NCBI GenBank assembly: GCA_030704425.1
Contig: JAPDHM010000002.1
Location: 1,269,864-1,333,863, forward strand
DNA length: 64,000 bases
From: Rhodobacteraceae bacterium IMCC1909
Lineage (GTDB): Bacteria; Pseudomonadota; Alphaproteobacteria; Rhodobacterales; Rhodobacteraceae
Direction of reading: 5' to 3'
The notes below the pieces were generated by a model. It was given only the letters and a program-made list of their open reading frames with translations. It had not been told where the DNA came from and searched no databases. The translations under genes and the position numbers were made by a program. Of this stretch, positions 1 to 64,000 are shown one piece after another (positions within the stretch are counted from its first letter, which is position 1; every line of letters begins with the position of its first letter).

Positions 1-958
<958 letters not shown>

Positions 959-980
959 GACAGTTACACTTTGTGATTTA

Positions 981-1011
981 GGGCCGTTCTTTTGAGCGGC
1001 CCTTTTCTTTT
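981..1011 (+). terminator. Rho-independent terminator after rpoC
   Basis: A six-base-pair GC stem (GGGCCG paired with CGGCCC) with a short loop is followed by a T-rich run (TTTTCTTTT). It sits 22 bases after the rpoC stop codon and probably ends the rpoB-rpoC transcript. Confidence 0.8.
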
Positions 1012-1085
1012 GAAGTTGCATTTTTTGTCGAAATAGAGCCCGGTAGATCCGAGACGGTATTGATTTACGCAGCGAAGGCAGATCC

Positions 1086-1961
1086 ATGACTGACAATATC
1101 CGCGGAGCGCTCTTTATGGTTTGCTCAATGATTTGTTTTGCTGTGAATGACGCGGTGATCAAATCTTTAGGCGGGGTGCTGCCGATTTTCCAAACGCTTG
1201 CGGTGCGCGGCGGGATGGTGGTGGTCCTTCTGGCAATCTTGGTCATGCGCTCTGGTTGGCGGGTGCATGACCTTCGGCGCCGCGATCAGATGATCCTATT
1301 GCTGCGCGTCGCGGCAGAAGTTGGCGCCGCTTTCTTTATCGTTACGGCTCTGTTCAATATGGAATTGGCCAATATGACGGCCATCTTGCAAATCTTGCCG
1401 CTCACCATCCCATTGGCTGCCTTCATGTTCCTCGGGGAGCCTTTGGGTTGGCGCCGATTGTTGGCGATTTGCATCGGTTTTTTGGGGATGTTGTTCATCG
1501 TGAAACCGGGCAGTGATGGGTTTAATATTTACTCATTATTTTGTTTGGCAGCGGTGATCTGTGTCACAATTCGTGATCTGACCGCGCGCAGTTTGGGGGC
1601 CAAGCTCTCCTCCCAGGAGATGTCGTTCTTTGCCGCCGTCGGCGTGTTCGGCGCGGCGAGTGCGGCAACAATGTTCCAGCCCTGGGTGGCGATTTCCCTA
1701 GAATCCTGGGTGGCACTATGCGGCTCTTCATTTGCGCTTTTATTGGGATATCTGGTCAGTGTTTATGCCATTCGGACAGGGGATGTCAGCTTCACCGCAC
1801 AGTTTCGCTATATTGGCCTCATTGCTGCATTGATTTTAGGCTATGTGTTTTTTGGCGAATGGCCAGATCGTCTGGCTTTGATAGGGGCTGCGATTATTGT
1901 CGGTACAGGCGCCTTTACCCTCTATCGTCAGCGCGCGAGTCGGAAAGTGAATCCTGCTTAG
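1086..1961 (+). CDS. DMT family (EamA) transporter
   Basis: This 291-residue, very hydrophobic protein has the size and pattern of the drug/metabolite transporter superfamily: two EamA halves of about five membrane segments each. Visible segments include GALFMVCSMICFAVNDAVIKSL at the N terminus, AALFNMELANMTAILQILPLTIPLAAFMFLGE (the typical EamA 'xxPxxxxxxxxxxLGE' end of helix 4) and a matching second-half sequence ending LGYVFFGEWPD. It sits in the inner membrane and probably exports a small metabolite, but the substrate cannot be read from sequence. The ATG is preceded by an AAGGCAG-type ribosome site. It is separated from rpoC by the terminator and is probably a single-gene unit. Confidence 0.88.
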   Translation: MTDNIRGALFMVCSMICFAVNDAVIKSLGGVLPIFQTLAVRGGMVVVLLAILVMRSGWRVHDLRRRDQMILLLRVAAEVGAAFFIVTALFNMELANMTAILQILPLTIPLAAFMFLGEPLGWRRLLAICIGFLGMLFIVKPGSDGFNIYSLFCLAAVICVTIRDLTARSLGAKLSSQEMSFFAAVGVFGAASAATMFQPWVAISLESWVALCGSSFALLLGYLVSVYAIRTGDVSFTAQFRYIGLIAALILGYVFFGEWPDRLALIGAAIIVGTGAFTLYRQRASRKVNPA

Positions 1962-2056
1962 CACTGGCTTTGCGCGGTTGTCTGCGCGCAAGAGCAGATA
2001 TTCTGCACTTCCGGCCTTGACGTTGAAATTGCGCTGGCATACCTCTCTGCCACGGC

Positions 2057-2130
2057 GCGGGTATGGTGAAATGGTATCATAAGAGCCTTCCAAGCTTAAG
2101 GTGCGGGTTCGATTCCCGCTACCCGCTCCA
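2057..2130 (+). tRNA. tRNA-Gly (anticodon TCC)
   Basis: The 74-base cloverleaf has acceptor GCGGGTA paired with TACCCGC, a D-stem, an anticodon loop CTTCCAA with anticodon TCC, the T-arm GCGGG-TTCGATT-CCCGC and an encoded CCA end. The outermost anticodon-stem pair is A-A, otherwise all stems pair. An integrase remnant starts 80 bases downstream, which is the usual arrangement when a tRNA 3' end served as an attachment site. Confidence 0.95.
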
Positions 2131-2210
2131 GAAATCATCAGGCTTAAGCAGTCTGTCGATATTTAAACTACTGATAACATTCTTATAAATTATGTTTACC
2201 TAGCATTGGG

Positions 2211-3053
2211 ATGGAGAGAGTGTTGACCAGATTACTGACCAAAAAAGTCCCTTATACATTTAACCGCGCTGGGTATTACTACTTCTCAAGACGTGTTCTC
2301 GCAGACCTTTTGAGTCATTATTCCTATCCCCGTATCGTTCAGGGGCTTAAGACAAGATCTGCGCAGACTGCTAAATCTAGAGCTTTGGTGGCTGCGGCTA
2401 AGTTGGATGAATATTGGTCACATCTCAGAATGACTGACCCTGGCCTTATTGGACTTAGTTTGTTAAAGCTGGGATATAAGACATATTCCCGAAATACTCA
2501 GCTTGATGCCTCTATGAATTCTGAGCAGCACATTACGCTCTCTGAGGCTTTAGAAACGTATCTCACGCAGAAGGGTGCTAGCAAGCCAAAGACCTTCAAA
2601 GCCGCTGCCCAGAGAGCCTGTAGTTATCTTGTAGATGCTTGTGGAGCTAAGACCTTGGCTGAGTACACTCGGGCAGAAGCTCTAAGCTACAGGGATTACC
2701 TAATCGCTAAAGGGCTGGTTGGCTCAAGCGTTAGCAGAGTAATGAGTTCCATTAGGGCCATTTTTAACTTCGCCATCTCTGAGTATGCGCTTGATCTTAA
2801 GAACCCCTTTGTTGGGATGTACTTTGATAAATCGGCTGGAGTGAGTAAGCGTCTTCCAATACCAATAGAAGATATTCTCAAGGTACAGCACTTATGCAGA
2901 ACAATAGACGATGATCTCAGATACTGGAATGCGTCTGGCGGAAGGTGCTGGGCTGCTGAAGAGAGATATAATCCTAGATGCAGGCATACAAATAAGACCC
3001 TTTTTTTCCCACTGCATCAGTATCCCCCTGACCACTCCTGCTAAAGGATAGGT
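2211..3053 (+). pseudogene. Tyrosine recombinase (integrase), truncated and frameshifted
   Basis: The first ~240 residues look like a roseobacter phage-type integrase: an N-terminal DUF6538-like segment (YTFNRAGYYYFSRRV, then GLKTRSAQTAKSRA) and a core-binding SAM-like domain (LSEALETYLTQKGASKPKTFK to YRDYLIAKGLVGSSVSRVMSSIRAIFNFA). The catalytic domain then breaks. After DDLR the frame reads nonsense, while the next frame resumes with SDTGMRLAEGAGLLKRDI, the box I sequence containing the first catalytic Arg, and then stops within about 40 codons. The HxxR and Tyr boxes are absent. This points to a small deletion plus truncation, so the protein cannot be an active recombinase. Its place just after tRNA-Gly marks the scar of a lost or decayed integrated element. 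Confidence 0.85.
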
Positions 3054-3459
3054 TATGTGGTCCATTTCTTGATATAATCTTCATAAGCTTTAAGCCAATT
3101 TTGATCGAACGAACCAGCTGAAATTTGGTACACTAAAAGCGCAACGGTGCCAATAGTATTGAAGGAACTGAAGCGGCTTCGGAAAGAAAATGACCAGTTG
3201 AGAAGAGCGTAGCTGTCGACGGCCCGCGATTCATCAATCGCGATGATATACTTTAGATAGTTTTCGCTTTCGGCTTCAGCCAAACGCCGGTTGGTATCAA
3301 CCAAAGAGCTGCCACCATCAATGGTGATTGTCTAGGTTGTTCCGGTCGTGCAGGCGGCGCCGATGCTGCCCTCTGCGTCTGTTGCTGAACCCGGTGTAAT
3401 GGCGCCAAAATTCAGCGTAACAGCAGAAACGGTGCAGCGAGTTTCATTGCATATGTCAT
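3053..3459 (-). pseudogene. Spore coat protein U (SCPU)-like domain protein remnant
   Basis: Read on the minus strand, the DNA gives a start with a hydrophobic leader (MTYAMKLAAPFLLL) followed by a stop or frame slip. A stretch resembling the first half of an SCPU domain follows (TLNFGAITPGSATDAEGSIGAACTTGTT, stop, TITIDGGSS), and then an open segment LVDTNRRLAEAESENYLKYIIAIDESRAV. SCPU proteins are secreted beta-sandwich subunits of chaperone-usher-like fibres. At least one in-frame stop and the poor C-terminal match mean this is a relic. The family reading rests on pattern memory of FGxxxPxS and ITIDGG motifs, so it is moderate in certainty. Confidence 0.45.
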
Positions 3460-3896
3460 TGTGGTGTCCTTAAATATCTATGTCGTTTTAGATGAAGTCT
3501 TGGGAAGAATTGGGAGACTTCGCTGCGCAAATAAGTTCTAATATACTAACAAAGGGTAAATCTTTCCGGCCCTGTGTCTCAATTGGACAGTTGGCCATAA
3601 TTGATCTTCAAAAGTGTAGAAAACGAGCTTTTTATTTTTATTAATAGACAATTTAGTGATCTATTAGCTTTTAAGTTAAACCTGTTAGTGATCGGTTTAA
3701 ACTTTGACGTGTTTTGATCGCGCGAAAGCGTATTTTCGGAGTGATCGCGCCGCAATAGCGCGCTCGCACGCCGGCTTATGATCCGCCCGCCTATCTGCGG
3801 CCATCCTATGTGCGACACTCTGATTTTATTGAACGCGCCCTCTTGTTGGTTGCCCTACAGCCGGATACATCGTGTGGACGAGTTTAAGGGGCGGGC
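3460..3896. other. Intergenic region without a recognisable gene
   Basis: About 440 AT-richer bases lie between the coat-protein relic and the ABC exporter. A 79-codon minus-strand frame here has an unconvincing, low-complexity translation. The promoter of the exporter probably lies in the last 100 bases, but no clear -35/-10 pair stands out. Confidence 0.4.
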
Positions 3897-5687
3897 ATGG
3901 CACAGACACCAAATTCAGCGGCAGAGGTGAGCGAAGAGCGTGCAGCCTCAAAACGAGTTGGCGTGTTAAAAGCTCTGCTCCGCTATTTTGCCCCTTACAA
4001 AGTTTGGGTTGTATTGGCACTGGTGGCCCTCACCATCACTGCCAGCGTGTCATTGATTTTGCCGGTTGCGGCCCGCCGGGTGATTGACGGATTTTCGGTT
4101 GGGGATGTGTCCCTACTCAATCAATATTTCATGGGCGCCATTGCAGTGGCCGCGATCTTCGCTCTGGGCACAGGCCTGCGCTACTATGTGGTGACACGTC
4201 TTGGCGAGCGCGTGGTCGCAGATTTGCGCAAGGCCATTTTTGACCGCATGATTGGCATGTCACCGGCCTATTTTGAGAAATTGATGACTGGCGAAGTTCT
4301 CAGCCGCATCACAACCGACACGACGTTGATCCTGTCGGTCATCGGGTCCTCTGCCAGCTGGATGCTGCGGAATATGCTGATGATGTCTGGTGGATTGATT
4401 ATGATGCTCTGGACCTCTCCAAAGCTGACCGGTTTGGTCCTCTTGATCGTGCCTCTCATCTTAGGGCCGATTTTGGCATTAGGGCGCAAATTGCGCGGCT
4501 TGTCGCGACAAAACCAGGACTGGATTGCGGCCTCCTCTGGGAAGGCGTCGGAGTCGCTTTTGTCGGCACAAACCGTACAAGCCTTTACCCATGAGGCCCG
4601 CAGCTCGACAGAGTTCTCAAATGTCACCGAGAAAGCCTATGACAGCGCCCGCGCAAGGATCAAAACGCGCGCGCTGATAACGATGATCATTATCTTTGTG
4701 ACATTTAGCGGTGTGATGGGGGTTTTGTGGATTGGTGCCATTGACGTGCGCAGTGGCGCCACCACCGCCGGACAATTGGTGCAATTCGTCATCTACGCTG
4801 CCATTGTTGCCAGCTCAACTGCGGCCTTGTCAGAGCTTTGGTCCGAGCTGCAGCGGGCGGCCGGGGCCACGGAACGTCTGGTTGAGCTGTTGGAGGCGGA
4901 GGATTCGATTGCCGATCCACAGGAGCCGATCCCGGCGAAACCGGGGGCCGTGGTGTTTGAGGATGTAAAGTTTGCTTTCCCAAGCCGGCCAGACTCGCCG
5001 GCGCTCAATGGGGTGAATTTTACGATCAAGCCCGGTGAAACAGTGGCCCTGGTGGGGCCTTCTGGAGCTGGCAAGTCTACGATTATTCAACTGGTGCAGC
5101 GGTTTTTTGATCCGCAAGCCGGCCACATCACCTTTGGCGGTGTGCCTTTGCCTCAGATGCGGCGCAGTGATTTTCGCCAATTCATGGCGCTTGTTCCGCA
5201 AGATCCTGTTGTTTTTGCCAGTTCTGCCTATGACAATATCTTATTTGGCCGCCCAAGCGCCAGCCGCGATGAGGTGATTGCGGCGGCTAAGGCAGCGGCG
5301 GCAGATGATTTTATTCGTGCGCTGCCTCATGGCTATGACAGCTATGTCGGCGAGCGCGGTGTGATGCTTTCTGGCGGGCAGAAGCAACGGATTGCCATTG
5401 CCCGCGCAATCCTGCGCGATGCCCCGGTGCTCTTGTTGGATGAGGCCACCTCGGCTCTGGATGGCGAGAGTGAGGCCTTGGTACAAAAAGCGTTTGAGGT
5501 GCTGTCAAAACATCGCACCACCTTGGTGGTGGCGCATCGTTTGGCAACGGTCAAAAATGCCGATCGCATTCTGGTGATGGATCAGGGCCAAATTATAGCG
5601 CAGGGTACGCATGCCAGTTTGGTCGCAGAAGGTGGGCTCTACGCGCGCCTGGCCAAATTGCAGTTTTCTCAAACAGATGGTACCTAG
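3897..5687 (+). CDS. ABC transporter, fused permease and ATPase (MsbA-like exporter)
   Basis: This 596-residue half-transporter exporter has an N-terminal membrane domain of six helices (roughly residues 30-310) and a C-terminal nucleotide-binding domain (about 345-580). The ATPase shows Walker A GPSGAGKST near residue 386, the Q-loop region ALVPQDPVVFA, signature LSGGQKQRIAIARA near 490, Walker B VLLLDEATSALD near 511 and the switch His in VVAHRLATV. It should homodimerise in the inner membrane and export a lipid or hydrophobic compound, as MsbA-type proteins do; the substrate is not determinable. GGGGCGGGC precedes the ATG. The downstream acyl-CoA synthetase follows after ~105 bases and may share transcription. 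Confidence 0.92.
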   Translation: MAQTPNSAAEVSEERAASKRVGVLKALLRYFAPYKVWVVLALVALTITASVSLILPVAARRVIDGFSVGDVSLLNQYFMGAIAVAAIFALGTGLRYYVVTRLGERVVADLRKAIFDRMIGMSPAYFEKLMTGEVLSRITTDTTLILSVIGSSASWMLRNMLMMSGGLIMMLWTSPKLTGLVLLIVPLILGPILALGRKLRGLSRQNQDWIAASSGKASESLLSAQTVQAFTHEARSSTEFSNVTEKAYDSARARIKTRALITMIIIFVTFSGVMGVLWIGAIDVRSGATTAGQLVQFVIYAAIVASSTAALSELWSELQRAAGATERLVELLEAEDSIADPQEPIPAKPGAVVFEDVKFAFPSRPDSPALNGVNFTIKPGETVALVGPSGAGKSTIIQLVQRFFDPQAGHITFGGVPLPQMRRSDFRQFMALVPQDPVVFASSAYDNILFGRPSASRDEVIAAAKAAAADDFIRALPHGYDSYVGERGVMLSGGQKQRIAIARAILRDAPVLLLDEATSALDGESEALVQKAFEVLSKHRTTLVVAHRLATVKNADRILVMDQGQIIAQGTHASLVAEGGLYARLAKLQFSQTDGT

Positions 5688-5792
5688 AGGCAATCTGCGT
5701 CGATGCGCGCAAATTCCTTGCGAAATTGATTAATATTTAGCATCCTCCATCATGGCGTGCGGATTGGCGCGCGTGAGTTTGGGGAGATGCTT

Positions 5793-7670
5793 ATGGGATT
5801 TGCAACTAAAGCTGATCGGGACGCAGTTGAAAACGAAATGCTCTGGGCAGAGCGTGATGTTCCCAAAACGATGTATGAGTTCATCGACCGGGTGGCCGCG
5901 CGTCATGGTGCCCGCCCCGGTGTGAGCTTTCAGATCACCTCGGGGCAGGCGGACAAGGCGGAAACGCTGAGCTGGCAAGAGTTTCGAGATAAATCGGTGC
6001 AGGCCGCCAATCTATTCCGCCGCTTGGGTGTGGGTGAAAATGACGTCGTGGCTTATCTGCTGCCCATCTGTAACGAGGCGGCCTTGACCCTTGTGGGGGG
6101 AAGCATTGCGGGCATTGCCAATCCAATCAACCCTTTGCTGGAACCAGATCAAATTTCCGCGATCCTGCGCGAAACCAATGCGAAGGTCTTGGTCACCCTG
6201 CGCGGGTTCCCAAAAACGGATTTGCCACAGCTGGCAGCCGATGCGGTGGCGCAGGCGCCAAATGTGCAGACTGTGTTGGAAGTGGATCTAAACCGCTACC
6301 TGACACCACCAAAATCTTGGATCGTGCCGCTCATTCGTCCGAAAGTCTCCGTCACCCATGCCGCGCAGGTCATGGATTTCAACGCAGAGCTGGCAAAGCA
6401 GAACCGCATACTTGATTTTCAAGATGCAACTGAAGATCGCGTCGCTGCCTATTTTCACACGGGCGGCACAACGGGCATGCCGAAGGTTGCGCAACATAAA
6501 TATTCCGGCATTGTCTATAATGGCTGGCTTGGGGATCGAATGCTGTTTGAGGCCCAGGACACAATCATTTGTCCTCTGCCGCTGTTTCACGTTTTTGCCT
6601 GTCATGTGATATTGATGGCCATGATCAGCTCTGGCGCCCATGTGGTCTTTCCCACGCCGCAGGGCTATCGGGGCGAGGGGGTGTTTGATAATTTCTGGAA
6701 ACTCATAGAGCGGTGGAATGTGACTTTTATGATCACCGTCCCGACCGCGCTGTCAGCGCTGATGCAGCGCCCGGTGAATGCGGATATCTCGTCGCTTCGA
6801 ACGGCGTTTTCTGGCTCTTCACCATTGCCAATTGAACTGTTCAAGCGCTTTGAGGCCGCAACAGGGGTTGAGATTGTCGAGGGGTATGGTTTGACTGAGG
6901 TGACTTGTTTGGTCTCTTGCAACCCAGATCAAGGTCTCAAAAAAGTTGGGTCCGTTGGGCTGCCCTTGCCGCATACCTCCGTTAAAATTCTGCGTGATGG
7001 GCCCAAGGGACCTCAGGAATGCGATGTCGATGAGATTGGAGAAATCTGCGTTGATAATCCGGGGGTCTTTGCGGGTCACACCTATACGGAGGCAGCCAAG
7101 AACAAAAATCTCTATCATTTCGCGAGCTACCTGCGCACCGGGGATTTGGGGCGGATGGACGCGGATGGCTACCTGTGGATCACCGGCCGCGCCAAAGATC
7201 TTATTATTCGTGGTGGGCATAACATTGATCCGGCCCTGATCGAGGAAGCTTTGGCGGGCCATGAGGCCGTCGGATTTGTCGGTGCAATTGGTCAGCCGGA
7301 TGCGCATTCGGGGGAAATTCCCTGTGCCTATGTGGAGCTGGTTGCAGGTGCGGATGTCAGCGCCGAGGAGCTCGTGACTTTTGCCAGTGAACGTGTGGCA
7401 GAACGGGCTGCGCAACCAAAATATATTGAGATCATGCCAGAGCTGCCGAAAACGGCGGTGGGAAAGGTCTTCAAACCTGCGCTGCGCAAATCTGCAATCA
7501 CCCGCATTTATAATGCGGCGCTGTCAGAGGCAGGCGTGCCTGCGGAGGTGCAGACAGTGATTGAGGACAAACAACGCGGGCTTGTGGCGCAAGTGCGTGG
7601 CAGCGCTGAAGATGAGGCGGTGAACCAAGTGCTTGGTGGCTTTATCTGGTCTTGGGAACGTGCGGGCTAG
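5793..7670 (+). CDS. Acyl-CoA synthetase (AMP-forming)
   Basis: This is a member of the ANL adenylating superfamily. It activates a carboxylic acid, probably a fatty acid, with ATP and CoA to acyl-CoA. The AMP-binding P-loop YFHTGGTTGMPK lies near residue 222, the A4/A5 motifs are seen as EGYGLTEVTC, the A7 Asp as YLRTGDLGRMDADGYLWITGRAKDLII, and the A10 lysine region as LPKTAVGKVFKPALR. The length of about 625 residues is slightly long for the family because of a C-terminal tail (TRIYNAALSEAGVPAEV and beyond). An upstream in-frame start exists at 5757, but the ATG at 5793 has GGGGAG six bases before it, so I chose that one. A desaturase follows, suggesting a lipid-related pair. Confidence 0.9.
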   Translation: MGFATKADRDAVENEMLWAERDVPKTMYEFIDRVAARHGARPGVSFQITSGQADKAETLSWQEFRDKSVQAANLFRRLGVGENDVVAYLLPICNEAALTLVGGSIAGIANPINPLLEPDQISAILRETNAKVLVTLRGFPKTDLPQLAADAVAQAPNVQTVLEVDLNRYLTPPKSWIVPLIRPKVSVTHAAQVMDFNAELAKQNRILDFQDATEDRVAAYFHTGGTTGMPKVAQHKYSGIVYNGWLGDRMLFEAQDTIICPLPLFHVFACHVILMAMISSGAHVVFPTPQGYRGEGVFDNFWKLIERWNVTFMITVPTALSALMQRPVNADISSLRTAFSGSSPLPIELFKRFEAATGVEIVEGYGLTEVTCLVSCNPDQGLKKVGSVGLPLPHTSVKILRDGPKGPQECDVDEIGEICVDNPGVFAGHTYTEAAKNKNLYHFASYLRTGDLGRMDADGYLWITGRAKDLIIRGGHNIDPALIEEALAGHEAVGFVGAIGQPDAHSGEIPCAYVELVAGADVSAEELVTFASERVAERAAQPKYIEIMPELPKTAVGKVFKPALRKSAITRIYNAALSEAGVPAEVQTVIEDKQRGLVAQVRGSAEDEAVNQVLGGFIWSWERAG

Positions 7671-7762
7671 AGTTTGCGGGCCAAAGACGCGTCGGATCAA
7701 AAGCCTGGACAGGCTTTGGAGCGCTCACTAGGCTGCGTTTCAACTGATGGATGAGGTAAATT

Positions 7763-8743
7763 ATGGACGCGTCGTTTTCACGCCGTAAACTGGTCACCCC
7801 AGTCGAACTCAAGGCGCTTAACACACGCTCAAACCTTTGGGGGGCTGCGCAAATGGCCAGCCATCTGGGGGCAATCGTCTGCGCGGGTTACCTGCACAGC
7901 TTGGCTTTGGGCACAGCATGGGTCTGGCTGACAGGCTTTGTCTTGGGTGTTTTACTCAATTTCCTCTATGCCGCCCAGCATGAGCTGAGCCATGCGACCG
8001 TTTTTGCGACCCGTCGGATAAATGTGCTCTTTGGCCGGTTGATTGGCTTTGTGATGATCTTTCCACGAGATTACGATCAGGTCATGCATTTCGCACATCA
8101 TACCCACACGCAAGATTGGGAGAAAGACGGCGAATTGGTGCGCGCGCCCTATACGCTTGTGACCTATCTATTGTGGCTGTCAGGCGTTACTTATTGGCGC
8201 AATCGCATCTTTGGTGTGATCCGCCGCGCGCGGGGGGTGATTATTGAGCCGTTTATCCGCGCCGAAGAAGAGGCCAAGATCGTTCTTGAGAGCCGGATTC
8301 ATTTGGCGCTCTATGCGGTGATCCTCTTGGGCTCTGTTGCTTTGAATTCATGGGCGGCGATGAGCTTTTGGCTTTTGCCGATGTTTTTGACCAAACCTGT
8401 GCATCAGTTGCAAAATACGATCGAACATTTGGGCCTCAGCCATGAGGATGATATATTAAAGAACACACGCTCCACGCGGACCAATGCACTAATGCGCTGG
8501 CTGTGCTGGCAGATGCCTTATCATACGGCGCATCATGTATTTCCCTCTGTGCCCTTTTGGAAGTTGCGGCAGCTCAATGCCAAGATCGAGGCGCAGGCTG
8601 GGCCTGTGCACCGGATGGGCTGGATCGAATTTCAGATTGAAGTCATCAAGCGGTTTGCGCAAAAGGATGAAAGCCAATGGCCCATGGATGAGGTTTGGAT
8701 TGTACCGACCTCAGCTGGACGCGAGACGCGCGTTGAGGCTTGA
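7763..8743 (+). CDS. Fatty acid desaturase family protein
   Basis: This 326-residue integral membrane di-iron enzyme shows the three histidine clusters of the family: HELSH near residue 73 (QHELSHATVF), HFAHHTHTQDW near 108 and HTAHHVFP near 253, plus an extra HQLQNTIEHLG segment near 213. Hydrophobic stretches between them would form about four membrane helices. Members introduce double bonds into, or hydroxylate, acyl chains or related lipids using O2; the exact substrate cannot be read. An AGGTAA-type site precedes the ATG. Its 3' end overlaps the convergent ada gene by 33 bases. It may work with the adjacent acyl-CoA synthetase on lipid modification, which is inference. Confidence 0.88.
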   Translation: MDASFSRRKLVTPVELKALNTRSNLWGAAQMASHLGAIVCAGYLHSLALGTAWVWLTGFVLGVLLNFLYAAQHELSHATVFATRRINVLFGRLIGFVMIFPRDYDQVMHFAHHTHTQDWEKDGELVRAPYTLVTYLLWLSGVTYWRNRIFGVIRRARGVIIEPFIRAEEEAKIVLESRIHLALYAVILLGSVALNSWAAMSFWLLPMFLTKPVHQLQNTIEHLGLSHEDDILKNTRSTRTNALMRWLCWQMPYHTAHHVFPSVPFWKLRQLNAKIEAQAGPVHRMGWIEFQIEVIKRFAQKDESQWPMDEVWIVPTSAGRETRVEA

Positions 8744-9799
8744 GCTCGCCTCCGCATAGGCGCGTTCCAGCTCTATTAACTTCTGCTTGCGCCATAGCCC
8801 GCCGGCATAGCCTGTCAGAGTGCCGTCAGCGCCAATGACGCGGTGGCAGGGCAATACAATTGCAATTTGATTGGCCCCATTGGCGCGGGCAACGGCACGC
8901 ATGGCCGTGGGTCGTGCGATCTCCTGCGCCAATTGCCCATAGGATCGGGTTTGTCCGGCTGGGATGTCTTGCAGAGCCCGCCAGACAGTTTTGGAAAAAT
9001 CTGTGCCGTGCAAGGCCAGAGGCAGATCGAATTTCGGCCGCCGCCCCTCAAAAAATTCTGTCAGCTGCTCATGCACCCGATCGGTCAAGGCAAAGCGACC
9101 AAAACCCAATTGCCCTTTGGAATATTGAAACAGCTGCTGCACCTCGCGGGCCAGGCCCTTGCGTTCGGGAAATTCCAACAAATGCACTTGCACGGCGTCA
9201 CAGATGGTCACCATCGCGCCAATGGGTGTGTCGATCCAACTGGCCCGCAACAGGGCATTTTCGGCAAATTCCCCTGGGGCTCGTCCCATGAGCTTTGAGA
9301 AAGCGGTGCGAAATGCGCTGGGCGATGCAAATCCTGCGCTCAGTTGGGCTTCTATGACCTTATCGCCCTTGGCCAAGACCTCGGCAGAGTGGCGCAATCG
9401 GCGGTGACGGGCCATTTCCAAAAAGGTCATGCCAAAATGGCGCTTGAAGGCGCGCCGTACGGTGGAGGGGTCAAACCCCATCGACGCGACGCAGGTCTCG
9501 CTCCAGCGACGCATCGGATCTGCATCAAAGGCTTTCAGCATCTGATCCACCAGCGGATCCAGCCGCGCCACAGGCGCCAGCGGGTGGCAGCGTTTGCAGG
9601 GTCGAAATCCCCCGGCGATACAATCACCGGGGTTCTCGAAAAACGTGCAGTTTTCCGGTTTGGGATTGGGGGCCGGGCAATTGAGGCGGCAAAAAATGCC
9701 GGTTGAGGTCACGCCGACATAGGCGCGTCCCTCATAGGCGTCACTGCGGGCGACAAGTGCGTTATAGAGCACATCTGGATCAGGCAAGGACAACATCAT
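8711..9799 (-). CDS. ada: Bifunctional DNA repair methyltransferase / transcriptional activator Ada
   Basis: The protein has 362 residues, close to E. coli Ada (354), with all domains in order. The N-terminal Ada zinc domain carries Cys37, Cys41, Cys68 and Cys71, equivalent to the four E. coli ligands, the first of which accepts methyl groups from phosphotriesters. An AraC-type HTH follows (about residues 85-180, e.g. FDPSTVRRAFKRHFGMTFLEMARHRRLRHSAEVLA and FASPSAFRTAFSKLMG). The C-terminal O6-methylguanine methyltransferase domain has the active-site PCHRVIG with Cys318. It removes alkyl groups from DNA and, once methylated, activates its own regulon. It is convergent with the desaturase, the stops overlapping by 33 bases. 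No other adaptive-response gene is adjacent. Confidence 0.95.
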   Translation of the reverse strand: MMLSLPDPDVLYNALVARSDAYEGRAYVGVTSTGIFCRLNCPAPNPKPENCTFFENPGDCIAGGFRPCKRCHPLAPVARLDPLVDQMLKAFDADPMRRWSETCVASMGFDPSTVRRAFKRHFGMTFLEMARHRRLRHSAEVLAKGDKVIEAQLSAGFASPSAFRTAFSKLMGRAPGEFAENALLRASWIDTPIGAMVTICDAVQVHLLEFPERKGLAREVQQLFQYSKGQLGFGRFALTDRVHEQLTEFFEGRRPKFDLPLALHGTDFSKTVWRALQDIPAGQTRSYGQLAQEIARPTAMRAVARANGANQIAIVLPCHRVIGADGTLTGYAGGLWRKQKLIELERAYAEASSSLNARLASS

Positions 9800-9936
9800 T
9801 TCAGCACCCTAGCGCGATTCGCTTCGTCTTGGCGCCGTTTTTCGGGCGTGACTGTGAATTTCCCTACCATTGCCTGTCAGTCGGGGCCGGGCTGCGGCCG
9901 GATGCGTGAAAATTGCTTGCCTCACCTAGGAACTAA

Positions 9937-10794
9937 TTGCAGGCTGACCAGATGACACAGTCTCTCAAAACCTTCACCAGCCTTTGGGCCATGCAGCCGC
10001 ACGATCAAACTGGGATTAAACTGTCCTATGAGCAGGTGTGCGAAATGGTGGCGGAGGCCGGTTACGACGGGATGGCGATTGATCTGGGAGCCGGTGATGT
10101 GGCACAAGCCCATGAGGTAAGGCCGCATATGGAGCGTTATGGCCTAACGCCTTTGATTGTTGCCTTTCCCAAGAGTGTTGAAAGCCTGCGCGAAACGCTG
10201 GTGATGGCGAAGGATTTTGGCAGCCCTTTTGTGGATGTGATTGGTCAGGTGATGCCACTTAGCGTTGATGGGATGATCCCCGTGATCCGGCAATGGATGG
10301 ATATGGCCGATGAGATTGGCGTTCCCGTACAATTTGAAACCCACCGCAATTGCATCACCAATGATCTTTATTCCACACTTTGCCTGCTTGATGCCATCCC
10401 GGAGATGCGGATATGTGCGGATTTGAGCCACTATGTGGTGGACCGCGAATTTTGGTTTCCCCTTTCGGAGCGTGACATGGGGTTGATCAGCCGCATTTTG
10501 CAGCGCTCAGACAGTTTTCAAGGCCGGGTGGCCAGTCGTCAGCAAATTCAACTACAATTGGATTTTCCGCAGCACCAAAAATGGGTTGAACTGTTCAAAG
10601 GATGGTGGCGCGAAGGGATGCAAGATTGGCGCCGGCGCGCGGAGGGTGATTGCACCTTCCTATGCGAGCTTGGCCCGCCGGAATATGCGATGACCGATGC
10701 CCAGGGGCGTGAGATGTCCAACCGCTGGGAAGAGGCTTTGCAGATTAAAGCTTGGGTCGCAGAGATTTGGCAAGAGCTCGGTGGCGATCGTTAA
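9937..10794 (+). CDS. Sugar phosphate isomerase/epimerase family (TIM barrel)
   Basis: A xylose-isomerase-like TIM barrel protein of 285 residues. Visible elements include AGYDGMAIDLGAGD, VPVQFETHRNCITNDL (the strand carrying a metal-ligand Glu) and MRICADLSHYVV (Asp and His ligands), and ELGPPEYAMTD near the end. These match the usual E-D-H-E metal site of the family, whose members isomerise or epimerise sugars, inosose or hydroxypyruvate. The substrate is unknown. The longest frame begins at a TTG with AGGA ten bases before it; an ATG at 9952 (MTQSLKTF) is an equally plausible start. It is convergent with the ureohydrolase gene, with 7 bases between their stops. Confidence 0.8.
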   Translation: MQADQMTQSLKTFTSLWAMQPHDQTGIKLSYEQVCEMVAEAGYDGMAIDLGAGDVAQAHEVRPHMERYGLTPLIVAFPKSVESLRETLVMAKDFGSPFVDVIGQVMPLSVDGMIPVIRQWMDMADEIGVPVQFETHRNCITNDLYSTLCLLDAIPEMRICADLSHYVVDREFWFPLSERDMGLISRILQRSDSFQGRVASRQQIQLQLDFPQHQKWVELFKGWWREGMQDWRRRAEGDCTFLCELGPPEYAMTDAQGREMSNRWEEALQIKAWVAEIWQELGGDR

Positions 10795-10801
10795 AAGCCG
10801 C

Positions 10802-11755
10802 TCATCGCCTTTGGTGAAAAATAAAGCCGATGAAATTCAAGAGCAATTGCGCTGCAAGAATTTGTGTGCTGTCCGTTGGGTCATAGGCCGGTGCCACTTC
10901 AACCAGATCAATTCCGGCGACATGCCCGCGCTGGGCCAGACCCTGTAAAATTTCCAACACGTCGTAATAGAGAAACCCGCCGTGGCTTGGCGTGCCGGTG
11001 CCCGGGGCGATGGAGGGGCAGAAGGCGTCGACATCGATGGTGACATAGTAGCGCGCTCCGGCTGGGATTCGCTCCAGCACTGCCTCAAGCCCTAATGCTC
11101 GCACTTGCCGCACCGACAGGATGTCAGACCCGCGGGCCCTTGCGTCATCATAGCCTTCTTTCGCGGTGGAGCTGACGTTGCGAATGCCCAGCTGTGTCAT
11201 GCCACTGACCCATGGTTTTTCAATTGCGCGGCGCATGGGATTGCCATGGCCCGCAGTCACCCCGTGACGGCTATCCACAAAATCCAAATGGGCGTCAATC
11301 TGAACCACATGCACGGGCTCTTGCTCGGAAAAGGCGTTGATGCAAGGGATATTGATGGAATGATCCCCGCCGATCACCACTGGCAGCGCGCCGGCGGCCA
11401 AAATCTTGCGCACACCAAATTCAATATTGGCATGGCTTTCATCAGTTTTCGTATGGATGATATCGGCATCACCCAAATCAACGATCCGCACGTCGCTTGC
11501 GAGGTATGTCGCGTCATCCTCATGGTCATAGGCACCGGCATGACCGAAGGAAAATAGAGTTGAGGCTTCGCGGACTGCGCGCGGACCGAAGCGCGCACCG
11601 GGGCGCCATTGGGTTCCAAAATCGAAGGGAGCACCCAAAATTGCTACATCGGCCTCAATCGCATCCCAATCTGCGACATAGGGGCGTTTGCCAAAAGTGG
11701 AAATCCCAACAAAAGGCAAGTTCAGCCGCCCGGCTTCATAACCATGATCTGACAT
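10802..11755 (-). CDS. speB: Agmatinase / arginase-family ureohydrolase
   Basis: This 317-residue binuclear-manganese ureohydrolase shows the complete metal-binding signature: GGDHSINIP, then QIDAHLDFVD and TIDVDAFCPSIAPGTGTP, with the typical PGARFGPRAVREAS near the N terminus. Agmatinase cleaves agmatine to putrescine and urea. Some roseobacter members act on guanidinobutyrate or other guanidino compounds, so substrate assignment is tentative even though the family is clear. It is transcribed leftward, alone, from a region without other genes. Confidence 0.85.
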   Translation of the reverse strand: MSDHGYEAGRLNLPFVGISTFGKRPYVADWDAIEADVAILGAPFDFGTQWRPGARFGPRAVREASTLFSFGHAGAYDHEDDATYLASDVRIVDLGDADIIHTKTDESHANIEFGVRKILAAGALPVVIGGDHSINIPCINAFSEQEPVHVVQIDAHLDFVDSRHGVTAGHGNPMRRAIEKPWVSGMTQLGIRNVSSTAKEGYDDARARGSDILSVRQVRALGLEAVLERIPAGARYYVTIDVDAFCPSIAPGTGTPSHGGFLYYDVLEILQGLAQRGHVAGIDLVEVAPAYDPTDSTQILAAQLLLNFIGFIFHQRR

Positions 11756-12401
11756 AGAGGCTCCGTTTCGCTTTTACTGGACTAGTGTTGTGCGATTGGG
11801 CTGAAAATGTCGATGAAAAATTGGAGCGAAAAGAGTGAACGCGCCTGCGGCGGGCGTAGGTGAGGGTGAGGGTGGCCACAGACGCGTTCTATCCCATTTT
11901 GCGGAGGGTTTGGCAGGCAAGGGTGGCCTGATCCACTCCGGTGTGGGAACTGTATGTTCTTGTCCCCTTCCAAAAGGGGCTGCAGCAAGTGATGAGGTCA
12001 GGATCACGAAAGAGATGCGACATTGAGGCCGGTGCCATATGGCGTGGCTTTGCCTATTTCGTCCCACCCGCCTTTGCCTCATTGCGCGCTACACTGACAC
12101 CGCTAAAGGAAGCTTTCGGCTAATGTAATTGCGCTATAGTATACAAATTTGTGCGAATGCGCTTAAATTACTTGTTTAAATTGCATTGGCAGGTCATTTA
12201 TTAACCTTTCTTTCACAACTTATTTTGGCTGGTGTTGACGCAGTGCACGGCCTCTGCTTTGGAGGCTGCCAATAGATCATTTGGCTGCACAATTTGAGCA
12301 AAAACGCTCAAAATCATCCCTACTGAAACGACAAAACTACGTGGTATATATCAAAAGCATTGCAATGCGGTGGGAGTTGGAAAATATAGGCACTGTATTT
12401 T
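11756..12401. other. 645-base region without a convincing gene
   Basis: This is the divergent region between the ureohydrolase and an HTH regulator. Three short overlapping frames around 11774-12123 have Pro/His/Arg-rich translations typical of chance frames in GC-rich DNA. The right half (12120-12400) becomes AT-rich and probably carries the regulator's promoter. I see no recognisable RNA gene. Confidence 0.4.
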
Positions 12402-13233
12402 ATGCGTTTATCTGATCATGATTTTTTAATTTGGGCGAATTTTATGACTGAATTTGGCGAGAATCTGAGATGGCTCTGCGGTCTCAGGAAATCTGTATCC
12501 TTTGTTGCCCGCGAATTGGGGATAAACCGTCAGCAATTCGGTTGCTACGTGAACAATAAGTCCTATCCCAATACCCATAACTTGATCGTCATTTGTGACT
12601 ATTTCAATGTGCAAGCCGCAGATTTTGAGTTGCCGCACAGCGAATTTTCTCAGAAATATCGCAAGGTGTCTTTGCTCAAACAGGGGCCTGCGCAGCGAAC
12701 CTTGGAGTTTCCACTGGATGCTTATTTTCGCCAGTCGCCGCGCCTTTTAGAACGTTTTTGTGGATATTATTTTATATATTTCAACACGAAGACCTGGCCA
12801 GATTACTATATGATTGCACTTTGTCGCATGTTCTCGCGTGAGGATGCAACCTTTTTGCGCTACATCATCCGAGGGCGCGAACCGCTTTTGGGCAATCGAA
12901 TATTGTTCAAAGGTGGCGGGCAGGCGGCGGAATTTGAACATAACCTATTTTTTTCAGTCCTATTCAAAACCCTTGGCTGGGCCTTTGGTGTCGGAGATCA
13001 TTTCAATTCGGGACTGGAAGCATACGGATCTGCTCCTAAGCCGCATGATGTCGACCCATATCGAGACAAATGAAATTCTATATAAAGCGCGCCTGGGGCG
13101 CCGCCTTGGACTTGGCACAGATCTTAGGGCGGGGCTAAAAGCCAGCGGCTTGGTCCGAAAGACATCACCGCGCGTCTCTACTATGATTCGCGACATACTG
13201 GAGGGGCTGGATTTTCATGTCCACACTGTTTGA
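12402..13233 (+). pseudogene. XRE-type HTH regulator, probably frameshifted
   Basis: The first frame (12402-13073, 223 residues) begins with a helix-turn-helix domain: FGENLRWLCGLRKSVSFVARELGINRQQFGCYVNNKSYPNTHNLIVICDYFNV, typical of XRE regulators that bind operators as dimers. The downstream part is an uncharacterised ligand or dimer domain. In the last third the translation (SGLEAYGSAPKPHDVDPYRDK) loses quality, while the next frame over the same bases reads PLVSEIISIRDWKHTDLLLSRMMSTHIETNEILYKARLGRRLGLGTDL and continues to 13233. That second reading looks like the true C terminus, so a +1 or -1 slip near 12970-13050 is likely. If the shift is real, the protein is damaged. Confidence 0.5.
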
Positions 13234-13359
13234 GCTTGAGTCTGCGACATGCTCGAAACGCTCTGCGCAGCTCTTTGCGGAAAATTGATTTGAGAGGTAA
13301 AAATCTACGATTTACCCCTTGTGGTTTGCGTGGCGAGGGTCTAGCTAACAGGAACCTGG

Positions 13360-13436
<77 letters not shown>

Positions 13437-13956
13437 ATACTAACCAAATTATTGCAATGTAATATCGCCCTAACGGGCGGTTCTTGCATTTTGGCACCCT
13501 CAGAAATTGCCGCGTTGATTGCCGCCTCTAAACATTCCCTGGCGTCCGTCGACTCTCTGATTGAGGGAAAAGCCAGTGATAAAGCTACATCTGATGTGAA
13601 TACTCCCGCAACAATCATAGCTTGACTGTTCCCCGAGCTAAGCATTCCTGTGAGGCGTCGGCCATCTTGTTTGGGGGGTTATTTAACCCAATCCAAACAG
13701 ATGAAACACGCCAGTCTCACCCTGGACTCCCATTTTAGGGCCCCGCGTTTCGGACCGCGGGCCTTTAGTGTTGGGAGTGTAAATTCATTCTGGGATAATT
13801 TTGTTTGGTAACGCCATCTCTATTCTCGCACTCATTTCAAGCTAAACCGTGCCGCTGCTCCCGCTGACTGGCGTCAACTATTGAGCGCATAGATTTAGGC
13901 TGCACCAGCAATTCGATGCGAGTTCTCATTCGTCTGACAGCACCCTCGCCATTGCA
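13437..13956. other. Gene-poor region after tRNA-fMet
   Basis: About 520 bases with no gene I can support. A 76-codon minus-strand frame at 13415-13645 reads partly well (MIVAGVFTSDVALSLAFPSIRES) but runs into the tRNA, so it is at best a relic. A GC-rich hairpin (GGCCCCGCG with CGCGGGCC) at about 13738-13763 followed by TTTAG could be a weak terminator for the tRNA transcript. Confidence 0.35.
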
Positions 13957-14202
13957 CTAGCCAATCATTTTAGCCATCGCACTTGCGGTTTCCGAGGTGA
14001 ACCAAGGCACAGGCCCAGTCATTCCACTTTTTGCAATCTCGGCCTTTAGAGCTCCAATAGCGTGCTGACGATTTTGATATTTTATCGTTGCATATGCTTT
14101 TGGAGGTATTTGAGCATAGTCTCGTGCAATTTTTAGTGCCTGCTCCAATACATCGCCGGCTTGGACCAATTCATCCACTATTGCTGCCCCCTCTGGGTGG
14201 CT
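13957..14202 (-). pseudogene. Crotonase (enoyl-CoA hydratase/isomerase) C-terminal remnant
   Basis: The minus-strand frame reads EGAAIVDELVQAGDVLEQALKIARDYAQIPPKAYATIKYQNRQHAI, which matches the C-terminal part of crotonase-fold proteins (GLVDELVPPGELLERALELARELA followed by the helical 'PxAYxxxK' tail). Only about 80 residues remain, and the N-terminal 170 residues with the oxyanion-hole sequences are missing. The remnant's upstream end is fused to the 3' end of hydroxypyruvate isomerase in another frame, so a deletion joined the two genes. Confidence 0.6.
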
Positions 14203-14990
14203 TTTTGCGTTTGTTCGGATGATTGAGGCCTGAGAGTGTGCATCCAATCCAAACTGTTCTCAGTGACCCCATCGGGGTGGTATTCGGCGCCTAGGGGGCG
14301 GGTCCAGCCGAACGCCTCTATGGCTGCGAAAACCTGTGTATAGTCCAATGTGCCTTGATCGGGACTTTTGCGGTTGGGGAGTGAGGCAAATTGAATGTGG
14401 CCGATGAGGGGAAGCCGGGCCTGCAATTGGGTGATGACATCGCCCTCGCTGCGCCCAACATGATAGCAATCAAACATCAATTTGAGGTTGGGTTGATTGA
14501 CTAATGTAATAATCTCTTCGGCCTGCGCTAAGCTGTTGAGGAAATACCCCGGCGCATCGTAGCGATTGAGCGGCTCGATCAAAATCGTGATTTCACTTTG
14601 CTGGGCCTGGTGGCATGCATGGGTGAGCGCCGCGCAAAAGCTTGCCTGCGCGGCAGCTCCCGAGGCTATGCCGGCCATCACATGCAGGCTGCGCGCCCCA
14701 ATGTCGTCGGCAAAACTCAAAGATTGGTCAATAACTGCTCGTGCGAGGGCTTCGTGTCCGGGGAGGGCGCTGAGACCGAATTGGCCGATGCCGCCTGCAG
14801 ATTTAGGCGTGTTGAGCCCTAACATTTCAAACCCTGTTTCCTTTAAGGCGGCCCTGATCTCTGCCTTTGGCGTGGCGTAAGGCCAATGGCATTCCACAGC
14901 CTCAAACCCTGCGGCCTTGGCGGCGCGAATGGCGGCGGGCAAAGGCAGATCGGCCCAAAGAAAGCCAAGGTTGGCTGAGAATGTCACCAT
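14178..14990 (-). CDS. hyi: Hydroxypyruvate isomerase family protein
   Basis: This 270-residue TIM-barrel protein belongs to the Hyi/OtnI group. It begins MVTFSANLGFLWADLPLPAAIRAAKAAGFEAVECHWPY, the usual start of these enzymes, and carries ITILIEPLNRYDAPGYFL (metal-ligand Glu), LMFDCYHVGRSEGD (Asp and His ligands), HIQFASLPNRKSPDQGTLDY and GAEYHPDG (final Glu). Members interconvert hydroxypyruvate and tartronate semialdehyde, or isomerise 2-oxo-tetronate. The last ~20 residues (TLRPQSSEQTQKATQRGQQ) look unlike the family and lie at the junction with the crotonase remnant, so the C terminus is probably non-native. The active site is intact. Confidence 0.85.
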   Translation of the reverse strand: MVTFSANLGFLWADLPLPAAIRAAKAAGFEAVECHWPYATPKAEIRAALKETGFEMLGLNTPKSAGGIGQFGLSALPGHEALARAVIDQSLSFADDIGARSLHVMAGIASGAAAQASFCAALTHACHQAQQSEITILIEPLNRYDAPGYFLNSLAQAEEIITLVNQPNLKLMFDCYHVGRSEGDVITQLQARLPLIGHIQFASLPNRKSPDQGTLDYTQVFAAIEAFGWTRPLGAEYHPDGVTENSLDWMHTLRPQSSEQTQKATQRGQQ

Positions 14991-15204
14991 GCTGGAGTTC
15001 CAAAGCTGGGGTCAGATCCGCTTGGCTCTGATGTGAAGGCGGGCGGCGGGCGCCATAGGGTGCAGATTAGGGCGGCGGCGAAGGTGGTGCAAGCTATCTG
15101 GCCACCAGCTGGGTTTTGCGCCGCGCCGGTCATGTAGCGGCTTTTCATTGCCTTGGACACTCCGTAAAAGGGGGCGATCGTCCTCTGAATGGTGAGTAGA
15201 CCCC

Positions 15205-15723
15205 GTGGCCCCTGTTTGTGACCTTGAAAGCGCTGTGCCAGTGCCTTGGCGCCTTACCGCCAAAACCGAGGCGATGACCGCTGAAATCGCGGTATCCCTG
15301 GCGGAGTTGCTCGGCCCGGGCGATGTGGTGCTTTTGCAGGGCGGCTTGGCTGCGGGCAAGACCTACTTCACGCGCCATCTTGTCCAAGCGCTTGGAACTC
15401 AGGACGATATATCCAGCCCCACCTATACGATCGCCAATATCTATCAGACAAAGCGATGTGATGTGTTGCATGTGGATGCCTACCGCCTGTCTGGCGTGCA
15501 GGAATTTTACAATCTGGGGCTTGAAGAGGAGATTGAAACCGCCATCTCAATCATAGAATGGGGCGGCCGGATTGAGGAGGCCTTTGATGCATATCTGCAC
15601 ATCACCTTCTCGGCAGTTCCTGAGCAGGACGGCGCACGGGTTTTGGAGATTGCAGCTATGGGGCAGCGGGCCCTGCGTCTTTTGATGCAGTTTCAACAAA
15701 GGTGTTCGCGTGAATGGCTATGA
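15205..15723 (+). CDS. tsaE: tRNA t6A biosynthesis ATPase TsaE
   Basis: This 172-residue P-loop protein is the ATPase that drives the TsaB-TsaD complex through the t6A37 modification cycle. Walker A is GGLAAGKT at residues 46-53 (the family usually has GDLGAGKT, so the second Gly and the Asp differ slightly). SSPTYTIANIY is the conserved SPT switch, and HVDAYRL with GLEEEIE and IIEWGGRIEE are the later motifs. The start is a GTG at 15205; an internal ATG at 15274 would cut into the first helix, so the longer form is preferred. The stop overlaps the tsaB start by 10 bases, indicating translational coupling. Confidence 0.93.
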   Translation: MAPVCDLESAVPVPWRLTAKTEAMTAEIAVSLAELLGPGDVVLLQGGLAAGKTYFTRHLVQALGTQDDISSPTYTIANIYQTKRCDVLHVDAYRLSGVQEFYNLGLEEEIETAISIIEWGGRIEEAFDAYLHITFSAVPEQDGARVLEIAAMGQRALRLLMQFQQRCSREWL

Positions 15724-16367
15724 TGTCGCTTTTGTTGCAAAATTCTGCCGGTCAAATGGCTGTTGGTTTGGGAGAGGGCGACCAGCTTATCTTCGACAGC
15801 TCGCGTGATGCCGATTTGGTGGGCTTGCGCAATGTGCAGGCCCATGTGCAAGCGGGATTGGATCAAAGTGGCAAGGCGATGTCCGACGTGGGCCGTGTAT
15901 TTGTGGATATTGGGCCCGGTGGGCTGGGTGCGACCCGCACCACTGTGGCCTTTGCCAATGCTTTGGGCTTCGCCGCTTCGATCCCGGTGATCGGTCTGCA
16001 TGCCTTTGAGCTGATTGGCCGCCATGTATCAGCGGGCGGGGAGCGGCCGGTGGTGTGTATTCGTCCTGCCGCGCGCCCAAACTACTACATCGGAAAATTC
16101 GAAGCCGGTGTGCTGTCATACTTTCAGTTTAAGGATGTTGAGGCGGTGAAAGAGTTTGTGCGCGCGCATCGACACATTGCGGATTTCGCCGGGAAATTTG
16201 CCTTCCCCAATGTCGAAAATGCGCCCGATGAGACCTGGCCGGTGTCACAGGGAAACTCTGCGTCTATGGAGTGTTTTCTAGCCTTAGGATTGGAAAAATA
16301 TCAAACATCCCCGCGCAGCACGCGCGTGTTTCCAATCTCTGAAGATTTAAGTGTGACCGCGCAATGA
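15714..16367 (+). CDS. tsaB: tRNA t6A biosynthesis protein TsaB
   Basis: TsaB is an inactive TsaD homologue that forms the scaffold of the threonylcarbamoyltransferase complex. The 217-residue frame shows the ASKHA fold start MSLLLQNSAGQMAVGL (here with a divergent D/T motif), the strongly diagnostic DIGPGGLGATRTTVAFANALGFA block (family: GPGSFTGLRIGxxxAKGLA) and IRPAARPNYYIGKFE (family DARRGEVY). These are degraded relative to the consensus, as in many roseobacters. It overlaps tsaE by 10 bases at its start, and its stop overlaps the start of tsaC by 4 bases. Confidence 0.82.
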   Translation: MAMMSLLLQNSAGQMAVGLGEGDQLIFDSSRDADLVGLRNVQAHVQAGLDQSGKAMSDVGRVFVDIGPGGLGATRTTVAFANALGFAASIPVIGLHAFELIGRHVSAGGERPVVCIRPAARPNYYIGKFEAGVLSYFQFKDVEAVKEFVRAHRHIADFAGKFAFPNVENAPDETWPVSQGNSASMECFLALGLEKYQTSPRSTRVFPISEDLSVTAQ

Positions 16368-16993
16368 CCGGAGGCGCTTTGTCCAATGATTTGGCGAACG
16401 TGCCGCGCATCGTCGCGGCGTTGCGGGCCGGTGGAGTGGTGCTTTTACCAACGGATACGGTTTTAGGGCTTGCCACTGTGCCAAATATGCAGGCCGGTGT
16501 GGATCGCCTCTATGCATTAAAAGATAGGCCTCGGGCCAAGGCTCTTCCGATCATGGTGGCCACGTCAGAGCAGCTTGCCGATCTTGGCGTGATTCTCACA
16601 CCAACCATCGAGCAGGCTCTGGCCAGTCCTTTTGTGCCGGGCGCTCTGACGATTGCCGCAGAGATTGATCCCCAAACTTGCCCAGATTGGCTGGCCGGTC
16701 GCCGTGAGATCGCCTTTCGCATTCCTGATGCGCCGCTCTTGCTGGTACTTTTGCGCCAGGTTGGCCCGCTGTTGGTGACAAGTGCTAACCGTGCGGGCCA
16801 TCCGACACCGGCGAATGCGACTGGGGTTCTCGCGCAATTGACGGATGCGCCGGATTTGGTGGTGGAAGGGCCGGCAGGAGCGGACGTGGCCTCAACCTTG
16901 ATCAATTGCACCCAGTCTCCCGCTGTGATTGAGCGTTTGGGCGCAATATCACAGGCGCAATTGGCTGAATATTTGGAGGTGCGCCATGGATAA
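16364..16993 (+). CDS. tsaC: L-threonylcarbamoyladenylate synthase TsaC (YrdC/Sua5 family)
   Basis: This is the first enzyme of t6A synthesis, making threonylcarbamoyl-AMP from Thr, bicarbonate and ATP. The 209-residue YrdC domain shows AALRAGGVVLLPTDTVLGL, then RLYALKDRPRAKALPIMV (the Lys/Arg substrate-binding cluster), PGALTI (family PGPxTxI/V), EIAFRIPD (family RxPxH) and LLVTSANRAG (family TSANxSG). Like E. coli TsaC it lacks a C-terminal Sua5 domain. It overlaps tsaB by 4 bases (ATGA) and tsaD by 8. Confidence 0.9.
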   Translation: MTGGALSNDLANVPRIVAALRAGGVVLLPTDTVLGLATVPNMQAGVDRLYALKDRPRAKALPIMVATSEQLADLGVILTPTIEQALASPFVPGALTIAAEIDPQTCPDWLAGRREIAFRIPDAPLLLVLLRQVGPLLVTSANRAGHPTPANATGVLAQLTDAPDLVVEGPAGADVASTLINCTQSPAVIERLGAISQAQLAEYLEVRHG

Positions 16994-17978
16994 TTTTGTG
17001 CTGGGAATTGAAACCTCTTGCGATGATACCTCTGTGGCTTTGGTTGATCAAAATGGTCAGATTGCTGCGATTGAAACCGTTTCGCAATATGAGGTCCATT
17101 CGGAATTTGGCGGTGTTTATCCCGAATTGGCCAGCCGCGCACATCTCGAAGCCATTTTGCCCACCATTGAAACTGTCATGGCACAGGCCGGCGCAGGCCG
17201 CCTGGATCTTCGTGCCATTGGGGTTACGCGCGGGCCGGGGCTCATGGGATCGCTTTTGGTGGGCTTGTCGACAGCCCAGGCTTTGAGCATGGCTTGGAAT
17301 CTGCCCTGCTATGGAATTAACCATCTGCGGGGGCATATCCGCAGTGTGGATTTAGAAGAAAAACGCCTCACTTATCCGGCGCTTGTCATGCTGGTGTCGG
17401 GTGGGCACACGCTTTTGGCCTATCTTGAAGACCAACATTCCTATGAGCTTTTAGGCACCACGCGGGATGACTCAGTGGGGGAATGCTACGACAAGGTGGC
17501 TCGCACACTTGGGCTGGGAATGCCCGGCGGTCCGGCGATTGACCGTATGGCCGCCTCTGGCACCGCTCGGATAAAATTTCCACGGCCGATGATTCATTCC
17601 GGCTATGAATTTTCCTTCTCTGGGCTAAAATCTAGCGTGGCGCGCTATGTGGAAACCCATCCAGAGTTTGTAATCGATGACGTCGCGGCCTCCTTTGTGG
17701 ATGCCTGCTTGGACGTATTAGGGGCCAAGCTGCGCCGTGCCATCGCGCAAAAGGGACCCGCATCGCTGGCCGTGGTTGGCGGTGTGGCGGCAAGCCGCCA
17801 GCTGCGTGCGCATATGCAGCAGATTAGCGCGGAGACGGGTGTCTCCCTTTGCCTGCCGCCGCAAAAATGGGCAACAGATAATGCCGCGATGATCGCGCTT
17901 GCGACATGGGACTATATTGCCCAGAACGCGCCACAAGAATTAGATCCGAAACCCAACCTAAGGTTGTTTGACGCCTGA
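16986..17978 (+). CDS. tsaD: tRNA N6-adenosine threonylcarbamoyltransferase TsaD
   Basis: The catalytic subunit transfers threonylcarbamoyl to A37 of ANN-decoding tRNAs. The 330-residue protein begins MDNFVLGIETSCDDTSVALVD, exactly as the family does, with RAHLEAILP and NHLRGHIRSV supplying the metal-binding histidines. It continues with VSGGHTLL, GTTRDDSVGECYDKVARTLGLGMPGGPAIDRMA, FSFSGLKSSV, GGVAASRQLR and TDNAAMIA. A longer frame begins at 16929, but the ATG at 16986 fits the family start and overlaps the tsaC stop. The gene ends two bases from a convergent oxidoreductase. Confidence 0.96.
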   Translation: MDNFVLGIETSCDDTSVALVDQNGQIAAIETVSQYEVHSEFGGVYPELASRAHLEAILPTIETVMAQAGAGRLDLRAIGVTRGPGLMGSLLVGLSTAQALSMAWNLPCYGINHLRGHIRSVDLEEKRLTYPALVMLVSGGHTLLAYLEDQHSYELLGTTRDDSVGECYDKVARTLGLGMPGGPAIDRMAASGTARIKFPRPMIHSGYEFSFSGLKSSVARYVETHPEFVIDDVAASFVDACLDVLGAKLRRAIAQKGPASLAVVGGVAASRQLRAHMQQISAETGVSLCLPPQKWATDNAAMIALATWDYIAQNAPQELDPKPNLRLFDA

Positions 17979-17979
17979 C

Positions 17980-18963
17980 TTAAAGCCTGCTTAAAATATC
18001 CTGCGCAATGGAAAACCCGCTGGTAAAAGCGGCCTCTACACGCCCTCTAATGAGCCAATCTCCGCAGGCGCCACTTTTGAACGCATGATCTATGAAATGG
18101 GTTTCACCGGTGCGTTTTTGGCAATTTGCGTAGCGCCATTGGTGAATTGCCTTGTGGTCTGCATGGCTGACATCCTGGCCAGTCACCAAGCTTACCTGCT
18201 CTAGCAGGTATCGCAAAGCTTCATTGCGATCCATACTGTCGTGCTGTGTTGCCCAGCCATTGCTCGAGTGAACCAGCAGGGACGTCGCAGCATTACGGTC
18301 GGGTTTAGAGGAGTTAACTGAGATCCAGCTTATATCTTCACCACGCACTAAGGCGGCTTGGTAATCTAGTGCGAACCCGACCTCAAACCCGAGCATGAGC
18401 GTGAAGCATCCTTCCATTTGGGCAGTTTTAACCTTGGTGTAAAATGATGTATCTTCTGGCCATAATGCGGCAGTTTGTTGCGCAGGAATGGCCGAAACAA
18501 CCCAATCAAACTGCCCTAGGTCTTGACCGGAGTCACCTTTAAGCAACCAGCCTGTTGAAGTCTTGCGCACCGCGGTCACCGGCGTTCCCAGAGCGAGGCG
18601 CAGATCTTGGCTCAGGAATTTACCAACCGCATTCATACTTGGCGAACCGACATAATGAGGGTTTTGTGCATCCCATTGCCGCGATTTTGCAATTTGGCGA
18701 TTTTCAATTTCAACAAAGGTAGCGTTCCAGCATTTGATCACGCCCTGGCGCACCATGGGCGCCAAAAATTCTTTGAATGCGCTGGATTTTGCGCTGAAAA
18801 ATTGGCACCCATGGTCAAAACTATAGGGATCGGCACGCCGCGTCGCTAGGCGACCGCTTGGTCCTTTGGCCTTGTCGAACACCGTCACCTTGGCATGGTC
18901 ATGCAAGATATTTGCTGCCGTAAGACCCGATAGCCCGGCGCCAATGATTGCGATGTTTAACAT
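17980..18963 (-). CDS. NAD(P)/FAD-dependent oxidoreductase (renalase-like)
   Basis: This 327-residue flavoprotein begins with a Rossmann dinucleotide fold MLNIAIIGAGLSGLTAANIL (GxGxxG) followed by VFDKAKGPSGRLATRR, the GR...R motif of the monoamine-oxidase/renalase-type COG3380 group, and FDHGCQFFSAKS. The C-terminal FAD-contact region reads GDWLIRGRVEAAFTSGFSIA. COG3380 members are often found near photolyase genes, and a photolyase lies next door here on the same strand, 185 bases upstream. The substrate is unknown. No membrane or signal segment is present, so it should be cytoplasmic. Confidence 0.85.
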   Translation of the reverse strand: MLNIAIIGAGLSGLTAANILHDHAKVTVFDKAKGPSGRLATRRADPYSFDHGCQFFSAKSSAFKEFLAPMVRQGVIKCWNATFVEIENRQIAKSRQWDAQNPHYVGSPSMNAVGKFLSQDLRLALGTPVTAVRKTSTGWLLKGDSGQDLGQFDWVVSAIPAQQTAALWPEDTSFYTKVKTAQMEGCFTLMLGFEVGFALDYQAALVRGEDISWISVNSSKPDRNAATSLLVHSSNGWATQHDSMDRNEALRYLLEQVSLVTGQDVSHADHKAIHQWRYANCQKRTGETHFIDHAFKSGACGDWLIRGRVEAAFTSGFSIAQDILSRL

Positions 18964-19148
18964 GAAAATTCCAATACCCTTTAACTGCCGCCACTTGCCA
19001 TTTTTGACGTCAATATCTGCGATTGAAGGTCAGATATAGTGAGGCGGAATTTTATCAATATCACTAGAGTAATTTGGGCTATTAAAAATTGCTTGAAATG
19101 ACTTTGGTGGTTTTGGGTAAGGGCCATGTAATCGGATGTTTCGGGGCT

Positions 19149-20684
19149 TCAAAAAAGAGACAATTGGCCGTCATTTTTAGGTTTTGCTTTGCGTGTTTTG
19201 GTCGACTGGTTTTTGCGGCTTCCCAATTTGAGGAAAACGGAATTTGCCGCAGCTCGAAACTCTGGACCGTGCTTGACCTCAAAAATCTTTTGCTTTGCTG
19301 CGCGTGTCGCGGTGGTATGATCCACGATGGGGGCGGGGTAGTCCTGCCCATGAATCAAATTACTGGACGACATAAGGTTCGGTGTGAAGGCCCAAGGTTC
19401 GTGAATAAATTCATCTGGAACATCCTTAAGCTCTGGGACCCATTTGCGAATAAAAACACCTTTAGGGTCATGCTCTTTGGATTGCTTGATTGGGTTATAG
19501 ATGCGAATGGCATTAATTCCTGTGACGCCGGATTGCATCTGCATTTGGCTGTAGTGAATGCCGGGTTCATAATCTGTAAACAGGCGCGCCAAATGAGACC
19601 CTGTGACACGCCAATCGAGCCAAAGTTGATAGCTGGCGAAACTTACGAGCATGGCACGCATGCGAAAAGTGATCCAACCTTCAGCGGTAAGATTGCGCAT
19701 ACAGGCATCTATAAAGGGATATCCGGTCTTCCCATTTGCCCAGGCTTGAAACTGCGTAGGATTATGCGCCGTTTCGCGCAAATTTTCAAACGCGGGATGC
19801 ATGCAATGCGTCTCAATTTCGGGCTGATCTTCAATCTTTTGAATGAAGTGGCAACGCCAGGCTAAGCGCGATTCAAATGCGCGCAGGTTTCGTCCAAAAC
19901 TCTTATTTTCTTCTGGCGATAACTGTCCTCGCCGCTTGGCAATCGATTGGCTAACCTCTCGTGCAGACAGCGTTCCAAATGTGAGGTGGCTAGACAGGCG
20001 AGAACAGTAAAACTCTGACAGATTTGGCGCAGAAATGTGCGAAAGATAACCGCGAGAACGATGATTAAGAAAGCTCCGAAGATCTTTTACAGCCTGAATT
20101 CGGCCACCTTTTTGAACACGGCCAATTGGCAGATTTCCAAACATAGGGTCGCATTTTTCCGGCAGCGGATCTGATTGACAGCGCTCAACAGATGGCAGTG
20201 CATTGGGCCTTGGATGAATGGCTTCCATCATGCGCTTGTTTCGGATGTTTGACCAACTGTCGCGACTGCGTAATTTTCGCACTATGCCATTTGTCGGGGT
20301 GGTTCTTAGTTCGATATCGAGACCGCTGCACAGGTTTTGCACTGCAATATCTCGCTGGTACGACCAGAGGTTCCCAGTTTCTTCATGGGTATATATCGTG
20401 CCGATATGATGATCTGAATGAAGCTGTGCAAAGATGTGGGCAGCATGGCCAATTTTTATGATCAATTCTTGCCCTAACTCTCGCAGCTCTTTGTTTAGGT
20501 CGCACAGACAGTCATGGATAAAATGCCAATGACGCCGCGATGCATCTGGTTGGAGCCACTGATCGGGCTCCACGATATACAGGGGAATGACGGGCGCGTC
20601 TTGGCGTGAAGCCGCCAGGAGCGGGGCATGATCATTGACCCTTAGATCGCGCTTGAACCAAACTATGTTGTGTGTTTGTGACAT
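19149..20684 (-). CDS. Deoxyribodipyrimidine photolyase / cryptochrome family
   Basis: A 511-residue photolyase-type flavoprotein. The N-terminal antenna domain begins [25 protein letters not shown]. The C-terminal FAD domain shows [69 protein letters not shown] and the substrate-side [44 protein letters not shown] segment. Photolyases repair UV-made pyrimidine dimers with blue light; the Asn-Trp-rich active site looks intact. The frame is open up to 20783, but the family start is the ATG at 20684. A Lys-rich tail ends the protein. Confidence 0.92.
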
Positions 20685-21049
20685 TTTAAGCTTTTGGTTG
20701 GTGCGGATTGTTTGTGCGATCACACAGGGCGTATGAGACATGAGCGTAATTGTAAGTATCAATTGGATTGGCCATAAACGCAAATTCCCCCTGCAAGGGA
20801 TCCCATATTAAAGCTTTAGGCAGATGGGGGATTGAACTGCCAAACTCCTCGCCATGGTCTTGGTATATTAAAACACCATCTCCCTTGCATGATCTTGATA
20901 TAGTGTGATCCTAAACTCCGACCATAACAAAATTTAAGTGATCCAATAGCGCTGGGACAGCGTAACTTAATATGACATTTCTTCTCCCTGAGTAAATGTA
21001 CAACTCTGCTGCTGGTCTTTCGGGGCCAGCCGCTTTTTGGGATTTTGGA

Positions 21050-22204
21050 TTAGTTTATCTTCTCCATGGCTTGGGCAAGATCGCTCGTCAAATCTTCTAC
21101 CTTTTCAAGACCAATATTGAGCCGCACAATCCGGCCACCAAAATCCTGGTTGGGGCGCTGTAAATCTGGATAGACCACCGCAAGGCTGTGTACCCCACCC
21201 CAGCTCATTCCAATCTTAAAAATATTCAGCTGATTTATAAACTCCACAACCTGGTCTGCGGCAATGGTATCCTTAAAAATGAAAGAAAACACGCTCGTTG
21301 ATCCGCTAAAATCCCGCGCCCAAGTGTCATGCCCCGGACAAGACGGCAGTGCCGGATGAAGGACCTGCGTGACCAAAGGGTGATCAACCAGCCAATTTGC
21401 AATCTCAAGGGTGTTTCGTTCCAATACCTCCAACCGAACAGCCAGAGTTTGCAACCCGCGTAAGGCCAAGCTGCAATCATCGGGCGAGACGGCAAGGCCC
21501 AGCTGCTGATAAATTGGTCCAAGCCGTTCGTAAGCGGCTTTGTCACGCGCAGAAACCGAGCCAAGCAAGAGGTCGCTGTGACCGCCCACATATTTTGTGA
21601 GCGCCTGCATACTGACATCAACACCATGTGCGAATGCGTCAAACATCACTCCAGCCGCATATGTATTATCCAGGGCCACGGCAACGCCGCGGGCATGGGC
21701 GGCTTGAACGATAGCGGGCACATCTTGCACCTCCATCGTGACAGATCCGGGGCTTTCGCACCAAATGAGGCTTGTATTTTCGCGGATCAGCCCGTCAATC
21801 CCAGCGCCGATCAAGGGGTCGTAGGCTTCGACCTCAATATTCAATCCACGCATGATACCTTCGGCCATCGCCTTGTTCGGCCCATAGGCGGAATGCGGCA
21901 CCAAAGCATGGCTGCCAGCTTGGCAATAAGCAAAATAGATCAGCGCAATAGCTGCCTGTCCCCCGGGCACGATAAAGGTCTCAGATGCTCCTTCAAGCTC
22001 CGCCAGTCTTGCCGCCAATTCCAAAGTCGTCGGTGTTCCATAAAGCCCATAGGAATAGCCATACTCGGCTTGCCGCCAATCATCTGTAATGACCGCTTGA
22101 TCGGGAAATAACACCGTTGAGCCACGATAGACAGGGACGGCAAGCGAGCGGTAATCTTGCCGCGCCTTCAAAGAAGGGTTCAATAATTTCGTGCGCCAAT
22201 CCAT
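21050..22204 (-). CDS. metC: Cystathionine beta-lyase / trans-sulfuration PLP enzyme
   Basis: This 384-residue fold-type I PLP enzyme is of the Cys/Met metabolism family. It shows YGLYGTPTTLELAARLAELEGA, SGGQAA-like PGGQAAIALIY (cofactor phosphate binding), ESPGSVTMEVQDV, DNTYAAGVMFDAFAHG (Asp179 facing the pyridine) and the Schiff-base lysine Lys204 in SMQALTKYVGGHSDLLLG. Family members cleave cystathionine to homocysteine, or make or break related thioethers. The exact reaction is uncertain, and the symbol is the closest match. The racemase-type gene lies 97 bases upstream, on the same strand. Confidence 0.8.
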   Translation of the reverse strand: MDWRTKLLNPSLKARQDYRSLAVPVYRGSTVLFPDQAVITDDWRQAEYGYSYGLYGTPTTLELAARLAELEGASETFIVPGGQAAIALIYFAYCQAGSHALVPHSAYGPNKAMAEGIMRGLNIEVEAYDPLIGAGIDGLIRENTSLIWCESPGSVTMEVQDVPAIVQAAHARGVAVALDNTYAAGVMFDAFAHGVDVSMQALTKYVGGHSDLLLGSVSARDKAAYERLGPIYQQLGLAVSPDDCSLALRGLQTLAVRLEVLERNTLEIANWLVDHPLVTQVLHPALPSCPGHDTWARDFSGSTSVFSFIFKDTIAADQVVEFINQLNIFKIGMSWGGVHSLAVVYPDLQRPNQDFGGRIVRLNIGLEKVEDLTSDLAQAMEKIN

Positions 22205-22301
22205 GTTTATTCCTTACTTTTATGTCTTCTGGCACATTCGGCGGCCCCATCAAACCCGATACATCCGTTGCCATTGGTTAAACCCTAGGGCGTGCACTTA
22301 T

Positions 22302-23114
22302 TTAGATGTCTTGGTCCGGAAGCCGGGCATGAAACAAGCACCCAAGTCCTGCGACTTCATCATGAATTCCAGCCAGTCGCAACAAATGCCAAGCCAAAGC
22401 ATGATTGGAGGCTGTCACAGGCTTGCCCAATGCCGCTTCCGCTTGCCCAACAATGCCCGCCGCACGAAGACTGGTGCAGGAAATAAAAACGCCATCCACA
22501 AGATCATTTTGGCCAACTGCAAGCGCTGCGTCCAAGATTGCTTCAGGTGTGATCCGTCCGACCACCCGATCATCCTGTTGGTAAAAGGAGCCGACAGATT
22601 GAATGACAATACCAGCCTCCTCAAAGCGCGCCTGCATCAATTCTGTGACATCGGGACGGTAGGGGGTTACAAGACCAAGCCGCTTGACCCCCAATTGCTT
22701 GAGTGCAGCTTTCGCCGCCGTCAAAGGATTGCTGGTCGGCACAGTGGGGTGGTGGCTTTGTATCAACTCGGAAACTCGCAGCTCTCCAATGATCGTACTG
22801 CCAGAGGTGCAGCCATAGCCAATGGCTTTAAGACCAAGATAAGCTGGCAAGAGCGCTGCGGCTTTTGGAAGTTCTAACTCCATTTGCACCAGCGTGTCTG
22901 GTGTCACCTCCGCGTCATTGGCGAGGCGTGCGTGATAGAGTGCAACCCCTGGAAGATCGGCCATATGCCGCATCTCCCATTCCATGGTTTGATCAGATTC
23001 AAGTACCAATAATCCAATCCGCGCCCGCGCGCCTGCGCCAAAATCTGTCTTGAAATCCAACCGGGCAATTTCTGGCGTATTTAGTGTGGACTCTGGCAAG
23101 CTGTGCCTCCTCAA
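22302..23114 (-). CDS. Aspartate/glutamate racemase superfamily (maleate isomerase / EutA-like)
   Basis: The 270-residue protein has the two-Cys racemase-superfamily plan. The first half has ARIGLLVLESDQTMEWEMR and AIGYGCTSGSTIIGE (first catalytic Cys), and the second half has RLGLVTPYRPDVTELM and DGVFISCTSLRAAGIV (second catalytic Cys). This layout is typical of maleate isomerase, arylmalonate decarboxylase and the ectoine-utilisation protein EutA. No other ectoine gene is visible nearby, so the EutA role is not supported by context. It probably shares a transcript with the downstream PLP enzyme. Confidence 0.78.
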   Translation of the reverse strand: MRRHSLPESTLNTPEIARLDFKTDFGAGARARIGLLVLESDQTMEWEMRHMADLPGVALYHARLANDAEVTPDTLVQMELELPKAAALLPAYLGLKAIGYGCTSGSTIIGELRVSELIQSHHPTVPTSNPLTAAKAALKQLGVKRLGLVTPYRPDVTELMQARFEEAGIVIQSVGSFYQQDDRVVGRITPEAILDAALAVGQNDLVDGVFISCTSLRAAGIVGQAEAALGKPVTASNHALAWHLLRLAGIHDEVAGLGCLFHARLPDQDI

Positions 23115-23405
23115 GTTTTATAGTTCGAACCTTGCAATGGCGTCGGACAGAAAAACAATCTTTTTCTCACTGAATGGGGCTCATTTCGACAGGGGAAATG
23201 GGGCGTGCATCGTAAGAAAAAATCGCGATCAACCTGCATCGCCAAATAGAGGCTAGATTACTTGAGCCTCCGTAATTCGTAAGCAATGTGGACGTTTAAC
23301 CTGTCAGGTTTAAACCGTGATTTGTCGTTGAACGGCGAGGAGTGGCTTGGCGCAGATAGTGCGCCTTGTAAATTCTGCTACCAAACATATCTGCAAACAA
23401 AGTTG

Positions 23406-23612
23406 CTATGATTGTATTAAGCTTATCAGGCAGACCAGCATCGCCATGGAAATTTCAGTGCCATTATCACGCGCGCCTAAGACAGCCAAGTCGAACGCGT
23501 GATCGTCAATCAGCTGTGCCCAATCAAGCATGAATTTCTTGCGGGCTGTTGGGGCCATTTTCGCCAGCCCCTGTTTCAAAGGCCCTGCGCGCAGCTTCCA
23601 CCGCATGATCCC
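23406..23612 (-). pseudogene. Aldehyde dehydrogenase N-terminal remnant
   Basis: Two minus-strand frames join into an aldehyde dehydrogenase N-terminal region: DHAVEAARRAFETGAGENG in one frame continues as KMAPTARKKFMLDWAQLIDDHAFDLAVLGARDNGTEISMA in another. This matches the family pattern 'AVxAARxAF...W..M.P..R...L..WAxLIExHxDELAxLExxDNGKP'. The rest of the gene, including the cofactor fold and catalytic Cys, is missing. A frameshift and a large deletion have destroyed it. Confidence 0.6.
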
Positions 23613-23767
23613 ACAATGACGCATGTCCGTTAACGGTCAAGTATTTCACAGGTGGCGATCGTGGGTCTCGTTGGACATTGAATGGGTCGGTTGAATGGGG
23701 GCGACTGAACCGCCTCACGTCGAAACAACATCGTTTGAGGTGCAATTACGACCCGTATTGTCGGGAC

Positions 23768-24751
23768 CTATGGCAGCACGCCCAAAGTCAATGCGCCGAA
23801 TGAAATCGTATTATTGGTGATGGTTAGGGGGATCGTTAAACTGTCTTCTGATCCACCTTCGATCGCAAGGTTCACCAAAATTGTATAAAAGAACTCTTCA
23901 AGATTTGGTTCGATATATCCCAGACGTTTCACCAAACTAAATAAAGTTTTCCAATTCTGCATTGTAAGATTAACATTACCGTTGAGAGCTCCGGCTTCGT
24001 TACTCACCAGTTTGGCGTCCAACAAAACTGATATGTCACCGTAGTTAATAAGAGCCTCGTGTAACAGCAGCATTTGCAACTGAGGTGCGCCACTTGCCAT
24101 CGTCAGTCGATCAAGAGGTTGTGATAGCTCGGCCTCGGCAGAGAGGGAAATATTTTGAATTCTTTGGTAATCTTTGCCTAATCCAACCAACATATTTGAC
24201 AGGTTCAGATTCTGAATTTGCGCGGTCACCTGGTAGTTTGTTTCTGTATTTGGAGAGGCGCTTACATGGGCAGACATTGTCTCAATCTCTGCTCCTGTTA
24301 TCCCCTCAAAGGACAGGATAACATTTTGGAAATTTGCGTCTAAATTCTCGAGAGAGAGTTGTAAGTTAGGTTTGAAGAAAACACTTAAATCCGCAAGTTC
24401 AGCGTCAATTCCAAGTGATCCGATCGAACCTGAGATGCTGTGAGGGTCTGATAAATCTACATTTATTCTGTTCGGCTGATAACTTTTAGCCTCCACAAGG
24501 ACTTCCTGGGTTGCCCATGTGAACCTGTCTTTAGCCCCAATTTCAATTTCCGTGATCCCGATTGCGAAATTTTTGGGGTAGCCCGTAACGGAAGCAACTT
24601 CAAATTGAGCTGCAGTTCCTGAAATTTGCGGGTTTTGACTGGCCAGAGAAATGCCGCGTTCAATAGCGTAAGCGAAAGCTGTCCAATAGCCAGTCCAAAT
24701 AAAAAATGGAATGGATATTAGCAGTGCAATTCGTTTCACAAACTTAGTCAT
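23768..24751 (-). CDS. DUF2125 domain-containing protein
   Basis: The 327-residue protein begins with a signal anchor or signal peptide (FVKRIALLISIPFFIWTGYWTAFAYAIERGISLA). A beta-rich domain follows, typical of DUF2125: GTAAQFEVASVTGYPKNFAIGITEIEI (the 'GxPxxF' element), WATQEVLVEAKSYQPNRINVDLSDPHSI and so on. Proteins of this family are found throughout alphaproteobacteria and are expected in the periplasm; their function is unknown. It is transcribed leftward and is separated by 120 bases from the DUF6447 genes, so it may be expressed independently. Confidence 0.8.
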   Translation of the reverse strand: MTKFVKRIALLISIPFFIWTGYWTAFAYAIERGISLASQNPQISGTAAQFEVASVTGYPKNFAIGITEIEIGAKDRFTWATQEVLVEAKSYQPNRINVDLSDPHSISGSIGSLGIDAELADLSVFFKPNLQLSLENLDANFQNVILSFEGITGAEIETMSAHVSASPNTETNYQVTAQIQNLNLSNMLVGLGKDYQRIQNISLSAEAELSQPLDRLTMASGAPQLQMLLLHEALINYGDISVLLDAKLVSNEAGALNGNVNLTMQNWKTLFSLVKRLGYIEPNLEEFFYTILVNLAIEGGSEDSLTIPLTITNNTISFGALTLGVLP

Positions 24752-24873
24752 TATCGCAATACCAAAGCCTTCAAACCTAGGCGCATCAAGGACAGTTTTA
24801 AGCCAGGATCATTGAAATGGCCACCAGCGTTGGGCCGGAGAGCTCCCCCGACTCCGTCGTAGGATTGATCGGA

Positions 24874-25065
24874 TCAGGACGCTTTTGCCAGTTCCGCTTT
24901 AAGTGCCGCAACATATGAATTTCGTGCTGTTTGATAAACAGAAATTTCGTTTTGCAATTTTCTCATTTGGACTTCCAAGAACTGAAGACTTGCAAGTTGG
25001 GCCTTGCCATTGTCTGTCAAATCTTCGGTGTTGTAATCTACATTATCGACTGTAATTTTCGGCAT
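24874..25065 (-). CDS. DUF6447 family small protein (copy 1)
   Basis: A 63-residue protein beginning MPKITVDNVDYNTEDLTDNGKAQLASLQFLEVQMRKLQNEI and ending in a helical YQTARNSYVAALKAELAKAS. This is the recognised DUF6447 pattern: a short 'VDGVxY' beta hairpin followed by a long coiled-coil-like helix. It has no signal peptide and no known function. It is the last of three related genes on this strand downstream of a type I secretion operon; such genes occur near T1SS clusters encoding large surface proteins. The ATG is preceded by GAGGAAAT on the minus strand. Confidence 0.8.
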   Translation of the reverse strand: MPKITVDNVDYNTEDLTDNGKAQLASLQFLEVQMRKLQNEISVYQTARNSYVAALKAELAKAS

Positions 25066-25083
25066 TTCATTTCCTCTGTATGT

Positions 25084-25308
25084 TTAGTCAAAGAGCGATG
25101 CGATATCGACGCCTGACTTTCCTTGGATCATTTCACGTTTCAATTCTTGAATATAACTTTTTTTGGCTCGAGTTAGCAGAGCGCAAAGGTTGTTTGTATC
25201 CTGAATTTGCTTATCAGTATGTTGCAGCTTTTCTAATATAGCCTTTGCATCTTTGCTAAGGCTATCCAGGTCGTGTTCAACACCATCAATTTTGATTTTC
25301 TGCGACAT
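25084..25308 (-). CDS. DUF6447 family small protein (copy 2)
   Basis: The 74-residue paralogue begins MSQKIKIDGVEHDLDSLSKDAKAILEKLQHTDKQIQDTNNLCALLTRAKKSYIQELKREM, with the same hairpin-plus-helix layout as its neighbours and an extra C-terminal GKSGVDIASLFD extension. It starts 9 bases after the stop of copy 3 on the same strand and ends 18 bases before copy 1, so the three genes look like one transcript. Function unknown; the divergence from copies 1 and 3 argues for an old duplication. Confidence 0.75.
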   Translation of the reverse strand: MSQKIKIDGVEHDLDSLSKDAKAILEKLQHTDKQIQDTNNLCALLTRAKKSYIQELKREMIQGKSGVDIASLFD

Positions 25309-25317
25309 GATGTGTGC

Positions 25318-25587
25318 TTATTTTTTTGGGCTTTTAAGTTTTTTTGGGCTTTTAAGCAATTCGCCTTTAAGCGCTGCCTGGTAGCCGAGACGCGCGGTAT
25401 CAGAAACCGCCCATTCATTTTGCAACTGTCGAACTTGGTGATCTACAAACTGAATATTTGAGAGCTGAGCTTTCGCGGCATCAGTCATGTCACTGAACTT
25501 ATATTCAACGCCATCAACGGTGATAAGCCCTGTGGATTCTTGGTCCATTTTCGCCTCTTTTTCTATTTTGTTACTTTGCATATTCAT
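25318..25587 (-). CDS. DUF6447 family small protein (copy 3)
   Basis: This third paralogue of up to 89 residues has the DUF6447 core TGLITVDGVEYKFSDMTDAAKAQLSNIQFVDHQVRQLQNEWAVSDTARLGYQAALKGEL. The frame allows starts at MNMQSNKIEKEAK or at MDQESTG, and the core begins after either. It ends with a short Lys-rich tandem (KSPKKLKSPKK) caused by a small DNA duplication. It is the first gene of the DUF6447 trio and lies 178 bases from the winged-helix-like gene. Confidence 0.75.
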   Translation of the reverse strand: MNMQSNKIEKEAKMDQESTGLITVDGVEYKFSDMTDAAKAQLSNIQFVDHQVRQLQNEWAVSDTARLGYQAALKGELLKSPKKLKSPKK

Positions 25588-25765
25588 CGCTCCGGCTCCA
25601 ACAATAAGTATCTTAAATACAGTGTTCGCCGTAACTTAAGATGTCTCTAGCTAAATAATAAACGCACCGTGTATCAACAATACTAAACCGTTCAAATTTG
25701 CTCATGTGTTTCATTTTTGACGCTATTTAAGCCTTCACTAATGGGCTGCGACTATCCTGAGGTGG

Positions 25766-26134
25766 TTACTCATATGATATGTTTGTCACTTCGGGTAGGC
25801 GCGGTGTCTCCCTAGTCATCATGAACCGTTCCAATTCCAAATTTAGCTCCTCACTCAGGATTAGTGATTTCCGACTTTTCTTTTCGCTTTTGGTTTTTAC
25901 AAGGCTTCCTTCCTCAATTTTGAGTTTAAGGAAAGCGTAAAGCGTCATTGGGTTTTCTGTTTTGGTGTGAAGCATATCGATGTAATTCCAGATGCCATAA
26001 TCGGGGTTTCCGTCCAATTGAGCTATCGTGAGAAGCAGTTCCCACCGGCTGATATTCTTCATAAACGGGAAGAGTATCGATTTGGTATCAACGGCCTTCA
26101 AAACGAGCAATTCATCTGCAATTGTCATTTTCAA
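25766..26134 (-). CDS. Small winged-helix-like protein next to T1SS operon
   Basis: A 122-residue basic protein. Its middle reads ISRWELLLTIAQLDGNPDYGIWNYIDMLHTKTENPMTLYAFLKLKIEEGSLVKTKSEKKSRKSLILSEEL, which has the helix-helix-recognition-helix-wing rhythm of MarR-type winged helix proteins (a beta wing with KSEKKSRKSLILSEE). I do not recognise a specific family. It follows the HlyD-type gene after 36 bases on the same strand, so it is probably the last gene of the secretion operon and could regulate the divergent surface-protein gene, which is inference. Confidence 0.6.
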   Translation of the reverse strand: MKMTIADELLVLKAVDTKSILFPFMKNISRWELLLTIAQLDGNPDYGIWNYIDMLHTKTENPMTLYAFLKLKIEEGSLVKTKSEKKSRKSLILSEELNLELERFMMTRETPRLPEVTNISYE

Positions 26135-26170
26135 AAACCTTTCTGGTTTGGTATGTGTTGATCCAGTGAA

Positions 26171-27481
26171 TTAATCACGTAGAGCCAACTCTTTAACTTT
26201 TGAAACGGGTTGCCAGATATAGTCGAGAACGGTCCGCTTTCCGGAAACCACATCCACGGTTGCTGTCATGCCGGGAAGCAAGACCACTTCTTCGCCCGTT
26301 TCCAAGGTAATACCGCTGTCGATAGATATATCGAGTATGTAGTATGAACGACTGGCACCTCCGGATGTATCAGTGATGGCATCGGGGCTTATGCTTGTTA
26401 CATATCCGTCAATAGCGCCATACTTAGAGGAGTCATAGGCACTCAAACGGATGCGTACAAAATCATTCATACGGATGCTCGAAATGTCTTTTGGATCTAT
26501 TTTAGCTTCAAGTTTAAGCGCCTCTCCGGTCGGCACAATTTCCAGTATCACATCCCCCGCTCGGACATATGCACCAACAGTCTGAAAGTTGATCCGATTA
26601 ACAATACCATCGACCGGCGCGCGTATTACTGTGCGTTTAACCCGCTCTTGTAGCGCGGGAACAAGTGTATTGACCTCACTTAATTCGGCAACAACGGTGT
26701 TAAGCTCTTCAAGCGCACGGCGCTTATAGCTGTCGAGGCCATTTGATATCTCGTTTTCAACTTCCAAGATGGCAGACTGTGCGATCGCGACCCGGGCTAC
26801 TCCGGCCTGAATTTCGCCAGACATGCGCTGTTCATCACGGCGCAGCTCCAAAAGCCGCGTTTCGGGCATGATATTTTGGCGCACCAGCGGATCAATGATG
26901 GTGATTTCATCCTTGATCAGGCCCAGCATATTGCGTGACGTCTCTAGGGCTTGTTGGGATGCTGTTAGATCTTGCTCCCGTTGGATTTTTTGCAGCTTCA
27001 GGATAGACATCAGCCCAGAGAGCTCTTTGCGCTTGGCAAGGTGTAGGGCCTCTTCAGTTGCGGCCGTATCCTTGGACTGCGCCATCATAGATGCGTCAGG
27101 CGCAAATTCTAATCCTCGGCTTTCTGCCTGTAGGCGAAGCTCCCTGACAAAGAGCGTTGCAGCCCGTTGCTGAAGCTTATCCAATTCTGACTGCAATTCG
27201 ATCGGATTGATTTCGTAGAGCACATCATCCGTTTGCACGAGGGCGTTTTCATCAACAGAGCGCGATAAGATCACGCCAGACTCGGATGACTGGACCATTT
27301 GGTTCTGGGTGGTGGATACAATTTTCCCATCGCCCCGCGTGACATTATCGAGTTCGGCGATGGACGCCCAGCCCAATACCGAGACGATCAAGGCCGCAAT
27401 GACAAAGATGATGAGAGAGTTGCCGAAGCCCTCACGCTCTTCCATTTCTCGGGATAGTTTTTCGAATTTTGATTTGGCCAT
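26171..27481 (-). CDS. HlyD family type I secretion periplasmic adaptor
   Basis: The 436-residue membrane-fusion subunit of a type I secretion system links the inner-membrane ABC transporter to the TolC-type pore. It has a short cytoplasmic start, one membrane helix (NSLIIFVIAALIVSVLGWASIAEL), a lipoyl-like half (VTRGDGKIVSTTQNQMVQSSESGVILSR), a long coiled-coil hairpin (about residues 90-270) and the second half VIRAPVDGIVNRINFQTVGAYVRAGDVILEIVPTGEAL. A beta-barrel end follows with LPGMTATVDVVSGKRTVLDYIWQPV. The length is typical of the LapC/HlyD class. It starts 15 bases after the ABC gene. Confidence 0.93.
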   Translation of the reverse strand: MAKSKFEKLSREMEEREGFGNSLIIFVIAALIVSVLGWASIAELDNVTRGDGKIVSTTQNQMVQSSESGVILSRSVDENALVQTDDVLYEINPIELQSELDKLQQRAATLFVRELRLQAESRGLEFAPDASMMAQSKDTAATEEALHLAKRKELSGLMSILKLQKIQREQDLTASQQALETSRNMLGLIKDEITIIDPLVRQNIMPETRLLELRRDEQRMSGEIQAGVARVAIAQSAILEVENEISNGLDSYKRRALEELNTVVAELSEVNTLVPALQERVKRTVIRAPVDGIVNRINFQTVGAYVRAGDVILEIVPTGEALKLEAKIDPKDISSIRMNDFVRIRLSAYDSSKYGAIDGYVTSISPDAITDTSGGASRSYYILDISIDSGITLETGEEVVLLPGMTATVDVVSGKRTVLDYIWQPVSKVKELALRD

Positions 27482-27496
27482 AACGCTCTCTTATTC

Positions 27497-29665
27497 TTAT
27501 TTTTTCAGCTCACCGGGTGGGGAATCGAGGATGATATTCCCTTGGTCCATGACGAGGACGCGGGTCACGAGATTGAGCAATGTGTTTCTATGCGTCACCG
27601 CAACCATGGTCCGATCCGCCAGGTAGTCGCCAAGGCGCTGTAGGATTGCGGCCTCCGTTGAGGAGTCCATGGAGCTTGTTGGTTCGTCAAGAACCAAGAT
27701 ATTCGGCTCATGGAGGAGCGCGCGGCTGAGGTTGATTGACTGGCGTTGCCCACCGGACAATCCAACACCGCGTTCTTTGATCTTCAGGTCATAGCCTGCT
27801 GGATTGCCTTTTATGAAATCGTCCGTTCCAGAGAGCTGGCAGATTTTCAGCAGATGTTCATCGTCATATTCATAGTAGCCCAGTTGGATATTCTCGCGAA
27901 CTGTGCCAGAGAATAGCCAGGTTTCCTGTAGCATCACGCCTAAATTGCGTTGCAGGTCGGATTTATCAATTTGACGCAGGTCTATACCGTCCAAAAGAAT
28001 AGATCCGGTTGTGGGTTGGATCAAGCCGGCGCAGAGTTTCGCAAAGGTGGATTTCCCCGACCCCATCCGGCCTAGAACCGCCACTTTCTGGCCGGCTGGG
28101 ATTTTAATGGAAAGATCCTTGATTAGCGCATTCTTCGCACCGGGAAAGGTGTAGGAAACGTTTACAAACTCGATATCACCTTTGAGGACTGGGCGGCTCA
28201 ATCTTTGATCGGAGTCTGCAACGCCATCTGTCCTATTCATCAACTTATCAATTGAGCGGAAAGCTTGGCGTGCGGAGTTGGCCCGCGACAATGCCGATGC
28301 GACCTGACCAAGGGGCGCCAGAGCCCGTCCTCCCAGAATGACCGCGGCGATAAGTCCGCCCATCGTAAGTTCTTGGGCTTGGATCAGAAACACTCCGTAA
28401 AAGATTGTTGCCACCTGAGCGATTTGTTGAATTGAGGCTGCCGAATTGATCGCGAATTGTGAAAAAATTCGGGCTTTTAGGCCAAGTTCAGATTGATCCG
28501 TTGTCGCGGTTTCAAAACGGTTTTTCATTAAGCGTCCGGAGCCGGTGGCCTGGATTGTGTCGAGACCATTCAAAGTTTCGACCAGCACGGCTTGTTTCGA
28601 CATGCCCGTTTGCATGGCACCTGAGGCGAGGTGGGCTAAGATTGGTTGAATAGCGATGCCAATGATCAACACGCAAGGGACTGCAAGCAAGGGCACAATC
28701 GCGATATTTCCACCGATCAAGTAGACCACATAGATAAAGAAGAAGATAAAGGGCAAATCCACAATCGCCACGAGCGTTGCAGAGGTGAAGAACTCTCGCA
28801 GCGTGTCAAATTCTCGAACGACACTTGCCACAGCTCCCGAGCTTTGATTGCCAGCGTCCAATCGCAGCGTGAGAATTTTGTCGAACACCATGCGCGACAT
28901 GCGCGCGTCTGCACGCTTGCTGGCCCGGTCGATAAAGTTTGCGCGGAGCGACTTGGTTAAGAAGTCAAACCCAAGTGCGATCATCACGCCGATGGATAGG
29001 GCAATAAGCGATTCAATAGCCTCATTGGGCACAACGCGGTCATAGACCACCATGATGAATATTGATGTCGAAACGCCCAAGAAATTGGACATTGTGGCCG
29101 CTAAGATCACTTGTATGTAGAGCCATTTGCCCTGTGCGAAGGCCGAATAGAACCAGCGCTTACTCGATTTGGCTTCGGCATTGCTGTCACGACGCGCTAA
29201 AATAAGGTGACCGGAAAACTTGGCCGAAAACTGGTCTTTCGACATTTTTTTGATTTTAAGTTTATTTTCGATACTTGCGTATTTGACGGTGCCGTCCGAT
29301 TTGATCTCGGTCAAAATGAACGCGCCACCGTCCTCCCAGAACCCAATCATTGGGCAATGGCTCTGTGCCAGGTTGTTAGCTGAGATACGACCAAAGCTGG
29401 CGACATAGCCGATCTCGCGTAAAACGCTCACCATTTCCGCCGGTGAAAACGTATTGCTTGACGTGGCCGGCAGGTCGCGTATCGCCGCTTCGCTGTAGGC
29501 TTCGCCTTGATCCCGAAGGAACCTCTGGAGCGTGAGCACCAGCTCGCTTTCGGTCGAGTTTGACGTCTCCTCTACGGCGCGCCCACCGTCTGTTACGCCT
29601 TGCGGGTCCACATCCGCTTCATCAGCGCTATGTTCCAGAGGTTTTGATGCGGTCAAATCCGTCAT
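27497..29665 (-). CDS. Type I secretion ABC transporter (LapB-like, degenerate C39 domain)
   Basis: The 722-residue T1SS permease/ATPase has an N-terminal peptidase C39-like domain (about residues 45-150) without the N-terminal catalytic Cys, as in transporters of RTX proteins, where this domain only docks substrate. A six-helix membrane domain and the nucleotide-binding domain follow, with Walker A GRMGSGKST near residue 532, signature LSGGQRQSINLSRALL, Walker B ILVLDEPTSSMD and switch His VTHRNT. It powers export of a large C-terminally tagged protein without cleavage. The start overlaps the TolC-type gene by 4 bases (ATGA). A divergent giant surface-protein gene is the likely substrate. 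Confidence 0.93.
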   Translation of the reverse strand: MTDLTASKPLEHSADEADVDPQGVTDGGRAVEETSNSTESELVLTLQRFLRDQGEAYSEAAIRDLPATSSNTFSPAEMVSVLREIGYVASFGRISANNLAQSHCPMIGFWEDGGAFILTEIKSDGTVKYASIENKLKIKKMSKDQFSAKFSGHLILARRDSNAEAKSSKRWFYSAFAQGKWLYIQVILAATMSNFLGVSTSIFIMVVYDRVVPNEAIESLIALSIGVMIALGFDFLTKSLRANFIDRASKRADARMSRMVFDKILTLRLDAGNQSSGAVASVVREFDTLREFFTSATLVAIVDLPFIFFFIYVVYLIGGNIAIVPLLAVPCVLIIGIAIQPILAHLASGAMQTGMSKQAVLVETLNGLDTIQATGSGRLMKNRFETATTDQSELGLKARIFSQFAINSAASIQQIAQVATIFYGVFLIQAQELTMGGLIAAVILGGRALAPLGQVASALSRANSARQAFRSIDKLMNRTDGVADSDQRLSRPVLKGDIEFVNVSYTFPGAKNALIKDLSIKIPAGQKVAVLGRMGSGKSTFAKLCAGLIQPTTGSILLDGIDLRQIDKSDLQRNLGVMLQETWLFSGTVRENIQLGYYEYDDEHLLKICQLSGTDDFIKGNPAGYDLKIKERGVGLSGGQRQSINLSRALLHEPNILVLDEPTSSMDSSTEAAILQRLGDYLADRTMVAVTHRNTLLNLVTRVLVMDQGNIILDSPPGELKK

Positions 29666-31038
29666 TGTGCTGCCTTAATTATGGTCTTATTGGTGTTAAT
29701 TCCCAGTCGCTTTGACAAAAGTCCTGAGCTGGCGAGCATTTCGTAGTCAATTTTTAGGAGCTCTGAGGCGACCGATATTCTTTGATCAGAGGTGCGGTAG
29801 GCTTTCTCTTCGGCCTGAATCAGTTGGCGAACTGTCGTTTGGCCTGTCGCAAGTTGCGACCACATGATTTCAAGCTCATTTTGAGACGCAGCTTCTTGCG
29901 CAACGAGTGTGTCAAGCGAGGCGGTGAGCGCGGTACGTCTGCTCAACGCCGTATCCAATTCTCTTTTTCCGGCCAGCTTTGCTCCTTTGAGCTTTTGCTC
30001 CGCCGCCTTCAAATTGGCAGCCTGTGCGGCGGTATTAGCTTCGCGTCGTCCACCGTCGCCAATAATCCACGACACTTCTAAACCGATTGCATAGCTTGTG
30101 CGCTCGTCCTTTTCCATTGGTGATGACATACCGGCCTTGAACCCGACGGTTGGTTTTTCACGACCTTGTGCCACGAGTAAACTCTGTTTGGCGGATAAAA
30201 CTTGAGCGGCTGTCTGCGCCACTATTGGGGCACGGTTCCAGTTGCGTCGAATATGGGTCAGATCTGCGGCTGTGAGAAGCGATGGCGGCGTGGTTAGATT
30301 TTTTGGGACAGCTCCAAAGAATTTCATGTAGCTGGCTTCTGCCGCTGAAATTTGCGCATCAAGATTTGCTTTTTCCAAAGAAAGTGCTCGAGCGGCAATT
30401 TCTGCGGAGGCGCTGGCACTCTTGTCGACCATGCCACTCGCAACAAGCGTTTCCATCTGCGTCAGCATTTTTTCGGTTTTGGTCATGAGCGCCTGAAATC
30501 GTGTGTCGCGCTTGTTCAGTGTGTCGAGGTTAACCCATGAGACCGCGGCATCTTTTGCGGTTGTATTGGCTGCGAGCGCCACATCCATTTCTGCGATGAA
30601 GGCATTGGCCCGTGCCTGGTCTATTCTGGCAACGCTAGAGCCGCCATCGAAGATGAGCTGACTGACCGAGAGGTTTGCGCTGGCGCCGCGTTCCGTAGTG
30701 GAGGCCAAACCAGCTCCATCCTTAACAGTTTGTCCGGCATTAGCGCTCGCCGAAATTTGGAGTTCTCTATCTGCATCTGCAACTAAAATTTCACTTAACG
30801 ATCTATTATAATTACTCACAGACAAAATATATTCAGGTGAATTAATCACGATTTTGGAAAGATCATTTTTGAAATCGCCTGAAAGAGTTTTTGCAAGTTT
30901 TGGTTGAGATAAAATATCGGATGATACCTTTGATAAAGCATTTACTTCAGAACTAAGTTTTGCCGGCGAATACTGCGGAGCGCCACACGCCGAAAGCGCA
31001 AACATCGCTGTAATTAAGGCCAAATTTTGATGCTTCAT
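29662..31038 (-). CDS. TolC-family outer membrane efflux protein (T1SS pore, lipoprotein)
   Basis: This 458-residue outer-membrane channel of the TolC/LapE group begins with a lipoprotein-type signal (MKHQNLALITAMFALSACGAP, lipobox LSAC). The rest is two repeated long-helix halves with short beta segments, e.g. QLIFDGGSSVARIDQARANAFIAEMDVALAANTTAKDAAVSWVNLDTL and the equivalent VSWIIGDGGRREANTAAQAANLKAAEQKLKGAKLAGKRELDTAL (the 'xxDGGRRxA' pair is diagnostic of TolC family half-repeats). It is the first gene of the secretion operon. Confidence 0.9.
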   Translation of the reverse strand: MKHQNLALITAMFALSACGAPQYSPAKLSSEVNALSKVSSDILSQPKLAKTLSGDFKNDLSKIVINSPEYILSVSNYNRSLSEILVADADRELQISASANAGQTVKDGAGLASTTERGASANLSVSQLIFDGGSSVARIDQARANAFIAEMDVALAANTTAKDAAVSWVNLDTLNKRDTRFQALMTKTEKMLTQMETLVASGMVDKSASASAEIAARALSLEKANLDAQISAAEASYMKFFGAVPKNLTTPPSLLTAADLTHIRRNWNRAPIVAQTAAQVLSAKQSLLVAQGREKPTVGFKAGMSSPMEKDERTSYAIGLEVSWIIGDGGRREANTAAQAANLKAAEQKLKGAKLAGKRELDTALSRRTALTASLDTLVAQEAASQNELEIMWSQLATGQTTVRQLIQAEEKAYRTSDQRISVASELLKIDYEMLASSGLLSKRLGINTNKTIIKAAQ

Positions 31039-31341
31039 GCCTAATTTCCTTTTCCCATTGATCTGCGGTTCGAATCGTAACGCTTAATTACGGGTACAGT
31101 AGCCATATCGTTAATGAAAGATTAAATTTCAACAATAATGTCATTAAAACCGAGGCTTCAATGAGTTTTTAGCTGTATGAAATACTCATTAGTTATTCAT
31201 ATTGCTATATATTTTATTAAATTATATTGTGAAATATTGATGGATTGTTTAGTATTTTTTAAACATAATTTAATATATTGAATAGATTCATGGCGCGTGT
31301 TTAAAAAGGTCAGTGAACATAAATGTCTGGAGAAAGAAACT
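31039..31341. promoter_or_regulatory. AT-rich divergent promoter region (T1SS operon / surface protein)
   Basis: About 300 very AT-rich bases separate the leftward T1SS operon from the rightward giant surface-protein gene, so promoters for both directions must lie here. Several TATAAT-like and TTGATG-like words occur, too many to choose one pair by eye. Confidence 0.55.
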
Positions 31342-34300
31342 ATGACCATCCAACAACACGCGTCTTTCGATTCAAGCGCTGCTGAGTTGAACGCAACCAG
31401 CAAGCTTGTAAAGGCCTGGGAATCCAAGAACGCCAAAAATGCGGCGCGCGCCGGTGGCGTATCGCTCATGGCACTGTCGCTCGCGGCATGTGGCGGCTCT
31501 GATGATGTAGTGGTAGACATCACATCTGATAACGCAGAAATCTTGCTCGCTGCAGTAACGGCAGTAGACGCAACAGCTACGACAGTCGCGGAAGTTGCCT
31601 CTAACGCAAACGCAGCTGGTGTTTCAGCCGGTGAAACTGCAGCAGATGCAGCGATCCGTGCAAGCATAGCAGACGCAGGCATCACTGTGGCGGCCGACGC
31701 AACATCTGCTGAGATGATCGCAGCAGTTGCAGCGTCCGACAATGTAAGCGTTGCTGACACGGCTAAAACAGCAGCTCTTACTAACGCAGCTGGCACAAAA
31801 ACATACACAACAGTAGATGCCGCATATGACGAAGGCGTTCTAGTAACCTCCGCAGACGCAGTTACTGCAGCTCTCACAGATGCAGGCGGCACTCCCCACG
31901 CAACCGTAGATGCGGCGATCACATCCAACGACACAGCAATTGCCGATGCGGCGACAGTAACTGCAACAGCAGCTGCTGAAGCAACATTGGTTGCTGGCAC
32001 AGGTTTTGACACTGTTGCGGCGCTTAATGCAGCTTACACTACTGCTATCGCGGCAACTCCTGCGCTCGTCGATCAGGCACTCGAGACCACGCAGGACGTT
32101 ATTCAGGGCACTGCAAGCGATGATACGATTGTTGGTACCAACCTTACCTACAACGCGACAGACGTAGTAATTGGTGGTGGTGGTGACGATACGCTCACTA
32201 TCAACAGCGCCGTAGACACCATTGCAGCCGCAGCGACTGTAGTTGGGGTTGAAAATGTCGTTTTCAACATCTCTTCAGCTAACTTGGCTGAGGCCGACGT
32301 AACACTGACAAACATCAAAACTGGGTCAATAGCTATCAATCAATTGACAGCTGGATCAGCGGCCACGGCAAATATCACAAACGCTGGTGGTGTAACGCTG
32401 GAATTTGGTGGTTTGATCACAGGTGCAGCTACTATCGCACAGGTAGCCGCAACAGATTTAGTCGTTAACCCAGGTACAGCCGGCACAGTAAATATAACTG
32501 GTGGGACCACAGGTTCCGCAACAGTGACTAGCACAGCAGCGACGTTCGTCGATGCAGATGTAGCGGTAGGAGCGACAGGCACCGTAACAATCACAGGCGG
32601 CTCAGGTTTGGCCGCGATTGATGCTGACGGTACGACTATGAATGTCACAACAACAAATGCCAATTCTGACATCACGCTTACTGGTACAAGTACGGATGCC
32701 ACAGATGCTGCTACAGTCTCTATCGGTGCCGCCGCCGCAATTACTACGGTAAATGCTGTTGAGACTATGACTATCTCGACTGGTACAGCAGCAGGTGACG
32801 GAACGCAGACGGCTGCTAGTGTCGCTACTGTTGATACAACTGCGGCAACGACTTATAATCTAACGGGCTCAAACGATATCGTACTGGCCGGTGATGAAGC
32901 GATGTTTGACGGTAAAACAGTTACATCTGACAACACTGGTGCATCATCAGTTCGTTTGACAACTATGGCGGCTTCAGACCTAGAAAAGGTAGCTGTAGAC
33001 GTGTCTGTCGAATTGGCAGACGCCAACATCAACCATGGTACTGCCACAGCAATAACCGTTAAGAACAATGCAACAGTTGTGATTTCTGCTGATTTGGACG
33101 GTACTGATGACGGCGATACCAACCTGCTAACTCTTGACTCAGACACGCTGGCTACTGGTGCCGAAACTCTAAACTTGACTATCACGGCCTCCCAGACAGA
33201 AGTGCAAGAAGCTACTGCGGTGGTTTCAGACTTTGAAACGGTAAATTTAAGCACTACCGGAGCCACAGCGGCGGTGGTAGTCAGCGGAATTACTGGCACC
33301 GCAGGTGCATCAGGTACAGCATTTACACTGGCCACTGGTTCGGTAGGTTTGACCCTAGGCACGTTGACAGGTGCTACATTCGACGCAACAGGTTACACTG
33401 GCGCAATCACGACCACAGTGTCTGATGCTACTTTGGCCACGTCAGCTACGTTTGGATCTGGTGATGATATCATCACATCATTAACAGCGGACGTATTAGT
33501 AATCGATGGTGGTGATGGTAACGACAACCTAACAGTTGGTGTTGATGCTTCTGACTTGACGTTGTCAAATATTGAAGTGCTCACAATAGTTGACGATACT
33601 GAGTTCGCCGCGGCCCAGTTAGATGGTGGTACATTCTCGGTTATCGGTACGAGTGCCGACGACATTGAAATTGGCGAAAACGGCACGGGTGTTTGGGACA
33701 GTTCAAGTCTGGATTTGTCTGGCTTGAACTTTAACGCTCAAGTGGCTCAAACAACACTAACAATTGATGCAACTTCGATAAATGCGTCATTGGCACTCGG
33801 TGGTAGTTACTCAGTAACTGGTTCATCTATCGCCGATGTCTTCGATGGCGCGGCAGTGTCAGGAGCTATTAATATTAGCGGTAACGGTGGTGCCGATAAT
33901 ATTACTACAGGTTCTGGAGCTGACGTTATCTCAACTGGTGAGGGTATCGACATAGTTGTTTCGGGCGCTGGTATCGACACAATTGACCTGACAGAAGCAA
34001 CTGCAGCGGTGGATACGATGACTTTCTCAGCTGAGGGAGCGACCAACGTTGACACTGTTACTGGGTTCACAGCAATTGCGGCAGATGATGTTATTGCCCT
34101 TGATTTTGCCAACCTCAATGCCGGTGACATTATGGGAACTAACGGTACTGTAGTTACAGCCGTTGCCCACACCATGGTATCGTACACCTCAGGGGCAACA
34201 CTTGCCTCTAACACTTCCATGGCTGCTGTACTGAAGATCACAGATACAACCGGCATGAACTCATTTGCGGACGTCTCAACAGCTATAGATGCTAATAACA

Positions 34301-34512
34301 TCACGTTGGGAACCGGTGGCTCTTTCGCTGTCGGCGAAGGTATCGTGACGGTTTTCTATGACGCTGATGATAGCCAGGCTGTGGTCGGATACATGGAATC
34401 AGATGTTGCTGACGTATTCGATGACGGCAGCACATTTGTCGAAATTGTTAAATTGACAATGAGCACGGCTGAATATGATGCACTGTCAGCCGCAAACTTC
34501 GATATCGTATAA
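31342..34512 (+). CDS. S-layer-like / RTX-like secreted surface protein
   Basis: This Ala/Thr/Asp/Gly-rich protein of 1056 residues has no basic N-terminal signal, and its composition is typical of S-layer and RTX proteins (almost no Cys or Trp). Its first 50 residues end in VSLMALSLAACGGSDD, a lipobox-like motif at Cys50 placed after a long polar leader, which is unusual. The body is beta-strand repeats. RTX-like Gly/Asp motifs appear as GTASDDTIVGTN, VIGGGGDDTLTIN, DGGDGNDNLTV and GNGGADNITTGSGADVISTGEGIDIVVSGAGIDTIDL. The end TMSTAEYDALSAANFDIV has no Sec signal logic and fits a C-terminal T1SS tag. Size, repeats and an adjacent T1SS resemble Caulobacter RsaA, so an S-layer role is likely but inferred. 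The ATG at 31342 has GGAGAAAG upstream; an earlier in-frame start at 31297 has none. Confidence 0.75.
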   Translation: MTIQQHASFDSSAAELNATSKLVKAWESKNAKNAARAGGVSLMALSLAACGGSDDVVVDITSDNAEILLAAVTAVDATATTVAEVASNANAAGVSAGETAADAAIRASIADAGITVAADATSAEMIAAVAASDNVSVADTAKTAALTNAAGTKTYTTVDAAYDEGVLVTSADAVTAALTDAGGTPHATVDAAITSNDTAIADAATVTATAAAEATLVAGTGFDTVAALNAAYTTAIAATPALVDQALETTQDVIQGTASDDTIVGTNLTYNATDVVIGGGGDDTLTINSAVDTIAAAATVVGVENVVFNISSANLAEADVTLTNIKTGSIAINQLTAGSAATANITNAGGVTLEFGGLITGAATIAQVAATDLVVNPGTAGTVNITGGTTGSATVTSTAATFVDADVAVGATGTVTITGGSGLAAIDADGTTMNVTTTNANSDITLTGTSTDATDAATVSIGAAAAITTVNAVETMTISTGTAAGDGTQTAASVATVDTTAATTYNLTGSNDIVLAGDEAMFDGKTVTSDNTGASSVRLTTMAASDLEKVAVDVSVELADANINHGTATAITVKNNATVVISADLDGTDDGDTNLLTLDSDTLATGAETLNLTITASQTEVQEATAVVSDFETVNLSTTGATAAVVVSGITGTAGASGTAFTLATGSVGLTLGTLTGATFDATGYTGAITTTVSDATLATSATFGSGDDIITSLTADVLVIDGGDGNDNLTVGVDASDLTLSNIEVLTIVDDTEFAAAQLDGGTFSVIGTSADDIEIGENGTGVWDSSSLDLSGLNFNAQVAQTTLTIDATSINASLALGGSYSVTGSSIADVFDGAAVSGAINISGNGGADNITTGSGADVISTGEGIDIVVSGAGIDTIDLTEATAAVDTMTFSAEGATNVDTVTGFTAIAADDVIALDFANLNAGDIMGTNGTVVTAVAHTMVSYTSGATLASNTSMAAVLKITDTTGMNSFADVSTAIDANNITLGTGGSFAVGEGIVTVFYDADDSQAVVGYMESDVADVFDDGSTFVEIVKLTMSTAEYDALSAANFDIV

Positions 34513-34624
34513 GAAGTTGAGTTAAAATTGAGCCCCCCTTGTAAACTTGGGGTGCTCACCTAAGAAACACGCTGTGAGTTAATCTTAATGATCTCCAGTC
34601 GTACACTTGCTCACGGCAACGGAA

Positions 34625-34658
34625 GGCCTTCTAACTAGAAATAGTTGGGAGGCTTTTT
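34625..34658 (+). terminator. Rho-independent terminator after the S-layer-like gene
   Basis: A ten-base-pair stem (left 34626-34635, right 34644-34653, three G-T wobbles) with an 8-base loop is directly followed by five T. It lies about 110 bases after the stop codon. A weaker hairpin (GAGCCCCCC with GGGGTGCTC, no T run) precedes it. Confidence 0.75.
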
Positions 34659-34710
34659 CCGTGATACAACCTTTGAAATACTCACACCCTCACCCAAAGG
34701 AAATTACCCA

Positions 34711-34977
34711 ATGAAACAACTACTACTCGGTGCAGCCCTAGTTAGCATAGGCACTGTCATTGGCGCTCTATCCTCAGATAATACCAACGGGATAGCCAAC
34801 GCGCAGTTCGCCCCTCCCATGCAATCTGGCGATGCTCTCTGGCACTTGCCCAAGTTCGGTGAACAAGGATGGTTCCTCCATGCAAGCAATGGTCGTGTGA
34901 GAGCTTGCAATATGGATAAGGCGAGTGTGGTCGGCGAGCGAGCAGCTCCACGTTGTAGCGAGTGGACGGACGAATAA
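34711..34977 (+). CDS. Small exported protein of unknown function
   Basis: The 88-residue protein begins with a signal peptide or single anchor (MKQLLLGAALVSIGTVIGALSSD). A short mature part follows: FAPPMQSGDALWHLPKFGEQGWFLHASNGRVRACNMDKASVVGERAAPRCSEWTDE, with two Cys that could form a disulfide in the periplasm. The upstream reading to 34645 overlaps the terminator; AAAGGA lies 10 bases before the ATG at 34711, which decides the start. I do not recognise a family. A copy of its last 23 codons lies at 38383-38454, so the gene has been duplicated and partly lost. Confidence 0.7.
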   Translation: MKQLLLGAALVSIGTVIGALSSDNTNGIANAQFAPPMQSGDALWHLPKFGEQGWFLHASNGRVRACNMDKASVVGERAAPRCSEWTDE

Positions 34978-35408
34978 CGGGTGCACAGCCAATGTACCCC
35001 TCAGTGGAAATACAGAGTATGAGCGTCAGCTTCACGATCTTAACTTGCGGATATACAGCGGAAGAAACGAGCTACCGCACCGGGGGAATTAGAGCTTGGG
35101 GACAACGACAGACATTTGACGGTATCGTTTGAGATGTCTTTTGATTAGCTCAGGCATATTGATGAAAATGCTGACGCCTATTTGCGGATATATAGTGGAA
35201 GAGGAAGGCGGTGCAAAAGTGCTTCGTGGTGGATTGGTCTGTTTCAGCACATGATTGATGATATAACTGATATCATACGGAGCGATCAATATAGGGCTAT
35301 CGGCTATTATCTATTGGTTCTGATTCGGGTTGGATGACCGTCATTTAAGTCCTTAAAGGGACAAAGTGCTAAAAGGCTGTATAGGAACCTGACCCTTTAA
35401 CGGTACTG
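34978..35408. other. Intergenic region with short degenerate coding fragments
   Basis: About 430 bases with no intact gene. Two frames carry a similar peptide, LRIYSGRN near 35045 and LRIYSGRG near 35178, each followed shortly by stops, so this looks like two decayed copies of one gene's fragment. A 66-codon minus-strand frame at 35089-35289 is not convincing. Confidence 0.35.
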
Positions 35409-35594
35409 CTACCCCGAAACCTCAGGCTCTGGCCCATAGAGATACACCAGCTCTAGATCACTGAAAGCACCTTCACCCCAGCTTGTTGCTAAATGGGAGT
35501 GTACTTCTGCTTCGGTCCACGGGGTGTAGAGGCTACTGATGGGACAGACTGAGTATTCCTTCGGGAGATTAGGTTGATGGTGGTTGGTGGTGCG
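35409..35594 (-). pseudogene. Unidentified coding remnant fused behind the TPR-methyltransferase
   Basis: Directly after the stop of the TPR-methyltransferase gene, the same reading frame continues open for 61 codons: PNLPKEYSVCPISSLYTPWTEAEVHSHLATSWGEGAFSDLELVYLYGPEPEVSG, then a stop. The composition looks like real protein, but no start codon is visible. Either it is the C-terminal remnant of another gene or the stop between them is a recent mutation. I do not recognise the family. Confidence 0.3.
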
Positions 35595-38273
35595 TTAGGC
35601 TATTTTCTGACACCAGAACTGATACATTCCTGCAAATGCTCTTGGGTTGACCACTTCATATGTTTGCCATTTATTTAAATCGTATGGATCACTTGCGCCA
35701 GTATTAGTTAGTTTGAAATGCGAAACTATTTTGGCTGACTCAAATCCACAAAATTTTAGTCCTAGCTCAGACAGGCTGTCTCGTATTTGAGGTATTGTGA
35801 ACCGGTGTTCCTGTACGTGAAATATTAAATCTTTCAATTCACTCAAGCTATAAAAGTCGGAGGAGTTCAGTATTTTCTTATGATGGCTTTGGCCTGAAGT
35901 CACCACGGTTGTTCTAAACGACTTCATTGCGGCATCGTTTGATCCAATACCTGCCTTACTGATTTCTTTCCTCATTTCCACTATATGCTTTCTGGCAAGT
36001 TCACTATATAAACCAATCTTCATCAGACCACCTGGTTTGAGGCAATCCGTTAGTACCCTCCAGCCTGCGACAGGGTCATCCATGTGATGTAGAACGCCAG
36101 CGCTTTCCACGATATCAAATCGTCTGCCAAGCTTGCCTAAGTCCAGAATGTCTGCTTGCATATAATCTATGTTTTGGATTCCAAGCTCCTCAGTTTTACG
36201 CTTGGCATAGCTCATGCTGGATAAGCTTAGATCAATAGCTAAGACATTGGAGCCTTTAAACCTTGCTGCAGTGACTATGGAATGTTGACCTGTTCCACAG
36301 CCAGCAATTAAGATGTTAGGTGCTTCAACCTTTTTGATCTGATCATCAAAAAGCTTCAGCTTAATCTCCTCGACCACCTTGGAAATAGGCGCTGCTCGCA
36401 ACCGCAATCCTAAACTCACCCATCTAGGATACGGGCTTAATTCGTATTGATCCCTAACTTTGGAAGACACTTTGTCAGTGATCTCCTCCAACATAGGTAA
36501 AACAGTCTTAATTTGGAGTTCTTGGTTTGGCTCTGCAATCTGCCTAACGAAAACATCGTCAATTTCATCGTTATTCCGCAACGAGCTAGACCAGTCATAC
36601 TGATTTAGAGGTCTAAAAGAGGCCAGGCATAATATTGCCTGCGGGCTTGGTTGTTCGCCTTTATTTAGCACCTCTTTTACAGCCACCTCTAAGACTGCAA
36701 GAGCTTCATCCTCATGCTCATTTTGGTTGTAAATATATTCGTTTGTGAAGCACTGCAGCGCTAATGCAGATTGAAACTCTAACTCTTGTGCCGAACCCGT
36801 AAGATCTGAGATCGATAACAGCAGGCTAGCTCTAAGCCTTCTAAATAAGTCCTCCAGCTCCATATCAGGTAGGGGACAGACACTCATAAGCTTTAACAAT
36901 AGTGGTAGCTTAGATAAGTCTGTAATGACCTCTGGCAGTTTCGGCTCTGGCTCAGCCACAGAGGAAGTTTGCAGGTGTCGTTTCAACCTTGGCTCAAACT
37001 TCAAAAGACTGATGGCTGCAGGAGCAATATCCCTGGGCCTAACAAATGATTTTTTATCAAGTAGCGAGGTGATGACCTTTTGCAGATCAGGGTTTGGATT
37101 TTTAAAAGCTACCCCTTGGAGAGTAAGGCCCATGTTGCTGTAGGCTTCAGCATAATCAGGCTTGATGGTTAGAGCTTTGTTGTAGGCTGCTATTGCCTCC
37201 TGCAGCTTACCTTGCTCTTTTAGAGCATTGCCCATGTTGTTGTAGGCATCAGCGTAATTAGGCTTGATGGCTAGGGCTTTGTTGGAAGCCTCTATTGCCT
37301 CATCCAGCTTACCTTGCTCTTTTAGAGCATTGCCCATGTTGTTGTAGGCTTCAGCATGATCAGGCTTGATGGCTAGAGCATTGTTGAAAGCCTCTATTGC
37401 CTCCTGCAGCTTACCTTGCTCTTTGAGAGCATTGCCCATGTTGTTGTAGGCATCAGCGTAATTAGGCTTGATGGCTATAGCCTTGTTATAAGACTCAACG
37501 GAGGCATCAAGTTGTCCCAGTCCTTTGAGTACGGCCCCTTGGATGTTGAACAAGATGGCTGACTGTGGGAATTGCTGAACTAAGATCCCAGCCTGCTTTA
37601 GAGCCTGCTGAAGTTGTCCTTGGCTGTAGAGGTTAATCAATAATTGCAGCTGTTGTTGTGGTGGGTCCTGAACTTTAGAGGCTTTGCCAAAAGTCTTACC
37701 AGTTAATCCCTTCAGCCCATCACGAGCCCGTTTGTTCTTGGAGAACTTAGTCAAAATATCTTGGTATATACGCTTAGCCTCCTCCGAGGAGCCTTCCTTT
37801 GCTTTCTTCGTTGCCAGCTTGAGAGCTTGATCCAGTTTTAGGCTGTCGAGGATATTCGGCTGTTGAGGCGGTACTTCTGCGGTTAATTTGCTGGCGACGG
37901 CATGCTCTTCGCCAGTTTCATTCAGCTGGTGCTCAAGCTTATCGAAGTCATCGCCTTTAGCACCCTTGCTCTTGGCTTGATCCAGCACAGCTTTTGCTTT
38001 GGCTAACTTGCCCAGCTTAATCAAAGCATCAATGTAGCTTAGCCAGAATTGAGTTTTGGCTGGGTTAGCCTCCAGTGCCGTCTTAAAGAACGGTAAAGCT
38101 TGCTCAACCTTGCCAAAACCAACAGCCAGTACCCCCATATTATGGTTTGCATCAGGATGCTTGGGCTGGGCTTTTAGGATGGCAGTATAGAGTCGATCCG
38201 CTTCTTTAACCTGTCCAGCTTTATGAGATTCAATGGCCTGCTGCAGTGCTTGGTCAATTGTAAGTTCTGTCAT
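35595..38273 (-). CDS. TPR-repeat protein with class I SAM methyltransferase domain
   Basis: An 892-residue fusion. Residues 1-120 hold TPR-like helices (AIESHKAGQVKEADRLYTAILKAQPKHPDANHNMGVLA). At about 255-385 come four near-identical 34-residue TPRs (AYNNMGNALKEQGKLQEAIEAFNNALAIKPDHAEA), encoded by a 102-bp DNA repeat. The last third (from about residue 645) is a methyltransferase: APNILIAGCGTGQHSIVTAARF (motif I), VLAIDLSLSSMSYAKRK, DYMQADILDL, FDIVESAGVLHHMDDPVAGWRVLTDCLKPGGLMKIGLYSE. Such TPR-methyltransferases are common in marine bacteria and modify unknown targets, perhaps glycans or proteins. It has no signal peptide. Confidence 0.85.
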   Translation of the reverse strand: MTELTIDQALQQAIESHKAGQVKEADRLYTAILKAQPKHPDANHNMGVLAVGFGKVEQALPFFKTALEANPAKTQFWLSYIDALIKLGKLAKAKAVLDQAKSKGAKGDDFDKLEHQLNETGEEHAVASKLTAEVPPQQPNILDSLKLDQALKLATKKAKEGSSEEAKRIYQDILTKFSKNKRARDGLKGLTGKTFGKASKVQDPPQQQLQLLINLYSQGQLQQALKQAGILVQQFPQSAILFNIQGAVLKGLGQLDASVESYNKAIAIKPNYADAYNNMGNALKEQGKLQEAIEAFNNALAIKPDHAEAYNNMGNALKEQGKLDEAIEASNKALAIKPNYADAYNNMGNALKEQGKLQEAIAAYNKALTIKPDYAEAYSNMGLTLQGVAFKNPNPDLQKVITSLLDKKSFVRPRDIAPAAISLLKFEPRLKRHLQTSSVAEPEPKLPEVITDLSKLPLLLKLMSVCPLPDMELEDLFRRLRASLLLSISDLTGSAQELEFQSALALQCFTNEYIYNQNEHEDEALAVLEVAVKEVLNKGEQPSPQAILCLASFRPLNQYDWSSSLRNNDEIDDVFVRQIAEPNQELQIKTVLPMLEEITDKVSSKVRDQYELSPYPRWVSLGLRLRAAPISKVVEEIKLKLFDDQIKKVEAPNILIAGCGTGQHSIVTAARFKGSNVLAIDLSLSSMSYAKRKTEELGIQNIDYMQADILDLGKLGRRFDIVESAGVLHHMDDPVAGWRVLTDCLKPGGLMKIGLYSELARKHIVEMRKEISKAGIGSNDAAMKSFRTTVVTSGQSHHKKILNSSDFYSLSELKDLIFHVQEHRFTIPQIRDSLSELGLKFCGFESAKIVSHFKLTNTGASDPYDLNKWQTYEVVNPRAFAGMYQFWCQKIA
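37134..37500 (-). repeat. 102-bp tandem repeats encoding TPR units
   Basis: Within the TPR-methyltransferase gene, the sequence around CCCATGTTGTTGTAGGC recurs with an exact 102-base period (34 codons) at 37231, 37333 and 37435, with a more diverged copy near 37130. The copies are nearly identical, so they arose recently by unequal recombination. Confidence 0.85.
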
Positions 38274-38382
38274 GCTAGGGTTCTCGTTATGTGAAACGAC
38301 TAAGCTGCGTAAATCTCTATGAAACTACCAGATATAGTTTGGAGATAAAATAATAATTTATCGAATGCTTCTCATACTACCT

Positions 38383-38454
38383 TGCAACATGGACAAGGTG
38401 AGTGTTGTGGGCGAACGTGCAGCCCCACGTTGTAGTAGTTGGACTGAGGATTAA
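38383..38454 (+). pseudogene. Duplicated 3' fragment of the small exported protein gene
   Basis: These 23 codons plus stop read CNMDKVSVVGERAAPRCSSWTED and correspond to the end of the gene at 34711-34977 (CNMDKASVVGERAAPRCSEWTDE). The 5' part of the copy is missing. This indicates that the segment carrying the TPR-methyltransferase lies between duplicated ends. Confidence 0.7.
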
Positions 38455-38641
38455 GCTGTTTTAGCGTGATTTAGTGTGTTGCCGCACCCAACATCAATGA
38501 GGGACTGTGGTTGGTGCCGTGTTGAAGCAGTTTGACGGTGGTTTGGTGCCAGTGCGCATATACACCATGTAAGTCGACGTCTGTATTTATAAACAGCAGC
38601 ATTCCCCAATAGCTCTATGTGCGCTAAACTTCGAAAGAAGC

Positions 38642-38662
38642 TTACATCGGAAACCGATGTAA
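38642..38662. promoter_or_regulatory. 21-bp palindromic operator, copy 1
   Basis: A perfect inverted repeat with 9-base arms TTACATCGG and CCGATGTAA around AAA. It lies 31 bases before the ATG of the 275-residue gene. Two more copies lie at 42527 and 42947. Confidence 0.75.
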
Positions 38663-38693
38663 TATTGCTTTAACTAGGTTTGGAGGATTGCTG

Positions 38694-39521
38694 ATGACTG
38701 TTGGAACACGTTTGCCCGTTTCGCTTGCAAAGAAAATTGCTAAACTACACAAGCGCCTCCACACCACAAACAGAGGCTGGGCTATAAACAACGGCTTTGC
38801 CAACAGCACTCCGTTTGAGTTTGATTACGCTGCATACGATAAAGCTAGCTACGGTGATATGTGGCGTATGAACGTTGAGCTGCATGACGCAATGAATGAA
38901 CACTGGAATCACACAGAAGGCGATGATGCAGCGCAGGATGCATTTGGGCTTTGGGTGATACAAAGCTGGGGCGGTATCCGTAAGCACAAAGAAGAAACGC
39001 TCAAGCGATATTTGTATGAAGCAAAAAACTTCAACACAATTGACGGTAAAGATGGTGTAGCCAGCTACAGTAAGCTGATGGCTGCAAAGAATTGCGAAAA
39101 GTTCTTTATATTAGATGCACGTGTTGCAGTGGCATTAAACGTTTTGCAGCTGGAGTACTTTGGTGGACACCGCTACTTCTTTGATGTGCTTGGAACGCAG
39201 AACAAACAAATTTCTGCCTTCAACAAAATCTACAAGCGCAAGCAATACGAAGCGATTGGGTATGTTCCTTTTGAGGGCAATATGTACAGCTTCTTCAATG
39301 AGCTAGTTTTGAAAATGGCAGACTATTTAGGTGTGCGCGGCATTGAAGTTGAAATGATGCTTTTTGATAATGCTACCAATATTATTAACGATATGGACGC
39401 CATAGCTGAGTCATATGTGGAGAATGAAAAGTACTGGGCGTGGCGTTTAGCAGATTGGAAAAAGCGTAGGAACAAGCGTCATACAGAGCGCTTAAATTCT
39501 GAGGGGCACAACCTAGTTTAG
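38694..39521 (+). CDS. Uncharacterised protein of the palindrome-flanked cassette
   Basis: A 275-residue soluble protein that I do not recognise with confidence. It is helical and rich in aromatic residues. The segment FFILDARVAVALNVLQLEYFGGHRYFFDVLGTQNKQ resembles the 'DARVAxAL' stretch seen in some uncharacterised helix-hairpin-helix/DNA-glycosylase-like proteins, but this is only a resemblance. TGGAGG is seven bases before the ATG at 38694, which decides the start over the TTG at 38688. It is convergent with the TGT-like gene and overlaps its stop by 9 bases. The palindromic operator upstream is shared in sequence with the operon on the other strand, so both sides are likely co-regulated. 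Confidence 0.7.
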   Translation: MTVGTRLPVSLAKKIAKLHKRLHTTNRGWAINNGFANSTPFEFDYAAYDKASYGDMWRMNVELHDAMNEHWNHTEGDDAAQDAFGLWVIQSWGGIRKHKEETLKRYLYEAKNFNTIDGKDGVASYSKLMAAKNCEKFFILDARVAVALNVLQLEYFGGHRYFFDVLGTQNKQISAFNKIYKRKQYEAIGYVPFEGNMYSFFNELVLKMADYLGVRGIEVEMMLFDNATNIINDMDAIAESYVENEKYWAWRLADWKKRRNKRHTERLNSEGHNLV

Positions 39522-40778
39522 GTAATCGTTAATTAGCTTTAAGTTCTGCTCAACCTCGTTTGGTATGCGGCTTGTATCCTCTGCTTTAAATACAATATCG
39601 CAAGCGTCGTGTGCCGTCTTGTGGTAAACATATAGGTTGTGATTTGTAAGCAGCTGCACCCCAGCAGCGCTTAAAAATGTCTGTGCAAACTCGCTACGTT
39701 CGCTGTGCATATCATTGATGCTGAATTTCTGCGTGATTGGAGAGGGACAATCGTTTAGGTGCTCAACATTTTGGTGCTGTTGATACTTGGGGCTCTGTGG
39801 AAAGTCTTGCATTGGAATTCCCCACGTACTTAACGCATTAGTAAGATTTGGAATTTTTGCTATTTCTTGTCGCACACCAGCGCTTTGAAACGGCGAACTA
39901 CTATCATAGCTCACGCGAATATCATTACCTAATTGCTCGCGTAGTATGCGCTGTATTGCAGTTAAGTAGACAGCGTGTTTGGGAGGAGATGCCATTAAGA
40001 CGTGCAACCATTCTGCTTTGTCTAACCTCTTGTCGTCACGTAAGATGCGTATCCACCTGAGTATTGGCTCTATGCCGCTTTTTGTTTCGCCACCCAAAGC
40101 CCAGCCCTCAAAATCAAAGTCTTTAACAGCTGCGTACCACGCCTCACCTGTTCCGTCGCCAGCGTCTTGCAGCACATTAAGGTACTTTGCACGTGCGCCA
40201 GTTGCTGCCCCTCGTTTGTCAGCGAAGTAGCGCAAGTTTGCTACACTTAATTCGATAAGCTGTTCTGCGCTAAAATTAACAAAAGGAGATGTTTTGGATT
40301 TTCTGTCGTGCAGCACCCACAAAGGCATATCCAACGTCATTGCATAGTCACAATATCTATCAAGCCAGCGTAAGATTGTGTCGCGTATACTGCGTTCTCG
40401 CATCCACCTTTGATATACGGCTTGAGGATTGTTTTTGAAATCCACCCAGCCTTTAATTGCTGGGAGTTTGCCAGTGCCTATTTGAAAACCGCCACTGTCT
40501 CCTATTACCACTGTGTCTTTGCTGCGAGTGCTCACAATGTCTGGTGTTGAAATTGTGGCTTTGTTGAATTGGCCGGCACTGTAAAGAACATATTTGCAGT
40601 GCCAGAGATCGCTATCAGTGCTCAAAAAGTTTAAGTCACTTAGCCGCAAACCTTTCGGCATATCACCTTGTGTGATGCTGCTCGTATCTCGCATAGGATA
40701 AGCGGCATAGCCTCGTTGTAGCGAGGGAAGGTAGATTGCATAATCTTCGTATGCATCAGAAAGATTTACGCCGCTCAT
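39513..40778 (-). CDS. TGT/DpdA-like 7-deazaguanine transglycosylase family protein
   Basis: This 421-residue protein has the signatures of the tRNA-guanine transglycosylase fold. IGDSGGFQIGTGK contains Asp94 in the base-binding DSGxFQ motif; LNVLQDAG and GWALGGETK (residues 227-232) sit where TGTs have the QGG and GGLxxGE elements; and VSYDSSSPFQSAG has Asp292 in the position of the catalytic nucleophile (D-S-S in DpdA/archaeal TGT-like enzymes). DpdA-type proteins insert a preQ0-derived base into DNA, whereas bacterial TGT modifies tRNA. The zinc-binding Cys-rich tail of TGT is not seen, so I favour a DpdA-like role. No preQ0 synthesis genes are visible in the window. It follows the 574-residue gene by three bases in one operon. 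Confidence 0.65.
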   Translation of the reverse strand: MSGVNLSDAYEDYAIYLPSLQRGYAAYPMRDTSSITQGDMPKGLRLSDLNFLSTDSDLWHCKYVLYSAGQFNKATISTPDIVSTRSKDTVVIGDSGGFQIGTGKLPAIKGWVDFKNNPQAVYQRWMRERSIRDTILRWLDRYCDYAMTLDMPLWVLHDRKSKTSPFVNFSAEQLIELSVANLRYFADKRGAATGARAKYLNVLQDAGDGTGEAWYAAVKDFDFEGWALGGETKSGIEPILRWIRILRDDKRLDKAEWLHVLMASPPKHAVYLTAIQRILREQLGNDIRVSYDSSSPFQSAGVRQEIAKIPNLTNALSTWGIPMQDFPQSPKYQQHQNVEHLNDCPSPITQKFSINDMHSERSEFAQTFLSAAGVQLLTNHNLYVYHKTAHDACDIVFKAEDTSRIPNEVEQNLKLINDYLN

Positions 40779-40781
40779 TGG

Positions 40782-42506
40782 TTATTGGGCCTTTTTTGCT
40801 GCTGCCCGTTGCGCAGCTTTATATGCTTTGTGTAACTGTTTTTGCTCTTGGGCGAGGGTTTCATACATTTCGTACTGAGGCAGCCAGCTGCGGTATGTGG
40901 CTAAATCTGTTTCATAATCGATATATACAGCACCATTTATGCCAGTGACTTTTGTTTTGTGTGAGGCGAGAGGCAGAGTTGGTATCGACGTAAACAGCAG
41001 CATAGCGTCTTTGGGGTTGAGGTGCATTGTTGTGTTTTGTGTGTCGTTAATTTGTACACTTGCATCAGCGCCGAAAGGCATGGTGAAGCACTTCAGGTAG
41101 TCAGCTTTCCCCTCATCCCACCACCACCAAAGCTTTAATGCGTCTGTGTCTACGCTGATGCCAACTTTTTGATTATGCTTTTTGTTGAAATGGCTTTTAA
41201 TTTGGTTAATCCACTGGCTCACGCACTCGGCATCAAACTCTGCAAGCCACTGTGCGTAAGCTGTAATCTCCCAACTGCATTCTTGCTGAGGTGAAACATC
41301 TATACGCAGTCCGTTGACTGTCTCACTGGGCATCTCGTCTGCGTCGTAGAAGAAAATCTTACGGCTATGGTTGCTGGCGGTTAACTGCAAGCTGTAGCGA
41401 GTATGTGTGTCTGTTGAGTTTTCTACCAACGTATCAACAGGCTCAGCCGAATAAAGTGGCAACTTTTGGTTGTTTAACAATTCTCTTTCCAACCAGCTTC
41501 TGTCGGAGCCACGCATCACAAGCGTAGAGCCGCTGTGCAGCTTGAGCTTTTTTGGTTTGACGTGCGTTACGCAGCTGGCTTTGCGAGGTGTTTTGGTAAT
41601 AATAATTTCGTTGTTTTTAGCATCAACGAGAACCGTAGTGCTTTCACGCACTTTCTCTTTTGTGCCATCAGCTTGTATGCGTTCAATATACTTGCTCTCG
41701 TCAAAGAACTTTTTGCGATATTTTTCTAGTTTTGCAGGGACTGCATGAGGCTGAATTGCTTCGGCAATAAGGCGAAGGCTTGGTGTTACGCTGGCTCTGT
41801 CGATGTCAGTACAAGCTAGCAGTGCGCTCTCAATCAAGTCATCGTTGTAGTTGCTGCCCACAACCTCAAGCTCGTTTGTGTGGCGATTGCGGCGTGCAAG
41901 GATAACTACAAAATCGTCAGTGTTTGCGATTGCGCTAGGAAATGCTTTGAGTTTGGCTTTTGCCGCAACAGATTTTGCTTGTTGCTTTTTGGTTTCGATA
42001 ATTTCGTCACTGCCAGTTGAGCTAGACTTCTTGCCGCGTGTACTTTCAAGTTCTTCGCCGTCTTCTTCGGCGAATAGTTGGTTTTCTGTCATGCGCTTTT
42101 CGCCACGTAATTCGCTCAAGCCACCTAAATCGTGTATGTGGTTGATTAAGTCGCTGCGCATGTTGCTATACTTGGCTGCGTCTTCGGTTGCCGTTTCGTG
42201 TAGTGCAAGGAGAGATTTTGCCCAGTCACTTACTGTAGATGCTTTTTTGGTTATATCGATGTTCCACACAAGGCGCACAAGAGGGTAGAAGTTTGGTTGG
42301 TTGCCTCCTCGCGCACGAGTGCGGATTCCCGCATCTTTGTACAAGCTTTTGAGGTATGCCCCATCTTTACTAGCTTCACGCCACCACAAGTATGTATCCA
42401 CAATATTCTGGTACAGCTTGTCTCTGCTGCTTTCAAAAGTTTGCGTTTGACTGTCAGCAGCATTTTGAAGTTGCGTTAAGCGTTGGTTGAGCTCCTCAGA
42501 CTGCAT
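40782..42506 (-). CDS. Uncharacterised 574-residue partner of the TGT-like protein
   Basis: A 574-residue soluble protein with no family that I recognise. The N-terminal 130 residues are helical, perhaps coiled coil (SEELNQRLTQLQNAADSQTQTFESSRDKLYQNIVDTYLWWREASKDGAYLKSLYKDAGI). A charged linker (LFAEEDGEELESTRGKKSSSTGSDEII) follows, and then an alpha/beta or beta-rich region with LNPKDAMLLFTSIPTLPLASHKTKVTGINGAVYIDY near the end. The C-terminal end has a faint resemblance to a sliding-clamp-like domain, which I do not press. GGAG precedes the ATG, and a 21-bp palindrome lies 20 bases upstream of the start. It is the first gene of the two-gene operon with the TGT-like enzyme. Confidence 0.65.
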   Translation of the reverse strand: MQSEELNQRLTQLQNAADSQTQTFESSRDKLYQNIVDTYLWWREASKDGAYLKSLYKDAGIRTRARGGNQPNFYPLVRLVWNIDITKKASTVSDWAKSLLALHETATEDAAKYSNMRSDLINHIHDLGGLSELRGEKRMTENQLFAEEDGEELESTRGKKSSSTGSDEIIETKKQQAKSVAAKAKLKAFPSAIANTDDFVVILARRNRHTNELEVVGSNYNDDLIESALLACTDIDRASVTPSLRLIAEAIQPHAVPAKLEKYRKKFFDESKYIERIQADGTKEKVRESTTVLVDAKNNEIIITKTPRKASCVTHVKPKKLKLHSGSTLVMRGSDRSWLERELLNNQKLPLYSAEPVDTLVENSTDTHTRYSLQLTASNHSRKIFFYDADEMPSETVNGLRIDVSPQQECSWEITAYAQWLAEFDAECVSQWINQIKSHFNKKHNQKVGISVDTDALKLWWWWDEGKADYLKCFTMPFGADASVQINDTQNTTMHLNPKDAMLLFTSIPTLPLASHKTKVTGINGAVYIDYETDLATYRSWLPQYEMYETLAQEQKQLHKAYKAAQRAAAKKAQ

Positions 42507-42526
42507 ATATATCTCCGCTTTTTCTG

Positions 42527-42547
42527 TTACATCGAAAACCGATGTAA
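42527..42547. promoter_or_regulatory. 21-bp palindromic operator, copy 2
   Basis: The sequence TTACATCG-AAAAC-CGATGTAA has 8-base arms plus one mismatch at the ninth position relative to copy 1. It sits 20 bases upstream of the ATG of the 574-residue gene, a position suited to a repressor. Confidence 0.7.
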
Positions 42548-42673
42548 GGATGCTGGCGGCTATATTGTGTCATTTCAAGTAGAATAAATACTTGCGGAAA
42601 GGGGTTCTTGCCTGTCAAAAATCTGCACTGCGGAAAATTAGGGGGAAGTACTTGTGCTTTTGAGGTGGTGAAT

Positions 42674-42850
42674 ATGCATATATGGGAAGTTACAAGCTGT
42701 AAGGGCAAACAGTCAAAAAGAGCTGTTAAAGGCAAGTCCAGCAAGCGTGATGTGCGAACTGAGTTTGAAAGAAATGCTAGTAAGCTGCGAAGCAAGGAGC
42801 GTAAACTTAACCCTCAGCGATCAATTGCCCCTATAAAGCACACGTCTTGA
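42674..42850 (+). CDS. Small basic protein of unknown function
   Basis: A 58-codon frame with strong basic character (MHIWEVTSCKGKQSKRAVKGKSSKRDVRTEFERNASKLRSKERKLNPQRSIAPIKHTS), preceded by GAGGTGG five bases before the ATG. A longer form from a TTG at 42608 also exists. The composition suggests a nucleic-acid-binding peptide, but I see no family. It lies between the two palindromes that flank the divergent operon. Confidence 0.4.
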   Translation: MHIWEVTSCKGKQSKRAVKGKSSKRDVRTEFERNASKLRSKERKLNPQRSIAPIKHTS

Positions 42851-42946
42851 TTTGCGATTTATGGGAAGAATTGCACGATTTGTTCGTTTTTAATTTGAGA
42901 AAAATATCGACTGGCTGTTAGCCTGAGAGGCATAGTGAAAATGCTC

Positions 42947-42967
42947 TTACATCGGTTTCCGATGTAA
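42947..42967. promoter_or_regulatory. 21-bp palindromic operator, copy 3
   Basis: A perfect inverted repeat with the same 9-base arms TTACATCGG and CCGATGTAA around TTT. It lies about 100 bases right of the small basic gene and ten bases before a possible 25-codon frame. Confidence 0.7.
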
Positions 42968-43139
42968 CGAGGATTAGATGCGCTCATCTGTGCTCAGCGC
43001 ACGAATGCTGTTGAGTGAACTCTGTACGCCTTCTAACGCACTCACGGCAGGGTAGGGGGTGTATGTTCACCACCGAGGATTGATAAGTACTCCACCATAA
43101 GAAACTGCGCAGTGAGATTTTCGGCTTGTAGAACCCCGT

Positions 43140-43454
43140 TTACGCTACAGCTGCCCATTTGCGTCGTGCTGTTGTCTGAATGCTTTCCCAGCACGCCTCT
43201 GCTAATCGTTCAAACTCCACACCCAAGTCCTGCAGATGTTGTGCGTCTTTGCTGTGCATCTGTTCTGCGTAGTATTTGAGTTTGTTGCTCACAGTCGCCA
43301 GTGCATCCGCACTTGGCTCTATTTGGCTGAACCTTAATGTGCGCATATAACATTCGCTTTTGCCCAACCAACGCTCGCAAAACTCGCGTTCACTAGCAAT
43401 GGCGTCTGCGGCTCGTAATACATCACGCACTTCGTGCAATAGTTGTCTGCTCAT
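43140..43454 (-). CDS. DUF6626-like small protein
   Basis: A 104-residue soluble protein beginning MSRQLLHEVRDVLRAADAIASEREFCERWLGKSECYMRTLRFSQIEPSADALATVSNKLKYYAEQM. The 'xxFcxxWLGxSxxYxxxLR' pattern resembles DUF6626, a family of small proteins in marine phage-like and island settings; function unknown. AAGGAGCAAC precedes the ATG on the minus strand. It lies in an island of short, unlinked genes next to the palindrome cassette. Confidence 0.6.
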   Translation of the reverse strand: MSRQLLHEVRDVLRAADAIASEREFCERWLGKSECYMRTLRFSQIEPSADALATVSNKLKYYAEQMHSKDAQHLQDLGVEFERLAEACWESIQTTARRKWAAVA

Positions 43455-44214
43455 AGTTGCTCCTTATTGATGTAAGTATTTATCAACTCGAAGTGGAATA
43501 TGCGTATGTGTGTGAATGTGTTTGGATGCATCAACATATCTGCTTGCGCATCTATGTGCTGTTTAAGCTGTTCATGCTCGCTCAGCTTCGCATCACAGCT
43601 CTGCACTGCGCATCTTTTTCATTCAAATAAGCTGAAACACAAGTAATGAATAATAATGATGAATGATTAAGTTTTATTAGGTATTGCAAGGAGTAGTCAG
43701 ATCAACGCCTAGTAAGGCGTCAATCCGAACCAAGTGCATTGCACATCGTTTGCAGGCTGTATCACCAAACCATATTTGGAAGAGCAGGTTTTGCTATCAT
43801 CTCTATTACTGGCGCATCACGCACACACAGGAGCCATACAGCGAGCTTTTCCTGTGTGCTAACGGTTCTCGTTTCCGAGGTTGTCATCCGTTTCACTTTT
43901 TGCTGAGCGTTCTCAGCCAACCATTACGACTTGCGCAAACGTTAGTGTCACTTCCGATTTTTCAGGATAAAAGGATGTCTCTCCAGTGGGACTTCGTTTT
44001 AGGCATCCCACCGACGAGGATGGGGTAGTGCGAAGAAGCAGATAACGAGCACTCTGTTTGCTCACCGTCTCACATCAGAACGGGTTTGCAGCACTATAAC
44101 AATCGGCGTGCCAGCCTTAATCTCGTTTGGTTCGCCTGTGCTTGCCTGTTCTGTTTTGCCTTACAAGTTTATTTATCACTTTGACAAAACTTCAGCGCAG
44201 AAATGGCTCAAAGG
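43455..44214. other. 760-base region without a recognised gene
   Basis: Two frames of 114 codons (43684-44028 and 44127-44471, the latter antisense to the next gene) have Cys/Leu/Ser-rich translations unlike ordinary proteins. Small hairpins such as GCTGAG-CGTT-CTCAGC near 43910 occur. A structured RNA is possible, but I recognise none. Confidence 0.4.
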
Positions 44215-44934
44215 TTACCATGTGTCTATTTCGGCAATTCGTTCGTGTATTGCTTCGGAGTCTGTCCACTTGTCGCCGTTGCGCTCAAACCAAGATACAT
44301 CGTTTGTACCGCCTTGGTCTTCCCCTCCATCAAACTCAAAGAATTCGCCTTTGTATTTTATTCCAAAAGCTTGCTTCTCAAGTCGTGTGGCAGAATATAG
44401 CTTTTGCGTTATTGAGTTTGCATTACCTGAATCAACATCCAATAACACCAAACTCAAATCCGACAGCTTGAAGTCATCCTCCGCTTCAATCTGGATGGTG
44501 TAGGGGGATTTGTAGCATTGGACTGTTTCAAGCGAGCAATATTTGTATTTGTCAGCATCGGCAAAAAAATGGCTGTCGGCATCTAAGCACTCGCTCGACT
44601 TCGCAATTAGACATTTTTCATAATCTTCATCTTCACCATAATCATCTTGGAATAGTTGCTTAATTTCGTCGACTGGGCAGTTTTCATCATCAATATAGTA
44701 AAGTCCGCCGTCAAACAGCTCTGTGCCATCAACGCTTACGTTAAGATTTAGGTTTCCGTCTTCACAGAATCCTCGTCCCAAAAAGGCACCGCCCTTCTCA
44801 TGTTCAAGCATTAAGTCAACGAAATCGTATTCGCCCTCGTCCATTTCGTTGAGCTTGCTGAGAATATCTTCGTCGTAGAAAGTGACATAAGCGAGAAGCG
44901 AATTGCCTTTGATATTTACTTCAACTGTTTTCAT
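44215..44934 (-). CDS. Acidic hypothetical protein
   Basis: A 239-residue very acidic protein (MKTVEVNIKGNSLLAYVTFYDEDILSKLNEMDEGEYDFVDLMLEHEKGGAFLGRGFCEDG...), with long Asp/Glu stretches and several Cys. It starts at the ATG at 44934 with GGGGAG eight bases upstream; a further in-frame start six codons earlier lacks such a site. The middle reads FDGGLYYIDDENCPVDEIKQLFQDDYGEDEDYEKCL. Acidic proteins of this kind can be DNA mimics or inhibitors, but nothing here proves it. It is not in an obvious operon. Confidence 0.65.
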   Translation of the reverse strand: MKTVEVNIKGNSLLAYVTFYDEDILSKLNEMDEGEYDFVDLMLEHEKGGAFLGRGFCEDGNLNLNVSVDGTELFDGGLYYIDDENCPVDEIKQLFQDDYGEDEDYEKCLIAKSSECLDADSHFFADADKYKYCSLETVQCYKSPYTIQIEAEDDFKLSDLSLVLLDVDSGNANSITQKLYSATRLEKQAFGIKYKGEFFEFDGGEDQGGTNDVSWFERNGDKWTDSEAIHERIAEIDTW

Positions 44935-45149
44935 TTGAGTGCTCCCCTGCAAAGTTTAGGCGCTATTTAGAATAGATTAGGACACCCAAGAATTTCTGCA
45001 ATCTATAATATCAGAGAATATACAAACTCTTATATTATCGCGTAACCAGCTAATTTATATGAGTAATAATGCATAACCTAAATCGGTTGCTCACCTAAAA
45101 TATCAGACTTTAATGTATGCACAGCACAACATTAGATTTGAGGTGATAG

Positions 45150-45716
45150 ATGGCACAAGCACAAACACTTACAGACGCACAGTTACGCCGCTGCTTGAAG
45201 TGGTGCCAAATGCGCAGACACAGCGCACGTGACACAACTATCTTCTATGTGAGCTACTACGCAGGACTCCGTGCTAAAGAGATTGCTGCACTTACAGTTG
45301 GCGATGTGTATGATGAGCAAGGTAGTGTGCGTGAACAGTTCGCACTAGATGCCGTCCAAACCAAAGGTGCAAAGACACGCACAGTATGGATAAACGCCAA
45401 GCTGCGTCGTCAACTGGAGCTGTATCGCAGCAGCCTGTTGTTCAAGGACTCAAACCGAGCACTGTTTCAAAGTCAAAAGGGTGGAGCGTTCAGTGCGAAC
45501 ACGATGACGCAGCTATTCCTAAACATCTATCGTGCTGCTGGATTTAAGAATGCCAGTTCACACAGTGGCAGACGCACCTTCATTACTGAACTGGCAAGCA
45601 AGGGTGTGAGCGTGCGTGTGTTGGCAGAACTGGCAGGGCATTCGAGTATACAAACCACTCAACGCTACATTGACGTCAATCCACAGCAGATGAGTGCCGC
45701 AGTGGAATTATTGTAA
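45150..45716 (+). CDS. Short tyrosine recombinase (catalytic domain only)
   Basis: A 188-residue integrase that consists of the catalytic domain alone. Box I has YYAGLRAKEIAAL (catalytic Arg), the Lys region is QTKGAKTRTVWIN, box II is SHSGRRTFITELASKG (His-x-x-Arg as HSGRR), and LAGHSSIQTTQRYIDVN supplies the final His and the catalytic Tyr. The N-terminal core-binding domain of classical integrases is absent, as in small integrases of phages and integrating elements. GAGGTG precedes the ATG. All catalytic residues are present, so it may be active. Confidence 0.88.
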   Translation: MAQAQTLTDAQLRRCLKWCQMRRHSARDTTIFYVSYYAGLRAKEIAALTVGDVYDEQGSVREQFALDAVQTKGAKTRTVWINAKLRRQLELYRSSLLFKDSNRALFQSQKGGAFSANTMTQLFLNIYRAAGFKNASSHSGRRTFITELASKGVSVRVLAELAGHSSIQTTQRYIDVNPQQMSAAVELL

Positions 45717-45780
45717 ACCTTCAGTCTTGACTTGTACGGTTTATTGTACGATTAATGCTGCCTGGAGTAAGGAGATTGTT

Positions 45781-46032
45781 ATGGATGTCATGACGTACAC
45801 AGATGCAAGAGCGCAGTTAAAAGGCGTTATGGATCGAGCAATAGTGGACGGACAAGAAGTCGTGGTGACGCGGAAGAAGGGCGAGGCTGTTGTTGTCGTG
45901 TCTTTGGATGCGTGGAACGAAATTAATGAAACGCTGCATTTGTTGTCTACTCCAGTGAATGCAGCGCGGCTTCGCAGTTCTATTGCAGAACTGGACGCAG
46001 CGGGTGGACAAGAGCGTGAGTTAGAGGAGTGA
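45781..46032 (+). CDS. Type II antitoxin, Phd/YefM family
   Basis: An 83-residue antitoxin beginning MDVMTYTDARAQLKGVMDRAIVDGQEVVVTRKKGEAVVVVSLDAWNEINETLHLL, the YefM pattern (DNA-binding N-terminal fold with a flexible C-terminal helix). It binds its operator and neutralises the RNase toxin encoded next to it. AAGGAGA precedes the ATG at 45781, which decides the start over a frame opening at 45694. It overlaps the toxin start by 4 bases. Confidence 0.9.
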   Translation: MDVMTYTDARAQLKGVMDRAIVDGQEVVVTRKKGEAVVVVSLDAWNEINETLHLLSTPVNAARLRSSIAELDAAGGQERELEE

Positions 46033-46295
46033 AGCTGGTATTCTCGTCCACTGCTTGGGAAGACTACCAATTTTGGTTAAGTACTAATCCAAAAATCCAT
46101 GCGCGAATAAATGAATTAATAAAACAAGCCACGAGGACGCCATTCACAGGTGTCGGAAAACCAGAACCTTTGCGAGGCGATCTTAGTGGGTGGTGGTCCC
46201 GGCGTATTTCACGCGAGGACAGGATGGTGTACCGAGTTGCTGGCAGTGGTGAAGCTCAATCTCTGGAGATAGCACAGCTTCGTTTCCACTACTGA
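46029..46295 (+). CDS. yoeB: Type II toxin, Txe/YoeB family mRNA interferase
   Basis: The 88-residue toxin begins with a GTG overlapping the antitoxin stop. It reads MKLVFSSTAWEDYQFWLSTNPKIHARINELIKQATRTPFTGVGKPEPLRGDLSGWWSRRISREDRMVYRVAGS...LRFHY. The YoeB features GKPEPLRGDLxGxWSRRI, the RxxY of ISREDRMVYRV and the C-terminal HY are all present, including the catalytic-region Glu, Arg and His residues. YoeB cleaves mRNA at the ribosome. Confidence 0.93.
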   Translation: MKLVFSSTAWEDYQFWLSTNPKIHARINELIKQATRTPFTGVGKPEPLRGDLSGWWSRRISREDRMVYRVAGSGEAQSLEIAQLRFHY

Positions 46296-46320
46296 AATGT
46301 TCATCGATGAACAGGCACAC

Positions 46321-47193
46321 TCACTCATAGGCTTTGTCTATCAAACTCACAGCTTGTTGCAGTCGGTGATTGGCTAGATGCGCATAGCGTTCTGTTGTGG
46401 CAGAACGTGAATGTCCCAACAGCTTTTGCACTTCGTAGAGCGTAGCGCCATTGTTCACCAGTGTGCTTGCGAAGCTATGACGCAAGTCGTGTATGCGCAC
46501 ATCATGCAAACCTAACTCTGCGCGAATGCGGCTCCATTTGCTGAACACACAGCGATAGGGTTTGTGTGTGCGCGGATTGATGAACAGCCACTGTGGTTTG
46601 TGGATGTACTGCTGTGTTTGCAGCAGTCTAGCGTATTCGATTATCTGAACAGCTCTACGGTTGAGCATCACATAACGTGGCTTACCGTTCTTTGTTACTG
46701 GCACGTACCAGCTGTTGCGTTCCAAGTTGATGTGCTGCCACTCAGCTGTAAACACTTCATGCCGACGTGCGCCCGTGTACATCAAAAAGCCAATCAGCAA
46801 ACACACGGCATCCCTGTGATGTAACTCCACATAGTCTCGCAATCGACTGGCTTCTGCCGCGTCCAAAAATCGTTCTTTGAGTGGATTGGCGTGAAGCAGT
46901 CTTATCGGTTTATACAGTGTAGAATGCGTATCAGCGCCGCACAGCTCATCTGCTTTGAGTAGGGCGCTGCGGATATGTTGAACACATTTATTGATGAAAC
47001 TTTTGCTGTAACCTCGTTCGGACATATGGGCTACGAATGCGAATATATGGCGGCTAGACAGCTCACTGAGTATGACCTTGCCAAACCTTGTTTGCAGATG
47101 ATTTTTGTACATGGATTGATGTGACGAATATGTGCGTTTGTATATCTTACACCAAGGAAGAAAGTGCTGTTCGTAGTAAACGTCAAAGGCCAT
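46321..47193 (-). CDS. Tyrosine recombinase / site-specific integrase
   Basis: A 290-residue XerC/D-like integrase. The N-terminal core-binding domain is YSSHQSMYKNHLQTRFGKVILSELSSRHIFAFVAHM; the catalytic domain has FLMYTGARRHEVF (first Arg), VTKNGKPRYVMLNRRA (Lys hairpin), VRIHDLRHSFASTLVNNG (HxxR), VQKLLGHSRSATTERYAHLANHR (His and Tyr). All five catalytic residues appear intact. The start lies exactly where a TPR reading frame on the other strand begins, and there are no residues before MAFDVYYEQ, so the extreme N terminus may be trimmed by a rearrangement. Confidence 0.9.
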   Translation of the reverse strand: MAFDVYYEQHFLPWCKIYKRTYSSHQSMYKNHLQTRFGKVILSELSSRHIFAFVAHMSERGYSKSFINKCVQHIRSALLKADELCGADTHSTLYKPIRLLHANPLKERFLDAAEASRLRDYVELHHRDAVCLLIGFLMYTGARRHEVFTAEWQHINLERNSWYVPVTKNGKPRYVMLNRRAVQIIEYARLLQTQQYIHKPQWLFINPRTHKPYRCVFSKWSRIRAELGLHDVRIHDLRHSFASTLVNNGATLYEVQKLLGHSRSATTERYAHLANHRLQQAVSLIDKAYE

Positions 47194-47251
47194 ACAATCA
47201 TATGAGTGCGCGATTAAATTAGACCCAAAGAAATTAAGTTGCTACCAAAAT

Positions 47252-48667
47252 TTGGGGAACTTGTTCTTTAACTCTGGACGTTTCAACGATGCCTTAGATA
47301 ATTTTAAAAAAGCCTTATCACTGGCACCTGACAATGCAGCTATCCGTAATAACATTGGATCGATCTTTCTGAAGCAAGGGAAGTGGGAAGAAGCTGAAAT
47401 GCATTTACTCAATGCTTTATCAGAAAATCCTCAAAATATTCCAACTCTTATAAATCTTGGCATTGTATCTAGGGCGTTACGCAAATTCAGCACCTCTCTA
47501 GAATTCCTTGAACTAGCGCGTTCCATTGAACTAAAAAATCATACAATACACTTCAATATTGGCCTGACACATACTTCACTGGATAACATGGATCGAGCTA
47601 TTGAAGCGTATCGCACGGCGCTAGAATTAAATCCCAATTATGAGGGAGCGCATAATAACTTAGGTAGTTTACTTCAAAAACAGGGCGATATTGAAGGAGC
47701 TTTAACATCTTATAACAACTCAATTACTTCTGGTGGTTCTGATGCTGGCGCCTGCATAAATATGTTCAGTTTATGCTCTCAACTACAACACGTAAGAATT
47801 CCACGCATAACAGCCGTGTTTGATACACTCAAAAAAAATAACTTAATGGATCTTAATCCACGATTGATCATCTTAAATGCTATAGACGCTTTTTTAGAAA
47901 GAGATTTTACGGTAGTGAAAAATAACCTTAAACTATTTGATCAACTCAATCGTGAGATGATTGAAAAATTGAGAGTTAAGGATAAAGTCTTTTGCGTTGC
48001 ATATCGAAACTTTATGCATGAGTTGATTGAGTATTCTATAATTGCTGACACTCAATCAGGTACGGCTCCAAAAATTTATCACTTGGGTGAAAGCCACTGT
48101 TTAAGCTATGCGCATAAACATGTTCTAATCGATGGTCAGATGCACTTGATTTCTCCACTTATAACGCTTGGGGCGAAAGCCTTTCACTTTGCTAGTACGG
48201 GTGATAACGAATATAAGGCAATTACAAGATTAAAGATTCAAACTCTACCAAAGGAATCAAAATTTTTTATTTCGTTTGGGGAAATTGACTGCCGAATAGA
48301 GGAAGGTTTCTCGGTTGCGGCTAGAAAACTTAAAAAGCCAATAGACGTTGTGATATCGCAGACAGTAGAAAGGTACATGAATTGGTTTGTTAGTCGACTA
48401 GATTTCGAGCCGGAGAATGTATATTTTTTTAATGTCCCAGCCCCAATGTTCGATGAAAAGTATCAGCAAAGACAGAATGATATGCGTGCAAATACTGTTT
48501 CGATTTTTAATTCTTTGCTAAGCAATCATATTCACTTAAATAATTTCAATTTAGTTGACGTCTTTAGTTTTTCTTTGGGTGAAAATGGCTTTTCCAACGG
48601 ATTGTTTCATATTGACAATAATCATTTGGGGCCTTTGGCGCTAGGTGAAATTGAAAAACAGCTATGA
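47252..48667 (+). CDS. TPR protein with SGNH-like C-terminal domain (5' truncated)
   Basis: At least 471 residues. The first 170 are TPR units (YQNLGNLFFNSGRFNDALDNFKKALSLAPDNAAIRNNIGSIFLKQGKWEEAEMHLLNALSENP). The C-terminal half from about residue 270 resembles SGNH/GSCFA-type hydrolases: IYHLGESHCLSYAH (Gly-x-Ser-His nucleophile-like block) and FHIDNNHLGPLAL (Asp-x-x-His block). The TPR reading frame continues upstream as AIQSYECAIKLDPKKLSC to about 47186, directly at the integrase start codon, without any good start. The 5' end of the gene was therefore cut off by the adjacent element; translation from the TTG at 47252 is doubtful. Confidence 0.65.
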   Translation: MGNLFFNSGRFNDALDNFKKALSLAPDNAAIRNNIGSIFLKQGKWEEAEMHLLNALSENPQNIPTLINLGIVSRALRKFSTSLEFLELARSIELKNHTIHFNIGLTHTSLDNMDRAIEAYRTALELNPNYEGAHNNLGSLLQKQGDIEGALTSYNNSITSGGSDAGACINMFSLCSQLQHVRIPRITAVFDTLKKNNLMDLNPRLIILNAIDAFLERDFTVVKNNLKLFDQLNREMIEKLRVKDKVFCVAYRNFMHELIEYSIIADTQSGTAPKIYHLGESHCLSYAHKHVLIDGQMHLISPLITLGAKAFHFASTGDNEYKAITRLKIQTLPKESKFFISFGEIDCRIEEGFSVAARKLKKPIDVVISQTVERYMNWFVSRLDFEPENVYFFNVPAPMFDEKYQQRQNDMRANTVSIFNSLLSNHIHLNNFNLVDVFSFSLGENGFSNGLFHIDNNHLGPLALGEIEKQL

Positions 48668-48718
48668 GATGTGAAATAGCTCATCTCAGAAAAGTAACCA
48701 AGGTTATTAAATGCGGGC

Positions 48719-49081
48719 TTGGATCTTTTGATGGCCATTTATGGTCATGCGTTTCCTAACTATAGAAGCGGACTATCTCAAAGGGGATGCTCAATAGCAG
48801 TTCTGTGCATCCACGATAGCTTCATTATCCAGCACGACAAAGAACCTGAACTGAGACGCATCTTAGATCAAACAACCCATCAGGTAACCAAAGATAGGAT
48901 AGGCCATGATATTAAGAATGAAAGGATAAGTCATAGGGGTAAAGTAACAGGAAATATTAAAGGATATGAAGAACCTGTAGATGTTGAATATCATACGCCC
49001 ATTCATATTAAACCCACCAGACAGTACCTCAATAGGAAAGCTGAGTTTAATAAGTGGCTAAAACTACAAGAGATGTCATAA
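48719..49081 (+). pseudogene. C-terminal remnant with polymerase-like VLxIHDSF motif
   Basis: About 120 residues open to a stop, with no ATG-type start at the left edge; the frame continues upstream without one. It reads CSIAVLCIHDSFIIQHDKEPELRRILDQTTHQVTKDRIGHDIKNERISHRGKV and ends RKAEFNKWLKLQEMS. The VLxIHDSF element occurs near the C terminus of replication/polymerase-like proteins carried by roseobacter and rhizobial plasmids and islands. The remnant lacks everything N-terminal to it, so it is a broken gene; the exact family is not certain. Confidence 0.4.
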
Positions 49082-49513
49082 GACTTAGCTCTAGAATAAC
49101 AGTTTAGGAGGGACGACGACAATGTGCAGTAACTCTAGAAACACTGGAAGACTACTGAGAATAACATACAAGCTGTACAAAATCAGGATGGCATAAGAAG
49201 GATACACCACAGAGAGTATGACAATGGAATAGCTAACTCCAATAAGTGGCTAGAGTACTATCAAGTAACGAATATTTTAATAACAGTATCTCCGCCAGTT
49301 GCGGCGCCGCAAATCGTCCCGATAGGTAGTTTATAACTCAAAAGCATCGCTAGAGGGTGACCTAGATATAACTCAAGCCTACCCCCCTCTCCCATTACTA
49401 GGACAAATAGAGATTATAGCTGTCACATACGAATATCCTACATTCTAGCCTATGTTGACTAAGTCCATCGAACTAGATAGTTTTAACTAACTCGTCACAT
49501 CGAAGGTTCCACA
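49082..49513. other. Region with decayed coding sequence
   Basis: One plus-strand frame from about 49147 reads HWKTTENNIQAVQNQDGIRRIHHREYDNGIANSNKWLEYYQVTNILITVSPPVAAPQIVPIGSL before a stop near 49336, with stops just upstream. It looks like the end of a lost phage-type gene. The rest of the stretch shows nothing. Confidence 0.3.
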
Positions 49514-49753
49514 ATGAAAACGGTCAATATGCACGAGGCAAAGACACAACTGTCCAAGCTGGTTGATGCAGCTACAAAAGGGGAAGCCTTTGTTATTGCC
49601 AAATCAGGTAAGCCACTGGTGCGAGTAACTATGCTTGATGGTGTTGCTCCACAACGACTGGGGTTCCTACAAGGGAAAGCCTCAATTCCGGAAGACTTTG
49701 ATGACATGTTTGCAGATGAAGTCGCCGCTCAATTTCAGGGTGGCCTTGAATGA
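49514..49753 (+). CDS. Type II antitoxin, Phd family
   Basis: A 79-residue antitoxin beginning MKTVNMHEAKTQLSKLVDAATKGEAFVIAKSGKPLVRVTML, the Phd/YefM pattern, with a Glu/Phe-rich C terminus (PEDFDDMFADEVAAQF) that wraps the toxin. Its stop overlaps the start of the PIN-domain gene by 4 bases, the usual arrangement. It would repress the pair's own promoter in the short upstream region. Confidence 0.9.
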   Translation: MKTVNMHEAKTQLSKLVDAATKGEAFVIAKSGKPLVRVTMLDGVAPQRLGFLQGKASIPEDFDDMFADEVAAQFQGGLE

Positions 49754-50136
49754 ACCTTTTGCTGGATACCCATATTCTTCTGTGGGCGGCATATGAACCT
49801 TCACGTTTGTCTGAGGCTGCCCGTGATCTACTTTTGGATAACAAATACAGGTTGCATTTCAGTGTCGCCAGCCTTTGGGAAGTTGCCATAAAGTCATCGT
49901 TAGGCAAGCCAGATTTCAGCGTGGATGTGGATGAGTTACGGTTGGGGCTTGTCGCTAATGATTATACCGAGGTTCCAATAGCAGCGGCTCATGTGCTGCG
50001 TTTGCCCACCTTGCCCAGTATTCACTCTGATCCATTTGATCGCATACTTGTAGCTCAAGCTATGGCGGAGGGATATGCTTTGCTGTCGCATGACACGAAA
50101 GTGATCGCATACGGTGGCCCCGTGTGGGTTGTATGA
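49750..50136 (+). CDS. PIN-domain (VapC-type) toxin
   Basis: A 128-residue PIN domain RNase. It begins MNLLLDTHILLWAA (first acidic Asp), with the acidic site residues in SVASLWEVAIKSSLGK and the DPFDRILVAQA motif (Asp-x-x-Asp) that completes the metal site, plus LLSHDTKV near the end. It cleaves RNA in the cytoplasm when not bound by its antitoxin. This is the second TA pair of the island. Confidence 0.92.
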   Translation: MNLLLDTHILLWAAYEPSRLSEAARDLLLDNKYRLHFSVASLWEVAIKSSLGKPDFSVDVDELRLGLVANDYTEVPIAAAHVLRLPTLPSIHSDPFDRILVAQAMAEGYALLSHDTKVIAYGGPVWVV

Positions 50137-50273
50137 TTGCGTCTAAGTACCTAAGGATGAATGTAATTTCTTATCTTGGATTCTTAGGTCGAAAACCCCG
50201 CACAGCGAATCGTTTGGCCATAATCTGGAGGGGGTCCATTATTTAGGGTCGTGTAACTGGTGTGGTCGATTAG

Positions 50274-50582
50274 CTATCCATCAATAACCACCATGTGATC
50301 TGAGGGTGTGATACCCAATGCCTTGCCGTATGTCCCATCAGCAATAGCAGCACTTGTGAACAGATGCTCTGAGGACAAATGAGCGTATCGTTGCGTGGTC
50401 TTGATGCTGTTGTGACCCAGTAGCTTTTGAACATCATAAATCGACACACCATTATTTACGAGGGTAGAGGCATATGAATGTCGTAGGTCATGCAACCGTA
50501 GATCAGGTAAGCCAGCGGCTGTTCGCACCAGCTTCCACGCAGCATGAAGGCACTTGTAAGGGCGTCCTGCGCTTGGATTAGG
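50274..50582 (-). pseudogene. Tyrosine recombinase C-terminal remnant
   Basis: The frame reads NPSAGRPYKCLHAAWKLVRTAAGLPDLRLHDLRHSYASTLVNNGVSIYDVQKLLGHNSIKTTQRYAHLSSEHLFTSAAI. It contains the HxxR motif, the LLGH box and the catalytic Tyr of an integrase, but the first 200 residues and the first catalytic Arg are missing. It is related to, but distinct from, the integrase at 46321-47193. It abuts the fragment on the opposite strand at 50591. Confidence 0.8.
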
Positions 50583-50590
50583 GAAGATTT

Positions 50591-50845
50591 AGGGATTGGT
50601 GTAGTCGGAAACATCTCAGGCCTAAGCCGCTCCAGAACGAGTACACTATCCTGCATTCCAAATATGTGGATCACCCTGATGACGCCATCAACAGAAAGAT
50701 TGAGTATAAAGACGAAGAATTAAGCACGGAGGAACTAGCTCTGGTGAATACCATGAGGGATCAACTTGACACCGAAGGGATGATCCCTAACATTGCTAGA
50801 AAGACACTTAAATCTATCGATATAATCCTCGGTTCTAAGGTCTAA
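50591..50845 (+). pseudogene. Unidentified C-terminal gene remnant
   Basis: An 84-codon open stretch without a start at its left edge, reading RKHLRPKPLQNEYTILHSKYVDHPDDAINRKIEYKDEELSTEELALVNTMRDQLDTEGMIPNIARKTLKSIDIILGSKV, then a stop. The composition is that of a real helical protein, but I do not recognise it. It begins where the integrase remnant ends, so both genes were cut at one junction. Confidence 0.4.
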
Positions 50846-50910
50846 AGCCTTAGGAAATGGTTTTATGAAGACAATAATCGAGACATGTCGTCCCAAAGGA
50901 GTAACAAGAA

Positions 50911-56295
<5,385 letters not shown>

Positions 56296-56305
56296 GGAGG
56301 CTAAT

Positions 56306-59300
56306 ATGTCTTGGTCAGAAATTCGAAATAATGAGAGTGTTTTAACGGGTTATAATTTTGTAACCCAGGAGACGGTTGACAGTGTGCAGTACACCTACAC
56401 TGACACTTTTGATCTCAATTTTGAATTGGTGGCAAATAAGTGGGAAGATGACGCCTCTAATTCGAATACGTTTGGTGAGACCGTAGTAAGTTCTACTGAC
56501 ACGTCTGCCTGGGCTGCGCTTGAGGCTGAATTTACTTGGTTGAGTTTTTCGGGTTTGACGAGTGTGCGTGTGCAAGAGGGTGCGAATAGTTGGCTTGAAG
56601 ACGGACTTACGGTCACGGAGAGCCGTAAGCATTTGTTCGATGTGAGTACCTGGGGCCACCTTGGCGGTGTGGAGGCATATGACGGTGTCGAGGTCCAATA
56701 TGAAGCCGGTTGGCAGCGTGGTGCTGAAAGCCTTGCGATTGGTGGCGGCACACCCCAGCTGACGTCTTCGGACGGGGCTGCCTATGATCTGTTTGGTGCA
56801 GCTTATTACGCTGAAGAGAGTTGGACGAACTGGGAAGGTCTGCCTGAGTATGAGCGGACCTACTATGATGGGAGTGGAAACAAGCTTGGTTCGAGCTTTA
56901 CGTCGCAGAACCAGTGGACGGATAATTATACCGATCCCAATAATCCAGAGACGATAACAAATACGAACTCGAATTATAATGATCCCGATGGAAACTGGCT
57001 GGGCTGGTCATCTGTTGAGATGGATTCCAGCAGTCAAGTTCGCAATGCCAATCAGAGTTCTGAGAAGGTAGTTGCATCAACGGATACAACGACTTGGGAT
57101 GCGCTTAAGAGTGAGTTTGATTGGTTAACGTTTGATAGTTGGACAACTGTGCGTGTTCAAGATGAGACGATGTCATGGCTTGATGGCACGACGCTTGTGA
57201 CTGAGAGCCGCAAGCACCTGTTTGACGACAGCTGGGGCCATTTGGGTGGTAAAGAAGTTACGAACTCTGGCGCGGTTGTGCAGTATACTTCGGGTTGGAC
57301 CCGCGGCGAGGAGAAGTTCCAAATTGCGAATGATACGCCGCAGTTAGATTCTGGCAATACAGATCATGCAGGTGCGATCAGTCTGTTTGGTAATGCTTAT
57401 TATTATGAGGAAAGCTATACGAACTGGCAGGGCCAGCAAGAGACGGAGACGAATTACTACAGCTCGACCGGTGTAAAACTTGGTTCAAGCTTCAAGTTCA
57501 TTGATACTTGGACGGATAATAGTGACCCGGCAAACCCAGTCACAGTTACCAATACCAACATCAATTATAACGGTCCCGACTGGGAGTGGCTTGGCAATGA
57601 GTGGTATGACACAGTTGGAAATGGTGGGCAGAACTTTGAGCGCGTTGTTGAGAAACTTGATGCGCAGGGTGCTACGACCGCTGAGTGGACAGCTTTAGTT
57701 TCGGATGTTGAGCTTGCGCATATTACATTAGATTCGAATTTGACGAGTGTACGTGTTCAAGAAGGCACAAACACCTGGGTTGATGTTACAACCTCCACCT
57801 CGACAACTGAGAGCCGTAAGCATTTGTTCGATGTGAATAACTGGGACCACCTTGGCGGTTTTGAGAGTTATGATGGTGGGGAGCGTGTAGTCCAATATGA
57901 AGCTGATTGGCAGCGTGGTGCGGAAACCATAACCATTGACAGCAACACACCCCAGCTGACGTCTTCGGACGGGGCTGCCTATGATCTGTTTGGTGCAGCT
58001 CATTACACCGAAGAGAGTTGGATGAACTGGGAAGGTCTGCCTGAGTATGAGCGGACCTACTATGATGGGAGTGGAAACAAGCTTGGTTCGAGCTTTACGT
58101 CGCAGAACCAGTGGACGGATAATTATACCGATCCCAATAATCCAGAGACGATAACAAATACGAACTCGAATTATAATGATCCCGATGGAAACTGGCTGGG
58201 CTGGTCATCTGTTGAGATGGATTCCAGCAGTCAAGTTCGCAATGCCAATCAGAGTTCTGAGAAGGTAGTTGCATCAACGGATACAACGACTTGGGATGCG
58301 CTTAAGAGTGAGTTTGATTGGTTAACGTTTGATAGTTGGACAACTGTGCGTGTTCAAGATGAGACGATGTCATGGCTTGATGGCACGACGCTTGTGACTG
58401 AGAGCCGCAAGCACCTGTTTGACGACAGCTGGGGCCATTTGGGTGGTAAAGAAGTTACGAACTCTGGCGCGGTTGTGCAGTATACTTCGGGTTGGACCCG
58501 CGGCGAGGAGAAGTTCCAAATTGCGAATGATACGCCGCAGTTAGATTCTGGCAATACAGATCATGCAGGTGCGATCAGTCTGTTTGGTAATGCTTATTAT
58601 TATGAGGAAAGCTATACGAACTGGCAGGGCCAGCAAGAGACGGAGACGAATTACTACAGCTCGACCGGTGTAAAACTTGGTTCAAGCTTCAAGTTCATTG
58701 ATACTTGGACGGATAATAGTGACCCGGCAAACCCAGTCACAGTTACCAATACCAACATCAATTATAACAACGCCGGTGATCGTTGGCTTGGCAATGAGAG
58801 CTCTGACTCGTTAGGAAATGTTAATCAAAATTTTGAGCGAATCGTGCAGAAGTTTGAGGTTGATGGTTCGACGCTCACGGATGGTTGGATTGCTCTCTTT
58901 GGAGATCCTAATGACGTTAGTCAAAATGGTGATCCGGATTTAACACATATTACATTAGATTCGAATTTGACGAGTGTACGTGTTCAGGAAGGCACAAACA
59001 CTTCGGTTGATGTTACAACCTCCACCTCGGCAACCGAGAGCCGTAAGCATTTGTTCGATAGCAATCGTGAGCACGTGGGGGGGTTTGAGAGTTACGATAG
59101 TGGAGCCCGAACAATTTTGTTTGATGCCAATTGGCAGCGTGGAGCGGAAACATTCCAAATTGTGACTGGGGAAAGCAATTCTGAGGACAATACGCCTCAG
59201 CTGACCGAAGCCGATGGAGCGGCGTATGATCTATTCGGAGCCGCCTATTTTTCTGAGGAGACTTGGCTTAATGGGGAACAGAAAATTGAGGTGGAGCGCA

Positions 59301-62300
59301 CTTACTACGAAGGTAATGGAAACAAGATCGGCTCAAGCTTCATGGCAACTGAGGAAGATCGTGGAGCGGAGAAGTATCAGTATAATTTCCAAGATGCGAG
59401 TGGATCGAATTTAGGTTGGGCCTGGGAAAATTCAAACGGTGAATCATTCGCTCAAATTGAAAAGACTATCGTAAAGTCCGATGGACAAGGTGGAGAAAGT
59501 GCCAATTGGGTGGCTCTAGAGAGCAAGTTTACTTGGTTGGACTTGTCATCGTTTGATTCGGTTCTCCTTGAGGTGACCAAGGAAACCTTCTCGGTTGATA
59601 TTAATGGGACGACGACGCTTGAATCCCAAGAGCGGCAGCATGTATTCTCCGCTCCAAATATTGCGGATGGTGCCTCGGCAGTATCACTTAGTGGAAATGC
59701 GAAGACCGAGGTAGATTCAATTGACTTTGCGTCCACTGGCTTTGCATTGGTTGCAAACCCTTCTGATAACGCTACGCCAGGTTTTGAAAATGTAGTCACG
59801 CTAGCCGATGGTGACGTCACGGGGCTATCCTCTGGGACTTACGCGATTTTTGAAGTTATGGCGCAGTCAGACCCATCCGTGATTTCGAGCTATGAAGCGT
59901 ACCCAGTCACATTTATTGTAACACAGGGTCGGCAGGATACGTCACACTTCGGGGGCTGGGAGTTACGCGACGACGGCACTGAGGTCCAGTGGGATGCCAA
60001 TTTCGAACGTGGAGTGGAGACTTTTTCAGTCATCACCTCAGGAGGAGATAAAACACCGCAGCTGACTTCTGCAGACGGATCTGCATTCACTCTTTTCGGT
60101 GACGCCTACTTCAAGGCTGATAGTTTTGTAAACTGGCGAGGTGAAACCGAGACACAGACAGATTATTATTCAGAGCACGGCTTGAAGCTTGGCAGTGCAA
60201 CCACCACGCAGCAAATTAACGAAAACTCTGTCGTCACGTATGAGGAAACAAAATATAATAACGCTGATGGGAACTGGCTCGGTTTAGTTTGGTCAGATGT
60301 AGAAGGAAATTCGAGCGAAAACTTTGAAACGATTGTCTCCAATACGGATGCAGCCGCATGGCAAGCTTTACAAACCGAATTTGGTTGGGTCTCATTTTCT
60401 GGTCTTTCCGCAGTGCGTGTTGAGCGGGGATCGAGTACCTTTGATAATGGCGGTCAGCCGTATTCTGAAACACGAAAACACCTTTGGTTGCCGGAAGGAA
60501 GTGGCACCTCTGCGCACCTCGGCGGACAAACTGTTGAGCGTGATGGCACTGAGGTCGAGTGGAATGCCGGCTGGGCCCGCGGTGCTGAAACCTTTACAAT
60601 TGTTACAAACTCAATTGATCCTGCGGATAATACACCCCAGCTGACGTCGACCGATGGTGCAGCCTTTGATGTTTTTGGTTTAGCTTATTTCAAGCAAGAT
60701 AGTTGGCTTGATTGGGAACAAAACTCGGTGGTCGAGCAAACGTTTTACAATTCGAGTGGTATTAAACTTGGCAAGGCGTTCACAACCACAAAAGTCGAGA
60801 ATGGTGTCAATAGAGAGGACTTTAATTTCCAGAACGCCGAAGATAATGAAATTGGGCAAGGCTGGTCTCAAGCTGATGGTCAAGAGTACCAGCGGCTTAA
60901 AAGTATTGTTACAAAATCTGATGGAAATGGTGGAACGACTTCTGAGTGGCAAGCACTCGAAGCCGAGTTCAGTTGGCTAACTTTCAGTGGTATTGACTCC
61001 GTCCTAGTTGAGGATAGGAGCGACACATATTTCTCTGGCCTAGGTGCCACACAGACATTAGTCACTGAAACCCAAAAACACTTATACGTTTCGCCATTGA
61101 TAGCGAGTGACGCGACAGCCGTTACGTTGGATACGGCCACAAAAATAAGTGAAGTCGCCGTCTTGGATTTTGCTGGTAGTGGTGAGGGTAGCGCAGAGCA
61201 CCCGACAAATTATACACATCCGCCGCAGGATAATGTTATCACGGTTGGAGATGGTGAAATTACTGGCCTCAGTGCGGGCACATACGCGTTCTTTGAGACG
61301 TACGATCAATCAGGCTCTCTGAATGGCTATGAAGTCTATACGGTTGCATTTGGAGCCAGTGAGTTTACCACGCACAATACACACTTCGGCGGCAGTGAGA
61401 GTGGGTCGGATGGAACGGTTGTCCAATACAACGCCGGTTTCATGCGGGGAGCGGAAACTTTCTCGATCGTTACCGAGGGTCCGAGCGCGACGCCTCAACT
61501 GCTCGACACAGATGGTGCGGCTTATGACTTGTTCGGGGCTGCGTACTACTCTGAGGATAGCTGGCTAAACCCACAAAATGAACAGCAAGTTGATCAGGCT
61601 TACTATAATGCCAACGGCATTAAACTTGGGGAAGGGTTTTTTCAGACAACTATTTCCAGCGGCGTAGTTCGTGAGGAGTTCGATTTTCGTGATGCAGATG
61701 GCATGAGCCTAGGCTGGGGCTGGTCTGAAGCTGATGGTCAACAGTCCCAGCAGCTTAAAAGTACTGTTACAAAATCTGATGGAAATAGTGGGACTACTTC
61801 TGAGTGGCAAGCACTCGAAGCCGAGTTCAGTTGGCTAACTTTCAGTGGCATTGACTCCGTCCTAGTTGAGGATAGGAGCGACACATATTTCTCTGGTCTA
61901 GGTGCCACACAAACTTTAGTCACTGAAACCCAAAAACACTTATACGTTTCGCCATCGATAGCGAGTGACGCGACAGCGGTTACGTTGGATACAGCCTCAA
62001 AAATAAGTGAAGTGGCCGGCTTGGATTTTGCTGGTAGTGGTGAGGGTAGCGTAGGTCATCCCACGAACTACACGCATCCGCCGCAGGATAATGTTATCAC
62101 GGTTGGAGATGGTGACGTTACTGACCTTAGTGCAGGCACATACGCGTTTTTTGAGACATATGATCAATCAGGCTCTCTTAATGGCTATGAGGTCTATGCA
62201 GTTGCGTTTGGAGCCAGTGAGTTTACCACGCCCGACAGTCACTTTGGTGGCAAGGATGTTGCTGATAATGGCTTGACTGTTCAATTTGGAGCAGAGCGTT

Positions 62301-64000
62301 TAAGGGGTGATGAGACGCTTACGATCATATTGTCTGGTACTGATGCCACGGACCGTCTTGATGCTTCAGACGGTATATCCCATCAACTTTACGGTGAAGC
62401 TTACGTAATAATTGACGATGTTTATCAAAATAATAACGGTAATACCGAAACGCTCAGGAAATATTTTGATGCGGCGGGAAACAAAGTTGGTAAAAGTTAC
62501 AGTGAGGATACGACGCCTTCTAGGACTGCTGTCAATTATGAAAATTCTGCAGGTGTCTGGATAGGAGAAGAGTGGGCTGACATCGACGGTACGAGCTATG
62601 TGGACTATTATACGACGGTTACTAAGTCTAATGGAATTGGAGGTACTACGGCGGCCTGGGACGCATTAGTCGCTGAGTTTTCTTGGGTGGACCTGAGCGG
62701 GGTCGATTCTGTGATGGTTGGCCAGGAACGTGATGAGTACCTAGACTTAGGCAGCTTAGTTGTAGAAACCCAAAAACACTTATATGTTTCTCCATTGATA
62801 GCGAGTAACGCGACAGCGGTTACGTTGGATACGTCCTCACAAACAAGTGAAGTGGCCGGCTTGGATTTTGCTGGTAGTGGTGAGGGTAGCGTAGGTCATC
62901 CCACGAACTACACCCATCCGCCGCAAGATAATGTTATCACGGTTGACGATGGTGACGTTACTGGCCTCAGTGCAGGCACATACGCGTTTTTTGAGACCCA
63001 CGATCAATCAGGCTCTACGAATGGCTATGAGGTCTATGGAGTCACATTTGGAGCTAGCGATACCACTATTTTCACCCCAAATTCAACTTCTTGGATAGAG
63101 AATCATTTTGGTGGAAAATTTGTGGAAGGAGACGGGACGGTCGTTCAATTCAATGCGGGTTTGGAGCCTGCTACGACCGATATAGGCGATAATGTTTTTG
63201 CAATAGGCGCGTCACCTGCTGGCCCATTTGCACCAAACTCCGTGTACGCAATATTACCCTCTGGAGATGGCTCCACATATAACGCAGTTGCGGGACAGTG
63301 GGACGATGTCAACAATGCGTTCACGCCTCAAGTGTTCGGTGAAATCCCTGGCCTAACATTAGCTGCAATACAAGAAGCGTTCTTCTCTGGATCAACGCAA
63401 GTTTTAGGCAGTTATACTCCTCCACAGCCAAATGTTGTGACTATGGGTGCGGATGTTGCCGGTCTGACAACTGGTGTGACGTATGCGATTGTTGAAACGG
63501 GCACTGATGTGTTCAAGGCGATCGCGGGGACCTGGGATGTGAACAGCACGTTGTTCACGCCTGCTGATCCAGTTGTTGAGGTAATAGATCTTGATGTTAC
63601 GCAAGTTGCAGCAATTTATGCTGCTACGAGCGAAGACCTGGGTATGTATACTGCACCTACGACACAGCCTACGACACCGCCAAATGTTGTGACGATGGGT
63701 GCGGATGTTGCCGGTCTGACAACTGGTGTGACGTATGCGATTGTTGAAACTGGCACTGGTGTGTTCGAGGCGATCGAGGGGGTCTGGGATACTGTGAACA
63801 GCACGTTGTTCACGCCTGCTGATCCAGTTGTTGAGGTAATAGATCTTGATGTTACGCAAGTTGCAGCAATTTATGCTGCTACGAGCGAAGACCTGGGTAT
63901 GTATACTGCACCTACGACACAGCCTCCGACACCGCCAAATGTTGTGACGATGGGTGCGGATGTTGCCGGTCTGACAACTGGTGTGACGTATGCGATTGTT
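56306..64000 (+). CDS. Giant repetitive surface protein (3' end beyond window)
   Basis: The frame is open from the ATG at 56306 to the last base, at least 2565 codons, with GAGGAGG eight bases upstream and only 10 bases after the previous stop. No signal peptide is visible (MSWSEIRNNESVLTGYNF...). The body is aromatic- and acid-rich repeats of roughly 200 residues: units such as TPQLTSSDGAAYDLFGAAYYAEESW, YYDGSGNKLGSSF, TVTESRKHLFD, WGHLGG and VQYEAGWQRGAE recur. Toward the end are 84-85-residue repeats starting NVVTMGADVAGLTTGVTYAIVETG. Such proteins are thought to be surface adhesins or matrix proteins, with secretion via T1SS plausible. I do not recognise a named family. Confidence 0.75.
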   Translation, partial: MSWSEIRNNESVLTGYNFVTQETVDSVQYTYTDTFDLNFELVANKWEDDASNSNTFGETVVSSTDTSAWAALEAEFTWLSFSGLTSVRVQEGANSWLEDGLTVTESRKHLFDVSTWGHLGGVEAYDGVEVQYEAGWQRGAESLAIGGGTPQLTSSDGAAYDLFGAAYYAEESWTNWEGLPEYERTYYDGSGNKLGSSFTSQNQWTDNYTDPNNPETITNTNSNYNDPDGNWLGWSSVEMDSSSQVRNANQSSEKVVASTDTTTWDALKSEFDWLTFDSWTTVRVQDETMSWLDGTTLVTESRKHLFDDSWGHLGGKEVTNSGAVVQYTSGWTRGEEKFQIANDTPQLDSGNTDHAGAISLFGNAYYYEESYTNWQGQQETETNYYSSTGVKLGSSFKFIDTWTDNSDPANPVTVTNTNINYNGPDWEWLGNEWYDTVGNGGQNFERVVEKLDAQGATTAEWTALVSDVELAHITLDSNLTSVRVQEGTNTWVDVTTSTSTTESRKHLFDVNNWDHLGGFESYDGGERVVQYEADWQRGAETITIDSNTPQLTSSDGAAYDLFGAAHYTEESWMNWEGLPEYERTYYDGSGNKLGSSFTSQNQWTDNYTDPNNPETITNTNSNYNDPDGNWLGWSSVEMDSSSQVRNANQSSEKVVASTDTTTWDALKSEFDWLTFDSWTTVRVQDETMSWLDGTTLVTESRKHLFDDSWGHLGGKEVTNSGAVVQYTSGWTRGEEKFQIANDTPQLDSGNTDHAGAISLFGNAYYYEESYTNWQGQQETETNYYSSTGVKLGSSFKFIDTWTDNSDPANPVTVTNTNINYNNAGDRWLGNESSDSLGNVNQNFERIVQKFEVDGSTLTDGWIALFGDPNDVSQNGDPDLTHITLDSNLTSVRVQEGTNTSVDVTTSTSATESRKHLFDSNREHVGGFESYDSGARTILFDANWQRGAETFQIVTGESNSEDNTPQLTEADGAAYDLFGAAYFSEETWLNGEQKIEVERTYYEGNGNKIGSSFMATEEDRGAEKYQYNFQDASGSNLGWAWENSNGESFAQIEKTIVKSDGQGGESANWVALESKFTWLDLSSFDSVLLEVTKETFSVDINGTTTLESQERQHVFSAPNIADGASAVSLSGNAKTEVDSIDFASTGFALVANPSDNATPGFENVVTLADGDVTGLSSGTYAIFEVMAQSDPSVISSYEAYPVTFIVTQGRQDTSHFGGWELRDDGTEVQWDANFERGVETFSVITSGGDKTPQLTSADGSAFTLFGDAYFKADSFVNWRGETETQTDYYSEHGLKLGSATTTQQINENSVVTYEETKYNNADGNWLGLVWSDVEGNSSENFETIVSNTDAAAWQALQTEFGWVSFSGLSAVRVERGSSTFDNGGQPYSETRKHLWLPEGSGTSAHLGGQTVERDGTEVEWNAGWARGAETFTIVTNSIDPADNTPQLTSTDGAAFDVFGLAYFKQDSWLDWEQNSVVEQTFYNSSGIKLGKAFTTTKVENGVNREDFNFQNAEDNEIGQGWSQADGQEYQRLKSIVTKSDGNGGTTSEWQALEAEFSWLTFSGIDSVLVEDRSDTYFSGLGATQTLVTETQKHLYVSPLIASDATAVTLDTATKISEVAVLDFAGSGEGSAEHPTNYTHPPQDNVITVGDGEITGLSAGTYAFFETYDQSGSLNGYEVYTVAFGASEFTTHNTHFGGSESGSDGTVVQYNAGFMRGAETFSIVTEGPSATPQLLDTDGAAYDLFGAAYYSEDSWLNPQNEQQVDQAYYNANGIKLGEGFFQTTISSGVVREEFDFRDADGMSLGWGWSEADGQQSQQLKSTVTKSDGNSGTTSEWQALEAEFSWLTFSGIDSVLVEDRSDTYFSGLGATQTLVTETQKHLYVSPSIASDATAVTLDTASKISEVAGLDFAGSGEGSVGHPTNYTHPPQDNVITVGDGDVTDLSAGTYAFFETYDQSGSLNGYEVYAVAFGASEFTTPDSHFGGKDVADNGLTVQFGAERLRGDETLTIILSGTDATDRLDASDGISHQLYGEAYVIIDDVYQNNNGNTETLRKYFDAAGNKVGKSYSEDTTPSRTAVNYENSAGVWIGEEWADIDGTSYVDYYTTVTKSNGIGGTTAAWDALVAEFSWVDLSGVDSVMVGQERDEYLDLGSLVVETQKHLYVSPLIASNATAVTLDTSSQTSEVAGLDFAGSGEGSVGHPTNYTHPPQDNVITVDDGDVTGLSAGTYAFFETHDQSGSTNGYEVYGVTFGASDTTIFTPNSTSWIENHFGGKFVEGDGTVVQFNAGLEPATTDIGDNVFAIGASPAGPFAPNSVYAILPSGDGSTYNAVAGQWDDVNNAFTPQVFGEIPGLTLAAIQEAFFSGSTQVLGSYTPPQPNVVTMGADVAGLTTGVTYAIVETGTDVFKAIAGTWDVNSTLFTPADPVVEVIDLDVTQVAAIYAATSEDLGMYTAPTTQPTTPPNVVTMGADVAGLTTGVTYAIVETGTGVFEAIEGVWDTVNSTLFTPADPVVEVIDLDVTQVAAIYAATSEDLGMYTAPTTQPPTPPNVVTMGADVAGLTTGVTYAIV
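56755..57566 (+). repeat. Long internal duplication, copy A
   Basis: This ~810-base block recurs at 57952-58763, with an offset of 1197 bases (399 codons) and only a few base changes (for example GCTTATTACGCTGAA against GCTCATTACACCGAA). Confidence 0.88.
57952..58763 (+). repeat. Long internal duplication, copy B
   Basis: Second copy of the block at 56755-57566. Near-identity with an intact frame shows a recent in-frame expansion of the giant gene. Confidence 0.88.
63429..64000 (+). repeat. Terminal 252/255-bp tandem repeats
   Basis: The block beginning AATGTTGTGAC recurs at 63431, 63683 and 63938 (periods 252 and 255 bases), with near-identical sequence. The array runs past the window end, so its total copy number is unknown. 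Confidence 0.88.

Follow-up and report, generated by a model that had tools for sequence, protein, structure and literature searches.

We have identified a probable mobile module at positions 38642-42967 of the window (the whole 64-kb stretch of DNA analysed), bounded by palindromes and built around two adjacent genes for nucleic-acid modification: T421, a 421-residue transglycosylase of the TGT superfamily, and B574, a partner protein of 574 residues. Both genes lie on the minus strand (T421, 39513-40778; B574, 40782-42506) and converge with A275 (275 residues; plus strand, 38694-39521, with ATG at 38694 and TAG at 39519-39521). ORF coordinates place the overlap of the convergent units at the 9 bases 39513-39521, in agreement with the first-pass annotation, which had described them as meeting at a 9-base stop overlap. 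Palindrome 1 (TTACATCGGAAACCGATGTAA; 38642-38662; TTACATC-N7-GATGTAA) forms the left edge of the unit, palindrome 2 (TTACATCGAAAACCGATGTAA; 42527-42547) lies ahead of B574, and palindrome 3 (TTACATCGGTTTCCGATGTAA; 42947-42967) forms the right edge. Between the last two lies S58 (plus strand, 42674-42850), a gene for a very basic protein of 58 residues with a pI of about 11.

T421 is evidently a divergent enzyme of the TGT superfamily. In hhalign its family profile matched the TGT profile with P 1.9e-8 (Prob 95.4), compared with P 0.06-0.64 for three unrelated controls, and a relative from Azospirillum reached 3.4e-5 against archaeal TgtA (TIGR00432), under that model's cut-off. The motif DSGG[FYL]Q is found in all 96 members of the T421 family, and the catalytic-type residues are invariant or nearly so, those of T421 being D94, D150, Q204 and D292. 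DSGGFQ stands at residue 94 as had been noted; YDSSSP, placed at 292, starts at 291, with its Asp at 292. The superfamily residues that we take to be the base-binding Asp and Gln, the nucleophilic Asp and HN all have counterparts in T421. Alignment with tRNA TGT (PF01702) pairs the Asp, Gln, GG and HN positions of the two, whereas the CxCxxC zinc motif of that enzyme, found in 18 of 21 TGTs, is missing from T421 and from its whole family (0/96). The Pfam model likewise misses the family, PF01702 being matched by none of the 13 members scanned. Scans of Pfam, NCBIfam, PHROGs and PADLOC with T421 itself gave nothing significant, and its lineage is unnamed by Pfam and NCBIfam where these were scanned. 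PDB sequence searches with T421 (alone and also as A1), B574 and A275 returned nothing useful. The host genome holds its own tgt, separate from T421.

The enzyme had been called TGT/DpdA-like, a label that stands with one change: in sequence T421 is closer to TGT than to the DpdA of a Queuovirinae phage, with which no similarity was detected. Neither T421 nor four relatives matched the DpdA equivalog NF041059 (NCBIfam), a model on which Queuovirinae DpdA itself scored 16 bits only. Any sequence link to DpdA2 of Vibrio phage nt-1 (YP_008125322) is weak (hhalign Prob 20, P 0.0011; hmmsearch 2e-5 in a one-sequence database), although both proteins carry DSGG-Q and ISYDSS motifs; the phage is described in PMC6884629 as large and furnished with Que genes. 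What T421 has in common with DpdA and the dpd islands (Salmonella Montevideo; phage 9g, Queuovirinae) is a TGT-type enzyme with a D-S-S-S motif, an island setting, and YhhQ/Que genes close to some of its relatives. Unlike in those islands, the enzyme falls outside NF041059 and B574 matches no model where scanned. The definition given in PMC11888242 has dpdB (DndB-like) and dpdC (DUF6884) adjoining dpdA; neither turned up when six proteins of the window, B574 and A275 among them, were scanned against libraries (PADLOC, NCBIfam) that may hold no dpdB/C model. With no dpd model matched where scanned, the partner genes appear to differ from the known dpd genes, as first proposed.

The conserved unit is evidently B574-T421. 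B574 adjoins T421 in 14 of 18 bacterial loci and A275 does so in two, namely the window and the Yoonia locus L006 (a few others are cut by contig ends). Trees of B574 and T421 from 12 shared loci agree in their main groups and are broadly congruent. The B574-sized neighbours of the enzyme in L151, L152 and Azospirillum show insignificant similarity to B574 (best P 0.01). The locus had been presented as a three-gene cassette, and A275, T421 and B574 do recur together elsewhere, in Yoonia L006; with A275 beside T421 in 2/18 loci, a stable three-gene system was rejected. The same count makes it quite improbable that the three proteins act as a single restriction-like defence unit, with A275 as an OGG-like glycosylase directed at DNA that either lacks or bears a particular modification. 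That idea draws on the placing of A275 with the pair in two genomes (about 80% identity) and on weak matches to PF21790 (OGG-like DNA glycosylase) in four of six A275 family members, the window's A275 having none; the best of these, 18.7 bits for an A275 relative, falls under the curated cut-off of 27 bits, and on five plasmid loci read A275 relatives have no T421 adjoining.

The relatives of T421 form a large viral family, with at least 598 IMG/VR contigs, out of which 80 loci were kept for neighbourhood analysis. A DNA-polymerase cluster lies near the enzyme in 77/80 and a clamp-like cluster in 78/80, on the same strand, the label 'clamp-like' deriving from a single weak processivity-factor match (6.7e-5); in a Queuovirinae phage, too, the annotated DpdA adjoins DNA polymerase and clamp genes. 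Since its relatives are viral and lie near DNA-polymerase genes in nearly all 80 loci, T421 probably modifies DNA. It is unlikely that T421 is instead a horizontally moved TGT changing tRNA or mRNA with B574 as an RNA-binding partner, even though TGT is a family of tRNA enzymes, T421 is nearer to it than to Queuovirinae DpdA, and 69 motif matches among 96 relatives read SFDCASP, close to the FDC of TGT. Besides the neighbouring polymerase, the resemblance of YDSSSP to CDSSSW of DpdA and YDSST of DpdA2 and the presence of DNA-modification genes beside the enzyme in several loci argue against an RNA substrate.

Named phage relatives of T421 lie near QueF, YhhQ, QueC or FolE genes, or a QueE-like gene; deazaguanine genes were detected in only 9/80 viral loci. 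Among the best-scoring phage relatives is a gene of jumbo phage PA5oct (31% identity), which is credited in a passage of PMC7824862 with a system for deazaguanine synthesis and incorporation, the gene itself being unnamed in that passage. In its kin Paride the enzyme's neighbour is a glycosyltransferase-like gene, unlike in the window, and tblastn found no B574 homologs in phages or plasmids. A glycosyltransferase also stands immediately beside the enzyme in L151 and L152, and YhhQ-like and glycosyltransferase genes adjoin it in two bacterial loci. Glycosyltransferases occur anywhere in 35/80 viral loci and within three genes in 2/80, and a general next-door viral partnership was rejected. QueC or YhhQ-type genes are present in 16 of 17 host genomes. 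Within the 64-kb window there are no QueC, YhhQ or TGT genes; the statement that no preQ0 genes are adjacent therefore holds for QueC and YhhQ. Taken together, the B574 pairing, the viral relatives near replication genes and the QueC/YhhQ genes of the hosts suggest that the likeliest reaction of T421 is an exchange of guanine in DNA for a host-derived 7-deazaguanine (preQ0- or preQ1-like). The base would come from host queuosine salvage (YhhQ) or synthesis (QueC), and B574 would be a dedicated, co-inherited partner, most likely in DNA binding or targeting.

Near-identical palindromes had been reported before both start codons, and they are real, lying 31 nt before A275 and 20 nt before B574. 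The third copy, palindrome 3, coincides with the right edge of the segment as first delimited, where it had been left unnamed. The exact form occurs in three places only in the 3.27-Mb genome, three other matches carrying 3 mismatches as in the backward control, and in 1/390 genomes of the order (the source genome only), with a variant form in at least one other, G271; the window palindromes are therefore not due to chance. They look like unit edges more than simple operators, with an added regulatory role possible, because homology to Yoonia stops at them (z 17-25 inside the outer palindromes vs 1.3/2.1 outside), because palindromes flank the module in Marivita and a different 21-nt pair flanks a related module in L151 and L152, and because several copies lie between convergent 3' ends (palindrome 3, between S58 and the DUF6626 gene; L006 1221 and 2802; L008 3461 and 9282; L222 5362). 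'Palindrome-controlled', the original description, is thus right about the palindromes and their place before two starts, while their behaviour is that of boundaries. That they are operators of a common repressor such as DUF6626 or S58, and not recombination sites, is unlikely: constant arms around a variable centre would suit it, as would the positions of 7 copies, out of the 17 read in five loci, at 9-31 nt upstream of a start codon, and of the copies 9-21 nt before B574 in L006, L008 and L010, but it is weakened by the pair flanking the L151/L152 modules and by the weaker copies in L222. In L222 a copy stands where a truncated B574 breaks off, and in L152 the stop codon of the recombinase directly adjoins a palindrome; the copies between convergent ends and the halt of homology at the outer palindromes speak against operators as well. 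As module boundaries, the palindromes would probably serve as core sites of site-specific recombination. A search of 19 other genomes of the genus for an empty site gave no unit match and partial flank matches.

Other accounts of the palindromes were rejected. No genome has more than 7 exact copies (Yoonia 9 with two imperfect), and a small recombinase lies near all 8 clusters read; they are thus not dispersed REP-like repeats. A viral feature was dismissed on four single matches in viral_contigs, near chance for a collection whose size was roughly guessed; the Marivita form was absent from viral contigs.

The unit belongs with a family of elements that carry a small tyrosine recombinase, many members also having S58, DUF6626, DUF6641 and a Rep-like protein, and some bearing restriction-modification or Dnd-type genes. 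Beyond palindrome 3 the window holds the gene of the DUF6626 protein (PF20331; minus strand, 43140-43454), which recurs across the family, XerS-B (plus strand, 45150-45716), a tyrosine recombinase of 188 residues consisting of the catalytic domain only (PF00589), and XerL (minus strand, 46321-47193), a tyrosine recombinase of 290 residues. XerS-A, the Yoonia-type recombinase, with which S58 is convergent in several other genomes, is absent from the source genome, save perhaps for a possible 18-nt remnant of its 3' end (minus strand, 42968-42985) suggested by alignment to L006 2784-2801. Integrons and Xer/dif modules likewise combine a tyrosine recombinase with repeated palindromic sites separating gene units; here, by contrast, the recombinase is catalytic-domain only, and the sites, at which recombination is putative, are short 21-nt palindromes. 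XerS-B scored 40 bits on the integron integrase model TIGR02249, against a cut-off of 265. Among the open-access papers searched we found none on DUF6626, and none joining TGT, DNA modification, a tyrosine recombinase and a mobile element.

The module had been proposed as a new DNA- or RNA-modification system, defensive or phage-derived; probable DNA modification and a mobile, phage-related setting stand, and a defence role would be conjectural. The module may serve the mobile element, cloaking its DNA from host restriction as phages do, and not defend the host; the viral kinship of the enzyme and the gene content of the element favour this. Against it stand the type II restriction-modification pairs of L007 and L013 and the Dnd-type genes of L150, which hint that the setting is one of host marking or defence. 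More broadly, we tentatively envisage a separate lineage of DNA base-exchange enzymes, common among viruses, that was captured by a palindrome-punctuated small-recombinase platform and works with B574 as a minimal two-gene DNA-modification system drawing on the queuosine salvage of the host. The inserted base may be decorated by a glycosyltransferase in some relatives. If so, 7-deazaguanine modification of DNA would extend beyond the known DpdA families, the TGT-like protein of hundreds of viral contigs would gain a likely function, and a family of mobile elements would come to light that carries genes for DNA modification and restriction from one palindromic site to another. The TTACWTC palindrome was rejected as a fixed feature of XerS-A, being missing within about 1.5 kb from 13 of 14 further XerS-A loci; in the one that has it, it lies 746 nt after the stop codon, and another has a looser form.

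The unit was read as three ORFs: A275 (275 residues; 38694-39521, + strand), the TGT/DpdA-like T421 (421 residues; 39513-40778, - strand) and B574 (574 residues; 40782-42506, - strand). Re-reading of ORFs and palindromes bore out the geometry proposed in the first-pass annotation, namely three genes with palindromes and a convergent pair, A275 and T421, whose stop ends overlap by 9 bases. The three 21-nt palindromes, TTACATC-N7-GATGTAA, lie at 38642, 42527 and 42947, and between the second and third is a small gene missing from that annotation's list (42674-42850), which encodes the 58-residue basic protein S58. Sequence comparisons indicate that the unit is a real, mobile, virus-related modification module. 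Its kind, a deazaguanine transglycosylase, would be known in principle, while the enzyme lineage is a separate one, the partner is new and the carrier is unusual.

Nothing in Pfam, NCBIfam, PHROGs or PADLOC matched T421 significantly, nor did any PDB sequence, whether T421 was used as a single sequence or as a profile. A profile of 96 T421 relatives aligned with a profile of 21 TGTs, taken from related genomes, over residues 142-400 (hhalign P 1.9e-8, Prob 95.4; three unrelated controls, P 0.06-0.64), and an Azospirillum relative matched the archaeal TgtA model at 3.4e-5, under the model's cut-off. Residues D94-S95-G96-G97-Q99, D150, Q204, G225, H259, D292 and N381 show little or no variation in bacteria and viruses, and we take them, from the family-TGT alignment and general TGT enzymology, to be counterparts of the TGT active site. 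The zinc motif CxCxxC occurs in 0/96 relatives versus 18/21 TGTs. No relation to annotated Queuovirinae phage DpdA was detectable, in a comparison where TGT itself reached only P 0.025, and DpdA2 of phage nt-1 was weakly related; the T421 family was therefore treated as a further lineage. T421 is rare: with the window's genome counted, 4 carriers of a relative were found among 390 genomes of the order, and that genome is the sole carrier among 61 nearer relatives. The T421s of Polynucleobacter and a Rhodobacteraceae bin are nearly identical, which points to horizontal transfer or misbinning.

B574, for which no significant library match was found, directly adjoins T421 at 14 of 18 bacterial loci (window, L006-L011, L013-L018 and L150). 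One of the other four, L012, ends at a contig end; similar-sized neighbours in L020, L151 and L152 showed no significant similarity to B574. The main groups of the B574 and T421 trees agree (12 loci in both), some forks being weak and the L150 and L020 branches very long. Locus L222 holds the first part only of a B574 gene (8122-8497), with one palindrome-like copy ~10 nt upstream of the start and another where the gene breaks off, and no T421 match was found in that genome. Among the 18 loci, A275 adjoins T421 in the window and Yoonia only, and its relatives were found in four genomes, the window's included, among 289 of the class. Weak matches to the OGG-like DNA glycosylase model PF21790, all under cut-off, were obtained for four of six A275 family members and none for the window protein; glycosylase activity of the family would be a lead only.

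Using A3, an alignment of the T421 family, as query, at least 598 relatives were confirmed in IMG/VR viral contigs. In the best 80 of these, on which the viral neighbourhood counts rest, a T421-like ORF was present throughout (80/80), and a DNA-polymerase cluster member (77/80) and a clamp-like protein (78/80), both named from few cluster representatives, lay within 6.5 kb on the same strand. The clamp-like family is PHROG 12062 (unknown function), one member of which also matches a DNA-polymerase processivity factor (6.7e-5). The annotated DpdA of phage GottfriedDienst likewise has polymerase and clamp neighbours. Deazaguanine genes lie near the T421 relatives of Vibrio phage 2.275.O and Paride, and a deazaguanine system is credited to PA5oct, a close relative of Paride, in a review (PMC7824862). 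However, a Que-type gene was detected at just 9 of the best 80 viral loci, which speaks against a simple story.

Among 17 host genomes, a search covering QueC and YhhQ found strong QueC in 7, a YhhQ-family gene in 12 and at least one in 16, the sole exception being a metagenome bin. The window's host, in which no QueC was found, has YhhQ and TGT and so could have access to a salvaged base. At L151 and L152, loci in two other genomes of the order, the enzyme gene forms a row with a queuosine-precursor-transporter-like gene and glycosyltransferases; the first glycosyltransferase-like gene shares 41% identity with Paride_0116, the place of B574 is taken by a 585-aa protein, and there is a second glycosyltransferase too. 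This transporter/glycosyltransferase/T421-like/585-aa/second glycosyltransferase module (L151:4726-10910, L152:6075-12253) lies by a small recombinase and is flanked, from transporter to second glycosyltransferase, by a different palindrome, AAACTTGATTWAATCAAGTTT, with exactly two copies in each locus, one of which abuts the recombinase's stop codon in L152. The module is a candidate bacterial glycosylated-deazaguanine DNA system.

The palindromes are probably recombination-type boundaries. The window's sequence is exact at three places only in the window's genome; three further matches have 3 mismatches, as similarly yielded by a backward control pattern, and exact TTACATCG-N5-CGATGTAA occurs in 1/390 genomes of the order, the window's own. 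The stretch common to the window and Yoonia runs 4.3 kb from palindrome to palindrome at 75% identity, with z of 17-25 in four 200-nt blocks inside and 1.3 and 2.1 in two just outside. Yoonia has seven copies in this region, two imperfect, interspersed among gene units; Marivita carries a form of its own, with copies that precede B574 by 10 nt and follow T421 by 12 nt; a degenerate Roseovarius copy lies between the recombinase stop and B574; and in L222 and L008 a copy follows related full-length integrase genes by ~30 nt. An operator role would accord with those copies, 7 of the 17 at five loci, that sit 9-31 nt before a start codon, which count against boundaries, but it makes little sense for palindrome 3 and for two Yoonia, two Marivita and one L222 copy, which are enclosed by convergent 3' ends. 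The pattern TTACWTC was found in 6 of 18 genomes searched; each of its 8 clusters has a small recombinase nearby, and DUF6626 lies close to 7 of them. Also against the boundary reading, the Yoonia-type recombinase (XerS-A) is absent from the window's genome, whose local XerS is 47% identical, and of 14 additional XerS-A loci, each inspected out to ~1.5 kb, 13 lack the TTACWTC palindrome. At L221:5310-5560, the ~40 nt that follow one palindrome are nearly identical to those that follow another, which suggests that the site is asymmetric and extends beyond the palindrome.

Across the 18 loci, a small tyrosine recombinase was found at 16, DUF6641 at 11 and DUF6626 at 8; any such recombinase (E 1e-30) occurs in 27 of 390 genomes of the order. 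Type II restriction-modification pairs (L007, L013), a C5 methyltransferase (L151) and a PIN-domain protein (L009) lie near T421, and DndC-like, DndD/PbeC-like and DndE/HerA-like genes stand directly beside B574-T421 (L150:9882-14855). In Yoonia, a recombinase-palindrome-S58 unit occurs in a 97% tandem duplication (L006:1-3131).

Elsewhere in the window, two small ORFs between the recombinases (45694-46295, +) resemble, by eye, a YefM/YoeB-type toxin-antitoxin pair. A 74-bp direct repeat (34904-34977 and 38381-38454; 80%) copies the 3' terminus of a gene for a 110-aa protein, just left of palindrome 1, and encloses an 892-aa TPR-methyltransferase-like gene; these are possible old attachment repeats. 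The TPR gene contains 102-nt tandem repeats (37115-37496), with similar copies elsewhere in the genome and genus. A low-complexity, Ala/Thr/Asp-rich ORF of 1071 aa (31297-34512) is surface-protein-like by eye.
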